Shown here piece by piece: positions 1-64,000 of a DNA stretch of 64,000 bases (within the stretch, counting starts at the first letter, position 1; the number at the start of each line of letters is the position of its first letter). The position numbers and the translations under genes are program-made. The notes beneath the pieces were generated by a model. That model was not told the DNA's origin. It was given only the letters and a program-made list of their open reading frames with translations, and made no database searches. Origin of the DNA: Affinundibacterium fentianense (GTDB lineage: Bacteria; Pseudomonadota; Gammaproteobacteria; Burkholderiales; Burkholderiaceae_D); NCBI RefSeq assembly GCF_018139545.1, contig NZ_JAGSPJ010000004.1, positions 310,001 through 374,000 of the forward strand, given 5' to 3'.

Positions 1-151
1 CAAAAAATGATTGCAAATAGATTATCCAAAGCTATACTAAGCCCTGTTTATCATTTCTTCAACAATTAAACCAATAAAGTTTGATTTTTGACGCAAACCC
101 GTGATCTCGATGTAATGAATGAACTCAACCTAAATCAAGCGAGACAACAGG

Positions 152-562
152 ATGTCACAAACACTTCTGCTTCCAATGACTGCACATGTCCTGCTGGCCG
201 CGCTGCTGTATGGGCTACTGACACTTGTGCGAGCACCTAAAGTTTGGGGTATTGGCGCTCGTCAAGATGGATCGAATCCTTGGGCTATGTATGAACCGAA
301 AATAAGCGCCAATTTATCCAATCAATTTGAATGGCCCTTATTCTTTCACATCGCGTGCCTCATTTTCATGATGACAACCACAAACAATCCTTATGATACT
401 GTGGTCAGTGTCTTGGCTTGGCTGTTCATCATTGGACGCATATTGCACAGCATGATTCAAATCGGGACGAACAATATTCGCCTACGCGGACTTGTTTTTA
501 CCATTAACTTTTTGGCAGTGATGGGTTTATGGGGCATGCTATTTTTCGCCCGTATGCCTTAA
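152..562 (+). CDS. MAPEG family membrane protein
   Basis: The 136-residue protein has about four hydrophobic segments and the small-membrane-protein layout of the MAPEG superfamily (membrane-associated proteins in eicosanoid and glutathione metabolism). Visible family-like features are an early basic-aromatic stretch after the first helix (RAPKVWGIGARQDG, about residues 27-40), a polar loop with N and E residues, and the GRILHSMIQIGTNNIRLR stretch near residue 95-112. Bacterial MAPEG proteins are inner-membrane proteins; many are annotated as glutathione-dependent enzymes but few have a known substrate. The ATG is preceded by a purine-rich GAGACAACAGG. The next gene starts about 47 bases after the stop in the same direction, so a small operon is possible. 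Family assignment is fairly sure, function is not. Confidence 0.8.
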   Translation: MSQTLLLPMTAHVLLAALLYGLLTLVRAPKVWGIGARQDGSNPWAMYEPKISANLSNQFEWPLFFHIACLIFMMTTTNNPYDTVVSVLAWLFIIGRILHSMIQIGTNNIRLRGLVFTINFLAVMGLWGMLFFARMP

Positions 563-609
563 ACCAAGATGGCAAATCACTTTCCATGTATTGTTTGACA
601 GGATTAGCA

Positions 610-975
610 ATGGAATTTCAAACCATCCCTATTTTACGTATTTTTGACGAAGACAAAGCCAAGGAATTTTATCTAGATTTCCTCGGTATGCAGCTGGATT
701 GGGAACATCGCTTTGAAGCGGGGATGCCGATTTACATGCAAGTATCGAATGGTGAATTCGTCTTGCACCTGAGCGAGCACTCTGGTGATTGCACTCCCGG
801 TAGCAAAATATTTGTTCGAGTCAAACATTTCGAGAAATGGTTCGAGGCGATCAACGCTCGTCCCTATAAATACAATCGACCCACTATCGAAATGGCCAGT
901 TGGGGTGATCGCACTTTCACCGTGACCGATCCGTTTTCGAATCGACTGCTGTTCAATGAAACAAAAGAAATGTGA
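610..975 (+). CDS. Glyoxalase/bleomycin-resistance (VOC) fold protein
   Basis: The reading frame is open from 529, but the VOC-like sequence starts at the ATG at 610 (MEFQTIPILRIFDEDKAKEFY), giving 121 residues, the usual size for a one-domain vicinal-oxygen-chelate protein. It shows the typical pattern: an N-terminal beta strand, the KAKEFYLDFLGM helix and strand, the central GEFVLHLSEHSGD strand with a possible metal-binding H and E, and the C-terminal FTVTDPFSNRLLFNE strand that resembles family members annotated as glyoxalase or bleomycin-resistance proteins. It probably dimerises. The substrate cannot be told. Its stop overlaps a GTG start codon of the next small gene, which suggests translational coupling. 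Confidence 0.8.
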   Translation: MEFQTIPILRIFDEDKAKEFYLDFLGMQLDWEHRFEAGMPIYMQVSNGEFVLHLSEHSGDCTPGSKIFVRVKHFEKWFEAINARPYKYNRPTIEMASWGDRTFTVTDPFSNRLLFNETKEM

Positions 976-1268
976 ATGCCATTCCGACTGAGGCCCAAAA
1001 ATTCGACCAGAGCAATCCTATGACCTTGAATAAAACTATCATTTTAATTAATCTTGGTATCGTTGGTGCTGGAGTTCTATTCTTATCCACTCTTGTTTCG
1101 ACCACGCTACCGACTCTGCTCAAATTCAGCGACTTTGAACTCGGGTGGATACGCAATATGTGCTTACTTGCGACGGTATCGACTATCCTGATTGCAGCCA
1201 GCAAAAGAACGCGAGCAGCGGAAGGAATCAAAGGCAATGAGAGCACCGCTAAGAGAACTGGACAATAG
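972..1268 (+). CDS. Small predicted membrane protein, unknown
   Basis: I do not recognise this 98-residue protein. Two hydrophobic segments are visible (about residues 23-45 and 58-75) separated by a short polar loop, followed by a basic, polar tail. The GTG at 972 overlaps the stop of the preceding VOC gene, while an ATG at 1021 (MTLNKTIILINLG) would give an 82-residue protein that starts just before the first membrane segment; either is possible. An antisense frame at 953-1246 is also open, but the sense frame has the more credible membrane-protein composition and is in line with the neighbouring genes. Confidence 0.5.
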   Translation: MNAIPTEAQKFDQSNPMTLNKTIILINLGIVGAGVLFLSTLVSTTLPTLLKFSDFELGWIRNMCLLATVSTILIAASKRTRAAEGIKGNESTAKRTGQ

Positions 1269-1332
1269 ATTAAGTCAAATTAACGACGACGCAGATATTC
1301 CTACAACACGCCACTTCACGCAATCTTGAAAA

Positions 1333-1599
1333 ATGATGAATCCATCCGACAAAACAACGACGACGAACCGCCCACTTTCGATTCGATTTATGATCGTTAG
1401 CCTCCTCGCTTGTATTTTGAGCGTCATCACGATAGCCGCTGGGGCCTTATACATTGGCCTAGAATTTGATGCCTACATGTCACATTGGTATGGCTCACAT
1501 AGCATCATCTTCCTCTGTTTTGCTGTCACCTATTTGATCGACTTTGGCGTTGCGCGTCTGCAAAAACCGCGCACTTTGCCATTGCAGACTGCGTCTTGA
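1333..1599 (+). CDS. Small predicted membrane protein, unknown
   Basis: An 88-residue protein I do not recognise. It has a polar Thr/Asn-rich N terminus, one strong hydrophobic segment (about residues 20-43, IVSLLACILSVITIAAG), and a second at about 55-75 (SIIFLCFAVTYLIDFGV). Two adjacent ATG codons at 1333 and 1336 could both serve. It follows another two-segment membrane protein and precedes a tiny predicted exported protein, all in the same direction; the three may form one transcript. No domain is recognised. Confidence 0.5.
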   Translation: MMNPSDKTTTTNRPLSIRFMIVSLLACILSVITIAAGALYIGLEFDAYMSHWYGSHSIIFLCFAVTYLIDFGVARLQKPRTLPLQTAS

Positions 1600-1610
1600 T
1601 ATTGCGTTCG

Positions 1611-1772
1611 ATGCGTTCGTCACTCATTGCACTCTGCATATTGGGTGCAATGCTGGTCGCGGCGTATTGCTTCGACTCAGATCAAGGTCGTTTCAGCGAT
1701 ACAAGAAATTTCATAGATCAATCCTTCGGCACCGCCAAAGCATCCCTTTCACACACTAACAACTTGATCTAA
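1611..1772 (+). CDS. Tiny predicted exported or membrane-anchored peptide (53 aa)
   Basis: A 53-residue frame that begins ATG at 1611, 11 bases after the stop of the preceding gene, with an in-frame TTG alternative at 1602. It opens with a short basic start and a hydrophobic core (MRSSLIALCILGAMLVAAYC), typical of a signal peptide or single membrane anchor, followed by a polar Asp/Ser/Asn-rich tail. An overlapping frame at 1544-1759 is also open but its translation is rich in Arg, Cys and His, which looks like a shadow. Real status is uncertain; the evidence is position, direction and the hydrophobic start. Confidence 0.35.
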   Translation: MRSSLIALCILGAMLVAAYCFDSDQGRFSDTRNFIDQSFGTAKASLSHTNNLI

Positions 1773-1978
1773 CAAGCAGGGCCCCAAGTAACGAGGCATA
1801 TTGCGCGCAGTAAGCTTTGCCGACGTGTATTACCACGCAAGACCAAATGGAGAAGACAAGATCGATCCTTCGTGCATTGTTTTAATCAGTGAACCAACTA
1901 AGCAAAATTACCAATACTCAAGCGTATCTGCTGCAACTAACTGCCTCTCTTGAACGACAACAGTCGAGGGCTCTTTCA

Positions 1979-2599
1979 ATGCTTTACCACTCCGCAGAAC
2001 TTTTCAATCTCTCTTGGCAGCGCGCTTGGTCGAATCTAGAATTATGCCCGCCAAAGAATACAGCTGCGAAGCTAGTCGCAGCCTACAGTCAGTCTCACAG
2101 GCATTATCATACTTGCCAACATTTACAGGAATGTTTAACGTACTTTTCGGAAGTCGTGGATCTAGTAAAGTTTCCAGGAGAAGTTGAAATCGCTTTGTGG
2201 TTTCACGATGCCGTGTACGAATTACGAGCGAATGACAATGAAAAACGCAGTGCCGATTGGGCGCTAGAAGTGCTGTCCTGCGCTGGTGCTAGCGATGAGC
2301 AATTATCGCGTGTAGGGAGTTTGATTATGGCGACCTGCCATCAAGCCGAACCAAGCGAGTCAGATCAACGGCTATTAGTGGACATTGATTTATCAATACT
2401 GGGGGCGAACCCAGCTCGATTTGCAGAGTATGATACGCAAGTTGGACTTGAATATCACTGGGTTCCAAAATGGATCTATCGCTCGAAACGCAAAGCGGTA
2501 TTAAGAAATTTTTTGGATCGACCACAAATTTATGGCACGGCGCATTTTCATGAACGCTTGGAAGCACAGGCCAGAGTCAACTTAGCAGCCTGCATTTAG
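1979..2599 (+). CDS. HD-superfamily metal-dependent phosphohydrolase (COG4339-like)
   Basis: The frame is open from a GTG at 1889, but the ATG at 1979 has a GAGGG about 9 bases upstream and gives a 206-residue protein of normal family length, so I prefer it. Metal-binding motifs of the HD fold are clear: the SHRHYHTCQH motif at about 39-48, the HD pair in WFHDAVY at about 76-77, a CHQ motif after MAT near residue 121, and a later DIDLSILG Asp. Members are predicted metal-dependent phosphohydrolases with unknown physiological substrates. No partner gene is evident. The next gene is convergent. Confidence 0.85.
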   Translation: MLYHSAELFNLSWQRAWSNLELCPPKNTAAKLVAAYSQSHRHYHTCQHLQECLTYFSEVVDLVKFPGEVEIALWFHDAVYELRANDNEKRSADWALEVLSCAGASDEQLSRVGSLIMATCHQAEPSESDQRLLVDIDLSILGANPARFAEYDTQVGLEYHWVPKWIYRSKRKAVLRNFLDRPQIYGTAHFHERLEAQARVNLAACI

Positions 2600-2630
2600 A
2601 ATTAAACCAAGGGCAATACGGCTTAGACGA

Positions 2631-3386
2631 TCATTTCTTTGATGCGTCCACTTTCCATCGCTTACTCATTTTTATCAAGGTTTTATCTTTCACCATCTCT
2701 GCAAAAGTAGTTTCAACGCGACGAATAAACCCTATTGGCGTGCTTTTACCAAACGCAAAATACAATGCCGTATCACGCGGCACTTGCACTGTTTTTTCTA
2801 GTTCCTCTGGCTTCAAATCACATGCGGCACCAAATGCTGCAATCCCATCAGGATCGAAAGGAATCAAATCAACCCGACCAGCCTTCAACTTTCGGCAGTT
2901 CGACAACATTGAAGGTGCGGTGTCCACTTTGACCCCTATTCGCGCGAAAACAGGAAGACTGGCGTTGTTCGCTTCGTCACCGACGAGATATTGGCGCACA
3001 TCGTCTAAACGCCGCACCTTGATTTCGGATCGGCGTTTTAATTTGTATAGCCATTCTTCACTGCGCGTCACTGGACCAATCCAATAATAATTTTCTTCGC
3101 GCTCGGGAATTCGGGCAACGGTGAACAACATCACCGATGATTGCATCCGTGCAGTATGCAGGGCGCGTGTCCACGGCACTAGCTCAACTTCCAAGCGCAT
3201 TCCCATGCGGCGTGCGAGATCTTCTGCGACATCGACACTTAGACCTTGTACACGCTGATCCTTGACGAAATTGTAGGGAAAATTCAAATCACTCGTCACC
3301 ACTTTGAGTACGGAATTAGACGTGGCAAACCCGAGCTGCGGCAGCAAAAACAAAAATGATAACAGTGAAATCAACAATAACTTCAA
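2631..3386 (-). CDS. Periplasmic solute-binding protein, family 3 (amino-acid type)
   Basis: A 251-residue protein with an N-terminal signal peptide (basic start then LLISLLSFLFLLPQLGFA, cleavage near residue 21). The mature part follows the SBP_bac_3 pattern: an opening LKVVTSDLNFPYNF strand, then VQGLSVDVAEDLARRMGM, the MR/ME-rich strand ELVPWTRALHTARM, and a later R-LDD-VRQYLVG hinge region. Such proteins bind amino acids or other small polar ligands for ABC importers, but many orphan copies in betaproteobacteria have no transporter partner. There are no permease or ATPase genes next to it, so it is an orphan here. Confidence 0.85.
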   Translation of the reverse strand: MKLLLISLLSFLFLLPQLGFATSNSVLKVVTSDLNFPYNFVKDQRVQGLSVDVAEDLARRMGMRLEVELVPWTRALHTARMQSSVMLFTVARIPEREENYYWIGPVTRSEEWLYKLKRRSEIKVRRLDDVRQYLVGDEANNASLPVFARIGVKVDTAPSMLSNCRKLKAGRVDLIPFDPDGIAAFGAACDLKPEELEKTVQVPRDTALYFAFGKSTPIGFIRRVETTFAEMVKDKTLIKMSKRWKVDASKK

Positions 3387-3785
3387 TAGATGTACTCCGG
3401 CTCATTCGAAGATTTTGCCCATCAAGGCATAGCTTGCGCTTGATACCACGCTATCCATCCATTGTATCGGCAAATACTCAACACCGCTTTCAGTGGATTC
3501 AACTCGGATTGCGACGCCCTCCACGTCGGTCAATCCGGCACAGATGAATACGGAGAAAACAGATCCAAATCGCAATCGGATACGCGCCTCATCACTAGCG
3601 GGTGATAGGGAGTCCCTGTATCGTGCTTGAAATAGTTTAATGCCTTAAGTACTACTCAGCAATCTCATCCGCAAGTTAGCCTTGGCGGAGCGAGATCAAG
3701 AACAAGCAATCGATGGAGCGATTGCTTGCACCGCATAGGAGAAAATGCAGTGATTTCGCCTCATTCTTGGCTCACTATTTACACA
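3387..3785. other. Intergenic region of about 400 bases
   Basis: No convincing gene. Open frames here are short and lack ribosome binding sites. The only clear structure is a perfect 10-bp inverted repeat at 3703-3728, described separately. The part next to 3386 should hold the promoter of the minus-strand solute-binding protein gene. Confidence 0.5.
3703..3728 (-). terminator. Hairpin downstream of the GH20 gene, probable terminator
   Basis: A perfect 10-bp inverted repeat (CAAGCAATCG / CGATTGCTTG) with a six-base loop lies 58 bases past the stop of the minus-strand GH20 gene. The following minus-strand bases are only moderately T-rich, so termination may be weak. Confidence 0.5.
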
Positions 3786-5657
3786 CTATGGGCTATTTTG
3801 CGGAGTGGCAGATGTAGGAACCCTAGCTTGTTGTATCGCACTGCGCCGACCATCCGGTAACACCGTCAAGACTTTTACGGTAACTGGTTTTGATGCATCA
3901 ACACGGAATCGTAAAGTTAACGCAGTCAATGCAGTCTTTTCGTCAGGGATGCTGCCATCAAGGCTGACATATAAGCGGCTATGCTGAACAGGGGAACGCA
4001 ATTGAATCTTTGCATGTTGTCCCATCCACTGCACCTGATCTAATCCATATGGACGCGGGATCCGATACCGAATTTTGTGCGAACTTAAGCGTGGATAGTG
4101 TGCCTCTAGACGAGCCTCGAATTGGGCGAAGTCGCGTTGCGCTTGTTCACTCCATGCCACCTCAGCCATCGCCAGCAAGCGCGGAAAGACCATGTATTCG
4201 ACTTTCTCTTCAGTGGGTAAATATTCGGTCCAAACATTCGCTTGCACGCCGCGAATCAGGCGCTGTTGCGATACGCTCAGTACACTCGGCACAGGGTTAT
4301 AGGAATAGACCTTTTGAATGGGTATGTCGCCGCCAAGTTGCCATAATTCTTGCTCTTTGGGTCCCTGACCCGCATCGAAGTAGCACCATGCTGTTGGCGT
4401 CATAATAACCTCATGCCCTTCCTTTGCTGCGGCGATCCCACCCGCTTCACCGCGCCAAGACATCACGGTCGCATTCGGTGCTAAACCACCTTCCAAAATT
4501 TCATCCCAACCTATCATACGCTTGCCTTTGCTATGAATAAATTGGCCCACTCGCCGAATAAAATAACTTTGCAATTCTTCTTCACTGGCTAGCCCTTCTC
4601 GCTGCATTACAGCTTGCGCGATAGAACTCGCCTTCCAACGCGTCTTCGGTGCTTCATCTCCGCCAATGTGTATGTATTGACTAGGAAATAAATCCATCAC
4701 TTCCCCTAGCACATTGTTCAAAAATTCAAATGTCTTTTCGCTAGGACAAAGTATGTCGTCGATCACGCCCCAAACCGTGCCGACTTCAAAGGGACCCGGC
4801 GTGCAGGCTAATTCCGGATAAGCCGCTAACGCAGCCAATGAGTGACCTGGCAATTCAATTTCGGGCACCACCTCGATATGTTTCGTCTGGGCGTAAGCAA
4901 CGATATCTTTAATTTGCTCTTGCGTATAAAAGCCACCGTAGGCTTTACCATCACCGATATACGGATCGAAATTGCGCTCTTTCATCGTCTCTTTGCGAAA
5001 TGCGCCAACTTCGGTCAACTTTGGATACTTCTTAATCTCGATGCGCCAGCCCTGATCTTCCGTCAGATGCCAATGAAAGGTATTCATCTTATAGATCGCC
5101 ATTTGATCAAGTAGCGACTTAATAAACTCCACACTAAACATGTGACGGCCTACATCCAAATGTAAGCCGCGCCAAGCGAAGCGCGGTTGATCTTGCATAG
5201 TCATAGCGGGCAAACGCAATGTGTTTGACGCTTTGAGCGGCAGCATCTGCAACAAGCTTTGGATGGCATAGAACTGGCCAGCAGTACTGCCTTGAATCGA
5301 AATTCGACCACGCTGTATGATGAGCTGATAGGCTTCCTTTTGTTCCGCTCCCGTCGAAGTTGCCCGCTCTATACTGGAAAAAAGAATGACATTTTTCTGG
5401 TTGACTTGTGGATGGCCAGACACGACCTGCAGTTGCCTCCCTTGCGTTTGCATCAAAGCTTGTTGCAGAAGTTTTGCATTGCTCAGGCTGGCAGCGTCGC
5501 TCGCATAAATCGCCGTATCTTGATGGAAAGTAAAATACCCTTTCTCAATTTTCAGCGATTTCGGTAAGGGAATAATCGATACTTGTGATGAGAGTTCTGC
5601 AGACGCGGAAACCGCTGTCAAGACTAGGCTTACTCCGATTAAAATCTTTTGCCACAT
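3786..5657 (-). CDS. Beta-N-acetylhexosaminidase, GH20
   Basis: An enzyme that releases terminal beta-N-acetylhexosamine (GlcNAc) from oligosaccharides such as chitin fragments. The start chosen is the ATG at 5657, which has GGGAGAAATTAGC just upstream; 623 residues. A signal peptide covers about 20 residues, followed by a GH20b-like N-terminal domain (to about 155) and the GH20 barrel starting at WRGLHLDVGRHMF. The catalytic Asp-Glu pair is in HIGGDEAPKTRW (about D334, E335) and WHLTEDQGWR is also conserved. It is probably periplasmic. It is the last gene of a minus-strand series GH3-MFS-GH1-GH20 that begins near the LacI-type operator at 11633, so it probably shares beta-glucan control, linking chitin-like and glucan substrates. 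Confidence 0.95.
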   Translation of the reverse strand: MWQKILIGVSLVLTAVSASAELSSQVSIIPLPKSLKIEKGYFTFHQDTAIYASDAASLSNAKLLQQALMQTQGRQLQVVSGHPQVNQKNVILFSSIERATSTGAEQKEAYQLIIQRGRISIQGSTAGQFYAIQSLLQMLPLKASNTLRLPAMTMQDQPRFAWRGLHLDVGRHMFSVEFIKSLLDQMAIYKMNTFHWHLTEDQGWRIEIKKYPKLTEVGAFRKETMKERNFDPYIGDGKAYGGFYTQEQIKDIVAYAQTKHIEVVPEIELPGHSLAALAAYPELACTPGPFEVGTVWGVIDDILCPSEKTFEFLNNVLGEVMDLFPSQYIHIGGDEAPKTRWKASSIAQAVMQREGLASEEELQSYFIRRVGQFIHSKGKRMIGWDEILEGGLAPNATVMSWRGEAGGIAAAKEGHEVIMTPTAWCYFDAGQGPKEQELWQLGGDIPIQKVYSYNPVPSVLSVSQQRLIRGVQANVWTEYLPTEEKVEYMVFPRLLAMAEVAWSEQAQRDFAQFEARLEAHYPRLSSHKIRYRIPRPYGLDQVQWMGQHAKIQLRSPVQHSRLYVSLDGSIPDEKTALTALTLRFRVDASKPVTVKVLTVLPDGRRSAIQQARVPTSATPQNSP

Positions 5658-5718
5658 GCTAATTTCTCCCATCGCCTAGGTTTGATTTGCTTCTGATTTG
5701 TCTCTAATTTGCCCCTGT

Positions 5719-7068
5719 CTACCTACGTCTAGTTTTAAATTTTTGTACAAAACTCTTAAACCAAATCGCACTGTCTTTCCAGATTCTTCGTTGGCTAACA
5801 TAATCCACATAGATCAAACCAAAACGGCGTAAGTAGCCTGAATTCCACTCGAAATTATCGAGCAAACTCCAATAGAAAAATCCTTGAATATTGACGCCTG
5901 CGGCAATTGCTTTTGCGACTTCTTGAAAATGGCGTTGCATATAATCGATACGAGCTGCATCATGAATTTGCTCGCCGACCAATTGATCCGCAACAGCCAT
6001 GCCATTTTCCGTAATATAAATTGGCGGCAAACCGAGATCTTTGTATTCTTGGTGAATGCCGATCAGCAAGCGACTCAGTCCTTCGGGATAAATCTCCCAT
6101 CCCATGTCGGTCAAACCTAAGGTCGCCGCCGGAATGCGTGGCGGGGTTTCGGTACTAATGTAGGCACGAAAGTAGTAATTCACCCCCAAGAAATCCAAAG
6201 GCTGTTGAATCACTTGCATATCCTCAGGTTCAACTAAAAATCGACTCCGATCGATCTTTGCAAGTGCAAGTTCAGGATAATGTCCACGAAAAATCGGATC
6301 CATAAACCATTGTACGGAACGTGCGTACTCCCAAGCGGCTGCGGCACAATCGGCTTCACTATCAGTCGCAGGATCAGCGGTCCATTGATTCAAAACAATC
6401 CCTAATTGGGCACTGATATTTTGAGCACGCATCGCCTGTATCGCCAATCCATGTGAAAGCAAAAGATGATGCGAAACCTGCAGTGCAGCGACTTCATCCT
6501 GCATGCCTGGCGCAAACTGACCCGTTCCATGTCCCAAGTTCGCAGTACACCAAGGCTCATTATGCGTAGCGATACTCGCGAGTTGATTACCAAATCGCGC
6601 AGCCATTTCCTGCGCATAGCGTGCGAAGTGCTGCGCTGTTTGGCGGTTTAGCCACCCGCCTTGTTCTTGCAGGGCTTGCGGTAAATCCCAGTGATACAAA
6701 GTCATATGCGCGCGAATATTTTTCTGCGCAAGCGCTTGGATCAAACGAGCATAGAATTCCATTCCTTCTTCATTCCATGCGCCACTACCATCTGGCTGCA
6801 CGCGTGACCAAGAAACCGAAAAGCGGTAGGCATCAAGACCGAGATTCGCGATATGCTCAACGTCTTCGGCGTAGCGATGATAATGGTCGCATGCGACGTC
6901 ACCATTGCTATGATCCAAAATTTTGCCAGGTGTATGGCTAAAGGTATCCCAAATAGAAGGAGCCCGCCCTCCCTCGGTTGCTGCGCCTTCAATCTGATAA
7001 GCACTCGTCGCCACACCCCATACGAATTGAGGTGGAAATTGCTGGGCTAAGGCGGTTTGTTCTGGCAT
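5719..7068 (-). CDS. Beta-glucosidase, GH1 (first copy)
   Basis: A retaining beta-glucosidase of 449 residues, normal for GH1. The N terminus FPPQFVWGVATSAYQIEG is the family signature and no signal peptide is present, so it acts in the cytoplasm. The acid/base Glu is E171 in THNEPW and the nucleophile is E354 in YITENG. AAGGA stands about 8 bases before the ATG. It splits beta-linked glucose disaccharides or short oligosaccharides delivered by the carriers of this region. It lies between the MFS carrier and GH20 in the same direction, with under 100 bases on either side, so it is likely in their transcript. A second GH1 at 11947-13326 has the same motifs but is only moderately similar, which suggests different linkage or chain-length preference. 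Confidence 0.95.
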   Translation of the reverse strand: MPEQTALAQQFPPQFVWGVATSAYQIEGAATEGGRAPSIWDTFSHTPGKILDHSNGDVACDHYHRYAEDVEHIANLGLDAYRFSVSWSRVQPDGSGAWNEEGMEFYARLIQALAQKNIRAHMTLYHWDLPQALQEQGGWLNRQTAQHFARYAQEMAARFGNQLASIATHNEPWCTANLGHGTGQFAPGMQDEVAALQVSHHLLLSHGLAIQAMRAQNISAQLGIVLNQWTADPATDSEADCAAAAWEYARSVQWFMDPIFRGHYPELALAKIDRSRFLVEPEDMQVIQQPLDFLGVNYYFRAYISTETPPRIPAATLGLTDMGWEIYPEGLSRLLIGIHQEYKDLGLPPIYITENGMAVADQLVGEQIHDAARIDYMQRHFQEVAKAIAAGVNIQGFFYWSLLDNFEWNSGYLRRFGLIYVDYVSQRRIWKDSAIWFKSFVQKFKTRRR

Positions 7069-7164
7069 GGATCATTCCTTATAGTACTGTATTGCGATTC
7101 TTCCTAGAGGTGTCACACAAAGCTTTAGTGCGACGACCTGCAAAGAACCAATAGCGATCAAATT

Positions 7165-8481
7165 TTAAGTCGATGATTTGTCGTACATACCTGCATATTT
7201 CAGGCCAAAATAAGCGATGAATACATAGCATGCTGCGGGGACAAAAAATGACCACTGCAATCCTATCTGGTCAGCCAAGAAACCTTGAATGAATGGCACA
7301 ATCGCGCCACCGACGATGGCCATACAGAGGACGCCGGAGCCTTGACCAGTTAGTGCACCAAGGTCCTTCAAAGCCATACTAAAAATCGTTGGAAACATAA
7401 TCGAGTTACACAGTCCGACCGCAATAATTGCCCACATTGCGAGGCTGCCGCTACCCAAAATTGCTGTCAAAATCAATGCGATCGAACACGCTGCGTTAAA
7501 GGCCAATGCTTTTCCAGGACTCACTTGACGCATCACGACAAACCCAATAAATCGTCCTACCATCGCACCACCCCAGTAGTAACTCACATATTGCGCCGCA
7601 TCCGCAGCACTCAGCGCAGCAACGTTCGGCTCACCCATGAAATTGATCAGAAAACTACCAATACTCACTTCGCCACCAACATACAAAAAGATCCCGATCG
7701 CCCCGAGCACGAGGTGACGATGTGCAAAGACCGAATTCCTCTCTGCGGTGGATTGTGGTGTCAACACCGTTTCTTCTTGATGCGCAATTTGCGGTAGACG
7801 TGCCAACGCAAATAAACCGGCCAGACCCAAAAGTGCCGCGGCGAGCGCCAAATAGGGTCCTTGCACAGCTGCAGCTTCTTGCGCCTTGTGGGCGACTTGC
7901 TGGGCCACTGGTAAGGCATCAAACTGCGCTGCCGTCATCACCGTGGTGGATAGAATCAATAAGCCGCCGATTGCGGGAGCAACGGTGGTTCCCAAAGAAT
8001 TAAAGGCTTGTGTTAAGGTCAAACGACTGGAGGCAGTCTTTGGGTCACCCAACACTGTCACATACGGATTTGCTGCGACCTGCAAAATAGTGATCCCAGC
8101 GGCAAGAACAAAAAATGCCAACAAGAATAGACCGTAACCCCTAGTCGCTGCAGGATAGAACAAGGCGCAACCGCATGCAGCAATCACCAAACCTGCGACG
8201 GCTCCGCGTTGATAACCTATCCGCTTAATCAATATTCCTGCTGGCCACGAAACGATAAAGTAAGCACCAAAAAAGCAAAATTGCACTAGCATGGCTTGCA
8301 CATACGTGAGGGTATACACGGCTTTCAGATGAGGAATCAAGACGTCATTTAAGGATGTCAGCAAACCCCACATAAAAAATAGTATCGTCACGATGACTAA
8401 TGCGGACGTGTGATTTCCTGTTGTACTTGGAAATGCCCCCGTGTCCTGCTTGGACATTGCGCTACCGATTTGACTTGCCAT
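7165..8481 (-). CDS. MFS sugar transporter, FucP/glucose-galactose type
   Basis: A 12-helix major-facilitator carrier of 438 residues. The start at 8481 is preferred over the frame opening at 8517 because GGAGACACAAT precedes it. The N-terminal [19 protein letters not shown] is the hallmark of FucP-like proton symporters, and the [16 protein letters not shown] stretch near residue 140 is typical of the glucose/galactose subgroup. These import hexoses or short glucosides through the inner membrane. The gene sits between GH3 (periplasmic) and GH1 (cytoplasmic), so glucose or glucosyl disaccharides released by GH3 are the likely cargo. It adds a second inner-membrane route beside the ABC importer at 17.8-22.0 kb. 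Confidence 0.92.
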
Positions 8482-8602
8482 ATTGTGTCTCCTGAAATTC
8501 TTATTCTTACTTGCCAACGTTGTACGTTCTCACGAGTGCCAACTTGACTGTGCACAACTGCCGTTGATTTTGTAGTTGTACTGCGCCAAAAAGGCTTGCA
8601 TT

Positions 8603-8624
8603 AGGTCGGCCAGTCGGCCGACCT
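8603..8624 (-). terminator. Strong hairpin between GH3 and MFS genes
   Basis: A perfect 9-bp G+C-rich inverted repeat (AGGTCGGCC / GGCCGACCT, loop AGTC) starts 11 bases after the GH3 stop. On the minus strand a CCTTTTTGG follows about 10 bases later. It may act as a partial terminator that lowers MFS-GH1-GH20 transcription relative to GH3, or as an mRNA 3-prime protector. Confidence 0.5.
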
Positions 8625-8634
8625 CCCTAGCGAC

Positions 8635-11190
8635 TTATTTCAAACTCTCGCAAGATTGCGTATCGGCGTCTTTCGTTGCGCCGCCAACAATCTTGATATC
8701 TGCAAATGCGGCGGCAAAATTGCCATCTGTGCTGATGCTAAATGGCGTTTTGACTTTACGTAAATCGACACCAAATGCCGTGAAACAAGATAGGGGAATC
8801 TTCACTCTCTTTATTCCCTTTCCAACTAGTGGGCTAAAGACGGAACTGACATTCAAGCTGGTGGTGCAAGCTTCACCACAATCCATCGTCATGCCGACCC
8901 TAGCTGTGGGTGGGGTCTGAACCTGTACGTCAAACTGTAAAACCCCATCAGCCTGCAAGTTGCTGGGAATAGGAGTCGGAAAGGCGGCAGAAGCCTCAAA
9001 GCGCCCTTTTCCGCTCCAGGTAATGTGTTTGCCCAGCACGGCGCCAACCGATACCGACTTGACCGTCACCGTGTCGTCAGGGTTTACCAGTCCAAAATCT
9101 GCACCTACCGTCACTTTACGCTTGCCTGTTGTAACAAATAATGGATAGCTAGTGAGATCTTGGGGAGAAGAAATCGTCAAGCTCGATGCCATCTCACAAG
9201 CTGAAGTATTGTCCTCTGGCAAGGGCCCCATGTTTCGAGTTTTGCCATACTGCAGGCCATAGCCGTATTTAAATTGCACAAGCTGACCGGCGCTCGTGAG
9301 GTTCTTTGCTAGACACGCCTGTGCCGGCCATGAGAACGAGAGCTTACCTTTGATCTTGTGGGCAACTTTGCCTTGCGCGTCTTTAAACAAGACATCCGCC
9401 ACGCCCTTACCTTCGGTTCCTGGTAACCACGCGGCGACAAAGCTATCCGACAAATTGATTAGGTCGTTGGCATACACAGCGCGTCCGCTGACCATCAGCG
9501 TGACAACAGGTTTACCTTTTCCTGCCACTTTTTTAAGAACAGCGAGATCTTCAGGGAACAGCTGGCTATGTGCCAGCGGGCGACTTGCAGCGACGTCACC
9601 AAACCCCTCTGCATACGGGGTTTCTCCGAGAACGGCTAACACCACATCGAATTGCGCGAGATCCACATCATCCGCTTGTGCACTGTAATGGACATTGATT
9701 GCACCAGCGGCTTCCTTAATACCGGTCAAGATCGTATCACCGGGCGTGTAATCTCCCTCTTTGTTTTCCGTACCTTGCCAAGTAATGGACCAGCCGCCAG
9801 ATTGATTGATCATGCTATCGGCATTCTTACCGACCACTAAAATTTTCTTACCTCGTTGTAGGGGAAGTACTTGTTGGTTATTTTTAATCAGCACGAGAGA
9901 CTCACGCACTGCTTGGCGGGCAATATCCCGGGCCAGCAGCGCTTCTTGCTTACCCGCATATTGATTCTGGGATGGTTTTTTTCCGAATAAATTGGCACGT
10001 AATTTCACCCGCAAAATACGACTCACGGCGTCATCAATACGTGCCATCGGAATCTCGCCGCGTTCCACTTGCGCGATGGTATTCGCGATAAACGACTTCC
10101 AATTATCGGGTACCATCACCATGTCAATTCCAGCATTGATCGCTTGTGCACAACTATCATTGCTGCAACCGGGCACTTCCGCGATGCCATCCCAATCCGA
10201 AACGACAAAACCATCGAAGCCCATTTTGTCTTTTAGCGCATCCGTCAATAAGGCTTTGCTGCCGTGCATTTTGCCGTAGTTCGTCTTCGTCTCGACATCG
10301 TGCCAACTATTGTAAGAGGCCATTACAGTTTGCGCCCCTGCAGCGAAGGCGCCGTAATAACCTTGCGCGTGTTGATTAATCATCTCACTCAGACTTGCCT
10401 GATTCACGCCACGATCAACGCCCTTAAAAGTCCCACCATCTCCAATAAAATGTTTTGCAGTCGCAACGACATTCTTGTCGTCCTTAAATTGGCCTTGCAG
10501 CGCTTTAACATACACTGCACCGTATTCTTTGACTAGATGACCATCTTCGGCAAAGCTCTCGTAAGAGCGACCCCAGCGCGCATCACGCCCTACCGCCAAA
10601 GTGGGCGCGAAGACCCAAGCAATTCCCGTTGCTCGTACAGCTTTTCCTACTTGTTCCGCCATTTGCCCAACGAGCTTGGGATTGCGCGCAGCACCCAGGC
10701 CGATATTGTGTGGAAATAGGGTTGCTCCAACCACATTGCTATTCCCATGTATCGCATCGATTCCCCAGATCACTGGTACCTTGGTTACCATATCAGTACG
10801 CATCGACGCATCGTAATATTGGTCTGCCAAGGCAACCCAATCAGCAGCTTTGGCATACTTGTTCATTCCTGGCCAACTACCACCGCCATTTAATACTGAC
10901 CCCAAGTAGTATTTGCGTACGTCATCCGGTGTAATAAATTTGATTTCCGCTTGCGTCATTTGCCCGACCTTTTGCGCCAAGGTCATTTGGCTCACGATCG
11001 ACTTTATTTTGGCTTCCAGCGCGGGATCTTTTGCGATAGCGCTTTTGATGTGCGGCCAATCTTTGTAAACTTTGGCACTCGGCGCTGCCTGTACTGCGCT
11101 ACTTGCAAGGGGCAGACTCGCGATACTAAAAGTCAATGCGATGGCGGCTGACAGGGTGAATCCTTGTGGCGGCGTTAAGTTAATTTTCAT
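8635..11190 (-). CDS. Exported beta-glucosidase / exo-beta-glucanase, GH3
   Basis: An 851-residue enzyme that removes glucose from the non-reducing ends of beta-glucans. A signal peptide of about 35 residues (ending SSAVQA) sends it to the periplasm. The GH3 N-terminal barrel runs from about 60 to 400 with KHFIGDGGT (about 247-254) and the nucleophile D332 in VVSDWDG. The alpha/beta sandwich domain follows to about 640. The C-terminal 170 residues are a beta-rich domain like that of ExoP-type glucan exohydrolases, which can bind polysaccharide. It heads the minus-strand run GH3-MFS-GH1-GH20. A LacI-type operator overlapping a promoter lies about 440 bases upstream, which implies a long mRNA leader. 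Confidence 0.95.
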   Translation of the reverse strand: MKINLTPPQGFTLSAAIALTFSIASLPLASSAVQAAPSAKVYKDWPHIKSAIAKDPALEAKIKSIVSQMTLAQKVGQMTQAEIKFITPDDVRKYYLGSVLNGGGSWPGMNKYAKAADWVALADQYYDASMRTDMVTKVPVIWGIDAIHGNSNVVGATLFPHNIGLGAARNPKLVGQMAEQVGKAVRATGIAWVFAPTLAVGRDARWGRSYESFAEDGHLVKEYGAVYVKALQGQFKDDKNVVATAKHFIGDGGTFKGVDRGVNQASLSEMINQHAQGYYGAFAAGAQTVMASYNSWHDVETKTNYGKMHGSKALLTDALKDKMGFDGFVVSDWDGIAEVPGCSNDSCAQAINAGIDMVMVPDNWKSFIANTIAQVERGEIPMARIDDAVSRILRVKLRANLFGKKPSQNQYAGKQEALLARDIARQAVRESLVLIKNNQQVLPLQRGKKILVVGKNADSMINQSGGWSITWQGTENKEGDYTPGDTILTGIKEAAGAINVHYSAQADDVDLAQFDVVLAVLGETPYAEGFGDVAASRPLAHSQLFPEDLAVLKKVAGKGKPVVTLMVSGRAVYANDLINLSDSFVAAWLPGTEGKGVADVLFKDAQGKVAHKIKGKLSFSWPAQACLAKNLTSAGQLVQFKYGYGLQYGKTRNMGPLPEDNTSACEMASSLTISSPQDLTSYPLFVTTGKRKVTVGADFGLVNPDDTVTVKSVSVGAVLGKHITWSGKGRFEASAAFPTPIPSNLQADGVLQFDVQVQTPPTARVGMTMDCGEACTTSLNVSSVFSPLVGKGIKRVKIPLSCFTAFGVDLRKVKTPFSISTDGNFAAAFADIKIVGGATKDADTQSCESLK

Positions 11191-11617
11191 TTTGTCTCAC
11201 TTTATTTAAAAGCACGATGCGTTCTACCGGTAATTTGTTCTTCAGCAGAGACATCGTTTTTACTTGTTGCTGAATCGATCACGCGTGTCGCGCGACCGGA
11301 CAGTAAGCCGTTTTCCATTTGCTGGCGTATTCATTAGCCTAATTCAATGGAATTTACCCATTCGCCCCAAAAGGTCAGGCAGGCAAACCCATCTTTTTTT
11401 ATTACTTCCATTATTCGACCTATTCTGTCTTGCTAATCGTTTTCTACATCTTGTGGACGCATTACGTTAGGACAAAATTGGGGACTTACTCAGCTGGTCG
11501 TCCCATTGAATAAGCGATTGAAAGCTCGAACGACAACGATGATCAGGGACTGAATTTACTGGCTCAAAAATAGACCCTAATGTCGACTCTGGATCGATTG
11601 GGAAGCTTTCCGTTTTT

Positions 11618-11647
11618 ATTCTAAATCAATTTTGGAAACGTTACCAA
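11618..11647 (-). promoter_or_regulatory. Predicted promoter of the GH3-MFS-GH1-GH20 run, overlapped by operator A
   Basis: On the minus strand TTGGTA (11647-11642) and TAGAAT (11623-11618) are 18 bases apart. The -35 element lies inside the operator at 11633-11646, so a bound repressor would exclude RNA polymerase. Read by eye only. Confidence 0.5.
11633..11646. promoter_or_regulatory. LacI-family operator A (GH3)
   Basis: TGGAAACGTTACCA, a near-perfect palindrome (one mismatched pair) with central CG, as usual for LacI-family repressors. The same sequence is found at 22186-22199 in front of the ABC importer. Confidence 0.75.
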
Positions 11648-11946
11648 TTATTTCTAAAATTTTTTTTGTTACGTTGTAATCATGATTCCGATCGCAATTT
11701 TGATCAGTATTCTGACGGTCAAAAGACGAGGCCAATGTGCACTTTAACGAAGGCGGCGGACCGCATCGCTGCGTCAACCCACGCTTTAGAAAGCGCGCCC
11801 AACCAACCAGTCAGAATGCGAGGCGAACGACGGACAAATACCGCCATTCGCCTCCACTCTTGCTTACTTCTCCCCCCCGGGACAAGTAGTGCATAAACTA
11901 GTTTGAATAGTTCACTCGACCGCCTAAAAGCAAGCAGACGGCGTAC

Positions 11947-13326
11947 TCAAGCAGCTCCCCTAAGAAATGTACGGAACCAATGACCGCTTTGTTTCATCGT
12001 GCGTTGCTGTGTTTGGAAATCCACATACACCAATCCAAATCGTCGCATATACCCCTCTGCCCATTCGAAATTATCGATAAGGCTCCAAGCAAAGTAGCCG
12101 CGCACATCGACCCCAGCTTCACGCGCTCGTTGCAAAGAAGCGAGATGGCGAATGAAATAATCGCGTCTGGCACAATCCTGCACGCTTCCATCGGCATCCA
12201 TCACGTCCTCGTAGCTGGCGCCGTTTTCAGTTAGGTAGATAGGAATTGCCGGATAGTCGTTGGCAATTCTTTGCAAGAGTTCGCGCATCCCATCTGGCGC
12301 GACTTCCCACCCAAATCCAGTACGTTCACGTCCTGCAACTTCTTCTAAACGAGTATGCAAGGGAGGACAATCAGGTGCCGATGCAATCGTTTCAGGAAAA
12401 TAGTAATTCACACCTAAGAAATCGATTGGAGTCGCTATTGCCGCCATATCGCTTGGTCGTATCGTTGGCAAGTCGTTCGCGCAGTGAGCAAGGATATCGA
12501 TAGGATAGCCCCGCCCGAACAGCGGATCAAGGAACCAACGATTGCGCAAACCATCGTGCCGCTGCATGGCGGCTAAGTCTGTCTCGCTCGAGCTGGCGGG
12601 GCGCAATGGATGCAGACTTAAGGCGATTCCTACCTTTGCATGGGCGACATTCTTACGTATTATCGGCACTGCCAATCCGTGGGAAAGCATTACGTGATGG
12701 GCAACCAGCAAAGCTGCTTTGAAGTTTTTTTGTCCGGGAGCATGCATCCCATCCCAATTCCCATGCATGGCTGTACACCACGGCTCATTATGCGTGATCC
12801 AATTCTGTATGCGGTCGCCAAGATGGCGCGTTACGGTGTCAACGTAGACTAGATAGGCATCAATCGTAGCGCGATTTTCCCATCCCCCTATTTCCTGCAA
12901 ATATTGTGGTAAATCCCAATGGTAGAGCGTGGCCCAAGGATCTAGCCCACGCGCTAACATACCATCGACCAAACGCGAGTAAAAATCGAGACCGGCTTGA
13001 TTCGGTACTCCACTAACATCGGGGAAAATTCGCGTCCACGCAATAGAAAAACGATACGCATTCATTCCAATTTGTTTAGCCAAATCTAGATCTTCTGGCC
13101 AGCGGTGGTAGTGGTCACAGGCAATCTCGGCATTGCTGGCATCGCGAATCTTGCCAGGTGTTTGGCAAAAATGATCCCAAATTGAGGGGGTGCGTCCATC
13201 GACTGTCGCGCCCCCCTCAATCTGAAAGGAAGAAGTCGAACATCCCCAAACGAAATCAGAGGGAAAGTCGGCACGAGCGAAGCTTGATGGCATCTGAGAT
13301 AAATTGTTAGCGTCTGTAGGCATCAT
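11947..13326 (-). CDS. Beta-glucosidase, GH1 (second copy)
   Basis: A cytoplasmic GH1 enzyme; with the ATG at 13326 it has 459 residues. The frame is open to a TTG at 13386 that would overlap the GH5 gene, and an ATG at 13293 would start closer to the conserved FPSDFVWGCSTSSFQIEGG; none has a good ribosome binding site, so the start is uncertain. Catalytic residues are E181 in THNEPW and E367 in YLTENG (numbered from 13326). It lies directly after the GH5 gene, 31 bases from its stop, and the two form a GH5-GH1 operon under the operator at 14917. It probably finishes hydrolysis of glucan fragments produced by GH5. Confidence 0.93.
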   Translation of the reverse strand: MMPTDANNLSQMPSSFARADFPSDFVWGCSTSSFQIEGGATVDGRTPSIWDHFCQTPGKIRDASNAEIACDHYHRWPEDLDLAKQIGMNAYRFSIAWTRIFPDVSGVPNQAGLDFYSRLVDGMLARGLDPWATLYHWDLPQYLQEIGGWENRATIDAYLVYVDTVTRHLGDRIQNWITHNEPWCTAMHGNWDGMHAPGQKNFKAALLVAHHVMLSHGLAVPIIRKNVAHAKVGIALSLHPLRPASSSETDLAAMQRHDGLRNRWFLDPLFGRGYPIDILAHCANDLPTIRPSDMAAIATPIDFLGVNYYFPETIASAPDCPPLHTRLEEVAGRERTGFGWEVAPDGMRELLQRIANDYPAIPIYLTENGASYEDVMDADGSVQDCARRDYFIRHLASLQRAREAGVDVRGYFAWSLIDNFEWAEGYMRRFGLVYVDFQTQQRTMKQSGHWFRTFLRGAA

Positions 13327-13357
13327 GGTGTTGTCGAAGGCGGGTAAATTGAAGGAG

Positions 13358-14782
13358 TTAAGGTCGGCCAAACGGCTCAGGCGCAACTGCGCTAGTCATC
13401 CAAGCTTTCACCGCTTGTTGCGGTTCGTAGGGGATGCTGCCAAACAGGGTGAAAAGCGCCTCAATTTCGGCGAGACTAGCCGTTTGAAAATTCAAAGCCG
13501 GAATGGCTTGGCCACTCTGATTCGTCACTAGACCCCAAGTGCCATTACCTTGACCGCCATTGTTCGAAAGTAGCTTGTAGGACCAGCTCGTCGCTGCCCA
13601 GCCTAGTGTGGCGTAGGTGTCATAAGTGACGCGGGTGATTTGCCCTCCCAATTCAGGGCCTAATCCTGCCCATGGTTGAAATTCCCCGACGAACAACGCT
13701 GCGTTCAGATTTTTGAGTCGCACTTGCCATTCGCAGACACCGGTACTACCGTTCAAGCCAATGCCACCGCAACGCAGCCAATCGAGATGCACCTGAAGGC
13801 TAGGTTGAGCCCACCCAAAGAATCCTGGGTAAGGATGAATTTCAAAGGCATAGTTCTGCATGCCTTGTTCCGCTGGATTTCCATACGCAGCAATGCCACT
13901 CGAATGACCTGGCAATATGATTACATGATTGCGATCGACAGCACGCACTGCTTGATACAAGCGTTTAATTTCTCTAGCCATCACCTCGGGACTAGCGCCC
14001 CACGGCTCATTCAACAGACTATAGCCTGCCACTGCGGCGCGGTCTTTGTAGCGCCCAGCCACTTGTTGCCATAGCCAGATCGTACGCTCTTGGTACTCCG
14101 CGCTATTCCAATATAAATTTTTGCCCGCACACCCAGAATGATGCTCCCATCCTTGACTACCCACTGCACCATGCAGATCAAGAATGACATGCATGCCACG
14201 TTGCTCTGCTTGTGTAATCGCGTCATCTAAGTACTCCCATGCATCGGCACGCAAGGTACGCGGTTTTTTCTCGTCTTCGATCACACTCCAGATAAACGGT
14301 AGGCGCACCACGTTCAAACCAAATTGGGCAATCTGATCCCAATCACGGCTTCGCATCCAATTTTGTCGAAATAGTCGATACAGGCGCTCCCGCTCAGCAT
14401 AGCCAAAGCGCTGATCTAACAAGGCTTCTAACTTGCATTGATCATCGATACCGTTTGCGCCCTGGCCCATCATCCAGAATTCTTGCATCAGCCAATTGCC
14501 GAGATTGACCCCTTTGAGGTTTTTTTGCGTCCCGTCTGGACGTACCCATCGTGTCCCCTCAATACGTAGCATGACTGGTTGCTCTGTCACAATCGTTTGC
14601 GGAATCGGTACGATGATGGTGCTACTCGGTTTCGCCGATTCAGAATTGGTTTGATGACTATTCACCGTACTGTCAGATCCACAGGCATTCATACTCAAGC
14701 AAATCACGACCGCAAACAGCCAATGCAAGCGCGCTAAGCAAGCGAATTTCTTCTGGTACCTTAACCAATCTAATTTCAACAT
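13358..14782 (-). CDS. GH5 glucanase lipoprotein (exo-beta-1,3-glucanase-like)
   Basis: A 474-residue GH5 enzyme with an N-terminal membrane signal ending in LSMNAC (probable lipid-modified Cys34), then a Ser/Thr/Pro linker to about residue 70. The catalytic domain opens with KGVNLGNWLMQEFW, a signature of exo-beta-1,3-glucanase-like GH5 enzymes. Acid/base E259 lies in LLNEPWG and nucleophile E367 in FVGEFQPW. It probably cleaves beta-1,3-glucan outside the cytoplasm, on the outer or inner membrane. AAGGAG is about 7 bases before the ATG. The LacI-type operator at 14917-14930 is 135 bases upstream and a second GH1 gene follows. The exact linkage specificity cannot be read from sequence. Confidence 0.9.
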   Translation of the reverse strand: MLKLDWLRYQKKFACLARLHWLFAVVICLSMNACGSDSTVNSHQTNSESAKPSSTIIVPIPQTIVTEQPVMLRIEGTRWVRPDGTQKNLKGVNLGNWLMQEFWMMGQGANGIDDQCKLEALLDQRFGYAERERLYRLFRQNWMRSRDWDQIAQFGLNVVRLPFIWSVIEDEKKPRTLRADAWEYLDDAITQAEQRGMHVILDLHGAVGSQGWEHHSGCAGKNLYWNSAEYQERTIWLWQQVAGRYKDRAAVAGYSLLNEPWGASPEVMAREIKRLYQAVRAVDRNHVIILPGHSSGIAAYGNPAEQGMQNYAFEIHPYPGFFGWAQPSLQVHLDWLRCGGIGLNGSTGVCEWQVRLKNLNAALFVGEFQPWAGLGPELGGQITRVTYDTYATLGWAATSWSYKLLSNNGGQGNGTWGLVTNQSGQAIPALNFQTASLAEIEALFTLFGSIPYEPQQAVKAWMTSAVAPEPFGRP

Positions 14783-14916
14783 ATACGCTCCTTACTACCC
14801 TTCGCTTTTCCCTTTTGGTTTCGGGTATCTCTTCGCATGTCCACTCACTTCCGCTTTACTTACTTTTGGCTTGTTTACTTCTGTTGTTAACTTTGGCAAC
14901 GAGTTTCAAATCAAAA

Positions 14917-14930
14917 TGGAATCGTTTCCA
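14917..14930. promoter_or_regulatory. LacI-family operator B (GH5-GH1 operon)
   Basis: TGGAATCGTTTCCA, which on the minus strand reads TGGAAACGATTCCA, the same as operator D at 22370. It lies 135 bases before the GH5 start, immediately after the terminator of the regulator gene. Confidence 0.75.
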
Positions 14931-14940
14931 TTTGTCATTC

Positions 14941-14967
14941 AAAAAAAACATGCTGGTTCGCATGTTT
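14941..14967 (-). terminator. Intrinsic terminator of the LacI-type regulator gene
   Basis: On the minus strand an 8-bp perfect stem (AAACATGC / GCATGTTT, six-base loop) is followed by a continuous T run. It lies 41 bases after the regulator stop and just before operator B. Confidence 0.8.
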
Positions 14968-15007
14968 CTTAAGTCGGTATGTCGATTTATAAGGATCTAT
15001 GATGTCC

Positions 15008-16036
15008 CTATCCCTTACGCGATGAACCACGTGGTGCTTTCTCCACTGAACTACGCCAAGTCATACTCACAGGGAATTTTCTTTGTACTGGCCGCGCCAA
15101 GTCATAGCAACGATTTAATAGAAAACTCAAGCCATTCATCGTCATTTCACGCCAAGCGATATGCACTGAAGACAAACGCGGTGCAGAAAACGCTGCAGTT
15201 TCGGTATCGTCGTAGCCAACGACGGAAACCTCGCCAGGAACGTCTATACCCGCATGCTGAAAATACGACAAAGCACCGACTGCCATTTCATCATTCGCGC
15301 AGAACACGGCGGTGAAGTCATAACCTGATTCAACTAATTCTTTTGCTGATGCCCAACCACCGTCGGGAGCAAAGTTACTTTCTGCTACCCACATCTTACT
15401 GGTATCGATACCGTTTTGTTCCAATTCATGCATAAAGCCGCCAATACGGTCCACGTTATCCGGCGCACTTGACGGGCCAGCTATCACCGCAATTTTTTTG
15501 TGTTTATGCTTCAGCAAAGCTTGTGCTGCCATGCGTCCACCGAGATTATGATCGGCAGTGAAACACTGGTCGGCGATGCAGTCATAACGATGATTTAACA
15601 CGACCAAGTTGGTTTTTTTATTGCCCAAAACTTCGATATCCGCATCTTGCAATGCATTGCTCATCACAATCAAGCCGTCACAACCACGCTCGATCAAAAA
15701 ATTAATTCCATCAATCGCTTGTTCACGCAAATCGCCAGCACCTACACCGAAGGCGACCACCATATGCAAACCCTCGGCTCTTAACTCATTATCAATCGAC
15801 TGCAAAATCGGCATATAGAAGGTCCCCTTCAACAACGGGATATACACACCGATCATGCGGGTTGATCCAGATAACAAAGAACGCGCCGCGTGAGATGGTC
15901 GGAAATCCAATTCTTCAATGGCTTTTTTTACTTTTTCCAAAGTCGCAGGCGACACAGATCCTTTGCCACTCACAACGCGTGAGGCTGTTCCCAATCCAAC
16001 TCCCGCTAAGCGGGCTACATCTTTAATGGTTGCCAT
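15008..16036 (-). CDS. LacI-family transcriptional regulator
   Basis: A 342-residue repressor of normal LacI length. Residues 2-22 (TIKDVARLAGVGLGTASRVV) form the helix-turn-helix, followed by the hinge helix with SHAARSLLSGSTRMIG (about 47-62) and a periplasmic-binding-protein-like sugar-sensing domain to the end. It lies between the GH5-GH1 operon and the halogenase/ABC importer operon. Six copies of a 14-bp LacI-type palindrome occur in the window and only in front of sugar genes, so this protein is the obvious candidate to bind them. The inducer is probably a beta-glucan-derived oligosaccharide or glucoside. It has its own terminator. No operator copy was seen in front of this gene, so autoregulation is not supported. 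Confidence 0.93.
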   Translation of the reverse strand: MATIKDVARLAGVGLGTASRVVSGKGSVSPATLEKVKKAIEELDFRPSHAARSLLSGSTRMIGVYIPLLKGTFYMPILQSIDNELRAEGLHMVVAFGVGAGDLREQAIDGINFLIERGCDGLIVMSNALQDADIEVLGNKKTNLVVLNHRYDCIADQCFTADHNLGGRMAAQALLKHKHKKIAVIAGPSSAPDNVDRIGGFMHELEQNGIDTSKMWVAESNFAPDGGWASAKELVESGYDFTAVFCANDEMAVGALSYFQHAGIDVPGEVSVVGYDDTETAAFSAPRLSSVHIAWREMTMNGLSFLLNRCYDLARPVQRKFPVSMTWRSSVEKAPRGSSRKG

Positions 16037-16227
16037 AATCTTTTTTACTCGCTTCCCATCTAGGGTTCCGCGCTAAACATTTCTGGAAAGAGGTATTGTA
16101 ACGCGCTCTTTCACCTTACTAACAATCTACCAAGTGCATGCCGCCCTAAGCTGATACCTCTACACCACACTCCGACTACCGCAGCAAGCTCAAGCGCCAG
16201 CTGCCAGACTCTAATCCACGCAAACAA

Positions 16228-17814
16228 CTAGGTTCCATATCGACGCGGTTGCGCGCCACCAAAATCGACTTTCTCCGCAGCGCAAGTCGCGGCGATAAAC
16301 TCCGCATGGGTCGGCATCACATCAACGCATTTCTGTATGGTCTTCTGCACTTGCGCAAGGAAATAAGCAATATCTTCTTCGCTGCGCTGATCAACCAAGG
16401 GATGATAGCTCCCCGCTCGTAGTCCTTGTCCATGCATCACTTGTAACCAGCTGGCATCAGCAAACAATTCTTCGCCCAGCCTGAAAATGCGACCATGGCT
16501 ACGATATAAGTCAATCCGATGCTGCACTTCTTTTGGAACCTCCATATCTCTGCAATATTTCCAAAATGGGTCGCCTTCATGCTGATTTAACTTGTAATGC
16601 ATGATCAAAAAATCGCGTATGCGCAGATACTCTTCATCATTTTGCGCGTTATAGGTATCGATATCGACCTGATTGAAACCTTGGTCAGGGAACAAACTCA
16701 ATAGCCGCATGATCGCTGTTTGTATCATGTGGATACTGGTTGATTCGAGTGGCTCCATGAAGCCGCCAGACAATCCAATCGCCACACAGTTTTTGTTCCA
16801 TGCACGTTGACGCTTGCCCGTGGTAAACCGAATTAGGCGAGGTTCTGCTAAAGCTTCACCATCCAAATTCTTCATCAAGATGGCTTGTGCTTCATCCGCA
16901 CTCATGAATTTGCTGCAAAAGACATGGCCATTACCAGTCCGATGTTGCAGTGGTATGCGCCACTGCCACCCAGCTTGATGCGCGGTTGAACGCGTGTAAG
17001 GCAAAAGTGTTTCAGAGGAGACGCAAGGTACTGCGATAGCGCTATCAGCGGGTAGGTAATGGCTCCAATCCTCATACCCCGTCCGCAATGTTTTCTCAAT
17101 AAGCAATCCTGCCAAACCTGAGCAATCAATGAAAAAATCCGCATCGAGCAGTTCACCATTTTCCATTCGCAATGCGGTAATGTGTCCACTCTGCTCATGA
17201 GTTTGTACCTCGACTATCCGACCTTCCGTGCGCACAACGCCTTGACTTTCGGCGATCCCACGTAGGTATCGGGCATACAAACCTGCATCAAAATGGAAGG
17301 CATAAGAAATGTCCGACAAAGGTGAATTCGGCATATCTTTGGGCGGCCGCATAAATTTGCCTTGGCGCGGGGCAACCGTATTAATCGAAAATGCCTCTAA
17401 ATCTGGAGCCTTCCCAGCTTGATACATCTTCAGCCAATATTGGTAAAACTTCGCAACCACCTGATCGCGACCAATTTGACCGAAACCATGGATGTAAGAG
17501 TCACCTGGCTTTCCCCAGTTTACAAACTCGATGCCAAGTTTAAACGTCGCCTGAGTTTGTCGGATGAATTCATCCTCGTCCAAATTCAGCAGTTGATTGA
17601 AAGCGCGAATACTCGGAATCGTTGCCTCTCCGACCCCAATGGTTGAAATCTGATCTGATTCCACCAAACGGATTCTCTGTCCATGTGGCAAGCAGCGAGA
17701 AAGGGCCGCAGCGGTCATCCAGCCAGCGGTCCCACCACCAACAATAAGCACGTCCTTGAGAGCGCGCTCATTGGGTCGAGAAGATGGAATGACATCATTC
17801 AAATTAGTGTACAT
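16228..17814 (-). CDS. Tryptophan-halogenase-like FAD protein (first copy)
   Basis: A 528-residue flavin-dependent halogenase-family protein. The FAD-binding GGGTAGWM motif is at about 26-33, the lysine matching the catalytic Lys79 of PrnA-type halogenases is K92 in FKLGIEFVNW, the WxWxIP motif is W283-P288 and EPLESTSIHM is present near residue 347. All residues expected for halide activation therefore look intact. It is the last gene of the ABC importer operon, eight bases after the ATPase stop, with AGGATTCGCC before its ATG. Known family members halogenate indoles or other aromatics with FADH2 supplied by a separate reductase; none is encoded nearby. Relatives occur in sugar-uptake loci of several proteobacteria without a settled role. 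Substrate unknown. Confidence 0.9.
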   Translation of the reverse strand: MYTNLNDVIPSSRPNERALKDVLIVGGGTAGWMTAAALSRCLPHGQRIRLVESDQISTIGVGEATIPSIRAFNQLLNLDEDEFIRQTQATFKLGIEFVNWGKPGDSYIHGFGQIGRDQVVAKFYQYWLKMYQAGKAPDLEAFSINTVAPRQGKFMRPPKDMPNSPLSDISYAFHFDAGLYARYLRGIAESQGVVRTEGRIVEVQTHEQSGHITALRMENGELLDADFFIDCSGLAGLLIEKTLRTGYEDWSHYLPADSAIAVPCVSSETLLPYTRSTAHQAGWQWRIPLQHRTGNGHVFCSKFMSADEAQAILMKNLDGEALAEPRLIRFTTGKRQRAWNKNCVAIGLSGGFMEPLESTSIHMIQTAIMRLLSLFPDQGFNQVDIDTYNAQNDEEYLRIRDFLIMHYKLNQHEGDPFWKYCRDMEVPKEVQHRIDLYRSHGRIFRLGEELFADASWLQVMHGQGLRAGSYHPLVDQRSEEDIAYFLAQVQKTIQKCVDVMPTHAEFIAATCAAEKVDFGGAQPRRYGT

Positions 17815-17822
17815 GGCGAATC

Positions 17823-18887
17823 CTAAAGTCGTTGTTCTGTCTTGGGATCAAAGAGAGAAATTTTGCGCGTATCGATGCTGTACAAGACCGTCTGACCGAT
17901 GGCAAACGGACGCTGTTCGTTGACGATGCACGAAATCGTTTGGGCGCCAGCATGCAACCAAACCACCTGGTGATTGCCCATCGGCTCCACTAGCGCGACC
18001 GTGCCGACAAATTGCCCCTCATCACGAATTTGAATTTGTTCAGGACGCACACCCAGAATCACCTCCCCATTCTGTGGGCCAGATGCTGCGAAAGCATACG
18101 AGGACAAATCCATACTAATCGAGTTCGAAACGAACCGTTGTTGCGGATCAAGTTGACCATGCAGGAAGTTCATCGCAGGTGCGCCTAAAAAACCTGCCAC
18201 AAACAGATTCAATGGTCGCTCATACACACATTCCGGCGTGCCGATTTGTTGAATTTTACCTGCTTGCATGACGACGATACGCGTCGCCAAAGTCATTGCT
18301 TCCACTTGATCGTGCGTGACATAAATCATCGTCGATTGGAGTTGCTGGTGTAATAATTTCAATTCACGACGCAAGTTGGTACGTAATTTCGCATCAAGAT
18401 TCGACAAAGGCTCATCAAACAAAAATACTTCTGCTTCTCGCACCAAAGCACGACCAATCGCGACCCGTTGGCGTTGGCCTCCAGATAGTGCTGCTGGTTT
18501 GCGCTTCAACAGGGGCGTCAGATGCAGCATCTCAGCAACTTTATTGATGCGTCTATCGATTTCTGCCTTGGGTGTACGATTGATTCTTAGGCCAAAGGAC
18601 ATATTCTTTTCAACACTCATGGTGGGATACAGTGCGTAGGATTGAAACACCATCCCAATTTGTCGCTCACTTGGATCGGCCCACGTCATATCTTGACCAG
18701 CAATTTCCACGCTACCATCACTGACATCAATCAAACCCGCGATCGCATGTAACAAAGTCGATTTGCCACATCCTGAAGGACCAAGAAGGACCAAAAACTC
18801 ACCCGCTTCGACCGCGAGATTGAGTTCTGAAATAATCTGATTCCCGCTTAGATTTATGCCGAGATTTTGCAAACGAACATTTGCCAC
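17823..18887 (-). CDS. Sugar ABC transporter ATP-binding protein (MalK/UgpC type)
   Basis: A 354-residue ATPase. Walker A GPSGCGKST is at about 36-44, the signature LSGGQRQRVAIGRAL at about 134, Walker B VFLFDEPLSNLDA follows and the H-loop is VTHDQVEAM. The C-terminal TOBE-like domain (about 240-354) is characteristic of MalK-like subunits that energise oligosaccharide importers and can contact regulators. It uses a GTG start with AGAGGATATAAC upstream. It follows the MalG-type permease by 72 bases and precedes the halogenase by 8, so all are one operon with the binding protein gene. Confidence 0.95.
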   Translation of the reverse strand: MANVRLQNLGINLSGNQIISELNLAVEAGEFLVLLGPSGCGKSTLLHAIAGLIDVSDGSVEIAGQDMTWADPSERQIGMVFQSYALYPTMSVEKNMSFGLRINRTPKAEIDRRINKVAEMLHLTPLLKRKPAALSGGQRQRVAIGRALVREAEVFLFDEPLSNLDAKLRTNLRRELKLLHQQLQSTMIYVTHDQVEAMTLATRIVVMQAGKIQQIGTPECVYERPLNLFVAGFLGAPAMNFLHGQLDPQQRFVSNSISMDLSSYAFAASGPQNGEVILGVRPEQIQIRDEGQFVGTVALVEPMGNHQVVWLHAGAQTISCIVNEQRPFAIGQTVLYSIDTRKISLFDPKTEQRL

Positions 18888-18959
18888 GTTATATCCTCTA
18901 TTTCCCTTTTTTTGCTACCTGTTGTGTTTCATTCTCTTGTCCATCCGGACGTTTCACAA

Positions 18960-19865
18960 TCAACCTTTAACCGCACCGGCAGCGATCCCTCGTACAAACC
19001 ATCGACCGGACACAAAGTACAGCGTCAAGGGTACCAGCGAGGTCAAGATCGTCGCCGCCATATTCACGTTGTAAAGACGCGTTCCAGTCGTCGTATTGAT
19101 GACATTGTTTAGTTGCACCGTCATGGGTAAATGATCGCGACCCGCAAACACCAAACCCAAAATGTAATCATTCCAAACACCGGTCAATTGCATAATCGCC
19201 GCCACCACAACAATGGGTGTTGACATTGGCAACACCAATTGCAAGAAAATTCGCACAAAACCACCGCCGTCAATGCGGGCGGCTTGAAACAGTTCATGGG
19301 GAATTGTGCTGTAGTAGTTGCGGAACAATAAAGTCATCACTGGCATACTAAAGACCGTATGTACCAGAACAATGCCAGGCAATGAACTATACAGATCAAT
19401 GCTCGCTAAGATTCTGACCAGTGGAAAGATCATGACCTGCACAGGAATAAAAGCACCGACCATGAGAATACCAAATAGAAAATTAGCGCCTCGTGGTCGC
19501 CAGAATGACAAAGCATAGCCATTCAAAGCACCCAGCAAGATAGGAATGATCGTACTAGGTACGGCAATCGCTACTGAATTCATAAAGCCACCGCGTATCC
19601 CTTCGCAGGCGATCCCTGTGCAGGCACTGGACCATGCGGTGATCCATGGCTCGATACTCATTTGCATTGGTAGTGCAAAGATATTTCCGGCGCGAATTTC
19701 GTCCATGCTCTTCACTGAGGTGACTAACATGATGTAGAGCGGTAGCAAGAAGAAAACAGCAGCGCTAATTAGGAAGGCATAAATACCCCAACGTGCTACG
19801 GTCCACTTACGCGGATTTTTCTTCATAGTTGTTAACTTTGGTGACATGGTCGTGACCGCACTCAT
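18960..19865 (-). CDS. Sugar ABC transporter permease (MalG type)
   Basis: A 301-residue inner-membrane permease with six predicted helices. The EAA loop that contacts the ATPase is visible as ELFQAARIDGGGFVRIFLQLVLP (about 190-212). The ATG at 19865 overlaps the stop of the upstream permease by one base and has GGAGGAAACATTG before it, so the two are translationally coupled. It pairs with the MalF-type subunit to form the channel of a CUT1-type oligosaccharide importer. Confidence 0.95.
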   Translation of the reverse strand: MSAVTTMSPKLTTMKKNPRKWTVARWGIYAFLISAAVFFLLPLYIMLVTSVKSMDEIRAGNIFALPMQMSIEPWITAWSSACTGIACEGIRGGFMNSVAIAVPSTIIPILLGALNGYALSFWRPRGANFLFGILMVGAFIPVQVMIFPLVRILASIDLYSSLPGIVLVHTVFSMPVMTLLFRNYYSTIPHELFQAARIDGGGFVRIFLQLVLPMSTPIVVVAAIMQLTGVWNDYILGLVFAGRDHLPMTVQLNNVINTTTGTRLYNVNMAATILTSLVPLTLYFVSGRWFVRGIAAGAVKG

Positions 19866-20749
19866 CAATGTTTCCTCCGACTACGTGCATACACATACGG
19901 TGCGAGAATCACGATCACGGGAACAAGCAGCATGACGGCTCCTGCTGAGGCCAGCGCGATATTAGCGCGACCAAATAAGTGATCCATAATGAATTTGGCA
20001 GGGACTTCACTGGCGGTTCCCGGTCCACCTTGGGTCATCGCAACTACCGAATCAAACAACTTAATCGCGGTCGTTGACAGCAGCAGAAAAACCGTTGCAA
20101 TGGCTGGAGCGAGCATGGGAATAACGATGGAGATATACACGCGCCACACGGGAATCCCATCGAGCCTAGCGGCTTTCCATATTTCCTCATCAATCCCGCG
20201 TAGTGCTGCTAACAAGAGTGCCATGACTAATCCGGCTGTCTGCCAGACCGTGGCAATCACGATCGTATATATAACCTTATCCTGATCGATGATCCAATCA
20301 AAAGCAAAATCTGGGAAGCCCATTTGACGGACCGCATACTCAATCCCAATACCTGGAGTTAGCATCCATTGCCAAATCAGGCCGGTCGCCACAAATGACA
20401 TCGCATAGGGATACAAAAAAACCGTCCTCAATGCGCCTTCTGCCATCACTTTTTGGTCAATAAACACCGCTAGCAAAAATCCCAAAACCATACTGATCAG
20501 AATAAATAACACGGTGTAGATCGCGATATTTTCTATCGATAGTAACCATCGATCGTTATCAAATAATTTCACATACTGCGCAAATCCCACAAAGGTCTCA
20601 GTCGGCATCGTGCGTGAGTTGGAAAACGACACTTTGATCGACCATAGAGTCGCGCCCAAGTAGGCAACCAAGGTCACCATCGCCATCGGCAAGATGGCCG
20701 CGAATGGGACGAAGCGGCGGAGTAGGTGATGGGTCAACTGCTTACGCAT
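19865..20749 (-). CDS. Sugar ABC transporter permease (MalF type)
   Basis: A 294-residue permease, with six predicted membrane helices and the EAA loop seen as EIWKAARLDGIPVWRVYISIVIPML near residue 192. It forms a heterodimer with the downstream MalG-type protein. It starts five bases after the stop of the solute-binding protein gene and ends in a one-base overlap with malG-like, typical for CUT1 sugar transporters. Confidence 0.95.
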   Translation of the reverse strand: MRKQLTHHLLRRFVPFAAILPMAMVTLVAYLGATLWSIKVSFSNSRTMPTETFVGFAQYVKLFDNDRWLLSIENIAIYTVLFILISMVLGFLLAVFIDQKVMAEGALRTVFLYPYAMSFVATGLIWQWMLTPGIGIEYAVRQMGFPDFAFDWIIDQDKVIYTIVIATVWQTAGLVMALLLAALRGIDEEIWKAARLDGIPVWRVYISIVIPMLAPAIATVFLLLSTTAIKLFDSVVAMTQGGPGTASEVPAKFIMDHLFGRANIALASAGAVMLLVPVIVILAPYVYARSRRKH

Positions 20750-20754
20750 ACGAG

Positions 20755-22041
20755 TTAATCTTTAAACGCGCTAGCGATGCTTTTTTGGACTTTTTCAACT
20801 GGAATACGCGTATTCCAATACGCCGTCAGAATATCTTGTAATGCGCCATTTTGATCTGGCGTCAAGAAAATTTCACTTATTCCAAGATGACGCGATTTAT
20901 CTTTCATAATCGCCATTCCCGTTTGTGCGCAGATATCCATGCTTGACGTATCGACATCGCTACGAATCGGAATCGATCCTTTGAGCTTATTAAATTCCAG
21001 TTGTGTGGCTGGGTTCAACAAAACTCGCGCCAACAGTTTCTGTGCTTGCACAGTTGCTGGACTATTGGTACGCGGAAAGACGAAAGCATCGCCTTGGATC
21101 AAATAGGGAGAGTTCGGTGTGAGTCCCGCGATGCAACCAAAGTCTTTCCCCGCAACCTGCTTGGCTGCAGCGAACTCTCCTTTTACCCAGTCACCCATGA
21201 TTTGTACGCCCGCTTTGCCGCTAATCAACAAGGCAGTTGCATCATTCCAGTTGCGCCCCGGTGATCCCGGATCAATATAGCTTTGCATCCGTTTAAATGC
21301 GAGCAAGACTTTCTTAAATGCCTCTGAGTTAATCGCCTTCTGATCGCGATCGCGAATCACACTCAGGTAGAGATCTTTGCCCCCCACATTGGTGAGCATT
21401 GCTTGAAAGACGATTGTTTCTTGCCATGCTTGCCCACCATGAGCGAGTGGGATGATACCAGCCGCTTTCAGTTTATCCATTGCCGCAAACATCTCATCCA
21501 TACTGGCCGGCTCTTTCGCAATACCAGCTTTCTTGAATGCAGCCTTGGAATACCAAAACCAAGTTTGCATGTGAATATTCACTGGAACCGCGTAGTAGTG
21601 ACCGTTAATTCGGATCACATTTAAGACGGGTTCCGGCAAGATTTTTTCCCAAGCTTCACTTTTAGCAACGTCATCAACGTTATTCAGCATCCCTTGTTCA
21701 ACCAAATCTAAGAATTGTTTGGTGGTGTTGAATTGAGCGGCGGTAGGTGGATTACTTCCCACAATACGATTGATTGCGACAGCACGTGCTTGATCGGCAC
21801 CCGCGATGGCGGTATCAACCCAAATCCCCCCTGCTTTACGATAATTCTCGGCAATGAGTTTGGCAGCGGCCGACTCACTATTAGAAGTCCACCAATGAAT
21901 GATTTCTGCTTTTTCGGCGGGCAAAGGTTTTGCAGCGCGGGGGGCGCCATTTTGCGCTGTCGCGTTGGCCGCCATCAGCATGGCGGCAGGTGCTATGGAC
22001 GCCAGACAAATTGCCAGCATGTTTTTCTTGAAATTTAACAT
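20755..22041 (-). CDS. Sugar ABC transporter solute-binding protein
   Basis: A periplasmic binding protein of 428 residues when started at the ATG at 22041, which has AAGGAGACTGG upstream; the open frame goes back to 22083 but that extension lacks a ribosome site. Signal peptide of about 30 residues ending ANATAQ. The mature part is of the family-1 extracellular binding protein type (IIHWWTSNSESAAAKLIAENYRKAGG at the start), which captures oligosaccharides. It heads the operon SBP-MalF-MalG-MalK-halogenase. An operator copy (22186-22199) is about 145 bases upstream. The nature of the GH enzymes suggests beta-glucosyl oligosaccharides as ligand. Confidence 0.93.
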   Translation of the reverse strand: MLNFKKNMLAICLASIAPAAMLMAANATAQNGAPRAAKPLPAEKAEIIHWWTSNSESAAAKLIAENYRKAGGIWVDTAIAGADQARAVAINRIVGSNPPTAAQFNTTKQFLDLVEQGMLNNVDDVAKSEAWEKILPEPVLNVIRINGHYYAVPVNIHMQTWFWYSKAAFKKAGIAKEPASMDEMFAAMDKLKAAGIIPLAHGGQAWQETIVFQAMLTNVGGKDLYLSVIRDRDQKAINSEAFKKVLLAFKRMQSYIDPGSPGRNWNDATALLISGKAGVQIMGDWVKGEFAAAKQVAGKDFGCIAGLTPNSPYLIQGDAFVFPRTNSPATVQAQKLLARVLLNPATQLEFNKLKGSIPIRSDVDTSSMDICAQTGMAIMKDKSRHLGISEIFLTPDQNGALQDILTAYWNTRIPVEKVQKSIASAFKD

Positions 22042-22185
22042 CCAGTCTCCTTGCAATGCAGATACCTTGTCTGCATCGTTCATTCTTTTGTCTTTAGCAA
22101 TTCGCCGAGAATATTTTTCCTCGTGCCGACTACGCTATTCTTGGTATCCACGGGCACGGTGTAATGCTGCCTATATCGCACAAGT

Positions 22186-22199
22186 TGGAAACGTTACCA
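22186..22199. promoter_or_regulatory. LacI-family operator C (ABC importer operon)
   Basis: TGGAAACGTTACCA, identical to operator A. On the minus strand TTGGTA inside the operator followed 17-18 bases later by GATATA/ATATAG could be the promoter, the same overlap as at GH3. Confidence 0.75.
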
Positions 22200-22328
22200 A
22201 ATTAGACCACTATAGCATTCTTCAAATTTTACTGTCAAACAATTCAGTTTAGGTTTAAGTATTAGTATTTCTTCGTCACAATTTGCGCTGCAACTTTACA
22301 TTTCAACTCTAGGGTTAAGTCTTTTTTG

Positions 22329-22358
22329 TTGACACCTGAAAATGAATAATGCCATACT
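22329..22358 (+). promoter_or_regulatory. Predicted GH16 promoter
   Basis: A perfect TTGACA (22329-22334) and CATACT (22353-22358) are 18 bases apart. The predicted transcription start near 22365 lies just before operator D, so repressor would block initiation or early elongation. Confidence 0.5.
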
Positions 22359-22369
22359 TTCGCACAAAT

Positions 22370-22383
22370 TGGAAACGATTCCA
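22370..22383. promoter_or_regulatory. LacI-family operator D (GH16)
   Basis: TGGAAACGATTCCA, palindromic except for one central pair, 143 bases upstream of the GH16 start and immediately downstream of a predicted promoter. Confidence 0.75.
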
Positions 22384-22525
22384 TTCGTGTGCATTGCGAA
22401 CACAACAATAGGCCCGTCGCTCCTTTCAAAGATGCGCTATACCCATCTCGACCAGCTTGTTCTTTTGCTGCCGAATTGACTTCGCCTTCATCGCCCAGAT
22501 CGTTTTATCCGCCGGAGATTTCAAT

Positions 22526-23455
22526 ATGAGCCTACGCATTCCTTTCTTTAAAGCGCATCGGAAAACACGCGCCCCAATCTATCTTCTCGGTTTGTGCGGC
22601 TGCCTCGTCGCGCTCGGTGCATGTGGTGGTGGCGCCTCCTCTGGTTCGCCGGTAGTATCGACAACACCGATCGTCAATCCCAGTCAAAATACTCCACCGC
22701 TACCCGGAGCCGGGATTCCCGCGAATTGGAAATTGGTATGGGCGGATGAATTTGATCAAGCAGGTTTACCAAATGCCACAAAATGGATGTTTGATACCGA
22801 GCGCAATAAAGCGGGTTGGTATAACAACGAGCGTCAATACTATTCCAAAGATAGGCTGGAAAACGCGCAAGTGAAGAATGGCGTGTTAACCATCACCGCC
22901 CGTAAAGAGCAACTCAGCAATGAACCCGATTATGGCGGTCAAGCGTATACCTCTGCACGGCTGTTGACCCGCGGCAAGGTGAGCTGGACCTATGGTTATT
23001 TCGAAATTCGAGCAAAGCTTCCTTGCGGGCTGGGTACTTGGCCTGCAATCTGGACCTTGGGGAGCAAAGGTGTTTGGCCAGATGACGGTGAGATCGACAT
23101 CATGGAGCACGTTGGTAAAAACAAAGGAAAAATTTTAGGTAGCGCCTACACCGCCTTTTACAATTGGCCCAGCGGCACGGGCAATACGAAGGAAACTGTG
23201 GTAAGTGATGCTTGCGATAGCTTCCACACCTACCAATTATTCTGGGATCAGGAGCAAATTGCGATTGGAGTGGACAACAAATATTACTTCCAATTCGTCA
23301 ATCCGAAAACCGGTGATTACAAAAAATGGCCTTTCGATCAACCACAATATTTGATTTTGAATTTGGCAATCGGTGGTGATCTTGGTGGCGCGGTTGATGA
23401 AAGCATCTTCCCTAGTCAATTCGAAATTGACTATGTGCGGGTATATCAAAAATAG
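22526..23455 (+). CDS. GH16 endo-beta-1,3-glucanase-like lipoprotein (laminarinase)
   Basis: A 309-residue protein started at the ATG at 22526, which has GGAGATTTCAAT upstream (the frame is open from 22457). A lipoprotein signal ends at LVALGAC (Cys33), then a Gly/Ser/Pro-rich linker to about 65. The GH16 domain runs to the end: VWADEFDQAG opening, and the catalytic motif DGEIDIMEH with E189, D191 and E194. The extra residue in this motif compared with the EIDIE form is typical of laminarinase-like enzymes. It would cut beta-1,3-(or 1,3-1,4-)glucan at the cell surface. It begins the only plus-strand operon of the region, followed by a DUF6445-like gene. Confidence 0.94.
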   Translation: MSLRIPFFKAHRKTRAPIYLLGLCGCLVALGACGGGASSGSPVVSTTPIVNPSQNTPPLPGAGIPANWKLVWADEFDQAGLPNATKWMFDTERNKAGWYNNERQYYSKDRLENAQVKNGVLTITARKEQLSNEPDYGGQAYTSARLLTRGKVSWTYGYFEIRAKLPCGLGTWPAIWTLGSKGVWPDDGEIDIMEHVGKNKGKILGSAYTAFYNWPSGTGNTKETVVSDACDSFHTYQLFWDQEQIAIGVDNKYYFQFVNPKTGDYKKWPFDQPQYLILNLAIGGDLGGAVDESIFPSQFEIDYVRVYQK

Positions 23456-23482
23456 TCAGGGAATTAACCGAGAAATAGGATA

Positions 23483-24217
23483 ATGTTGAAACCTCCGATC
23501 GCCCACTTCAATCCTCTCGCGCAAGTGAACATTCACCCGCTGTTTGACAGTCATCAATGCGTTGTGATCGATGATTTCCTTCTCAATCCCGAAGAAATTG
23601 TCGCCTATGCGAGTCAGTCTCGCGCTGCATTTCGCTACGATCACGACAACTACTTCCCGGGATTAGAAATGAATATGGGGCGTCATTTTGCACTGCAATT
23701 CGAGCAATTTTTTATGCTGAAGTTACGCCGCTATTTTGGAGTCAGGCGTAATTTGGGAAGTGCCTGCCGTCTTTCGATGACCACGCTGCAATGCGATCAA
23801 TTGCAACCTTTGCAGAGGCTCTGTCATCGCGATGCAGAAACGCTGCCTGCCGATATGGGCATCGGGGCATCGGTAGTCTATTTATTTGATCAACCAGAAC
23901 TGGGTGGAACTTGCTTTTTCCGCCCCTTACAAGCCTTAGATACAATTCGAGGCTTCCTACAACAGGCGGCAAACGAAGACAATGCCAAGCTTGACGAGCA
24001 ATTGCGGCAAGCACCGAGCTACTGCTTTCAATCTAACCCTTGGTTTGAGTTACGACACACCATTGCTGCCAAATGGAACCGTGCCATATTTTACGAGGGG
24101 ACCGTGTTTCATGCCGCCCATATTACCGACGCTCGCTTATTGAGTGATCAGGTACTTCAATCTAGGCTTTGTCTCAATGCGTTTTTTCGATTTAAGAAAC
24201 AGGCAATGCAAACCTAA
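23483..24217 (+). CDS. DUF6445-like protein, possible 2OG/Fe dioxygenase fold
   Basis: A 244-residue cytoplasmic-looking protein, 27 bases after GH16 with AGGATA before its ATG, so it is cotranscribed. It resembles the DUF6445 family, which is often found beside tryptophan-halogenase genes and TonB receptors in sugar-use loci. Traits that recall Fe(II)/2-oxoglutarate dioxygenases are an LCHRDAE segment (about 113-119), the strand GASVVYLFDQPELGGTCFFRP, and a later FEGT-like FYEGTVFHAAHI. A metal triad H-x-D...H can be proposed (H115, D117, and a His near 211-214). Activity is not known for the family. Assignment to DUF6445 is from memory of sequence pattern, the fold from motif resemblance. 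Confidence 0.65.
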   Translation: MLKPPIAHFNPLAQVNIHPLFDSHQCVVIDDFLLNPEEIVAYASQSRAAFRYDHDNYFPGLEMNMGRHFALQFEQFFMLKLRRYFGVRRNLGSACRLSMTTLQCDQLQPLQRLCHRDAETLPADMGIGASVVYLFDQPELGGTCFFRPLQALDTIRGFLQQAANEDNAKLDEQLRQAPSYCFQSNPWFELRHTIAAKWNRAIFYEGTVFHAAHITDARLLSDQVLQSRLCLNAFFRFKKQAMQT

Positions 24218-24340
24218 TCTCTCAACTATGAACCTAAACGGGACAAAGCATGCACGAACCCGTGCTGTAAGACCTAAGCGATCAGGCAGCAAATCTGAGG
24301 TAAATACGCGGTTCATTCACTCGCAACGAGATTACCTTGC

Positions 24341-25048
24341 TTAACACTTAATTTCCTTCCGCTTTTTCCCAATATTGCCGCGCGCTGCGACTTTGCGAAT
24401 CGAGTCAGGGGCAAACGGGACCTTGCATGCTGTATCTCCAACGTCAACACTTACCGGACCAATTTTCTCGCCAGTTTGAATGGCCGCCTCACTTAGCGCA
24501 GCTACAAACGAGCCCAATGCAATGACAAAACTATTCATACCTGAACGCACCGCATTGGATTGTTGATGGATATGCGTTTGTACAAAATCGAGCAAACGTT
24601 GTAACCAATCGAGATCGAGATCGTCGTCCGGGGTAACGGATACATAAGTGACCAAGGTCGCCCATGCCGTTGCAGCCAAATCTTCTTGGATCGCACTTCC
24701 CCATTCATTGATCAGCTCAATTGCGTACGGGCTCTCGGTGACGACCCAAGCCACACTGTAACGACGTATCGCATCGCAGTTCGCGGTTTGTACCCAACGC
24801 TGCAACTGCGTTTTACTCATCTCTTTACCGTTCGCCATGAGACCGGCTAGATATTGTGCGTCATAGTTACCCGATGCATAGAGTTCGCAGGCAAGTGCAG
24901 TATCGTGTTTGTACGCTTTCAGAATCTTTTTCAACTCTTCGATTTTGACCCCGAAAACCGGTTCCTGCGCACCGTGTTTACGCAAAATGGCACGATAGGA
25001 TTCTGTTCCTAACTTTTCTAACTGTTCCAAGATTTCTTGTGCACGCAT
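24341..25048 (-). CDS. DNA alkylation repair protein, AlkD-like
   Basis: A 235-residue all-helical protein; the ATG at 25048 has GGAGACAGCA before it and is preferred over 25060. It resembles AlkD, a HEAT-repeat DNA glycosylase that removes positively charged alkylated bases: repeated helical pairs, the N-terminal FGVKIEELKKILKAYKHD segment (about 35-53) and the later AVSWVV/ESPYAIELINEWG helices. The C terminus is basic (KVAARGNIGKKRKEIKC). Key catalytic residues of AlkD (Trp, Asp, Trp) cannot be assigned with certainty by eye; W and D residues are present near 105 and 148. It is convergent with the preceding operon and divergent from the OmpA-like gene; not linked to sugar use. Confidence 0.8.
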   Translation of the reverse strand: MRAQEILEQLEKLGTESYRAILRKHGAQEPVFGVKIEELKKILKAYKHDTALACELYASGNYDAQYLAGLMANGKEMSKTQLQRWVQTANCDAIRRYSVAWVVTESPYAIELINEWGSAIQEDLAATAWATLVTYVSVTPDDDLDLDWLQRLLDFVQTHIHQQSNAVRSGMNSFVIALGSFVAALSEAAIQTGEKIGPVSVDVGDTACKVPFAPDSIRKVAARGNIGKKRKEIKC

Positions 25049-25173
25049 TGCTGTCTCCAATAAGAAGAAAGAACTGCTTTCATTCGCATTTCATGAAAGG
25101 CTTTATATTTGCACAAATACTTTCATTAGGCGATACTTCACGAATAATTTTCTCGCCTTATTCGAAAGGATGC

Positions 25174-26214
25174 ATGTTGAAACCTCGTCTCGCACTTCTC
25201 CTCTATTCCAGCTTGTTTTTTGTTATCGCAACGCCACACGCTCAGGCCCAAACTGATGAAGCAAAGTACTGGGGCAAAGATGTGACTTCGAGCATGGATC
25301 ATCCCTTTATCAAACGTTTCACTGGCTCGTGGTTGACTGGCTATTCGAATGTTGAATGGGATATCAGCAAATTTCCGACATCGAACCTCATCGGTAAAGA
25401 TAAAAAATTTCAAGACGTGGTGACATTAGAGGGAAAACAAACGCGCATCTTGTATCTAGCACCACGCGGAAAAATGCCGGTCGAAGTTTTCCGCAACTAC
25501 CAACAAGCATTGCTCAGCGCAGGGGTGAAGATGCGGTGGGTATGCGAGACCCAGTGCAGCGCCCTCTATTGGGCATGGAGAGACATGAATGAGCCCAACA
25601 AGGGAATGCAATGGGCCGAGGGTAGCATCTATACGCCCACATCGAGTCGATACAGTCATAGCTCCGCTCTGTCACCAGACAAGGGCATGATGCTCGTAGG
25701 AAGTATCAAACGCGGCGACCAAGAAACTCAGGTTTTGCTCTACACCTCAGTCGCTGCTTTTGAGAGTACCGGTTTAAGCCAAACGTATATTCACATCGCT
25801 GAACCTAAACCGATGCCAACAAATCAGGTCGAAGTCGACGTGAAGGCCTTACAAATCAGCCTGCGAGAAGAAGGCAAAGTCACGCTAAAGGGTCTGTTCT
25901 TCGATACGGGAAAAGCCAACATCAAAGAAGAATCGAAAGCCCAACTCGACGAGATCGCGAAACTACTGCAAGCTCAGCCCAGTCGCCAATTTTTCATTGT
26001 TGGCCACACCGACAATGTAGGTAACTTCGACGCCAATCAAACACTCTCACAGCAACGAGCGCAGGCGGTGGTCAATGCCTTGCTTGCGGCACCATATCGG
26101 ATTAATGCAAGCCGTCTGGTCGCTAAGGGTAATGCCAATCTTGCCCCCGTTGCCAGCAACACGGAAGAAGCTGGACGGGCACGCAATCGACGTGTCGAGC
26201 TGGTCGAGCAATGA
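25174..26214 (+). CDS. OmpA-family outer-membrane protein
   Basis: A 346-residue exported protein; start at the ATG at 25174 with AAAGGA upstream, then a signal peptide ending PHAQAQ. Residues about 30-225 form an N-terminal domain resembling DUF4892-type modules found in other OmpA-like proteins. The C-terminal OmpA domain (about 235-346) has LFFDTGKANIKEESKAQLDEI and FFIVGHTDNVG, and the final NRRVELVEQ; the conserved Asp and Arg that bind meso-diaminopimelate of peptidoglycan are visible (D in HTDNVG, R in ARNRRVEL). It probably tethers the outer membrane or envelope to the wall. A strong terminator follows. Confidence 0.9.
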   Translation: MLKPRLALLLYSSLFFVIATPHAQAQTDEAKYWGKDVTSSMDHPFIKRFTGSWLTGYSNVEWDISKFPTSNLIGKDKKFQDVVTLEGKQTRILYLAPRGKMPVEVFRNYQQALLSAGVKMRWVCETQCSALYWAWRDMNEPNKGMQWAEGSIYTPTSSRYSHSSALSPDKGMMLVGSIKRGDQETQVLLYTSVAAFESTGLSQTYIHIAEPKPMPTNQVEVDVKALQISLREEGKVTLKGLFFDTGKANIKEESKAQLDEIAKLLQAQPSRQFFIVGHTDNVGNFDANQTLSQQRAQAVVNALLAAPYRINASRLVAKGNANLAPVASNTEEAGRARNRRVELVEQ

Positions 26215-26233
26215 GGATTGACTGACATGAGAC

Positions 26234-26268
26234 AAAAAAGCCCGTCACACTGGACGGGCTTTTTTTTT
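26234..26268. terminator. Bidirectional intrinsic terminator
   Basis: An 8-bp perfect stem AGCCCGTC/GACGGGCT flanked by A and T runs, located between the convergent OmpA-like and M28 peptidase genes. It can serve both. Confidence 0.92.
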
Positions 26269-26284
26269 AAGCTTTAGAGCAAGA

Positions 26285-28183
26285 TTACTTCTTCTGCCCT
26301 TCTCCCACGAACGCTTTCGCTTCGGCACCAACACGTATCACGCGAATTTGACGAACTTCGCCACCGCTACCCAATTTTTCTAAGGCATCTTGGCCAGCCT
26401 TGATACTGCCAATTGCGATAAACCCATCTGGTAGAGCGGCGCCCGAAGATTGACCAATCAGCATTTTGCCTTGTCCATTCATTGCAAAATAGGAGCTGGT
26501 ATTTGTTACGGACGAAACTTCACTCAACATCGTGTCTGGCCAAGTACCATTCAAACTTAAGACGAATTTCCCATCATCTAGATGCATCTGACCGATCGCT
26601 GGTGCTGGTGTGGCTGGTCGAGGTGCGCCTGGGTTAAATGCTGCTGGTTTGTAATGGGTCTCAAGCTGCCCCACTAAACGTGCGATAGACGCTGGTGCCG
26701 CACGGGCTTGCAGTTCAAGCAGGATATTACCTTGTGCCGTGCTAACCTCGACATACAAACCCGCAGGTAAATAGTAAGCATCACGGCTAAGGGCTTCTGG
26801 TGCGTTAGCAACTTCATAGGCCATCAAGGCGATCGCGATTGCAGAATGCTGCTGTGCTTTGGCGTAGGGAAGGACTTCATTGTATGTATCGAATAGAGTA
26901 TGCCAAGTACGACCATAATTGAAATCTGTCTTATTCGTCGCGGATGGCGTCGGCACGCCCTTCATCGAAAAGGCAGACGCGTCAGTGCCTGATAAGGCCT
27001 CCGCGCGTATGCGAGGATAATCACTGGTCTTCACCTCAAAGCCAAACTCAGAGACGAACTGAACAGCGCCTTGCAAGCTATTGGCAACCCGCATGAATGG
27101 GGCTTTCCATGCGCTGGGCACAGTAATACCGGAAATGGCACCTGGCGCACCATCACGGTTGAGCATCATCACCACCTTGTCGAGCTCTTTCAGATGTTTT
27201 TCAGTATAAGCCGCTGCCCCCACAATGCCTAACTCTTCACCAGCCGATGCCAACATGACGATACTACGTCTGGGCTTTGCGCCAGCCTTCGCGAGCAATC
27301 GCATGGCTTCGATCGTGGGTGACACGCCCGAACCATCGTCCACTGCACCCGTTGCACTATCAAAACTATCGAGATGCGCTCCAATCACGACATATTCATC
27401 TGGCTTCTCGCTCCCAAGGATCTTCGCAACCACATTGTGGTAGGGCACAGGCCCTGGATAAAACCAATTGCGGATATCAAACTCCAATTCAACTTTCTCG
27501 CCATTTTTCACCAACTGTTGAATTTCGTTGTAATGATCTGCTGTTAACTTGATATCGGGCATCGTCGGTAGCTTATCCCAGCTACTTGGTTTTGCATCCA
27601 ATAAGGCCAGCGGTTCCTTGCCTGCCTGCAAAGTCCCCAGCGCTCCCGCTTCCATTAATTTAAGGCTGACTGGATCGGGCTTATACTCCTTACGACCATC
27701 GCGTCCCATCCCACGGCTTTCACCCGGAATGAGAACCCAGGCATTTTTGAATTCAGCCATTCTCGTTATCGCCTCGGCCTCATTCGCTGGGCCGATCACG
27801 GCAACGCCTCGTTGTACACCTTTGGTACCTGCGGTATAACTCGGCGTACCAAACCGTAGAGTCTTCTCAGTTGGCGCGATCATCTTGCCAAACCATGGGC
27901 CGCGATTAAAACCTAATGGTTGTTGTGCGGCTTCCTCAAGTTCGGCTTGAATACCCCATTGACGCATTTGATCACGCGTCCAGCGAGCAGCATGCGTGAA
28001 ATTATCACTCCCCGCCATACGACCACCGAAGCGATTGGTCAACACATCTAACCAAGTCATTGCTTGCGGATCTTGTAAGCCAATTTCGACTATCTTCTTA
28101 GAAGTGGCGTCTTGCGCAAGACTAAGCGGGCTAAAGCCGAATAGAAGGGATATTGCGAGTATACGGAATTGCGATTGTTTCAT
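26285..28183 (-). CDS. M28 zinc peptidase with C-terminal cyclophilin-like domain
   Basis: A 632-residue exported protein. Start at the ATG at 28183 with GAGGCAAA upstream; signal peptide of about 23 residues ending LSLAQ. The middle carries the M28 aminopeptidase domain, with ligands H270 and D282 or D283, the catalytic Glu pair E316/E317 in SAGEELG, D344 in NRDG and H428 in TWHTLFD; a PA-like insert is likely at about 100-240. After residue 476 the sequence turns into what looks like a diverged cyclophilin-type peptidyl-prolyl isomerase domain (GNILLELQARAAPASIARLV, then SSYFAMNGQGKML and GSIKAGQDALEKL). Such a pairing would combine peptide-bond isomerisation with aminopeptidase action in the periplasm. 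It is not in the sugar regulon. Confidence 0.88.
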   Translation of the reverse strand: MKQSQFRILAISLLFGFSPLSLAQDATSKKIVEIGLQDPQAMTWLDVLTNRFGGRMAGSDNFTHAARWTRDQMRQWGIQAELEEAAQQPLGFNRGPWFGKMIAPTEKTLRFGTPSYTAGTKGVQRGVAVIGPANEAEAITRMAEFKNAWVLIPGESRGMGRDGRKEYKPDPVSLKLMEAGALGTLQAGKEPLALLDAKPSSWDKLPTMPDIKLTADHYNEIQQLVKNGEKVELEFDIRNWFYPGPVPYHNVVAKILGSEKPDEYVVIGAHLDSFDSATGAVDDGSGVSPTIEAMRLLAKAGAKPRRSIVMLASAGEELGIVGAAAYTEKHLKELDKVVMMLNRDGAPGAISGITVPSAWKAPFMRVANSLQGAVQFVSEFGFEVKTSDYPRIRAEALSGTDASAFSMKGVPTPSATNKTDFNYGRTWHTLFDTYNEVLPYAKAQQHSAIAIALMAYEVANAPEALSRDAYYLPAGLYVEVSTAQGNILLELQARAAPASIARLVGQLETHYKPAAFNPGAPRPATPAPAIGQMHLDDGKFVLSLNGTWPDTMLSEVSSVTNTSSYFAMNGQGKMLIGQSSGAALPDGFIAIGSIKAGQDALEKLGSGGEVRQIRVIRVGAEAKAFVGEGQKK

Positions 28184-28424
28184 TTTGCCTCGACAAGAAA
28201 GTGGAGTGATCATGCAAGTGAGACTATTCAAAGTGCTCCTCTGCATTGAAAAGACAGATCACCACACACACTTGTGGGCTGGTCACGCCATCAGACGCCA
28301 AATCGAATTCGCTGCCACATTATCAGGCCGCGAAAGATCGCTTGCTCATCCTAAGTAAGCTGATCTGTCCGCGCGATTCGACCCTAGTTCGATCGGCAAG
28401 TTCCCAACTAAGGGTATTTCCTGA

Positions 28425-29936
28425 TCAGGCCGCCTGTTTCGCCATACAGTGGGTTCGAATATAGTCTAGATGCATAGGCATGGCTTCCACACATTTTCGA
28501 ATGACTGCTTGGGTGTTGTAAAGGAAGCCCTCGATTTCTTCTTGGTTGCGTTGGTCCACCACGGGACTGTAGCGACGCGGGCGCATGCCTTGACCATGCA
28601 TGACCTGCAACCAACTGTCTTCGGGAAACAATTCTTCGTTTTCACGCAAAATGCGGCCATGACTGGAAAATAGATCAAGTTTCAACTGCAAACTTTCGGG
28701 AACTTCCATTTCACGACAGTAACGCCAAAAGTCGGAGTCATCCCGTTGATTCACTTTGTAATGCAAAATCAAGAAATCACGAATCTGTGCATATTCTTTA
28801 TCTGTCAAGCGATTGTAGTTATCGATATCCACTTGATCGAAATCTTTATCTGGGAAGAAGCTCAGTAGGCGCATCAAACCTGTCTTGACCATGTGAATGC
28901 TGGTGGATTCTAAGGGTTCCATAAATCCCCCTGATAGACCAATCGCCAGACAATTTTTGTTCCAAGCTTGCTTGCGTTTTCCTGTAGTAAATTTGATTTG
29001 ACGCGGCTCTGCCAAAGGCTGCCCATCCAAATTTTTCATAAGAATTGTTTCAGCAGCCTGGTAGTCCATAAAGCGACTAGAGAAAACGTGGCCATTACCG
29101 ATGCGGTGTTGCAACGGTATACGCCACTGCCAACCCGCACTATGAGCGGTCGAACGCGTATGCGCTTGCGCCGATCCAGCAGGGCTGCACGGTACCGCAA
29201 TTGCCGTGTCACAAGGTAGCCAATGGCTCCAATCTTCATATCCGGTGTGCAAGGCCTTTTCAATCAACAGACCAACCATCCCTGAACAATCGATAAAGAA
29301 ATCGCCGTGAATAGTCTCACCATTTTCCATCACGACAGCATCGATAAATCCATCTTCTCGCAGCAGGGTTTGTACGATTCTCCCTTCTGTTCTTTTCACT
29401 CCGCGCTGTTCAGCGTAGCCGCGTAAATATTTCGCGTATAAACCCGCATCAAAATGGTAAGCGTAAGAAAGATCGGCCAATGGAGAATTAGGTAAATCGG
29501 GTCTTCCAGTACTAAATCGCCCCATCATGCTGGCGACGGTATTAATCGAATAGGGTTCAAGTCCACCCGCGAGCCCCTGCTGGTTCAATTTGAGCCAATA
29601 GTGGTAAAAATTGGCCATGGGTTGATCACGTCCAACCGAACCAAAGCCATGAAAATATTTACTGTTATTCAGCCCCCAATTGACGAATTCAATGCCTAAT
29701 TTGAATGTACCTTGAGTATGTCGAATAAAGTCGTTTTCATCGATACCCAGATGCATATTGAAATTGCGAATACTAGGGATCGTCGCTTCGCCAACACCGA
29801 TGGTAGAGATTTGATCGGATTCAATCAGGCGATAGTGATACCCGTGAGGGAGCAGTTGCGACAAGGCTGCCGCACTCATCCAACCGGCGGTTCCTCCACC
29901 CACAATGACGATATTTTTGATGCGTCGATCTGACAT
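28425..29936 (-). CDS. Tryptophan-halogenase-like FAD protein (second copy)
   Basis: A 503-residue paralogue of the protein at 16228-17814, strongly similar along the whole length. It has the FAD motif GGGTAGWM at about 13-20, K79 in FKLGIEFVNW (the same position as in PrnA), the WxWxIP motif at W269-P274, and EPLESTSIHM. AAGGATGGACT stands before the ATG. It lies downstream of the TonB receptor gene in the same direction, but a strong terminator (30073-30123) separates the two, so it may be expressed from read-through or its own promoter. The substrate is unknown; the position next to the receptor suggests it acts on an imported compound or on a molecule needed for uptake. Confidence 0.9.
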   Translation of the reverse strand: MSDRRIKNIVIVGGGTAGWMSAAALSQLLPHGYHYRLIESDQISTIGVGEATIPSIRNFNMHLGIDENDFIRHTQGTFKLGIEFVNWGLNNSKYFHGFGSVGRDQPMANFYHYWLKLNQQGLAGGLEPYSINTVASMMGRFSTGRPDLPNSPLADLSYAYHFDAGLYAKYLRGYAEQRGVKRTEGRIVQTLLREDGFIDAVVMENGETIHGDFFIDCSGMVGLLIEKALHTGYEDWSHWLPCDTAIAVPCSPAGSAQAHTRSTAHSAGWQWRIPLQHRIGNGHVFSSRFMDYQAAETILMKNLDGQPLAEPRQIKFTTGKRKQAWNKNCLAIGLSGGFMEPLESTSIHMVKTGLMRLLSFFPDKDFDQVDIDNYNRLTDKEYAQIRDFLILHYKVNQRDDSDFWRYCREMEVPESLQLKLDLFSSHGRILRENEELFPEDSWLQVMHGQGMRPRRYSPVVDQRNQEEIEGFLYNTQAVIRKCVEAMPMHLDYIRTHCMAKQAA

Positions 29937-30072
29937 AGTCCATCCTTATATGGGGTGTAATACTGTTGTGCCGAGTCAAGCATTTCTATTTTGGCAGTTC
30001 AATATGTATGTCGTGAAGGAATGCTTGCTCGATTCTCATCTATCGATTTATTCACTCACATCAACTCTTTGA

Positions 30073-30123
30073 ACAAAAAAGAGCCTATGCATATCCATTG
30101 TATTGATGGATTTACATAGACTC
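30073..30123 (-). terminator. Terminator between TonB receptor and second halogenase
   Basis: On the minus strand an imperfect hairpin (GAG-CTATG-...-ATCCAT arms, six-base loop) ends in TTTTTTG. It lies 60 bases past the receptor stop. Confidence 0.75.
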
Positions 30124-30182
30124 AATCACCCCGAGGAATGCAAGAGAAATCGGTAGACTTATTTGTCTTTTTTTAGCATTTT

Positions 30183-32888
30183 TTAGTAGTTAAATCCAAA
30201 TCGCACACCAAACATACGCGGTTCGACTGGTGCGTAATTCATTTGTGCGCCAACCCCACTTCCGCGCCAGTAAGCTGCTTTGCTGTCGGTCGCATTTCGC
30301 ACAAACAATTCAGCGTGCCATTGATCTTCTGGTGCGTCGAGACGTACAGATGCATCAACCAAGGTGTACGCTTTTTGGAAGCGACCAATATGTGCGAATT
30401 CATCATTTCTGACATCAAAGTACGCTTTGTCACGCCAGTTCATTTTGATATACGGAGTGATCGCAAAACCACTTGGCAAATCAAATTTTTGTGAGAAATT
30501 CAGCATGAAGGTACGGCGTGGCGCATTCGGCAAATTATTGTTCGTGACGTCATATAAACGTTTACCATTGTCAGGACCGATTCCAGTGTATGGTGCTGGA
30601 CAAGGTGTCAAGCCGAACTCTGTACGCGCATCGCAATTGTAATCATCGCTGTATGAGCCGTAATCATGAATTTTGGTGTCGAGCAAAGTAAATGCGCCAC
30701 CAATTTTGCCGCCTGGCCATGGTTTGTAATCCCACTCCACTTCTAGACCACGGATCTTCGTGTTACCAACGTTGATCGTGCGCCAAGTTTCGTACACGTC
30801 GCATTTTGGTTGGTCAGACGTACATGGCAATGGTGTTTTGTATTTGCTGACGAAATAAGTCCCTGTCAATTGTTGGTCTTTGTAATTCATCGCAAATGCG
30901 ACAGCAGACAAGCTTAAGGTATTGTCGAGGAATTTTCCTTTATAACCCAGTTCGAAGTTCGTCACCAGTTCAGGCTTATATGGCAAGAAGGTTTCGGAAT
31001 TCGGTTTGCCATCGGCACAAACACGTTGGACTGGGTCGGTTGCACTGCCGCCGCACGCTAAAGTGCGATCGCCAAAACCACCCGCTTTATAACCCGTTGC
31101 CAAAGCAGCGTAGGCCATTTCATTTTTGTTGATTTGCGTTTGCAAACCTAAACGCCATGTCGCTTTATGCCATTTTTCGCTATGATCATTTTTGCTTGGC
31201 GTTCCGTAGAGATGATATGCCGCTGCACTACCACCTGGGCCGTAATTTAAGTCATTTCCCTGTGGCAGATGGTATCCAGGCGTACCTGGTTCACCTGGAT
31301 CGAAGCCGCCATTATAGAATTCCTTCTGACCCCACCAACCACCTAAGTTGAGTCCATCTTTGTCAGTTTTACTGTCTGCGCTGTAACGTGCGCCGAAAGT
31401 CGCTGTCCAAGTTGGCGCAAATTCCCAATCAGCTTGCGCAAATACCGCTTTCGCATCCACTTGACGGTCTGGCTGGGCGTAAAAAGCACCGGAGGCTAAA
31501 CCAACTGGGGCACGATACAGATCGACAACTTCGTAATTGATCTGGTTTTTCTCATGCATCCAAAACAAACCTGCCACATATTTCAGACTGTCAACACGTT
31601 GTTTGAATTGCAGTTCATGGACGGTTGACACATATTTGGAATCGACGGTTTGTTGGTATTGATCTGCCAAAGGCCACGTACCCCAGTTGTTGCCACCTGC
31701 TATGCGCGGATGATCTTGGGTGATTTGGAATGGTAGAGCCGTTTGGTTACCTTTATCATTATCATACAGCTGACTACGACGCTGATCTGCTAGTGCAAAG
31801 TTATAGTCCAAGCTCGCATCATTGCTGATATTCCAGTTCGAACCAGCGCGCAAGGTACGGATCTTCATATCGGTCATACCAGGCACATTGATCTTCAAAT
31901 CGAAGCGGCCCCATCCTGTAGGACAAGCGTAGCGTGTCCCTCTCACTGAGTCGCAATCTTTGAACGCCGTACCACCCGCACTAGAGTCTTGAAACTCTTC
32001 GTACGTTGCGTGTAACTTCCAGTCACGATTGACCTTGTACAAAGCAGACAAGCGAGCAGCCCACTCGTTTTGATTGGTGTAATAGTCGCTAGGATCTACT
32101 TTGCGATTCCAACGTTGGATATTGTCGGGAATGCCGTCTGGGATCCAACCTTTTGAGGGTAAGTTCGCTTCACTAAAATCTTGCATTTGGTTCGCATAAC
32201 CGTCGCGCGTCACTTTCATGATTGCAGCGCGGATCGCGAGATCATCACTTATTTTGATGTTCTGAATTGCGTGAACTTGACGTTTATTGTAATTGCCTAA
32301 CTCGAGCTCTGCACTTCCATAGTTCCCACGAAAATCTGGTTTCGCGGAAATCACGTTAATCGTACCGCCAGTTGAGTTGCGGCCGAAGAGCGTTCCTTGA
32401 GGTCCGCGCAAGACTTCAACTTGCGCAACGTCGAACATCAAGGCTTGTGCACCTTGAGGACGCGGTGAATACATTCCATCAACGTGGAATCCTACAGCGG
32501 GATCGCCGATTTCGGTGGTGTTACTGGAAGTAATACCGCGTATCGTCACTTGAATCGCAGAATCATTCGATTGCACGATGGTGACGTTAGGAATTTCGTT
32601 GGCCAAATCTTTTGCACTTGTCACCCCCATGCGTGCCAAGCTTTCTTGGTTGAATGCTGTCACGGCGAGCGGTGTTCGTAGCAGTGAAGTCGAGTAACGC
32701 GTGGCGGTCACATTGACTTCTTGAATCTTATCTGACTCTTTGTTGTCGTTTTTCTTTGGGCTTACGGGCTCATTGGTTTTGCTTTGGTCAGCGACTGTTT
32801 GCTGCGCTTGCGCGTGCATTGTCATCAATCCGCAAGCGCCGGCTACTGCGACGCTCATAAGAGTTCTTTTGGTTTTCAGATGAAACAT
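30183..32888 (-). CDS. TonB-dependent receptor, sugar-locus type
   Basis: A 901-residue outer-membrane receptor. Signal peptide of about 28 residues ending AQAQ; a Lys/Asn/Asp-rich linker with DKIQEVNVTATRYST (about 53-67) is the probable TonB box region; the plug domain runs to about residue 190 with VLRGPQGTLFGRNSTGGTINVIS; the rest is a 22-strand barrel ending in FGVRFGFNY with a terminal aromatic residue. AAGGAGACAAC precedes the ATG. Two LacI-type operators (33273 and 33337) surround a strong promoter about 400 bases upstream. Its place in the regulon implies that it imports beta-glucan oligosaccharides. Confidence 0.93.
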   Translation of the reverse strand: MFHLKTKRTLMSVAVAGACGLMTMHAQAQQTVADQSKTNEPVSPKKNDNKESDKIQEVNVTATRYSTSLLRTPLAVTAFNQESLARMGVTSAKDLANEIPNVTIVQSNDSAIQVTIRGITSSNTTEIGDPAVGFHVDGMYSPRPQGAQALMFDVAQVEVLRGPQGTLFGRNSTGGTINVISAKPDFRGNYGSAELELGNYNKRQVHAIQNIKISDDLAIRAAIMKVTRDGYANQMQDFSEANLPSKGWIPDGIPDNIQRWNRKVDPSDYYTNQNEWAARLSALYKVNRDWKLHATYEEFQDSSAGGTAFKDCDSVRGTRYACPTGWGRFDLKINVPGMTDMKIRTLRAGSNWNISNDASLDYNFALADQRRSQLYDNDKGNQTALPFQITQDHPRIAGGNNWGTWPLADQYQQTVDSKYVSTVHELQFKQRVDSLKYVAGLFWMHEKNQINYEVVDLYRAPVGLASGAFYAQPDRQVDAKAVFAQADWEFAPTWTATFGARYSADSKTDKDGLNLGGWWGQKEFYNGGFDPGEPGTPGYHLPQGNDLNYGPGGSAAAYHLYGTPSKNDHSEKWHKATWRLGLQTQINKNEMAYAALATGYKAGGFGDRTLACGGSATDPVQRVCADGKPNSETFLPYKPELVTNFELGYKGKFLDNTLSLSAVAFAMNYKDQQLTGTYFVSKYKTPLPCTSDQPKCDVYETWRTINVGNTKIRGLEVEWDYKPWPGGKIGGAFTLLDTKIHDYGSYSDDYNCDARTEFGLTPCPAPYTGIGPDNGKRLYDVTNNNLPNAPRRTFMLNFSQKFDLPSGFAITPYIKMNWRDKAYFDVRNDEFAHIGRFQKAYTLVDASVRLDAPEDQWHAELFVRNATDSKAAYWRGSGVGAQMNYAPVEPRMFGVRFGFNY

Positions 32889-33272
32889 GTTGTCTCCTTG
32901 TTGAGATAGGCAATCAGCACTATCTGCTGTCCTTCAATCTTATCAGGCGACTGTGTCGCCATTTCTTGATTTGCTGTTGAATTACTTGTTTTATTGCGAC
33001 TTCTTGACTTGCTTTTACTTGATCCTCAAGCGTTGTTTGATTCAGTTACATCGTGCTGCAGCGCTTGTTGACTCTTCATGCTTAGGCTTCAGTTTTCTTC
33101 GATTTCACGTCGCTGCCAGAGATTCTTCCGTGAGCACAGTGATTCAAACTGAGTCACAAATTCAGGGTTCCTGCTTTCGCACTTTTTTGCGTCTTTCAAT
33201 CGAGCGTCTGACTCTTTTGTTGATCGACAGTTTCAAAAAATCAGATGAATTTCTTGAATTAGGTGCCATAAG

Positions 33273-33286
33273 TGGAATCGTTTCCA
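33273..33286. promoter_or_regulatory. LacI-family operator E (TonB receptor, downstream of promoter)
   Basis: TGGAATCGTTTCCA, the same as operator B. It would cover bases about +6 to +19 of the receptor transcript. Confidence 0.78.
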
Positions 33287-33298
33287 TTTGTGATTTGG

Positions 33299-33328
33299 AA
33301 TATAGCACTCATTAAAAAATAGTGTCAA
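33299..33328 (-). promoter_or_regulatory. Strong sigma70 promoter of the TonB receptor
   Basis: On the minus strand a perfect TTGACA (33328-33323) and TATATT (33304-33299) are 18 bases apart. It lies exactly between operators E and F. Predicted transcription start near 33292. Confidence 0.75.
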
Positions 33329-33336
33329 CAATTTTT

Positions 33337-33350
33337 TGGAAACGTTCCCA
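33337..33350. promoter_or_regulatory. LacI-family operator F (TonB receptor, upstream of promoter)
   Basis: TGGAAACGTTCCCA, one mismatched base pair away from a perfect palindrome. The centre is 64 bases from operator E. Confidence 0.75.
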
Positions 33351-33632
33351 ATTTGTGTTTTTTTGCGACATTTTTGTCAGCTTTAGGATGAAGAATGCGG
33401 GAATATATGTCGTGCTTAAAGAATCTAAGAGAATGCGTTATTACTTCTCCCAATCATCAATTGCATGGAGCTGAAAGAATGAAATTGGGTGATGAAATAC
33501 AGGAATCTACCCGCCGCTCTTCACCAGCAAAGCGTTCCCAGCCTGACGGGCTCATCGCAACCATTCTTGCATTTCGTGCGCGGTAATTCTCAATCTTTTA
33601 TTGGAAAAGAGGAGTCACTGACGCGATTATCC

Positions 33633-33641
33633 TGTGGATAA
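33633..33641 (-). promoter_or_regulatory. DnaA box
   Basis: TGTGGATAA, that is TTATCCACA on the minus strand, a perfect consensus match, within the A+T-rich stretch before the PPK2 stop. Confidence 0.5.
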
Positions 33642-33792
33642 CTTTGTGAATATTTTTTGAATAATTTAGTACCCCAAGGAATCAACATAGAGTCTAGCTG
33701 AGATTTGCTCTATAAGTATATGAAAAATAAGGGAATTTTACGATGTTAAATTTTGTTAAACAATTTCTTGACTGAAATTATTCTTAAAATTT

Positions 33793-33801
33793 TGTGGATA
33801 A
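33793..33801 (-). promoter_or_regulatory. DnaA box
   Basis: A second perfect TGTGGATAA, 160 bases from the first, in the same orientation. Confidence 0.5.
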
Positions 33802-33858
33802 GATGCAGGCTATGAGAATAGCCAAGAATAAGTTTAGCTAGTTAGCAATGGATTTTGT

Positions 33859-34668
33859 CTAATCAACCTGGATCGCAAAGTACTCAGGATGAGGGACTGG
33901 GTAGTGCAAATCCATCTTTGCCAAAGTTTCTGCCACGATACTTGCGATAATTAAATTTCGCTGTGTTTTCGAATTGGAAGGGACAATGTGCCAAGGGGCA
34001 TAGTCTGTATGGGTAGCCCGAATTGTGGTTTGATAAACCGTCTGATAAGCTTCCCATGATTGACGCTCAAGCAAATCCTGTTCACTGAATTTCCAATGTT
34101 TATTCGGGTCTTGCAAACGTTCTTCTAGTCGCTTTTTTTGTTCATCTTTCGCGATGTGTAAAAAGAACTTCAAGATGGTGGTACCAGTCTCATGCAGCAT
34201 ACGCTCAAACGCATTGATATGCGCATAGCGTCGCTTGGCTTCAGAATGGTCAATCAATTGGTGAACTTGTGTGATCAGAACATCTTCATAATGGCTACGA
34301 TTGAAGATGACCAACTCACCTGCCGCTGGGACCTGTTGATGAATTCTCCACAAAAAGTCATGGTCTAATTCATGTGGACTCGGCGTTTTAAAGCTGACGC
34401 TACGAACACCGGCTGGGTTCGCAGCACCAAACACCACTCGCACTGTTCCATCTTTTCCTGAGGTGTCCATGCCCTGCAAAATAATCAGCACTTTATGTTG
34501 ATGCTGGGCATACAAGATATTTTGAAATTCGGCAATTTGTACGCTGATTTCGGTCGTCTTTTGTTTCATCAACTGCTTCGTCGATTCGGTGAATAAAGGA
34601 CGATGTGCAGCGTTCTTGTCCAACAAAACGAATTTGTCCGAAGCTAAAAATTGTGTGGAAATAGTCAT
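33859..34668 (-). CDS. Polyphosphate kinase 2 family protein
   Basis: A 269-residue PPK2-family phosphotransferase (nucleotide kinase using polyphosphate). Start at the ATG at 34668 with GGAGAAAGATC upstream; the frame continues open to 34740. The Walker A GMDTSGKDG is at about 66-74 (K72), the FNRSHYEDV motif with conserved Arg, Tyr and Asp at about 122-130, and the lid-like KKRLEERLQDPNKHWKF near residue 178. The one-domain size fits class I PPK2, or the class III enzymes that act on AMP and ADP; I cannot tell which. It is not linked to ATP synthase by known operon logic but lies next to it. Confidence 0.9.
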   Translation of the reverse strand: MTISTQFLASDKFVLLDKNAAHRPLFTESTKQLMKQKTTEISVQIAEFQNILYAQHQHKVLIILQGMDTSGKDGTVRVVFGAANPAGVRSVSFKTPSPHELDHDFLWRIHQQVPAAGELVIFNRSHYEDVLITQVHQLIDHSEAKRRYAHINAFERMLHETGTTILKFFLHIAKDEQKKRLEERLQDPNKHWKFSEQDLLERQSWEAYQTVYQTTIRATHTDYAPWHIVPSNSKTQRNLIIASIVAETLAKMDLHYPVPHPEYFAIQVD

Positions 34669-34736
34669 ATGATCTTTCTCCATCTTGGTGTGCGGTGAAA
34701 AGTATTTTTTGATTGTACTTCTGCTCCGACACGAAG

Positions 34737-35174
34737 TCATTCAAGGATATGATGCAAGCGCTTATGTTCAATTTTTGTACAACGATCCATCACGACTTGC
34801 ATTCCACTCGCTCGCGCTAGTTGCTCAACGCGCTCATTCACGATGCCCAATTGCATCCAGATTGATTTCGCATTGACTTGTTGGGCTTCTTCAAAGATGG
34901 CTGGGATATCCTCAGCCTTCCTAAAGCAATCAACGATATCGACTTCTAGCCCCGTCGCTTGAACGGCCAATCGAAGACTTGGATAGCACATTTCTCCGAG
35001 GATTTCATTACCCGCTTGCTGTGGATTGATAGCAAGGACGCGATAACCATGTGCCTGCAAATAGTTCGCTACCTTGTAACTATCACGCTCTGGTTTATTG
35101 GAGATTCCAACGACAGCGATGGTTTTTGCTGAGATCAATAATTGATCAATTAAATTATCAGACATAGAGTTCAT
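34737..35174 (-). CDS. CoA-binding domain protein (YccU-like)
   Basis: A 145-residue Rossmann-like protein. GAGAGTGAGC precedes the ATG at 35174; the in-frame GTG at 35180 and ATG at 35165 are alternatives. The TIAVVGISNKPERDSYKVANYLQAHGY segment near residue 17-43, the VDIVDCFRKAED stretch and the VMDRCTKIEH motif at the C terminus match the small CoA-binding proteins of the YccU family. Function is unknown; it may bind CoA or NAD-like cofactors. PPK2 follows after 68 bases. Confidence 0.9.
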   Translation of the reverse strand: MNSMSDNLIDQLLISAKTIAVVGISNKPERDSYKVANYLQAHGYRVLAINPQQAGNEILGEMCYPSLRLAVQATGLEVDIVDCFRKAEDIPAIFEEAQQVNAKSIWMQLGIVNERVEQLARASGMQVVMDRCTKIEHKRLHHILE

Positions 35175-35195
35175 GCTCACTCTCGTGGAAAAAAT

Positions 35196-35222
35196 AAAAA
35201 GGCAGCCGTGGCTGCCTTTTTA
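35196..35222 (-). terminator. Terminator of the ATP synthase operon
   Basis: A stem GGCAGC/GCTGCC with a four-base loop and A and T runs on both sides, 75-100 bases past the atpC stop. It may also work for the opposite direction. Confidence 0.88.
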
Positions 35223-35296
35223 TTGTAGTACTTTTTCGTAATACATTTTTTTGCTTCTACATCGTCTTTGCTGTGCAAATTGATGCGTTGCTTGAA

Positions 35297-35719
35297 TTAA
35301 CGCTTAGAACGCAATTTCTGAATCGCTGCCAATTGTGCGATCGCTGATGCCAACTCGGCTTGTGCTTGCGCATAGTCGATGCCTGCTTCGCGATTAACCA
35401 AAGCTTCTTCCGCCAATTTCTTAGCTTCCGCTGCTTTTGCTTCATCAAGATCAGCGCCACGAATCGCTGTATCAGCCAATACAGTCACTGTATCTGGTTG
35501 TACTTCCAAGATACCGCCTGCAACGAATACGAATTCGTCTTCAGCTTTACCTTCAACCTTGATACGCACTGCGCCTGGCTTAATACGTGTGATCAATGGA
35601 GTGTGTTTTGGATAGATACCCAACTCACCTGATTCACCCGGCAACGCGACGAACAATGCCTCGCCAGAAAAGATACTCTCTTCTGCAGAAACGACGTCAA
35701 CGTGAATAGTATGTGCCAT
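35297..35719 (-). CDS. atpC: ATP synthase epsilon subunit
   Basis: A 140-residue subunit, part of the central stalk of F1Fo ATP synthase. The N-terminal beta-sandwich ([21 protein letters not shown]) and the C-terminal helical hairpin ([19 protein letters not shown]) are as usual; the C-terminal domain can inhibit ATP hydrolysis. It is the last gene of the operon, 99 bases after atpD. Confidence 0.98.
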
Positions 35720-35818
35720 GTGCTAACCTTTTTAGTTTGCTTCCCCTCCCCTGAATTCGACATTCTAGGAAGGGGGGCTTCATTCTTCACCCTCCATTAA
35801 TCGGAGGGTAAGGAATAA

Positions 35819-37252
<1,434 letters not shown>

Positions 37253-38122
37253 TTAAACCGCTGCCGCGCCGGCGACGATTTCGGAGAGCTCTTTAGTAAT
37301 CGCAGCTTGACGGGTTTTGTTATAAACCAGTTTCAACTCACCAATCACATTACCCGCGTTATCACTTGCAGATTTCATCGCCACCATACGTGCCGATTGT
37401 TCTGACGCCATGTTTTCTGCCACTGCTTGATAGATCAGCGCTTCTACATAACGCACCAACAATTCATCGATCACCGTCGCTGCGTCTGGTTCGTAAATGT
37501 AGTCCCAAGAATGAGATGCTGCATTTGTTTCCAGCTTGTCCGCTGTCAGAGGCAATAATTGCTCTAACACTGGCTCTTGCTTCATGGTGTTAATGAATTT
37601 GGTGTAGCTCAAATAAACCGCGTCGAGCTTGCCTTCCTGATACGCATCCAGCAACAACTTTACTGGACCAATCAATTTATCGAGATGCGGCGTATCGCCG
37701 AGTTGGATCGCATGCGACACAACTTTTGCACCTACACGATTCAGGAAGCCGAGACCCTTGTTACCAATCGCGACCGCTTCAATTTTTGAACCCTTACCTT
37801 CGAGTTCACGCATCTTGTTGGTGACCAAACGTAAAACGTTGGTATTCAAGCCACCGCACAAACCCTTATCAGTCGTTACAACGATCAAGCCAATTTTCTT
37901 AGCTTGATCTTGTTGAACCATGAAAGGATGCGTGTACTCTGGGTTGGCCTGTGACAAGTTAGCGGTGATATTACGAATCTTCTCACTGTATGGGCGAGCA
38001 GCGCGCATTCTGTCCTGCGCTTTGCGCATTTTAGAAGCGGCAACCATTTCCATCGCCTTAGTGATCTTTTTCGTATTCTCTACGCTTTTGATCTTGCCAC
38101 GTATCTCTTTACCTGCAGCCAT
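37253..38122 (-). CDS. atpG: ATP synthase gamma subunit
   Basis: A 289-residue rotor shaft subunit: the long N-terminal coiled-coil helix ([36 protein letters not shown]) and the C-terminal helix ([42 protein letters not shown]) are intact. It couples proton-driven rotation to F1 catalysis. It is 29 bases after atpA. Confidence 0.99.
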
Positions 38123-38151
38123 GAGTATTGACTCCTTCTAGCTACGGTAAA

Positions 38152-39693
38152 TTAAAATGCGCCGGATTTTTTGAAATCAGCAATTGCGGCAGCCATGGCA
38201 GCTTCGCCATCTTTGTCCAGTTGCTTACTTTCTTCGATCTTTGCCAACAACGCTGCTTGATTTGTCTTCAAGTGGTTATGCATGCCAGATTCGAAAGACA
38301 ATACTTTCTTCACTGGTACATCATCCAAGAAGCCTTTGTTCACAGCAAACAGACTGGACGCCATCAAAGAGATAGACAATGGTGCGTACTGAGCTTGTTT
38401 CAACAATTCAGTAACACGGGCACCACGATCCAACTGCTTACGTGTTGCTTCGTCCAAATCAGATGCGAACTGAGCAAACGCTGCCAATTCACGATATTGC
38501 GCCAAGTCAGTACGAATACCACCGGACAAGTTTTTGATAACTTTAGTCTGCGCTGCACCACCCACGCGAGACACGGAAATACCCGCGTTAATCGCTGGAC
38601 GAATACCAGAGTTGAACAAGGAAGTTTCCAAGAAGATCTGACCGTCAGTAATCGAAATGACGTTCGTTGGAACGAAAGCGGAAACGTCACCAGCTTGCGT
38701 TTCAATGATAGGCAATGCTGTCAATGAACCTGTCTTACCTTTAACTTCACCTTTAGTGAATGCTTCAACGTAGTCTGGGTTAACACGTGCTGCACGTTCC
38801 AACAAACGGGAGTGCAAGTAGAACACGTCACCTGGGTACGCTTCACGGCCTGGTGGACGGCGCAACAACAAGGAAACTTGACGGTATGCAACCGCTTGTT
38901 TCGACAAGTCATCATAAACGATCAATGCGTCTTCGCCGCGATCACGGAAGTATTCACCCATCGCACAACCGGAGTATGCGGATACGTATTGCATCGCTGC
39001 AGATTCAGATGCAGTCGCTGCCACAACGATAGTGTATTCCATCGCGCCGTGTGCTTCCAAAGAACGCACAACGTTTTTAACGGAAGAAGCTTTTTGACCA
39101 ATCGCTACATAGATACATGTAACGCCTTGACCTTTTTGGTTAATGATCGAGTCAATCGCTACCGCTGTTTTACCAGTTTGACGATCGCCAATGATCAATT
39201 CACGTTGACCACGACCAACTGGAACCATGGAGTCGATAGACTTCAAACCAGTTTGCAATGGTTGAGAAACGGATTGACGAGCAATAACGCCTGGGGCGAT
39301 TTTTTCGATTGGCGCAGTCAATTTTGCATTGATAGGACCTTTGCCGTCGATTGGTTGACCCAACGCGTTAACAACACGGCCGCGCAATTCTGGGCCGATA
39401 GGTACTTCCAAAATACGACCTGTACATTTAACTGTATCGCCTTCGGAGATGTGTTCGTAGTCACCGAGAATAACGGCACCAACGGAATCACGTTCCAAGT
39501 TCAAAGCCAGACCAAATGTATTGCCTGGGAATTCCAACATCTCGCCTTGCATCGCGTCGGACAAACCGTGGATGCGGCAGATGCCGTCGGTAACGGAAAT
39601 AACCGTACCTTGATTACGAATCTCAGCGCTGTCACCAAGGCCTTGAATACGGCTCTTGATCAACTCGCTGATTTCTGATGGGTTGAGTTGCAT
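38152..39693 (-). CDS. atpA: ATP synthase alpha subunit
   Basis: A 513-residue non-catalytic nucleotide-binding subunit of F1. The P-loop GDRQTGKTA is near residue 169, the arginine finger region is in [11 protein letters not shown], and [29 protein letters not shown] is present. Normal length for proteobacteria. 36 bases after atpH. Confidence 0.99.
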
Positions 39694-39729
39694 ACAAACT
39701 CCTAAAATTGTTTCAGTACTTGAACAGCA

Positions 39730-40263
39730 TTAAGCTGTCAAAGCGTTGTGCATCTGTTGCAGCTTGGCACGAACCGAAGTATCCAGCACTTGATCACCAA
39801 CCACGATACGCACACCACCGATCAGTGAAGAATCCACTGTCACGGTTGGGTGCAGTTTGCGACCAAATTTCTTTTCCAGTGTTGCCGCTAATTCTTTAAC
39901 TTGTGCGTCAGACATTTCAAACGCGCTGACAATTTCCGCATCTGCAGAACCAGTGTCGGCATTTTGCAGAGTATGAAATTGTGCCGCGATTTCTGGCAAC
40001 AAAGTTAAACGGTCATATTCAGTCAATGTATTGATGAAGTTCTTTGCTTCAGCAGTTACAGTTGACTTCAACACGGACAAGAAAGCCTCAGCAGTTTGAC
40101 CTGCGGAGACTTTGGGGTTGTGTGCAAGAGCCACTACATCGGGATGTGCCGCAGCTTGCGCCATCTCAGCAACTAATTCCGACCAAGCGGACAAGTTGCC
40201 AGACTTTGCAACGCGATACAACGCTTCTGCGTATGGACGAGCGATCGTTGCGAGTTCAGCCAT
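39730..40263 (-). CDS. atpH: ATP synthase delta subunit
   Basis: A 177-residue peripheral stalk subunit that fixes F1 to the b dimer. The start [20 protein letters not shown] and C-terminal [29 protein letters not shown] motifs are standard. Two bases separate it from atpF. Confidence 0.98.
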
Positions 40264-40265
40264 GA

Positions 40266-40736
40266 TTACAGCTCAGTCTTTAATTGGTTGAGCAAATCTG
40301 CGTGCGCAGCTGCATTCACCTCACGCTTCAAAATTTGCTCTGCACCTTTAACTGCCAGAGCAGCTACTTGGTCGCGCAATTCTTCGCGTGCTTTTGTGAC
40401 TTGATTTGCGGCTTCTGCTTGGGCTGCAGCGATGATGCGTGCGGCCTCTGCATTAGCAGCATTCTTAGCTTCTTCAACGATCAATTGACCACGCTTCTCA
40501 GCGTTTGCAACTTGTTTCAAGCCTTCTTCGCGAGCACCTGCTAATTCGAGCTGAACTTTTTTCTCAGCTTCTTTCATAGCAGCTTGGCCTTGATCTGCAG
40601 CGGACAAACCGTCAGCGATTTTTTTTCTGCGATCATCGATGGCGCCGATCAACGGTGGCCATACGAATTTCATGGTGAACCAAGCGAGTACGAAAAATAC
40701 AATCGCTTGGTACCACATTGTTTGATTAAGATTCAT
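40266..40736 (-). CDS. atpF: ATP synthase b subunit
   Basis: A 156-residue stator subunit: an N-terminal membrane helix ([23 protein letters not shown]) followed by a long charged Ala/Glu/Lys-rich coiled coil that dimerises. A normal one-copy b subunit. Confidence 0.98.
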
Positions 40737-40814
40737 GTCGTTTCCTTGTCTGAATTATCGTTCCGCGGGTGTTGACCGCTTTGACCAACACCACGGTAGA
40801 AAAAGGAAATTCAA

Positions 40815-41145
<331 letters not shown>

Positions 41146-41185
41146 AATTGTCGCAGTTCGTTAAGACTCGCCGCGACCATTCGAA

Positions 41186-42010
41186 TTAGTGTGCGTCGTG
41201 TGATTGACCCATGTATACCAAGGTCAACATCATGAAAATAAACGCTTGCAAGAACACGATCAAAATGTGGAAGATCGCCCAAACAGAACCAGCAATCACT
41301 TGACCGATACCGCCGAAATGGCTGTACGCACCAAGCAAAGCGATCAACAAGAACAACAACTCACCTGCGAACATGTTACCGAACAGTCGCATACCGAGAG
41401 AGAAAGTCTTGGCAGCAAATTCAACCAAGTTCAACATAATATTGAATGGCAACATTGCTGGACCAAATGGAGCTGTGCACAATTCTTTGATGAAGCCGCC
41501 AACGCCTTTGATTTTGAAAGAGTAGTACATCATCAAAGCGAACACACCGATAGCAATACCCAAAGTGCCGTTCAAATCAGCAGTTGGAACAACGCGATGG
41601 TGAATCTCTGGATTAATACCGACTAATGGGAACAGCCACACTGAGAACAAATCAACTGGCAAAAAGTCCATAGAGTTCATCAACGAAACCCATACGAACA
41701 CCGTCAACGCCATTGGTGCGATGAAAGACACATTCCCGTGCACGATGCTCTTAGCTTGATCGTTCACCATTTCGACAACCATTTCAACCGCACATTGGAA
41801 ACGGCCTGGAACACCAGAAGTCGCCTTACGAGAAGCTAAGTACATCAAGATGATGGCGAGGAGGCCGCAAAACACGGACCAGATAATCGTATCGTAGTTG
41901 ATATAGGACATATCAACCAATGCTGTTTGTTGGTCATGTGAATTAGCCAAATGACCCAGGTGATGGGAAATATATTCCGATGGGGTTGGGGCGTGCTCAG
42001 TTGCGCTCAT
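41186..42010 (-). CDS. atpB: ATP synthase a subunit
   Basis: A 274-residue proton-channel subunit. Start at the ATG at 42010, two bases past the atpI stop. The essential Arg is in FSLGMRLFGNMFAGELL (about residue 200) and conserved Asn, Glu and His residues follow. It has five to six membrane helices. Confidence 0.98.
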   Translation of the reverse strand: MSATEHAPTPSEYISHHLGHLANSHDQQTALVDMSYINYDTIIWSVFCGLLAIILMYLASRKATSGVPGRFQCAVEMVVEMVNDQAKSIVHGNVSFIAPMALTVFVWVSLMNSMDFLPVDLFSVWLFPLVGINPEIHHRVVPTADLNGTLGIAIGVFALMMYYSFKIKGVGGFIKELCTAPFGPAMLPFNIMLNLVEFAAKTFSLGMRLFGNMFAGELLFLLIALLGAYSHFGGIGQVIAGSVWAIFHILIVFLQAFIFMMLTLVYMGQSHDAH

Positions 42011-42012
42011 AA

Positions 42013-42351
42013 TCAATGCCTAAAGAGTAGTATTAAATAACTTTTCATTACCACGATGAATGCAGCGAGAAACGCCAGCCAATTCAAATCAGGGTAAAAC
42101 ATAACTACAGCTCCCATAAGAGCCAAAGTCAGTGCAATTTTTATAAACTCGCCAATGAAAAAATTCATCGGGTTGGCACCGCCGGGTTTTCGCACGCTAC
42201 TGAGTAAGCGCAAAGCAAAAAACGCGTTCGGGAGCGCGCAACATAGACCGCCGAGTAGAGCGGATATTCCGGAAGAGAAGCCAGACACTAACAACGCCAC
42301 CAGCGCCGCGATAAAAGCTGCTGCAAACTGCAACAGGATGATGCGCGCCAT
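42013..42351 (-). CDS. atpI: ATP synthase assembly protein I
   Basis: A 112-residue four-helix membrane protein at the head of the operon. AtpI-like proteins assist c-ring assembly or ion supply and are non-essential in several bacteria. The stop lies almost on the atpB start, so the two are coupled. Confidence 0.92.
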   Translation of the reverse strand: MARIILLQFAAAFIAALVALLVSGFSSGISALLGGLCCALPNAFFALRLLSSVRKPGGANPMNFFIGEFIKIALTLALMGAVVMFYPDLNWLAFLAAFIVVMKSYLILLFRH

Positions 42352-42783
42352 GCTACTCCCCAGTTTTTACTACAAGTATTCGTTTTCCCCCAACACACCT
42401 TACGCGTTTTTCTTCTTTTATTATTCTCGATCTTGACTAGGTGAATCCTAGTTTGCGTGGTGCTGGTGCTGTATTTGCGCTATTTCAGTGCTGCTCTGGT
42501 CCTATTTTGGTGCAGATTTTGTACACAATCAGGCAGATTTTTCAAAGCCACGGAATTATACGTGCATGTATAGGCAGCGTCAAACGTTTGATGCAACGCA
42601 ACAAATTTCGTTTTATTTTTCATTTGCCCAATAGTCTTCGACTTTTCGGCAAATTCTCCGTGTAAAAATAAAAAAATTGCTATTTTCACTTCACTTTCTA
42701 TGCAAGTATGACGAATGCATAAAATCAATTTTCAGGCCTTACTTTTGCCTTTTTTTAAATGTTGTTAAATATATAACAGCAGT
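42352..42783. other. Intergenic region between parB and the ATP synthase operon
   Basis: 430 bases, A+T-rich near parB. It holds the atp promoter at 42555-42583. No gene; an open frame on either strand is short and uncharacteristic. Confidence 0.6.
42555..42583 (-). promoter_or_regulatory. Promoter of the ATP synthase operon
   Basis: On the minus strand TTGACG (42583-42578), a 17-base spacer, and a perfect TATAAT (42560-42555). It implies a leader of about 200 bases before atpI. Confidence 0.82.
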
Positions 42784-43677
42784 CTACTGGCCACGGATCT
42801 TAAGAATCACGCCATCAAGTGAATCAAGATCAGCGAAATCAATAAGCATTTGCCCTCTTCCTTTGCTACCCATCTTCAAAGTCACTTGTGTTGCTAGTAG
42901 GTCAGATAATTCTTCTTCAAGGCGGGTAATGTCCCGAGATTTTTCTGCTTTATCTTTTGATTTGGCAGGCGCGATCAATTCAGCACTGGTTTTCGCGACT
43001 AATTTTTCAGTATCTCGAACCGACATCCGTTTCGCGACCACCTGATTGGCAAGCTGGATTTGGGTCGCGGAATCAACCGCCAATAAGGCACGCGCATGCC
43101 CCATATCAATATCACCAGCCATTAACATCGTCTGAACTGGTCGAGCTAAATTTAACAAACGCAATAAGTTTGACACCGCGCTACGAGAACGGCCAACCGC
43201 GTTTGCTGCTTGTTCGTGGGTAAACGTAAAGTCAGAAATTAAGCGATGAATCCCTTGCGCCTCTTCAAGCGGATTCAAGTCTTCTCGTTGTATATTTTCG
43301 ATCAAGGCCATCGCTGCCGCTGCTTGATCGTCTACATCTTTGACGAGCACCGGTACTTCACTCAACCCTGCCATCTGAGATGCACGGAAACGGCGTTCAC
43401 CCGCAATAATTTCGTACTGGACAAGCCCTTTGGCTTGCCCAATTGGACGAACCAATATTGGCTGCATTAGGCCTTGAGCCTTAATTGATGATGCCAGTTC
43501 AGCTAGTGCCCCTTCATCCATGCGAGTACGTGGCTGATACTTACCCGCTTGCATTTGGCTGACCTGCAAAGTCGTTGGGGCTCCTACAATATTGGGGACA
43601 GCCTCGGCAAAATCATCCGAGCCGCCTAACAATGCATCCAGACCTCGGCCCAATCCTTTTTGTTTTTTCGTTGCCAT
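42784..43677 (-). CDS. parB: Chromosome partition protein ParB
   Basis: A 297-residue CTPase clamp that loads at parS. The start MATKKQKGLGRGLDALLGG (43677) has weak ribosome binding and two upstream alternatives in frame (TTG 43692, ATG 43683). It contains the ParB/Srx domain with QPILVRPIG and GERRFRASQMAG (CTP-binding), the HTH (THEQAANAVGRSRSAVSNLLRLL) that reads parS, and a C-terminal dimerisation region. parA lies 16 bases upstream. Confidence 0.97.
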   Translation of the reverse strand: MATKKQKGLGRGLDALLGGSDDFAEAVPNIVGAPTTLQVSQMQAGKYQPRTRMDEGALAELASSIKAQGLMQPILVRPIGQAKGLVQYEIIAGERRFRASQMAGLSEVPVLVKDVDDQAAAAMALIENIQREDLNPLEEAQGIHRLISDFTFTHEQAANAVGRSRSAVSNLLRLLNLARPVQTMLMAGDIDMGHARALLAVDSATQIQLANQVVAKRMSVRDTEKLVAKTSAELIAPAKSKDKAEKSRDITRLEEELSDLLATQVTLKMGSKGRGQMLIDFADLDSLDGVILKIRGQ

Positions 43678-43693
43678 ATTCATACTTTTCAAA

Positions 43694-44473
43694 TTATTTC
43701 TTGTCTAATGTCTTGATTCGTTCGACCATTTCGGCACCAAAAGCAATGTAAGCTTGCGCCCCTTTTGAAGATGGATCAAATACCACCCCTGGTATTCCAT
43801 ATGACGGCGCCTCGGCTAATCGGACATTGCGCGGAATCACTGTTTTAAAGACCTTGTCACCAAAATGTTGTTCCAATTGGTCAGATACCTGTTGTGACAA
43901 TGTCATTCGTGGATCAAACATCACACGCAGTAAACCAACAATCTTTAAATCGGGGTTGAGATTGGCAGAAACCTTCTTGATTGTATTTGCCAGGTCAGAC
44001 AGCCCTTCTAATGCGTAGTATTCACATTGCATAGGGATAATCACGCCGTTAGCTGCGCATAAACCATTGAGAGTCAACATTGAAAGGGCCGGAGGGCAAT
44101 CGATCAAAATGAAATCGTAGTTAGCGCCCACTTCCGCCAAGGCGATTCGCAGACGCTTATCTCTGTTTTCAAGTTCCACCATTTCGACTTCGGCACCTGC
44201 CAATTCACGATTGGCGGGAAGGATATCAAATTGCCCCGATTCTGATCGCACTACGGCAGATTGGACATCTGCCATACCCAATAAAACTTGATAAACAGAG
44301 GATTCAATCTTAGCCTTATTAACACCCGCACCCATCGTGGCATTACCTTGCGGATCAAGATCGACCAGCAAAACACGCTGATCAAGTTTTGCCAAACCGG
44401 CGGCCAAATTCACCGTTGTAGTAGTTTTTCCTACACCACCTTTTTGATTGGCAACGCAAAAAATTTTAGCCAT
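43694..44473 (-). CDS. parA: Chromosome partition ATPase ParA (Soj)
   Basis: A 259-residue deviant Walker A ATPase (NQKGGVGKTTTTVN near residue 9) with the VLLVDLDPQGNATMGAG motif. With ParB it segregates oriC-proximal DNA. Downstream of rsmG in the transcript, with a parS-like site in the gap at 44522. Confidence 0.97.
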   Translation of the reverse strand: MAKIFCVANQKGGVGKTTTTVNLAAGLAKLDQRVLLVDLDPQGNATMGAGVNKAKIESSVYQVLLGMADVQSAVVRSESGQFDILPANRELAGAEVEMVELENRDKRLRIALAEVGANYDFILIDCPPALSMLTLNGLCAANGVIIPMQCEYYALEGLSDLANTIKKVSANLNPDLKIVGLLRVMFDPRMTLSQQVSDQLEQHFGDKVFKTVIPRNVRLAEAPSYGIPGVVFDPSSKGAQAYIAFGAEMVERIKTLDKK

Positions 44474-44521
44474 AGACACTTTTTAGAATAATTGCGGTTA
44501 AAAGAAAATACCTGTACTACT

Positions 44522-44537
44522 TGTTCCACGTGTAACG
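44522..44537. promoter_or_regulatory. parS-like site (degenerate)
   Basis: TGTTCCACGTGTAACG, 13 of 16 matches to TGTTTCACGTGAAACA (some species accept C at position 5). It lies between rsmG and parA. Confidence 0.5.
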
Positions 44538-44545
44538 AAAATAAT

Positions 44546-45193
44546 TTAGTCCGCTTTCTTCACATGCACCAAATGTCTTTCGACTTGCAATCCCGGCACC
44601 TGCAAAGGCTCAATACTTTCGACTTCCCAACCTACTGGTAAGCGTTCAATTTCCTGTGTTGGGGAAATTCCTTTCATCGCCAGAAAGCGCCCGTCTTCGG
44701 CCAACAAATGATGGGACCAATTGATAAAGTTATTCAATTCAGAAAATGCTCTAGAAGTAATCACATCGAATGCTTGCTCGACTTTTAACAACTCAACACG
44801 GCCAGTATGCACCGTCACATTTCTAAGTTTGAGCTCAGCTTTTACCTGGGTTAAAAAAGCGGTCTTCTTGTTCACGATATCTATCATTGTCACCGAGGCG
44901 TTCGGAAACACAATCGCCAATACGATACCGGGCAAGCCACCTCCTGAACCGACATCAAGGATATTCTTCGCTTGTGTGAACGCATGAACAGCGGACAAAG
45001 AGTCAAGTAGATGCTGCTTCACCATGTCGTGCGGATCACGAATTGAGGTTAAGTTATAGACAGAATTCCACTTCACTAACAAAGCCAAATAGGCGAGCAT
45101 CTTCTCCACTTGATCTTCGTTCAAAGGCAAGCCTAAGTGGCCAATACCGTCTCTCAGCTCTTGTCCCAGAGCGTCTTTATCGAATCGACTCAT
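44546..45193 (-). CDS. rsmG: 16S rRNA m7G527 methyltransferase RsmG
   Basis: A 215-residue SAM-dependent methyltransferase (formerly GidB) with the SAM motif ILDVGSGGGLPGIVLAI near residue 70, VTMIDIVNKKTAF and the VITSRAFSELNNF stretch. It modifies G527 of 16S rRNA. It starts three bases after mnmG, a conserved pair. Confidence 0.97.
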   Translation of the reverse strand: MSRFDKDALGQELRDGIGHLGLPLNEDQVEKMLAYLALLVKWNSVYNLTSIRDPHDMVKQHLLDSLSAVHAFTQAKNILDVGSGGGLPGIVLAIVFPNASVTMIDIVNKKTAFLTQVKAELKLRNVTVHTGRVELLKVEQAFDVITSRAFSELNNFINWSHHLLAEDGRFLAMKGISPTQEIERLPVGWEVESIEPLQVPGLQVERHLVHVKKAD

Positions 45194-45196
45194 CGA

Positions 45197-47155
45197 CTAT
45201 TCACCTGCTACTTTTATATTCAAAGACTCATCATTGGCTGACGCTGCATTCGCGAATCCTTGGAAACCGCGCTTTTTTAGATGGACCAACAAAAGCGACA
45301 ATGCTGCTGGCGTAACTCCAGAAATACGACCACACTGCCCTAAGGTTTCGGGTCGTTGCGCATTCAGTTTTTGTTTCACTTCGATCGATAGACCATTGAC
45401 GTCCAAATAGTCAAAATCTTTCGGCATCTTTAGATTTTCATAGTGCGCTTGACGTTCCACCTCTTTGGCTTGACGTCCGATATAACCAGAATATTTGACT
45501 TGAATCTCTATTTGCTCTTTTACCGCTGGGTCAATCACTGGATTACCAGCCAAGGATTGACCTTCTTTCCCAGTCAAGGTCATCAGTTGATCGTAAGTGA
45601 CTTGAGGCCGGCGCAATAAGTCAGCTAAAGAATACTCTCGCTCCAATGCCTTACCAACCACCCGCTCCGCTTCGGCATCATCGACGATCCTAGGATTAAC
45701 CCAAGTTGATTTCAATCTTTCCATTTCACGTGAAACAGCTTCACGCTTTTCTTCAAACAACTGCCATTGCTGATCGCTAACACATCCTAGCTTACGCCCG
45801 ATTTCGGTTAAGCGCATGTCAGCATTGTCCTCTCGCAAACTTAGACGGAATTCCGCTCGACTGGTGAACATACGATACGGTTCTTGCACACCTTTCGTCA
45901 CCAGATCATCGACGAGTACGCCAAGATAGGCCTCATCTCGCCGAGGCACCCACGCTTCTTTACCTTGCGTTTGCAAAGCCGCATTCAGGCCTGCGAGCAT
46001 ACCTTGTGCGGCGGCCTCTTCGTAACCGGTCGTTCCATTGATTTGACCGGCAAAAAACAAGCCTTGAATAGCACGCGTCTCTAATGATGATTTCAAACCA
46101 CGCGGATCAAAAAAGTCATATTCAATTGCATATCCCGGTCTCAAAATATAAGCGTTTTCCATGCCCACCATTGAGCGTACCAAGTCCAATTGAACGTCAA
46201 ATGGCAAACTGGTAGAGATACCGTTCGGATAAAACTCATTGGTTGTCAGTCCCTCTGGTTCAAGAAAAATTTGATGCGACTCTTTACCAGAAAAACGATG
46301 AATCTTATCTTCGATGGAGGGACAATAACGCGGACCAACACCTTCAATGACGCCGGTATACATCGGACTCCTATCCAGCCCCGACCTAATAATATCGTGC
46401 GTTCGCGCATTGGTATGGGTAATCCAGCATGGAACTTGCCGTGGGTGCATAGCAACATTACCCATCACAGAAAACACTGGCAAGTGATCCAAGTCGCCTG
46501 GCTGCTCTTCCATTCGAGAAAAGTCGATACTACGGCCATCGATACGAGGTGGCGTTCCTGTCTTTAAACGCCCCTGAGGCAAGGCAAGTTCTTTCAACCG
46601 ACTCGACAATGAAATGGCCGGTGGATCGCCAGCTCGTCCCGCTGAGTAGCTATTTAGACCAACATGAATTTTGCCATCTAGGAAAGTCCCTGCCGTCAGG
46701 ACAACTGCGCGAGCTCGAAACTTTAGCCCTACTTGTGTGACAGCACCGACAACACGATCTCCCTCGACCATTAAATCATCGACAGCCTGCTGAAATAGCC
46801 AAAGATTTTCTTGATTCTCCAAGCGACTACGGATCGCCTGTTTGTACAGAATTCGATCAGCTTGCGCGCGGGTTGCTCGCACCGCCGGACCTTTAGATGA
46901 ATTCAAAATGCGAAACTGTATCCCGGCCTCATCAGTGGCGATTGCCATGGCACCACCCATCGCATCCACCTCTTTAACTAAATGCCCCTTGCCGATACCA
47001 CCAATTGATGGATTGCAGGACATTTGCCCCAAGGTTTCAATGTTATGGGTCAACAATAAGGTCTTTTGCCCCATGCGGGCCGAAGCCAATGCAGCTTCAG
47101 TACCGGCATGACCGCCGCCGACGATGATGACATCGAATTCAGTTGGATAAAACAT
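45197..47155 (-). CDS. mnmG: tRNA U34 carboxymethylaminomethyl synthase subunit MnmG
   Basis: A 652-residue FAD protein (formerly GidA) that with MnmE installs cmnm5 on U34 of certain tRNAs. The FAD motif is [20 protein letters not shown] at about 10-29; [23 protein letters not shown] is the family signature; the C-terminal helical domain binds MnmE and tRNA. mnmE is not within the window. A parS-like site lies inside the gene at 45722-45737. Confidence 0.98.
45722..45737. promoter_or_regulatory. parS-like site inside mnmG
   Basis: CATTTCACGTGAAACA, 14 of 16 matches to consensus, with the complete TTTCACGTGAAA core. Confidence 0.55.
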
Positions 47156-47214
47156 GTGGATAGCTCGAGGAGGGATTGCCTAGTGATAAAACGACGAAAA
47201 TACTACGAGGCACG

Positions 47215-47220
47215 ATTATA
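47215..47220 (-). promoter_or_regulatory. Predicted -10 element of mnmG
   Basis: A perfect TATAAT on the minus strand, 60 bases before the mnmG start. No good -35 is seen at 17 bases. Confidence 0.45.
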
Positions 47221-47279
47221 GTTGCTTTTCAGTGAAAATATGACTCCAACGCAAATTTCCAGTGAAAATACAGTATTTT

Positions 47280-47295
47280 TGTTTCACGTGAAACA
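47280..47295. promoter_or_regulatory. parS site
   Basis: TGTTTCACGTGAAACA, a perfect match to the universal parS consensus, upstream of mnmG. Confidence 0.93.
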
Positions 47296-47305
47296 AAATC
47301 AAAGA

Positions 47306-47920
47306 TTACAAAAACAGGGCGATCAAAACCAATACAACACCAACGAAAATGACTGCCACAGAAATACGTAACGGCCATTTACTAACAGGCGCCTGCTTAA
47401 CTCGTCTCGACCGCTTCCTCCTCTTTTTTTCTGGATTCGGAAATACCTGCACCAATTTTTGAGACCTCTTTTCCTTCTTCTTTCGTAACTCAGTATCCAA
47501 CTCAAGCGACAAGGGAATATCCACGTCGTCGAAATTGCTTTGCTTTCTTTTCTTTAAATTCACTGAGCGAAGCGAATTGGTTCGAGTGTCGACCACAAGC
47601 CCCGAACCCGTGTGCAAAGGATCCATGGACGAGGAAAAAAACTCATCCGAATTGAAGTTCTCTATCTGCGCAGCCATCAACTCTGAATCAATATTCAAAA
47701 CAACGCGAGGCTCCGAAGTGACCAGGTTCTTTTTCACCAATCCCTTGAACACTGCCAAAAAGTCGAACTGATCACCCGCAAAGTCAGCATGCAACTCCGT
47801 CAGCTTTCTTTCACCATCGACAGACAACAAGACAAGCTGCTCGCTTTTACTCAGCGATAAACTTCGCTGCCTAATCTCAGCATCACCCAGCTGCGTGCGT
47901 CGAAAAATTTTATCATCCAT
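47306..47920 (-). CDS. Tail-anchored protein of unknown function between parS sites
   Basis: A 204-residue protein I do not recognise. The N-terminal 70 residues look like a small globular domain (RQRSLSLSKSEQLVLLSVDGERKLTELHADF, possibly winged-helix-like), the middle is acidic and polar, then a strongly basic segment (EKKRRKRSRRVK at about 168-180) is followed by a single C-terminal membrane helix (LRISVAVIFVGVVLVLIALFL) and no tail. This suggests an inner-membrane protein with the bulk in the cytoplasm. It is flanked on each side by a parS site (47280 and 47975) and lies directly upstream of mnmG. No function is claimed. Confidence 0.8.
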   Translation of the reverse strand: MDDKIFRRTQLGDAEIRQRSLSLSKSEQLVLLSVDGERKLTELHADFAGDQFDFLAVFKGLVKKNLVTSEPRVVLNIDSELMAAQIENFNSDEFFSSSMDPLHTGSGLVVDTRTNSLRSVNLKKRKQSNFDDVDIPLSLELDTELRKKKEKRSQKLVQVFPNPEKKRRKRSRRVKQAPVSKWPLRISVAVIFVGVVLVLIALFL

Positions 47921-47974
47921 TTAACTTCAAACTCATTTTATAACTATCGATAATCGAGTCACAGCACCCCAAAA

Positions 47975-47990
47975 AGTTTCACGTGAAACA
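47975..47990. promoter_or_regulatory. parS site
   Basis: AGTTTCACGTGAAACA, 15 of 16 bases of consensus, just past the stop of the TSUP permease gene and upstream of the tail-anchored protein. Confidence 0.9.
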
Positions 47991-47993
47991 AAG

Positions 47994-48752
47994 CTACTTA
48001 ATGAACCCGTCGTAACTGGTCTTCAACACCAAGGCTGCAACCACAACCAGGAATAAACTCCTCACAAATCCACTACCATATTGTATTGCTAAACGACTTC
48101 CAGTAACGGAGCCCAAAACACCACAAACAGCCATTCCCAGCCCCAAAATCCACATCACATGACCACTGAAGCCAAACCACAACAATGCCGCAGCGTTACA
48201 CGCCACATTCAATACTTTAGCTGAGGCCGATGCACGCAAAAAATCATACCCGAATAATCTAACAAAGATAAAAATAAAAAAACTGCCTGTGCCTGGCCCA
48301 AAGAATCCATCATAAAATCCAATCGCAGCACCTACCAATAAAACCAACCACAGCTCGTCTCGGCGCGACCACCGTGCAACAGATTGCTGTCCGAGATTTT
48401 TGTTCCAAAACGTGTAGACAGCTATCGACGCCAAAATGAAAGGCAACGCCTTGCGCAAATAAGTAGGGGGGATATGCGTAACGGTGATTGCACCTAGAAA
48501 CGAAAAACAAAATGCCAAGATACCCGCAGGAACCACTAACGCCCAATCCAAACGGACTGACCTAACATAGTTCACAGCGGCAACGGAGGTTCCCCAAATT
48601 CCCGCAAATTTACTTGTGCCTAACAAGCTCGCCGGCGGCGCAAAGGGAAAAACTGAAAACAATGCTGGTAATTGTATTAACCCACCACCACCCACAACAG
48701 CATCAACAAAGCCAGCAGCGAAGGCTGCCAAACCCAACAATAAATAGTCCAC
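47994..48752 (-). CDS. TSUP family permease (TauE/SafE)
   Basis: A 252-residue, eight-helix membrane protein of the sulfite exporter TauE/SafE family. The N-terminal AAFAAGFVDAVVGGGGLIQLPAL with a GGGG motif and the second-half repeat GFYDGFFGPGTGSFFIF are diagnostic. Substrates in the family include sulfite, sulfonates and other organic anions; which one here is unknown. Confidence 0.93.
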   Translation of the reverse strand: MDYLLLGLAAFAAGFVDAVVGGGGLIQLPALFSVFPFAPPASLLGTSKFAGIWGTSVAAVNYVRSVRLDWALVVPAGILAFCFSFLGAITVTHIPPTYLRKALPFILASIAVYTFWNKNLGQQSVARWSRRDELWLVLLVGAAIGFYDGFFGPGTGSFFIFIFVRLFGYDFLRASASAKVLNVACNAAALLWFGFSGHVMWILGLGMAVCGVLGSVTGSRLAIQYGSGFVRSLFLVVVAALVLKTSYDGFIK

Positions 48753-49102
48753 CGCAACATTTCCAATTCGTTAATCATTGAGTTAGGATAACAAGTTTCC
48801 TACACGAAAGCTTTCAAAAATCAACTGTTTTTGAGCGCAAAACATGAAATACAACGCTCTCGCTCATATCGTGAAAACGCATGTTGTATCCCATAAACAG
48901 AAAGCTTTCTTTCATTGACACAATCAGGATGAAAATGGTCTTATAGACCCCGCAACGATTTTTCGAATCCTTGTTGCTGTTCAAGGCACACAAAGTCAGA
49001 TGTGTCGAAATAAACAAATATAAGAACAGAGGGAAGCTGTAAATCTAACCCCAATTAACAATGGTTATTTTTCGTATGCCATTATCTTCAAAGGAGTAGT
49101 CA
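48753..49102. other. Intergenic region of 350 bases upstream of the second TonB receptor
   Basis: Holds the divergent starts of the TSUP permease and TonB receptor genes. TTGACA at 48915-48920 with TTATAG or TCTTAT about 18-20 bases on may be the receptor promoter. No gene seen. Confidence 0.45.
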
Positions 49103-51994
49103 ATGATTGAGAAAGCGCTATCGCGGTCAATGCGATTAATGTTCACGGGCAGTGTCGTGGCAAGTATGGGTGTCATGGCCTTACCTGCTGTCGCTCAAGA
49201 AAAAAAATTAGAAACTGTTGTGGTTACTGGTACACGCATTACTTCTCCAGGAACAACATCGAATAGCCCAATTGGCTCCATTACAGCGGAAGAAATTAAA
49301 TCTTCTCAACCTGTCGCGGTAGAAGAATTTTTCAAAGGCTTACCGGCAGCTGTTCCAGCGATTGGCCCTGGAACAAATAACGGTACGGGCGGTGCAGCAA
49401 CGATTGATTTGCGCGGCTTGGGCTCTAATCGTACCTTGGTGTTGATCAATGGCCGTCGTCTAGTACCTTATGATCTGAGCGGTACAGTCGATACCAACTC
49501 GATTCCTATCGCACTGTTGAGCCGTGTTGACTTGGTCACAGGCGGTGCTTCAGTGGTGTACGGTGCTGACGCCGTCTCAGGTGTTGCCAACTTCAACTTG
49601 AAAAAGAATTTCCAAGGTTTTGAAGTTAATACCTCCTACGGTTCAACCAGTAAATCTGATGCAAAACGTAATCGTACCGACGTCACCATGGGTGCTAGCC
49701 TCGACGAAGGTCGTGGTAACGTAGTATTAAGCTTAGGCCGCACAAAATCCGATCCTTTGACACAAGGTACCCGTAGCTATGGTTTGAGCGCTTTGAACTC
49801 TGTTACTGGCGCAGCTGATGGATCTGGTACAACAGTCCCAGCGGCAATGTCCACAACCAAAGGCACAGGTGGTACCGATGTCTTGGCTGGTACATGGCAG
49901 ATTGATCCAACCACAGGTAAATTAGTGCAGCCAGTAGGTTTGTACAACTTCAACCCACTGAACTACTACGTCACAGGCTTAGATCGCTCACAAGCGACCT
50001 CATTGGCAAACTACAAAATTAACGACAATTTTGAAGTTTACGGCGAGATGTTTTATACAGCGAGTAAAGTCGCTTCCACTTTGGCTGAATCAGGTACATT
50101 CAATAACACATTCAACGTACCTATCGGTAACCCATTTATTCCTGCGGCAACACGTGACCAGTTATGCCAACGTCGCGGCATCGCGGCAGCGGATTGCGTC
50201 GTAGGTAACACAACGATTGTCCCATTGACGATTGGTCGCCGCATCACTGAAATGGGTCCACGTTTCAACGACTTTGATAACAAAACTTTGCAATATACCT
50301 TGGGTACAAAAGGTGAAATCGCTGGTTCTTGGAACTACGATGCTTACTGGAGTCGTGGTACAGCAGACCAAACTCAAATTCGTAAAAACTGGGGTTCATT
50401 GTCTAAAGTAAAACAAGCTCTGAACTCTGTTGCAACTGGTAAGTGCGTAGATGCATCGAATGGCTGCGTACCTTTGAACGTTTGGGGCGCTGCAGGTTCA
50501 ATCACACCTGAGCAAGTTGCCTTCATTAACCAAAGTGCGATCTTGATGCAAGGCGTAGAGCAAGACGTCGGTGCGATTTCCACTTCCGGTGATTTGGGTG
50601 ATCTCCGTAGTCCTTGGGCGAAACAGCCAATCAGTGTTTCCGTCAGCGCTGAACAACGTAAGTTAACCGCTTACACAAAATCCGATGCGGCTTCCCAATT
50701 GCAAGGTGAAGTATTAGGTACTGGCGCTCCAACTCCTGACCGTACAGGTACATTCAAATTAAAAGAATACGCTGTCGAAGCTGCTATTCCTTTGATCAAA
50801 GATTTGCCTTTCATTCGTACTTTGAATGCTGAAATCGGTTATCGCCAAACGAATTTTGCGACTGCGAAAAAAACGCAAGACTACGGTAGCTACAAATACG
50901 GTGGTGAGTGGGAACCTGTTAAATCCTTACGTTTCCGCGGTATGGTGCAATTGGCGACACGTGCGCCTAACGTGAATGAATTGTTTGCACCACAAACAAC
51001 TGGTTTGAGTAACTTAGCGACTGATCCATGCCAATTGAATTTGATCAATGCATCAGAAGCAAATACTGCTGGTACTTTGTCTAATCTGTGCCGCTTGACT
51101 GGTGTTCCAGCGAGTGTCATTGGTTCATTAGACAAACCATCTGCTGGCCAAATCAATCGTCAAAGCGGTGGCAATCCAAACCTAGGACCTGAAGAAGCGA
51201 AAACCAAAACGATCGGTTTTGTGATTGAACCATTGCCAAAATTGGCAATCAGTCTCGATTACTACAAAATCGATATTACCAAGGCGATTTCTTCACCAAC
51301 CACAACCGACGTATTGGATGGCTGCTATTCAACCAAGTTTAACCCTAGCCTGACAATGAATGCATCTTGTGGATTGATTTTCCGTAGCACTGCAAACGGT
51401 AGCTTCAATGGTACAGATTCCAAAGGCGTGGTCACGACTTTATCTAACTTAGGTACACAAAGTACAGCTGGTTACGATTTAAGTGTGAAATACCAATTGC
51501 CAATGACAACTTTGGGACTCGATTCCAAGTATGGTCGTTTGGATTTGGGCTTTGATATGAACAAAACAACGTCATATCACGCACAACCAACGCCTGCATC
51601 GGTTGATCGTGATTGCTTAGGTTACTACTCAGTTGCTTGTGGTGGCCCAACATACAAAAACAAATTCACTCAACGTACAGCATGGACATTTGGTGAATTC
51701 GTATTCGGCTACAACTGGCGTCATGTTAGTGGTGTAATCGAGGAACCAGGTGGAACAAACTTCTTGCCAGCTTACGCAAAAATTGATGCGTTTGATTACT
51801 TTGATTTAAGCGCTGTGTGGAATTTCAACAAACACATCCGTTTGAACATCAGTATCAACAATGCTGCTAACAAAATGCCTCCAATTGTTGGTTCTACAAT
51901 TGGTTCCACTGGTACGAACAGCGGTAACACCTTCCCACAATACTACGATGCAGTTGGTCGTTATTTCAGTGTAGGTGCAACGATCAAGTTCTAA
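49103..51994 (+). CDS. TonB-dependent receptor (second)
   Basis: A 963-residue outer-membrane receptor. AAGGAGTAGTCA precedes the ATG. Signal peptide of about 31 residues ending AVAQ; TonB box candidate LETVVVTGTR (about 36-45); plug domain to about 180 with IDLRGLGSNRTLVLINGRRLVP and ASVVYGADAVSGVANF, which is typical of the large receptors common in Xanthomonas, Caulobacter and Oxalobacteraceae; C-terminal YFSVGATIKF ends the barrel. No operator of the beta-glucan regulon is seen upstream. The next gene encodes a GH19-like protein but a terminator separates them, so no substrate can be assigned. Confidence 0.93.
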   Translation: MIEKALSRSMRLMFTGSVVASMGVMALPAVAQEKKLETVVVTGTRITSPGTTSNSPIGSITAEEIKSSQPVAVEEFFKGLPAAVPAIGPGTNNGTGGAATIDLRGLGSNRTLVLINGRRLVPYDLSGTVDTNSIPIALLSRVDLVTGGASVVYGADAVSGVANFNLKKNFQGFEVNTSYGSTSKSDAKRNRTDVTMGASLDEGRGNVVLSLGRTKSDPLTQGTRSYGLSALNSVTGAADGSGTTVPAAMSTTKGTGGTDVLAGTWQIDPTTGKLVQPVGLYNFNPLNYYVTGLDRSQATSLANYKINDNFEVYGEMFYTASKVASTLAESGTFNNTFNVPIGNPFIPAATRDQLCQRRGIAAADCVVGNTTIVPLTIGRRITEMGPRFNDFDNKTLQYTLGTKGEIAGSWNYDAYWSRGTADQTQIRKNWGSLSKVKQALNSVATGKCVDASNGCVPLNVWGAAGSITPEQVAFINQSAILMQGVEQDVGAISTSGDLGDLRSPWAKQPISVSVSAEQRKLTAYTKSDAASQLQGEVLGTGAPTPDRTGTFKLKEYAVEAAIPLIKDLPFIRTLNAEIGYRQTNFATAKKTQDYGSYKYGGEWEPVKSLRFRGMVQLATRAPNVNELFAPQTTGLSNLATDPCQLNLINASEANTAGTLSNLCRLTGVPASVIGSLDKPSAGQINRQSGGNPNLGPEEAKTKTIGFVIEPLPKLAISLDYYKIDITKAISSPTTTDVLDGCYSTKFNPSLTMNASCGLIFRSTANGSFNGTDSKGVVTTLSNLGTQSTAGYDLSVKYQLPMTTLGLDSKYGRLDLGFDMNKTTSYHAQPTPASVDRDCLGYYSVACGGPTYKNKFTQRTAWTFGEFVFGYNWRHVSGVIEEPGGTNFLPAYAKIDAFDYFDLSAVWNFNKHIRLNISINNAANKMPPIVGSTIGSTGTNSGNTFPQYYDAVGRYFSVGATIKF

Positions 51995-52014
51995 TTGAAT
52001 TAGTTCTTTATCCT

Positions 52015-52045
52015 AAAAATGGCGAACTTCGGTTCGCCATTTTTT
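52015..52045 (+). terminator. Terminator of the second TonB receptor
   Basis: Stem GGCGAAC/GTTCGCC with a UUCG tetraloop, flanked by A and T runs, 20 bases past the stop. Confidence 0.93.
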
Positions 52046-52188
52046 ATTCTTTTTCTCTAATTTAATACCACTTCTTTGCATTACACCTCGTGTTTGTTTA
52101 AGCTAAAGCGCGGCTAGAAATTCATCAAAATGATGAACTATCCAAAGTCCCCGCAACACATACACATATTGCATTGTGAAAGAAAAAC

Positions 52189-52923
52189 ATGAGAAAAATT
52201 GCCTATCTTGCTATCCTACTTACATTAACTGGGCTCAATGCTTGCAAGACCCATCCACAAGAAAATCTGGCACCATCTGCACTCAAACCATCCTCTTTAG
52301 GCTTCATGATCAGCGAAGCGCAATTTGAACAACTTTTCCCAAATCGTATTCCTTTTTATACCTATGCCGGTCTAATCGAAGCGATTCGTGCCTATCCTGA
52401 ATTTGGGAATTTCGGAAGCAATACTGAGAACAAGCAGGAAGTCGCTGCCTTCCTTGCGAATATCATGCACGAGTCACACGAACTCAAAGCAATTACCGAA
52501 GTCGATACCACGGCACACGATAAGTACTGCAACGAAACAGCAGTCCCCTGCGCGAAAGGCAAACAGTACTATGGACGAGGCCCCATCCAACTGAGCTGGA
52601 ACTTCAACTACGCATTGGCAGGGAAAGCACTCGGTTTGGACTTGCTGAATGATCCCGACATGGTTGCGCGAGTCCCTGCAGTTGCTTGGAAAACTGCCCT
52701 TTGGTATTGGATGGAAATTAAAGGTTCCGGCCCCCTACCTAGTCACGTTGCAATGAAACGCAATCTAGGCTTCGGCGAAACGGTCAGAAGTATCAATGGT
52801 GATTTGGAATGCTCCAAGCCTAGTGACAATATCGGCTATAAACAGCAACAAATGCGCATACAAAACTATTTGAAAATCACCCGCATGTTAGACGTCGAAC
52901 CCGGTAATGTTCGTGCTTGTTAA
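52189..52923 (+). CDS. GH19 chitinase-like lipoprotein
   Basis: A 244-residue exported protein with a lipoprotein signal (LTGLNAC, Cys19). The rest is a GH19 domain: the first catalytic Glu in MHESHEL (about E94 or E97), the second in the KAITEVD segment, and YYGRGPIQLSWNFNY, the substrate-cleft motif of bacterial GH19 enzymes. It would hydrolyse chitin or, as some phage-like GH19 enzymes do, peptidoglycan. The lipid anchor suggests the outer membrane or surface. It could supply chitin fragments for the GH20 enzyme 47 kb away, but no shared regulation is visible. Confidence 0.85.
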   Translation: MRKIAYLAILLTLTGLNACKTHPQENLAPSALKPSSLGFMISEAQFEQLFPNRIPFYTYAGLIEAIRAYPEFGNFGSNTENKQEVAAFLANIMHESHELKAITEVDTTAHDKYCNETAVPCAKGKQYYGRGPIQLSWNFNYALAGKALGLDLLNDPDMVARVPAVAWKTALWYWMEIKGSGPLPSHVAMKRNLGFGETVRSINGDLECSKPSDNIGYKQQQMRIQNYLKITRMLDVEPGNVRAC

Positions 52924-52956
52924 GCTTCAATTTCTTTTGAGTTATCACCACTATTT

Positions 52957-52987
52957 GCGAGAGAATTTTTTCACCAATTTCTCTCGC
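52957..52987. terminator. Possible hairpin between convergent GH19 and mmsA genes
   Basis: A 9-bp stem GCGAGAGAA/TTCTCTCGC with a T-rich 13-base loop. No clear T run after it, so it may not terminate well. Confidence 0.4.
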
Positions 52988-53009
52988 ATCAAACGCGAAA
53001 AAAGAGACC

Positions 53010-54503
53010 TTACTTCGCCACCGGCATTGTGAACTCCGCTCCCTTCACAATGCTATCTGGCCAACGCTGCATAATCGATTTATAGCGCGTATAGAAACGA
53101 ATTCCCTCTTCGCCATAGGCATGCATATCCCCAAACAAAGAACGCTTCCAGCCGCCAAATGAGTGCCATGCCATCGGTACAGGAATCGGTACGTTAATCC
53201 CGACCATACCGACCTGCACTTGACGTGAAAATTCTCGCGCTGTGTTGCCATCCGCTGTGAACAAGGACACCCCGTTACCAAACTCATGACGATTAATCAA
53301 ATCCAGTGCGGCACTGAAATCTGGAACACGAACCACGCATAAAACTGGGCCAAAAATTTCTTCACTATGTATTCGCATACCCTCTTGCACGTGATCGAAT
53401 AAAGACCCACCAATAAAATAGCCTTGCTCATGACCAGCAACTTGTAGGCCACGACCATCGACAACCAATTGCGCGCCTTGCTCAACACCGCTCGCAATCA
53501 AACTCTCGATCTTCGCTTTATGCACAGCGCTAATCACGGGTCCCATTTCAACCTCTTGTGCCATACCATCGCCAACTTTCAAAGCCTGTACACGCGGCGT
53601 CAATTTCGCCACCAATGCGTCGGCGATTTCACCGACCGCGACAGCGACCGAGATTGCCATACAACGCTCACCCGCCGAACCATAGGCAGCGCCAATCAAC
53701 GCATCAACAGCTTGATCCAAATTGGCATCGGGCATCACCACCAAATGATTTTTTGCGCCACCTAAGGCCTGTACACGTTTACCTAAACGACTGCCTTCGC
53801 TATGAATGTACTGGGCAATTGGAGTCGATCCCACAAACGATATAGCCGCTACATCGGGGTGCGCAAGCAGGGCGTCAACCGCGACTTTATCTCCTTGCAC
53901 CACGTTGAAAACACCATCCGGCAATCCCGCTTGTTGCAGCAAATCGGCGATCAATAACGATGCAGACGGATCACGCTCAGACGGCTTCAGTATGAAAGTA
54001 TTGCCACAAGCCATGGCGAGTGGCGCCATCCACATCGGTACCATAAAAGGAAAATTAAATGGAGTAATGCCAACCGTGACACCTAAGGATTGCCGAATAT
54101 TCCAGTTATCGATACCGCCGCCGATATTGTCGGAAAATTGGGTTTTTAACAGTTGCGGCAAGCCGCAAGCAAACTCCACGACTTCAATACCGCGGGTCAC
54201 TTCACCCATTGCATCAGAAAAAATTTTGCCATGCTCCCGCGTAATAATCGCGGCTAACTTTTGCTGATTTTGTTCCAATAACTCTTTGAACTTAAACATC
54301 ACCCGTGCTCGACGTAAAGGCGCAGTTTCTGACCACCCAGGCCAAGCCGCTTTCGCTGTAGCAACCGCCTGATCCACTAAAGACTGATCGGCCATTTCGA
54401 CTTGCGCGATTTCTAAACCGCTGGCCGGATTAAACACCGCTTGACGGCGCGCATCTGGCGCAACAAACACAGCGCCATTGATGTAATGTGAAATGCGTGA
54501 CAT
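53010..54503 (-). CDS. mmsA: CoA-acylating methylmalonate-semialdehyde dehydrogenase
   Basis: A 497-residue aldehyde dehydrogenase that oxidises malonate or methylmalonate semialdehyde to acetyl- or propionyl-CoA in valine, pyrimidine and inositol catabolism. Catalytic Cys is in [11 protein letters not shown] (about 283), and the MmsA-type [17 protein letters not shown] and [18 protein letters not shown] segments are clear. Normal family length. No other pathway gene is next to it. Confidence 0.93.
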
Positions 54504-54620
54504 GATTACCCTTCTGCTATTCTCTAAAGCAAGCGTCTAGATTATCATGTTGCAGCGTGGCGATACCAGTTTGCGACGCAAATTCTGATCCTTCTCGCTT
54601 CTTTTCACTTGAAAGTTTTC

Positions 54621-54878
54621 ATGGCTCGTTCTACCAAAGCTAGTAATGCCGTTCTGCGACTGCAACAGCGCAGCAACAACGCGCCCTACTCGATGGTCAC
54701 CACGGCTAACGGACATTTTTATCTGGTCCTCGGTCATGATCCAGATACCCAAGAAAAACTCTGTGCACCCTTAGAGATCGACGAATTTGTTCGCTTCGTC
54801 AATGACCTTAAAAAGGAAGCACCGCGCAAGGCGAGCAAATTGGATATCGCGTTTGAAGCCAAACTAAAACGCTCTTAA
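54621..54878 (+). CDS. Small conserved-looking hypothetical protein
   Basis: An 85-residue soluble protein starting at the ATG at 54621 (MARSTKASNAVLRLQQRSNN); a TTG at 54609 is in frame. It is basic at both ends, with a beta-rich centre (YSMVTTANGHFYLVLGHDPDTQEKLCAPLEIDEF) and no recognised domain. It is followed by the FKBP gene after 55 bases. Unknown function. Confidence 0.6.
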   Translation: MARSTKASNAVLRLQQRSNNAPYSMVTTANGHFYLVLGHDPDTQEKLCAPLEIDEFVRFVNDLKKEAPRKASKLDIAFEAKLKRS

Positions 54879-54933
54879 TTCGCACCTTCACCAAATCACA
54901 ATAAATCTACAAGACCCAAAGGACATCAAGCTT

Positions 54934-55839
54934 ATGAAATCTCCACTCTTGATTAGTATCGCCCTCGCTACGCATGTTTGCCTCGTTCCTGCCCATGCAC
55001 AAGACCAGAAAACAGAACAAAAGACCGAGCAAAAAGTAGAACAAAAATCGCAGCAAGAAAGTAGCGCTAGCGCCGCAGCTACAGGTACAAGCAACACAGC
55101 GGTCAGTCAAGAAATTCCAGCGCCTGTCGCAACTCCCGTTTTGGAAAAAATCGACACCGTAGTTGGCACTGGCAATGAAGCTGTGATTGGTAAAACCGTG
55201 GTCGTGCATTACACCGGCTGGCTGCGTGATCCACAAGCAGAAAACCAACGTGGCAAGTCATTTGATAGCTCGGTAGGGCGTGCACCTTTTAGCTTTAATC
55301 TCGGCGAAGGTCGCGTGATTCGAGGTTGGGAACAAGGCGTGCCAGGCATGAAGGTCGGCGGCAAACGTACTTTGATGATTCCTTCCACACTCGCTTATGG
55401 TTCACGCGGTGCTGGTAAAGGCGTGATTCCACCCGATGCTGATTTAATTTTCGATATCGAATTACTCGATGTGATCAAAATGCCAGAGGTCGAAAAAATC
55501 GATAGTAAGTTAGGCAAAGGCGATGAAGCCAAGAGCGGTAACACGGTCACCGTACATTACACCGGCTGGTTGCGCGATCCTAAAGCCAAAGGCCAAAAAG
55601 GCAAAGAATTTGATAGCTCAGTCAAACGCGAGCCTTTTAGCTTTACCATCAATGGAGGTGAAGTGATTCGTGGTTGGGACCTTGGTGTGCAAGGCATGAA
55701 AGTCGGCGGTAAACGTACGCTGATTATACCGGCCGCACTGGCCTATGGTGCGCGCGACGTGGGCAATGGTTTGATTCCGGCAAACTCCGATTTGATCTTT
55801 GACGTCCAGCTGTTAAAAGTCAGTGCCACGAAAAAATAA
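54934..55839 (+). CDS. Tandem FKBP-type peptidyl-prolyl isomerase, exported
   Basis: A 301-residue protein with a signal peptide (about 1-23, ending AHAQ), then a Gln/Lys/Glu-rich linker to about 70 made of repeated QKTEQ-like units, then two FKBP domains (about 75-176 and 185-298). Each has the HYTGWLRDP opening, FDSSV, PFSF, the VIRGWxxGVxGMKVGGKR and the IPxxLAYG motifs, so both active sites look complete. It would help fold or isomerise periplasmic proteins. The domains are so alike that a recent internal duplication is likely. Confidence 0.95.
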   Translation: MKSPLLISIALATHVCLVPAHAQDQKTEQKTEQKVEQKSQQESSASAAATGTSNTAVSQEIPAPVATPVLEKIDTVVGTGNEAVIGKTVVVHYTGWLRDPQAENQRGKSFDSSVGRAPFSFNLGEGRVIRGWEQGVPGMKVGGKRTLMIPSTLAYGSRGAGKGVIPPDADLIFDIELLDVIKMPEVEKIDSKLGKGDEAKSGNTVTVHYTGWLRDPKAKGQKGKEFDSSVKREPFSFTINGGEVIRGWDLGVQGMKVGGKRTLIIPAALAYGARDVGNGLIPANSDLIFDVQLLKVSATKK

Positions 55840-56365
55840 CGTGAATTCAGAAACAAATAAATTGACTTACCTAACTGCCTATCCTGAGCACTTGCAAGCG
55901 CAGGTTAGGCAGTTAATCGCAAATAATCAACTTGCAGAGCACCTACGCAAGAAATATCCACAAACCCACGCTATACGCACCGACAAAGCACTGTATCAAT
56001 ACGTGCAGGATCTAAAGAGCGCCTCTTTGCGCAATGGCGATCAAATCAGTAAAGTCGTCTACGACAATAAACTTCACGTGATCAAAAACGCGCTTGGTAC
56101 ACACACCTATGTCTCCCGTGTGCAAGGCAGTAAGCTCAAAACAAAAAATGAAATTCGTATCGCCAGTTTATTCAAATCGGTGCCAGAAGAATTTCTCAAA
56201 ATGATTGCAGTCCATGAACTGGCGCACCTAAAAGAAAAAGCCCATGACAAAGCCTTTTATCAGCTTTGCTCGTATATGGAACCGAATTATCATCAATACG
56301 AACTTGATTGCCGTTTATATCTTACGCAAGTCGATGTATTTGGCGATGAAGTCTGGAGCAGCTAG
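55823..56365 (+). CDS. YgjP-like metallopeptidase domain protein
   Basis: A 180-residue protein with the zinc motif HELAHLKEKAH (HExxH-like with a third His), as in the YgjP/WLM family of predicted metallopeptidases. The start is uncertain: the frame opens with a GTG at 55823 that overlaps the FKBP gene by 17 bases, and another GTG at 55841 follows that stop; neither has a good ribosome binding site. Function is unknown; relatives are thought to act on nucleic-acid-linked or small protein substrates. Confidence 0.82.
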   Translation: MPRKNNVNSETNKLTYLTAYPEHLQAQVRQLIANNQLAEHLRKKYPQTHAIRTDKALYQYVQDLKSASLRNGDQISKVVYDNKLHVIKNALGTHTYVSRVQGSKLKTKNEIRIASLFKSVPEEFLKMIAVHELAHLKEKAHDKAFYQLCSYMEPNYHQYELDCRLYLTQVDVFGDEVWSS

Positions 56366-56414
56366 AGCATCTGCATAGCGTGGATTAAAAATATGTCTTA
56401 CAAGGAGCGCAAAC

Positions 56415-57884
56415 ATGGCTTACTTACTCGCACTTGATCAAGGTACGTCCAGTTCACGCTCTATCCTATTCGATCATCTAGGCAATCTCATCGCCTCAGC
56501 GCAACAAGAGTTCACGCAACATTTTCCGCTACCCGGTTGGGTCGAACATGATGCGATGGAAATCTGGCAAAGCCAGCTCGCCACCATGCATCAAGTGCTA
56601 AATAAATCTGGCATTCAAACACAAGAAATCGCGGCGATTGGCATCACCAATCAACGTGAAACGACAGTAGTTTGGCATCGCAAAACCGGTCAGCCCATTT
56701 GCCGCGCGATTGTCTGGCAAGATCGCCGTACAGCGGATTGGTGTGAAGACTTACGGCAACAAGGCTATGGCAAAACCATACAAGAAAAAACCGGCTTACT
56801 GCTTGATCCGTATTTCTCCGCTACCAAAATCGCCTGGATATTACGCCATGTACCCGAGGCTCGTTCGCTCGCAGAACGCGGTGAACTCGCCTTTGGTACC
56901 GTGGATAGTTGGCTAGCCTATCAACTCAGTGGACAAACGCGTCATGTCACCGATGTCACCAATGCCTCACGCACCATGCTATGGAATATTCACACCCAAC
57001 AATGGGATGCTGAACTCTTAGATCTGTTCCATATCCCACGCCAGTTGTTACCTGAAGTCTATCCTTCCACCCATGACTTCGGTTCTACTGATTTGTTTGG
57101 CGCTAGCATTCCGATTGCCGGTATCGCTGGCGATCAACAATCGGCGCTCTTTGGTCAAGCGTGCTTTCACTCGGGCATGGCAAAAAATACCTACGGCACG
57201 GGTTGTTTTACACTCTTACAAACCAGCGGTTTTTGCAGCCAATCACAACATGGCTTGATCAGCACCAGCGCCTGCCAAACCGATCAACACCCGCAATATG
57301 CTTTGGAAGGCAGTGTGTTTATCGGTGGGGCGGTGGTGCAATGGTTGCGTGACCAATTGCATCTGGCACCAAGCGCGACGGCAATAGGTGAATTGGCAGC
57401 CAGTGTGGAAGATAGTGACGGCGTCGTCTTCGTTCCCGCGTTTGCAGGTTTGGGTGCACCGTATTGGGATGCCAATGCACGCGGTGCGATCTTGGGCTTA
57501 CATCGCGGCAGCAGCGCAGCCCACATCGCTAGAGCGGCAATTGAAGCCATTGCGTTTCAAACAGCCGAATTACTCTTGGCGATGCAAAAAGACAGCCCCG
57601 TACCGATTATCGAATTACGCGTTGACGGTGGCGCAGCATCGAACGACGCACTTTTGCAATTTCAAGCAGATCTACTCGGCATCCCCGTAATTCGCCCCAA
57701 GATCATCGAAACCACGGCCTTGGGCGTCGCTTATCTCGCTGGCTTACAGTCAGGAGTTTATAGTGCGCCCGAAGAATGTGCTTCCCTATGGCAAGAGCAA
57801 CAGCGCTTTTTGCCACAGATTAGTCGGGCAGAAGCCACAAGTCGACTACAAAGCTGGAAAAATGCAGTAACTCGCTTGCTCTAA
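56415..57884 (+). CDS. glpK: Glycerol kinase
   Basis: A 489-residue FGGY-family kinase that phosphorylates glycerol to glycerol-3-phosphate. The N-terminal DQGTSSSRSILFD, the ITNQRETTVVWHRKTGQPICRAIVWQDRRT substrate region, and the C-terminal RVDGGAASNDALLQFQADLLGIPV signature are intact. AAGGAG is about 9 bases before the ATG. No glpF or glpD gene is adjacent. Confidence 0.95.
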   Translation: MAYLLALDQGTSSSRSILFDHLGNLIASAQQEFTQHFPLPGWVEHDAMEIWQSQLATMHQVLNKSGIQTQEIAAIGITNQRETTVVWHRKTGQPICRAIVWQDRRTADWCEDLRQQGYGKTIQEKTGLLLDPYFSATKIAWILRHVPEARSLAERGELAFGTVDSWLAYQLSGQTRHVTDVTNASRTMLWNIHTQQWDAELLDLFHIPRQLLPEVYPSTHDFGSTDLFGASIPIAGIAGDQQSALFGQACFHSGMAKNTYGTGCFTLLQTSGFCSQSQHGLISTSACQTDQHPQYALEGSVFIGGAVVQWLRDQLHLAPSATAIGELAASVEDSDGVVFVPAFAGLGAPYWDANARGAILGLHRGSSAAHIARAAIEAIAFQTAELLLAMQKDSPVPIIELRVDGGAASNDALLQFQADLLGIPVIRPKIIETTALGVAYLAGLQSGVYSAPEECASLWQEQQRFLPQISRAEATSRLQSWKNAVTRLL

Positions 57885-57926
57885 ACTAAGCGACTCAAGC
57901 ACAATCATTCACTATTAGATCACCAC

Positions 57927-57993
57927 AGGACTTACGCAAGATTGCGCTGGCGAGGCGAACCAACAACGCTAGCGTCCGCTTTGCATAAATCCT
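57927..57993. repeat. 67-base MITE-like inverted-repeat element
   Basis: Ends AGGACTTACGCAA and TTGCATAAATCCT are imperfect inverted repeats (11 of 13), and the interior folds further (CGCTGGCG with CGCTAGCG). It lies between glpK and the SRPBCC gene. Related termini (GGACTTACGCAA) occur in betaproteobacterial repeats. No target duplication is evident and no second copy was seen in the window. Confidence 0.45.
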
Positions 57994-58017
57994 AGACAAT
58001 AAAGATTCGGAGAATCC

Positions 58018-58548
58018 ATGACCATCGTAAAACGAATTCTGATCGGCTTAATTGGCCTCATCGCGCTCATCATTGGTTTGGCCTACCTCATGCCTAACCA
58101 CTATGGCGTCATACGCAGTATCGAAATTAACGCCACCCCAGACAAAATTTATCCGTTGATAGTCGCACCAAAAGAATGGAAGAAATGGTCCGTTTGGAAT
58201 CAACGTGATCCGAAAATGGAAATCAAATTCTCAGGGCCCGAAACCGGTGCAGGAGCCAATTGGGATTGGAAAAGTGAAAGCCAAGGTAATGGTGGGATGA
58301 AAATACTTCGGGTCGCAAACAATCAAGCGATCAACTACGAACTACATTTTGAAGGGATGGGAAAACCTTCGTCAGGAGCATTGACATTAGAACCGCTAGG
58401 CTCAACGACAAAGGTGACTTGGTCAATGATTGGGAGTAGTGAAGGTAATCTCATGATGAAATTATTTGCGCCATTTATGGATAAGATGGTGGGGCCTGAT
58501 TTTGAAGATGGTTTGAAGAATTTGAAAGCTGTGGTGGAGAAAGCTTAA
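58018..58548 (+). CDS. SRPBCC (polyketide cyclase/START-like) family protein
   Basis: A 176-residue protein. CGGAGAATCC precedes the ATG. An N-terminal membrane segment (about 7-27) is followed by the START-like fold typical of polyketide-cyclase/dehydrase-like proteins (IEINATPDKIYPLIVAPKEWKKWSVWN; then WSMIGSSEGNLMMKLFAPFMDKMVGPDFEDGL). Such proteins bind hydrophobic ligands; the role here is unknown. Confidence 0.85.
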   Translation: MTIVKRILIGLIGLIALIIGLAYLMPNHYGVIRSIEINATPDKIYPLIVAPKEWKKWSVWNQRDPKMEIKFSGPETGAGANWDWKSESQGNGGMKILRVANNQAINYELHFEGMGKPSSGALTLEPLGSTTKVTWSMIGSSEGNLMMKLFAPFMDKMVGPDFEDGLKNLKAVVEKA

Positions 58549-58611
58549 ATACTCTGAATCACTTTCTATTTGGAGTAATTTCAAATAAATAGTAGCATTT
58601 AAAGTTCAAAG

Positions 58612-58649
58612 AAAAAGGGCGGTAAAGCTTGTGCTTTACCGCCCTTTTT
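58612..58649. terminator. Bidirectional terminator
   Basis: A perfect 12-bp stem (GGGCGGTAAAGC/GCTTTACCGCCC, loop TTGT) flanked by A5 and T5, between the convergent SRPBCC and putP genes. Confidence 0.96.
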
Positions 58650-58672
58650 CAGTTCAATTCACGCCACTCAAA

Positions 58673-60151
58673 TTAACTAATCTGCTCACGCATGCTTGAG
58701 AATGCTGCCATCATTTTTTCCGATGCAGGCGCACCAAACTGACTACCAAACCAAACCGCAACACAACCAAAGAAAAAGCCTGGTACTAATTCATACAAGC
58801 CTAGCCATTTGAAATGTCCCCATACCAATACCGTCAAGGCACCAACGAACATGCCCGCCAATGCACCATTACGGTTCATCTTGGGCCAAACCAAGGATAA
58901 CAAGACCACTGGACCAAATGCTGCACCAAATCCAGCCCAAGCATTGCTGACCAAACTCAAGACACTGCTAGTCGGATTAGCCGCAATCGAAATCGCAATC
59001 ACCGCCACCACCAAAACCATCATGCGACCAAACCAAACCAATTCAGTTTGTGAAGCATTTGGACGGAAGAAAGGTTTATAGAAATCTTCGGTCAAGGCAG
59101 AAGAACAAACCAGCAATTGGCATGACAAGGTACTCATCACTGCAGCTAAAATCGCTGACAACAAAATACCGGCAATCCAAGGATTAAACAAAATTTGCGA
59201 CAAGGAGATAAACACAGTTTCCTTATTTGCTGTCACCGCACCAGCTTGATCTGGATGCATCGCGAAATAAGCGATACCAAAGAAACCAACGGAAATCGCA
59301 CCAAGTAAACACAGAATCATCCAAGTCATACCAATGCGACGCGCATTCTTAATCGTGCCAAAATTTTCCGCTGCCATAAAGCGCGCCAAGATATGTGGTT
59401 GTCCCATATAACCTAAGCCCCACGCCAACAAAGAAATAATACCGATGAACGAAGTGCCGTTAAATAGATCGGTGTATTTAGGATTGATGTTTTGAATCAC
59501 CGTAATCGCTTCACTAAAACCACCCACATGCATGATCACCATGATTGGAGCCAATAACAAAGCAAAAATCATCAAAGTCGCTTGCACCGTATCGGTCCAA
59601 CTCACCGCTAAGAAACCACCGATAAACACATAAATAATTGTTGCTGCCGCACCCGCCCACAAAGACACGTTATAGCTCATGCCAAAGGTTTCTTGGAACA
59701 GACGAGCACCCGCCACCATGCCAGACGCACAGTAAATCGTGAAAAACACCAAAATCACAATCGCCGAAATAATGCGTAATAACTTGCTGGTATCTTCAAA
59801 TCGGTGCGTGAAATAATCGGGTAAGGTCAAGGCATTATTCGTTAATTCGGTGTACACACGCAATCGACCTGCCACCAAATGCCAGTTAAACCAAGCACCT
59901 AAAGTCAAACCAATTGCAATCCAACTCTCTGATACCCCCGAAAAATACAAAGCGCCGGGCAAACCCATTAATAACCAACCACTCATGTCCGATGCGCCAG
60001 CACTCATCGCAGTGACGAACGCGCCTAGACTGCGACCACCTAATATATAGTCAGATAAATTATTGGTAAAACGCCAGGCGGCGAAACCGATGCCTAGCAT
60101 CGCGAGGATATAAATAATGAAGGTGATGCTGGTAGGGTTACTAAAATCCAT
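58673..60151 (-). CDS. putP: Sodium/proline symporter
   Basis: A 492-residue, 12- to 13-helix member of the sodium-solute symporter family. The N-terminal RFTNNLSDYILGGRSLGAFVTAMSAGASDMSGWLLMGLPGALY (in part) is the hallmark of PutP, and GHFKW and AMFSSMR-like C-terminal parts fit. It imports proline with Na+. The promoter should lie in the next 370 bases. Confidence 0.94.
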   Translation of the reverse strand: MDFSNPTSITFIIYILAMLGIGFAAWRFTNNLSDYILGGRSLGAFVTAMSAGASDMSGWLLMGLPGALYFSGVSESWIAIGLTLGAWFNWHLVAGRLRVYTELTNNALTLPDYFTHRFEDTSKLLRIISAIVILVFFTIYCASGMVAGARLFQETFGMSYNVSLWAGAAATIIYVFIGGFLAVSWTDTVQATLMIFALLLAPIMVIMHVGGFSEAITVIQNINPKYTDLFNGTSFIGIISLLAWGLGYMGQPHILARFMAAENFGTIKNARRIGMTWMILCLLGAISVGFFGIAYFAMHPDQAGAVTANKETVFISLSQILFNPWIAGILLSAILAAVMSTLSCQLLVCSSALTEDFYKPFFRPNASQTELVWFGRMMVLVVAVIAISIAANPTSSVLSLVSNAWAGFGAAFGPVVLLSLVWPKMNRNGALAGMFVGALTVLVWGHFKWLGLYELVPGFFFGCVAVWFGSQFGAPASEKMMAAFSSMREQIS

Positions 60152-60560
60152 CTCCGTATTGCCTTTCTTTATCAGTATAATTTTTAGAAATTCATGTCGA
60201 CGCTGTACGAAGCGAGTACAGCAAGCACGCAGTATCGCTCAAGCCTATTATTCTCACAAGGACATAAATTCATGATATTGACTCGTCATTAGGACTGAAA
60301 AGCCCGGTAGCAGTTCAACTAATCTTTGGATTAGGATGAGAATAAGAACAAAGTCTTTTCACGCTTGAAAAATTACATATATTCTTCTTAAATTATTCTA
60401 AAAAGTAACATTAAATTTGAAATGGCGATCTACGCGAACGAAATCGATCAAGGAATCAAACATCACTTTCATTCAAATCGAACAGATTGCTGTAACACAA
60501 CGTGGCCACCGTTGTTAATCATTGTTGTCATCACGACAGAAATTTAGGAGCAAATCCGTC
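60152..60560. other. Intergenic region of about 400 bases
   Basis: A+T-rich. It contains a 7-bp inverted repeat (GCTGTAC...GTACAGC, 60202-60222, seven-base spacer) near the putP start that may be an operator. No gene is supported; a 41-codon frame near 60422 has no ribosome site. Confidence 0.4.
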
Positions 60561-61259
60561 TTGTTTAATTTTTTCCATATAAGGCAACAAAACGATACCA
60601 AAGTGAAGCAAAACTCTCGTCTAAACCGACATGGTATTGCTGTCTCTGTTTTGCTTACCCATCTGGTGATTATTTTAGCTTGGCAAAGTAAGCACTACGT
60701 CGATCATTCGCCTACCAAAAAAGCCAAAGTTTTGTTCTACTTCGACATAACTCAAGCAAAAAAAACCAAGCAAGAAACTCGAATTCAAAAGATTGACCAA
60801 TCAAATTTAAACAACAATTTACACTCTAGAAAACAAACTCAAAATAGGAGCCTGCCTACTGACAGTGAGCCTAAATCAATCTCAAATCAAAAATATGTGA
60901 CTACGCAACTCGACCTTGTACCGACAGAAAATAACACTCAGTCACAGTCTCGACCTATCGAGAAAAATATCCAAGATTTAACGCAAATTCTCAAAGAAGA
61001 TTTTCTAAAACAAGAAAAAAACGACCGTCCAGATCCAAACAATCGTCATGACTCACTAAAAAAATTCTCCAACGCTGTTGCCGCGGCGGCGCAAATTCAA
61101 AGAGATGGTGTACAAATAGAAAAAAAATATGCGTACGATGGTCGCCCTGTTAGTAAGATTAAAACGCCTTATGGTACTTATTGCATCAGACATCCCAAAG
61201 CGGGTGAAAAACCAGAACTATCGCCGCCAGCACTCCCTGTGAGCTGCGGCCAACTATAA
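60561..61259 (+). CDS. Predicted single-span membrane protein with Lys/Gln-rich periplasmic region
   Basis: I do not recognise this protein of about 232 residues. A TTG at 60561 has AGGAG ten bases upstream and is the most likely start; a GTG at 60603 and the frame opening at 60522 are alternatives. It has one N-terminal membrane segment (AVSVLLTHLVIILAWQSK) after a basic start, as in TonB proteins, then a long charged Lys/Gln/Asn-rich region with little order, and a short C-terminal block with two Cys (KTPYGTYCIRHP ... PVSCGQL) that could form a disulfide. A TonB-like energy-transducer layout is possible but the TonB C-terminal domain is not seen. A+T-rich codons. Confidence 0.6.
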   Translation: MFNFFHIRQQNDTKVKQNSRLNRHGIAVSVLLTHLVIILAWQSKHYVDHSPTKKAKVLFYFDITQAKKTKQETRIQKIDQSNLNNNLHSRKQTQNRSLPTDSEPKSISNQKYVTTQLDLVPTENNTQSQSRPIEKNIQDLTQILKEDFLKQEKNDRPDPNNRHDSLKKFSNAVAAAAQIQRDGVQIEKKYAYDGRPVSKIKTPYGTYCIRHPKAGEKPELSPPALPVSCGQL

Positions 61260-61303
61260 ACTTCACCCATTCAAACAAAAATCGAATCTTCTTAAATTTT
61301 GTC

Positions 61304-62599
61304 ATGAACCGGTCACCTGACCAGCCTAAAGTCTTTTCGTCTCTGGCTAGTTTTCGGTACCTAATCATGTCTACAAAAGCCTTCTTCACTCTCAAAGAAA
61401 CCCGCTCCGAATTACCGGCAACAAAACTAAATACATTTTTCAACACAAAAAGTCTTTTCGAACCAAAGTCGAAACAGTGGCTGGTTCAATCGCAAACTTG
61501 GGCAGATAGTCGTATTGATCTACTTGCTTTGAATTTACAACCAGCAGCCAATATCGTCACCATCGCCTCTGGTGCATGTCATGCGCTAGCGTATCTCAGT
61601 AAAAGACCAGCAGCAATTCACTGTATAGATGAAAATCCAGCGCAATTAGCGCTTTTGGAAATTAAAGCAAAAGCCTTCATTCACTTACCAGACTACGACG
61701 CTGTGCTCAATTTCTTGGCTAAACCTCATCAAAAAGACAATCTGAAACGATATCAACGTCATATTCGGGCCAATCTATCTGAGCAGGCTAGTCAATACTG
61801 GCAAAAACGGAATCTACTTGGGCGCCCTCGTTACTATGCCTTCAGTGGCAATCTGCAGAACTATGGATACAACAATATAAGCTTACGCACTCTTCGTTTG
61901 CTGCTAATTCAAATCGGGGTTCGTTTTGATGAACTACACAAAGCACACAATCTCACCGAACAAAATCAAATATTTGAGCAACATATTCTCCCAACATTAC
62001 GCAACAAATTCTTTCTGTTCTTAATACAGCAAGATTTCGTTTTAAAACAACTCGGTTTTAGCCGGAATCAAATCGAAAAACTCAGAAATGCCAATCAAGA
62101 CGCGCTTTCAGAGATTTTGGTAAAGAGATTGAGACGACTGTTTTGTGACTTTAACTTCCATGAAAATTACTTCGCACAACAGGCCATTGGTCAACCTTAC
62201 CTCGCAAACGAGCAAGAGAGCCTGCCACTCCACTTACAAAAAACGGTATTTCAAGCACTGCGCCAATATGCGCATAGGATTCACCCACATCGAGAAAATT
62301 TACTGCAGTTCCTAAAAAAACAAAAAGACAAGTCTGTCGATGCTTTTGTACTTCAAGACCATCTCGACTATTTGAATCCTCATGCCATTCAAGATCTATG
62401 GCGAGAAATTGATCGTTGTGCGAGCCATGGGGCGAAGGTTTTGATACGTAGTTTAGGTGCCCAATTCCCGCTTCCACAAATCGTCTTTAAGACAACATTA
62501 GCGAAGTGGAAAACCGATTCTATGTACAACCAATACTTACAAAACCAAGACCGAAGTAGCTTATACGGTAGCCTATTTGTACTTGAGAATATAAATTAA
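61304..62599 (+). CDS. BtaA-like (DUF3419) SAM:diacylglycerol aminocarboxypropyl transferase
   Basis: A 431-residue protein of the DUF3419/BtaA family, whose known members move the 3-amino-3-carboxypropyl group of S-adenosylmethionine to diacylglycerol as the first step of betaine-lipid synthesis, giving methylthioadenosine as by-product. A SAM-binding motif NIVTIASGACHALAYL (about 83-98) and IHCIDENPAQLALLEIKAKAF follow the class I methyltransferase fold, LSYFTFSG-like YYAFSGNLQ and the C-terminal DRSSLYGSLFVLE are family-like. The start may instead be the ATG at 61367 (MSTKAFFTLKE). The second enzyme, BtaB N-methyltransferase, is not found in this window. Lower G+C than the neighbouring genes suggests possible transfer. 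Confidence 0.75.
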   Translation: MNRSPDQPKVFSSLASFRYLIMSTKAFFTLKETRSELPATKLNTFFNTKSLFEPKSKQWLVQSQTWADSRIDLLALNLQPAANIVTIASGACHALAYLSKRPAAIHCIDENPAQLALLEIKAKAFIHLPDYDAVLNFLAKPHQKDNLKRYQRHIRANLSEQASQYWQKRNLLGRPRYYAFSGNLQNYGYNNISLRTLRLLLIQIGVRFDELHKAHNLTEQNQIFEQHILPTLRNKFFLFLIQQDFVLKQLGFSRNQIEKLRNANQDALSEILVKRLRRLFCDFNFHENYFAQQAIGQPYLANEQESLPLHLQKTVFQALRQYAHRIHPHRENLLQFLKKQKDKSVDAFVLQDHLDYLNPHAIQDLWREIDRCASHGAKVLIRSLGAQFPLPQIVFKTTLAKWKTDSMYNQYLQNQDRSSLYGSLFVLENIN

Positions 62600-62633
62600 G
62601 ATAAAAATAGAAAGGTAAAAAAACACTTTTTCC

Positions 62634-62642
62634 TGTGGATAA
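62634..62642 (-). promoter_or_regulatory. DnaA box
   Basis: TGTGGATAA, perfect consensus on the minus strand. Confidence 0.55.
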
Positions 62643-62666
62643 GTCTTTGCATATCTTGAGGAGTTA

Positions 62667-62771
62667 ATGTGCAAAACCATTACCACTGTCCACACTCGAA
62701 ATCTTATGCAGAAACTATTCTTTTTCTGTACAAGCATTGTCCTAGTCTTTATCCTTGCTCTAAACCGTTGA
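62667..62771 (+). CDS. Possible 34-residue membrane peptide
   Basis: An ATG frame preceded by GAGGAG, at only three bases spacing, which is shorter than ideal. The product is MCKTITTVHTRNLMQKLFFF followed by a hydrophobic stretch (CTSIVLVFILAL) and NR, a single-helix peptide. Could be chance in A+T-rich DNA. Confidence 0.3.
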   Translation: MCKTITTVHTRNLMQKLFFFCTSIVLVFILALNR

Positions 62772-62791
62772 TTACATGGTAGTAAATCGAC

Positions 62792-62842
62792 TTGTCCACA
62801 AAAATAGTCATCGTTAACTACTATTACTATGTATATATATAC
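62792..62842 (+). promoter_or_regulatory. Origin-unwinding-like element 1 (DnaA box, GTTAAC, trio repeats, TA-rich)
   Basis: TTGTCCACA (one mismatch to the DnaA box), 12 bases, GTTAAC, then TACTATTACTAT-type trios and ATATATATA. The same order and the same 12-base spacing recur at 63877. Arrangement matches the bacterial basal unwinding system of a DnaA box followed by trio repeats and an AT-rich unwinding region. Confidence 0.5.
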
Positions 62843-62896
62843 CTTATGTATACAAAGCAAAGAGCTTGTTTCTCGATCTACATTTCTAAATCTCTT

Positions 62897-63694
62897 ATGA
62901 CCATTTCCTTAAAACCAAATACAACTGGCCTCATCTTTGCAATGCGTGAAGAACAAGAGGGATTAGAATCGTTTATTCAAAATAAACAGGTTCATCAAAT
63001 TGCGAAACGTCGCTTCATTCAAGGTCAATTATGGGGTCATCCTGTCGTCATGGTTCTAGCAGGAATTGGTAAGGTCGCTGCCGCCAGTACAACGAGCCTG
63101 TTAATTCATCATTTTCAGATCAACCAATTGATTTTAAGCGGTGTTGCAGGCGCTGCTGATCCCGCCCTAAAGGTCGGGGATATTGTGATAGCGAGAGAAT
63201 TACTACAGCACGATATGAATGCCTCACCTTTATTTCCTCGTTTCGAAATTCCACTCACAGGAAAATCACGATTCTTCGTAAATAAAAATTTGCATCTAGA
63301 ATTGCAAAAAGCGACAACGCTATTTGTCCAAAATATACAAAAATACATTCCCGAGTCGCTACGAAAAGAATGGGACTTAATGAAAATTGAAATGTATTCA
63401 GGACTAGTCGCTAGCGGTGATCAATTTATTCATGAGGCAGCGATAGTAAATCAATTAAAAAAAGAATTGCCTGATCTGTTAGCGCTAGAAATGGAAGGAG
63501 CCGCGATAGCGCAAGTCTGTGATGAGCACGATTTGGAATTCGCAATCTTACGAACGATATCTGATAATGCAAACGAAACAGCGTCTATAGATTTTCAAAG
63601 TTTTGTTAATCAAATTGCTGCTCCCTATACAGTAGGAATTTTGAAAAACTATTTTGAAAATAAGGAGCAAATATTTGATACAAACAACACTTAA
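62897..63694 (+). CDS. MTA/SAH nucleosidase
   Basis: A 265-residue nucleoside phosphorylase-fold protein that hydrolyses 5-methylthioadenosine and S-adenosylhomocysteine to adenine and the thio-ribose. Start at the ATG at 62897 (MTISLKPNTTGLIFAMREEQ). Catalytic residues of the family are present: E19 in AMREEQEG, E200 in LEMEGAA and D223 in TISDNAN. It is somewhat longer than the E. coli enzyme owing to an extra segment near residue 150. It follows the BtaA-like gene, whose reaction produces methylthioadenosine, so a functional pairing is likely. The ribosome site is weak. Confidence 0.85.
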   Translation: MTISLKPNTTGLIFAMREEQEGLESFIQNKQVHQIAKRRFIQGQLWGHPVVMVLAGIGKVAAASTTSLLIHHFQINQLILSGVAGAADPALKVGDIVIARELLQHDMNASPLFPRFEIPLTGKSRFFVNKNLHLELQKATTLFVQNIQKYIPESLRKEWDLMKIEMYSGLVASGDQFIHEAAIVNQLKKELPDLLALEMEGAAIAQVCDEHDLEFAILRTISDNANETASIDFQSFVNQIAAPYTVGILKNYFENKEQIFDTNNT

Positions 63695-63730
63695 GGTTGA
63701 AGTATGAAAATAATTTTATGTGAATAAACT

Positions 63731-63739
63731 TGTGGATAA
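63731..63739 (-). promoter_or_regulatory. DnaA box
   Basis: TGTGGATAA, perfect consensus, 30 bases after the nucleosidase stop region. Confidence 0.6.
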
Positions 63740-63876
63740 GATCGGCAAAATTTGTGCAAAACACGTTGAAAAAGCAGAACAAGAAATTTTATTCAAAATC
63801 TATTACAGCGTCATACAAGAATTTTGAACTGACTTATGAATTGTTTAGAGCCTTGATTTTTATTAGTAAATATCGC

Positions 63877-63927
63877 TTATCCACAAAACTTACCAACGTT
63901 AACAACTACTACTATTCATATATATAA
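63877..63927 (+). promoter_or_regulatory. Origin-unwinding-like element 2 (DnaA box, GTTAAC, trio repeats, TA-rich)
   Basis: A perfect TTATCCACA, 12 bases, GTTAAC, then ACTACTACTATT and CATATATATAAA. It has the same layout as element 1. In Bacillus subtilis a DnaA box followed by CTACTACT-type trios and an AT-rich stretch is where the origin opens. Confidence 0.55.
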
Positions 63928-64000
63928 ACTTATTCAATTAAAAGAAACAGCCCCCCGTTTTAAAGCTCCCAAATAAACAGTTTAAATAATTCACATTTGT

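What the first reader, a model, noticed from the sequence alone, without database searches (positions are those of the whole stretch)
62792..63927. Twin origin-unwinding-like elements flanking the MTA/SAH nucleosidase gene
At 62792 and 63877 the same module occurs in the same direction: DnaA box (TTGTCCACA and TTATCCACA), exactly 12 bases, GTTAAC, CTACTAT-type trios, then ATATATATA. In well-studied origins a box followed by trios and an AT-rich stretch is where DnaA opens the strands. Additional perfect boxes are at 62634 and 63731. The parS cluster is 15-19 kb away, which fits an origin neighbourhood. Two separate modules 1.1 kb apart around a gene would be an unusual bipartite origin.
Basis: partly seen in the sequence, partly recalled or inferred. 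Interest (0 to 1): 0.72.

Follow-up and report, generated by a model that had tools for sequence, protein, structure and literature searches.

The report
Twin replication origin in Undibacterium
This Undibacterium chromosome carries, 1.1 kb apart, two full-length copies of what is likely its replication start site, and 39 of the 43 genomes examined in its genus (this one included) hold two or more; if both copies can start replication, this would be a long-conserved exception to the one-origin-per-chromosome rule.

Summary
Each is about 226 bp: an inverted DnaA box, 158 bp, a DnaA box, 12 bases, GTTAAC, DnaA-trios, AT-rich DNA. In 99 of 104 modules (five genera) an IHF-like site sits at -31, the offset of E. 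coli oriC. GC skew is negative in 31 of 32 window steps and turns positive 2 kb right of the modules; dnaA lies on another contig with no clean switch. A sequence model finds two or more units in 39 of 43 Undibacterium genomes and, by hand count, in 310 of 392 family genomes. Among the 12 best-scoring genomes of other families, 8 have the unit within 60 bp of the 3' end of dnaA. So the unit is very probably oriC, moved from dnaA and duplicated before the genus diversified. The nucleosidase gene between the copies is incidental. Whether both fire is untested. Against: skew flips cleanly in 5 of 7 Undibacterium genomes and 12 of 20 others; some of this strain's boxes are imperfect.

The parts
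62626..62851 (+). oriC unit 1 (match to sequence model R1)
   Evidence: G000:C56:372626-372851, E 4.3e-41, 141.7 bits (window = C56:310001-374000); this unit is in the model's training set
62634..62642 (-). inverted distal DnaA box of unit 1 (R4-like)
   Evidence: perfect TTATCCACA on the minus strand, 158 bp upstream of the proximal box
62761..62773 (-). IHF-like site of unit 1 at -31
   Evidence: TAAACCGTTGATT, 0 mismatches to YAANNNNTTGATW; same offset in 99 of 104 modules
62792..62800 (+). proximal DnaA box of unit 1 (R1-like)
   Evidence: TTGTCCACA, one mismatch; TTATCCACA in all six relatives L011-L016
62813..62818 (+). GTTAAC element of unit 1, 12 bases after the box
   Evidence: role unknown
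62818..62829 (+). DnaA-trios of unit 1 (CTA CTA TTA CTA)
   Evidence: first CTA 17 bases after the box
62830..62845 (+). AT-rich stretch of unit 1
   Evidence: AT 0.78 over 40 nt after GTTAAC
62897..63694 (+). MTA/SAH nucleosidase gene between the units (bystander)
   Evidence: NF004079 255.3 bits, PF01048 148.3 bits; found in 10 of 30 Undibacterium loci
63710..63936 (+). oriC unit 2 (match to sequence model R1)
   Evidence: G000:C56:373710-373936, E 7.7e-33, 114.9 bits; also in the training set
63719..63727 (-). inverted distal DnaA box of unit 2 at -158
   Evidence: TTATTCACA, one mismatch
63731..63739 (-). second inverted DnaA box of unit 2 at -146
   Evidence: perfect TTATCCACA on the minus strand
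63846..63858 (-). IHF-like site of unit 2 at -31
   Evidence: TAGAGCCTTGATT, one mismatch
63877..63885 (+). proximal DnaA box of unit 2 (R1-like)
   Evidence: perfect TTATCCACA
63898..63903 (+). GTTAAC element of unit 2
63906..63917 (+). DnaA-trios of unit 2 (CTA CTA CTA TTC)
   Evidence: first CTA 20 bases after the box
63918..63927 (+). AT-rich stretch of unit 2
   Evidence: ATATATATAA; AT 0.85 over 40 nt after GTTAAC
47280..47295 (+). parS site (others with mismatches at 44522, 45722, 47975)
   Evidence: perfect TGTTTCACGTGAAACA; consensus recalled

Best explanation
The window holds two complete E. coli-type oriC-like units in tandem, 1.1 kb apart and on the same strand, which together are likely the chromosome's replication origin, moved far from dnaA. 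Predicted working of each unit: DnaA binds the proximal box and the inverted box 158 bp (about 15 helical turns) away; IHF bends the DNA at -31; DnaA is led from the proximal box onto the trios of one strand and opens the AT-rich stretch; helicase is loaded there. Shown: anatomy, spacing, conservation, the skew switch, and that the copies separated before the sampled part of the genus diversified. Inferred: that the unit is oriC, and that either unit can open, so that the pair acts as one origin region with two start points. Untested: DnaA and IHF binding, unwinding, which unit fires and how often.
For: Skew negative in 31 of 32 window steps and positive from 66 kb, cumulative minimum at 66027; further stretches of the contig are negative on the left (4 of 4, two near zero) and positive on the right (4 of 4). 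Other Undibacterium: clean minus-to-plus at the units in G006, G013, G015 and G037; at dnaA none of the five genomes sampled there (G006, G013, G015, G036, G037) nor the own dnaA contig shows a clean switch. Inverted box (at most one mismatch) within 156-159 bp in 103 of 104 modules, IHF-like site exactly at -31 in 99 of 104 (control blocks mean 0.32, maximum 4), box-to-GTTAAC 12 or 13 bases in 104 of 104; E. coli R1 and the IHF match beside it (two mismatches) are also 31 apart. Two or more units in 39 of 43 genomes of the genus; in 38 of these 39 on one contig and one strand, in G029 on two contigs. In other families, 8 of the 12 best-scoring genomes have the unit within 60 bp of the 3' end of dnaA. 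18 first and 18 second units form two groups, support 95/93. Most of noncoding unit 1 is better conserved than the gene beside it. IHF alpha gene present.
Against: No binding, unwinding or read-depth data. The skew minimum (66027) lies 2.1 kb right of unit 2, and G020 and G036 show a step, not a clean sign change. In other genera the flanks switch in 12 of 20 genomes only, and wider sampling of G267 and G110 was inconclusive. In this strain unit 1 has an imperfect proximal box, unit 2 an imperfect distal box and a long branch; unit 2 is no better conserved than the gene over most of its length. 58 of 392 family genomes show one unit and 24 none at E 1e-8, so one unit can suffice in some.
Confidence: 0.7

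Rival explanations
1. Only one unit opens; the other is a DnaA- and IHF-binding regulator (a titration or datA/DARS-like site) that kept the origin look after duplication.
For: The two copies differ consistently and evolve separately; this strain's unit 2 is diverging (long branch, imperfect distal box); 58 of 392 family genomes have a single detected unit.
Against: Both copies keep box, spacer, GTTAAC, trios and AT-rich stretch in fixed order. A titration site would need no trios or unwinding stretch, and datA is described as DnaA boxes plus an IHF site (PMC5742627, passages).
Confidence: 0.2
2. A bipartite origin of the B. subtilis or H. pylori kind: the units form one looped complex and need each other.
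For: Clusters about 1 kb apart around a gene resemble oriC1-dnaA-oriC2 (PMC8235120, passages). Distal boxes in B. subtilis are proposed to act through a loop (PMC6669920, passages).
Against: The two bipartite origins described there carry their DUE in one subregion; here both clusters have an unwinding-type element. Spacing between units varies from about 0.48 to 1.1 kb with no clear helical phase in 18 distances, and 4 of 28 multi-unit genomes of other genera carry units in opposite orientation.
Confidence: 0.12
3. Promoters or an interspersed repeat, not an origin.
For: Unit 1 lies just upstream of the nucleosidase gene.
Against: The units persist where no gene of that size lies between them; strong model matches occur only at this one cluster in each Undibacterium genome (in G029 split over two contigs); unit 1 has no match in 72,556 plasmid or 50,697 phage records; the skew switch.
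Confidence: 0.02

Closest known systems
E. coli oriC (R1 - IHF site - R4)
   Same: Proximal box beside the unwinding region, outward-facing distal box, IHF-like site at -31 from the proximal box, 12-13 bases between box and GTTAAC (E. coli 13 between R1 and the unwinding region, PMC8235120 passage), location away from dnaA.
   Different: Distal box 156-159 bp away instead of 180; clear CTA trios and a GTTAAC element; two or three copies per chromosome.
Basal unwinding system (BUS) of B. subtilis, H. pylori and others
   Same: DnaA box, spacer, repeated CTA (3'-GAT-5') trios, AT-rich stretch (PMC8287927, sections 13-14 read).
   Different: Box-to-first-trio distance is 17-21 bases, longer than the program's 16 unless a weak second box is counted; combined with an IHF-like site; present twice. 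The published program ends with a single candidate in almost all genomes.
Bipartite origins of B. subtilis and H. pylori
   Same: Two DnaA-box clusters around a gene (PMC8235120, passages).
   Different: Those have the DUE in one of the two subregions and flank dnaA.
[quoted passage not shown]
   Same: Proposal that some chromosomes hold two oriC (passages); a V. cholerae strain with two functional oriC is cited in PMC10225481 (passages).
   Different: The examples in the passages I saw are single strains, some with origins very close together and bipartite; here tandem units are kept through a genus and much of a family.
Burkholderia cenocepacia chromosome 1 origin region
   Same: Two DnaA-box clusters and an IHF site; the authors call the exact origin unclear (PMC4948915, passages).
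   Different: Whether its clusters are these units was not tested.

Membership tests
Chromosomal replication origin (oriC) | Lies at the GC-skew switch | tested here: met
   Own genome and 4 other Undibacterium genomes clean, 2 partial; other genera only 12 of 20
Chromosomal replication origin (oriC) | Cluster of DnaA boxes plus AT-rich unwinding stretch | tested here: met
Chromosomal replication origin (oriC) | Replication starts there in vivo; supports autonomous replication | not testable with these tools
   no reads or bench work
E. coli-type oriC | IHF site at fixed distance from the proximal box | tested here: met
   -31 in 99 of 104 modules and, with two mismatches, in E. coli; sequence only
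E. coli-type oriC | Outward-facing R1 and R4 boxes | tested here: met
   103 of 104 at 156-159 bp; E. coli 180
E. coli-type oriC | Low-affinity DnaA sites between R1 and R4 | tested here: inconclusive
   recurrent weak boxes (at most one mismatch) at -123 (26), -145 (23), -146 (21), -105 (21) and -17 (14) of 104 modules; affinity not testable
BUS | DnaA box followed by at least three trios | tested here: met
   CTA CTA TTA CTA and CTA CTA CTA
BUS | Spacer of at most 16 bases in the published search program | tested here: inconclusive
   17 and 20 bases in the window; a weak second box (4 and 3 mismatches) could satisfy the program's rule
BUS | DnaA-dependent strand opening | not testable with these tools
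   needs the strand-separation assay
Bipartite oriC (B. subtilis/H. pylori type) | Two box clusters but one unwinding element | tested here: not met
   both clusters carry the unwinding-type element

The most novel reading that the evidence does not exclude
A large bacterial family starts chromosome replication from a natural tandem of two or three complete origins, each able to fire, kept apart through the history of the genus as distinct first and second copies: a standing exception to one oriC per chromosome, built from a unit that joins the B. subtilis trio system with the E. coli IHF-bent scaffold.
Probability: 0.5. Interest if true: 0.86.

Novelty: new variant of a known kind. Interest (0 to 1): 0.76.

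Why it matters
One oriC per chromosome is treated as the bacterial norm, and added origins are studied in engineered E. coli (PMC7174701, passages). Here two or three origin-like units are found in hundreds of natural genomes. That makes direct tests possible of whether neighbouring origins fire together, take turns or divide labour. The unit also carries both the trio element and an IHF-like site at the E. coli spacing, while the published BUS score for E. coli is relatively weak (PMC8287927), so it may link the two opening models. It would also warn annotators that a record start at dnaA need not be the origin in this family.

Tried and rejected
Rejected: (1) dnaA just beyond 64000: it is on contig C62. 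(2) The nucleosidase gene as part of the system: tblastn finds it in 10 of the 30 Undibacterium loci L025-L054; in the 10 loci without it where two units were pattern-detected, no stop-free frame over 123 aa lies between them; the other 10 showed only one unit to the pattern. (3) A mobile or plasmid repeat: unit 1 has no match in plasmids or phages. (4) Helical phasing between the two units: no clear pattern in 18 distances. (5) DnaA-box density alone: not above chance. (6) Using the terminus side of G020's skew to choose between units and dnaA: half a chromosome from the units is 2.88 Mb and from dnaA 3.28 Mb, and the sampled change lies between 2.9 and 3.4 Mb, so it does not favour the units.

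Inconclusive: GC skew in other genera with flanks of up to 20 kb and wider samples of G267 and G110. The meaning of GTTAAC is open.

Literature: searches listed no paper whose title or abstract start describes tandem oriC units in Oxalobacteraceae or Undibacterium; the library is open-access only, so this is weak evidence of absence.

Counting notes. The 310 of 392 is my own count from its table; four genomes without a match are not named there. The family scan lists only part of the coordinates, so that units of one genome are neighbours was checked in 28 of 28 multi-unit genomes and in the genus, not in all 310. The 104 modules come from the 60 loci (30 Undibacterium, 30 of four other genera); they had to match a trio pattern, have a box within a set distance and have 300 bp upstream in the locus, so diverged copies are missing and box, GTTAAC and trio conservation are partly built in; the -158 box and -31 site were in no pattern. 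Model R1 was built from 60 of the 104 modules, so the genus and family scans include its training genomes. The tree used the 18 Undibacterium genomes with exactly two pattern-detected units in the locus; one of them, G015, has a third unit that was not in the tree. For the dnaA check outside the family I chose 18 of the 55 genomes with a match, 11 of them because the coordinate already suggested dnaA; the fairer figure is 8 of the 12 best-scoring, all of which are among the 18.

Full report
What is in the sequence. The arrangement box + 12 bases + GTTAAC occurs twice in the window and had mean 0.0 in 200 dinucleotide shuffles, while single DnaA boxes are no more frequent than chance.

Where it lies. 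The window is G000:C56:310001-374000 of a 4.23 Mb genome in 65 contigs. The GC skew is negative in 31 of 32 2-kb steps of the window, still negative at 64-66 kb, and positive from 66 kb on apart from a few later steps; the cumulative minimum over 100 kb is at 66027. Further stretches of C56 are negative on the left (4 of 4, two of them near zero) and positive on the right (4 of 4). dnaA lies on contig C62, with dnaN and gyrB on one side and rnpA, yidC and mnmE on the other by my reading of the ORFs. There the skew is positive on both sides of the dnaA start, and 7 of 8 further stretches of C62 are positive, one on the left being -0.017. The 20 kb round dnaA hold one perfect DnaA box and no module core.

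Comparison within the genus. With two 20-kb stretches on each side, the skew is negative on both left and positive on both right stretches at the modules in G006, G013, G015 and G037; in G036 it rises from -0.10/-0.06 to about -0.01/-0.02, and in G020 from about -0.05 to about zero. With the own genome this is 5 clean of 7. At dnaA none of the five genomes sampled there shows a clean switch, though G037 drifts upward. Twenty samples of G020 are noisy: from 3.4 Mb up to the units all are negative, from the units on to 2.9 Mb they lie on both sides of zero, and the opposite change falls between 2.9 and 3.4 Mb, which does not decide between units (6.15 Mb) and dnaA (base 200). In ten Undibacterium genomes dnaA was located; in all ten it shares a contig with the units and is about 80 to 440 kb away (taking closed records as circular).

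The unit is larger than the module. In 104 modules from 60 loci of five genera (48 modules from Undibacterium), an inverted DnaA box with at most one mismatch lies 156-159 bp upstream of the proximal box in 103; the distance from box to GTTAAC is 12 in 70 and 13 in 34. An IHF-like 13-mer (at most one mismatch) is exactly at -31 in 99, against a mean of 0.32 and a maximum of 4 in control blocks. In E. coli MG1655 the R1 and R4 boxes face outward 180 bp apart, and an IHF match beside R1 with two mismatches is also at -31 (that this is the known site is recalled, and PMC5742627 places it between R1 and R5M). Passages of PMC5742627 state that the spacings DUE-R1 and R1-IHF site are strict in E. 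coli, and of PMC8235120 that 1-2 bp changes between R1 and the unwinding region are severe. The first trio begins 17, 18, 20 or 21 bases after the box (55, 22, 15 and 12 of 104); 17 and 20, and 18 and 21, differ by exactly one trio.

How many copies. A sequence-only model of 234 positions was built from 60 of these modules. In the genus, matches fall in two classes: E 6.2e-24 or better, and E 5.6e-6 or worse. In the first class 38 of 43 genomes have two, one (G015) has three, three have one (G026, G031 at a contig end, G039) and one has none (G024, 70% complete). In 38 of the 39 genomes with two or more they are on one contig and one strand; in G029 they are on two contigs. In the family 368 of 392 genomes have a match at E 1e-8; by my hand count of its table 310 have two or more, in 25 of 44 genera; in g6 and g19 three is the rule (38 of 40 and 51 of 56), while g5 and g7, with small genomes, have one in 18 of 21 and 9 of 13 and never two. 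A simpler pattern hit 150 of 392 genomes and its reversed control none of those listed; for the looser genus pattern the reversed control hit 4 of 43 genomes. In 30 closed or nearly closed genomes of 15 other genera, the 28 with several units have them within about 3 kb; 24 on one strand and 4 (G165, G196, G206, G057) in opposite orientation. In these 30, dnaA is about 6 kb to 720 kb away, taking the records as circular.

Independent support that the unit is an origin. In other families of the order, weaker matches appear in 55 genomes. I checked dnaA in 18 of them. Eleven were picked because their coordinates already suggested dnaA, so the fairer figure is for the 12 best-scoring genomes, all included: in 8 the unit starts within 60 bp of the 3' end of dnaA on the same strand, in G685 about 530 bp away, and in G483, G507 and G639 elsewhere. 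Over all 18 it is 14 within 60 bp, from five genera of five families; in G603 that match is the weaker of two. The dnaA-dnaN gap is the usual place of oriC in many bacteria (established knowledge). The likely history is one unit beside dnaA, then loss of that linkage and multiplication in this family.

Age of the duplication. In a maximum-likelihood tree of 36 units from 18 Undibacterium genomes, the 18 first and the 18 second units fall on two sides of one branch (support 95/93; 0 of 500 label shuffles as good). The copies have not been homogenised, which argues that both are kept for use. Across seven sequences, unit 1 from 62641 on scores 0.90-0.99 per 30-base block, unit 2 from 63721 on 0.85-1.00, and the nucleosidase gene 0.71-0.93: unit 1 is the better conserved.

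The gene between. It is an MTA/SAH nucleosidase. It lies in 10 of 30 Undibacterium loci, and in one locus of another genus (L055) it lies beyond the second unit; in 10 Undibacterium loci two units stand without it, with only short frames between. It is a bystander.

Against. Skew flanks in other genera switch in 12 of 20 genomes, and wider samples of two of the other eight, G267 and G110, were inconclusive. The minimum is 2.1 kb beyond unit 2. In this strain unit 1's proximal box and unit 2's -158 box each have one mismatch and unit 2 has a long branch. Nothing here shows DnaA or IHF binding, unwinding, or use of both copies.

Known and new. The parts are known: E. coli-type scaffold, trio system, claims of double origins in single chromosomes (PMC4403523, PMC10225481, passages), two box clusters at B. 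cenocepacia chromosome 1 (PMC4948915, passages). I found no description of tandem complete units kept through a family (listings of searches; open-access library only). I therefore rate it a new variant of a known kind.

Noticed in passing
window 33633-33801: Two further perfect DnaA boxes on the minus strand, 160 bp apart, in an AT-rich stretch where the 2-kb skew is positive for the only time in the window; possibly a DnaA-titration or DARS-like site.
   Followed up: no
window 63710-63936: Unit 2 of this strain is diverging: long branch, imperfect -158 box but a perfect box at -146.
   Followed up: partly
window 62813-62818 and 63898-63903: GTTAAC (GTTTAC or GTAAAC in some matches) between box spacer and trios is nearly invariant and has no assigned role.
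   Followed up: partly
L008 3991-5756: A LytTR response regulator and a histidine kinase gene lie just right of unit 2, on the minus strand.
   Followed up: no
G196, G206, G057, G165: Four genomes of other genera carry the two units in opposite orientation, about 0.8-3 kb apart.
   Followed up: no
family genera g6 and g19: Three units per genome are the rule (38 of 40 and 51 of 56).
   Followed up: partly
window 61361-62599: DUF3419 protein gene immediately left of unit 1.
   Followed up: no
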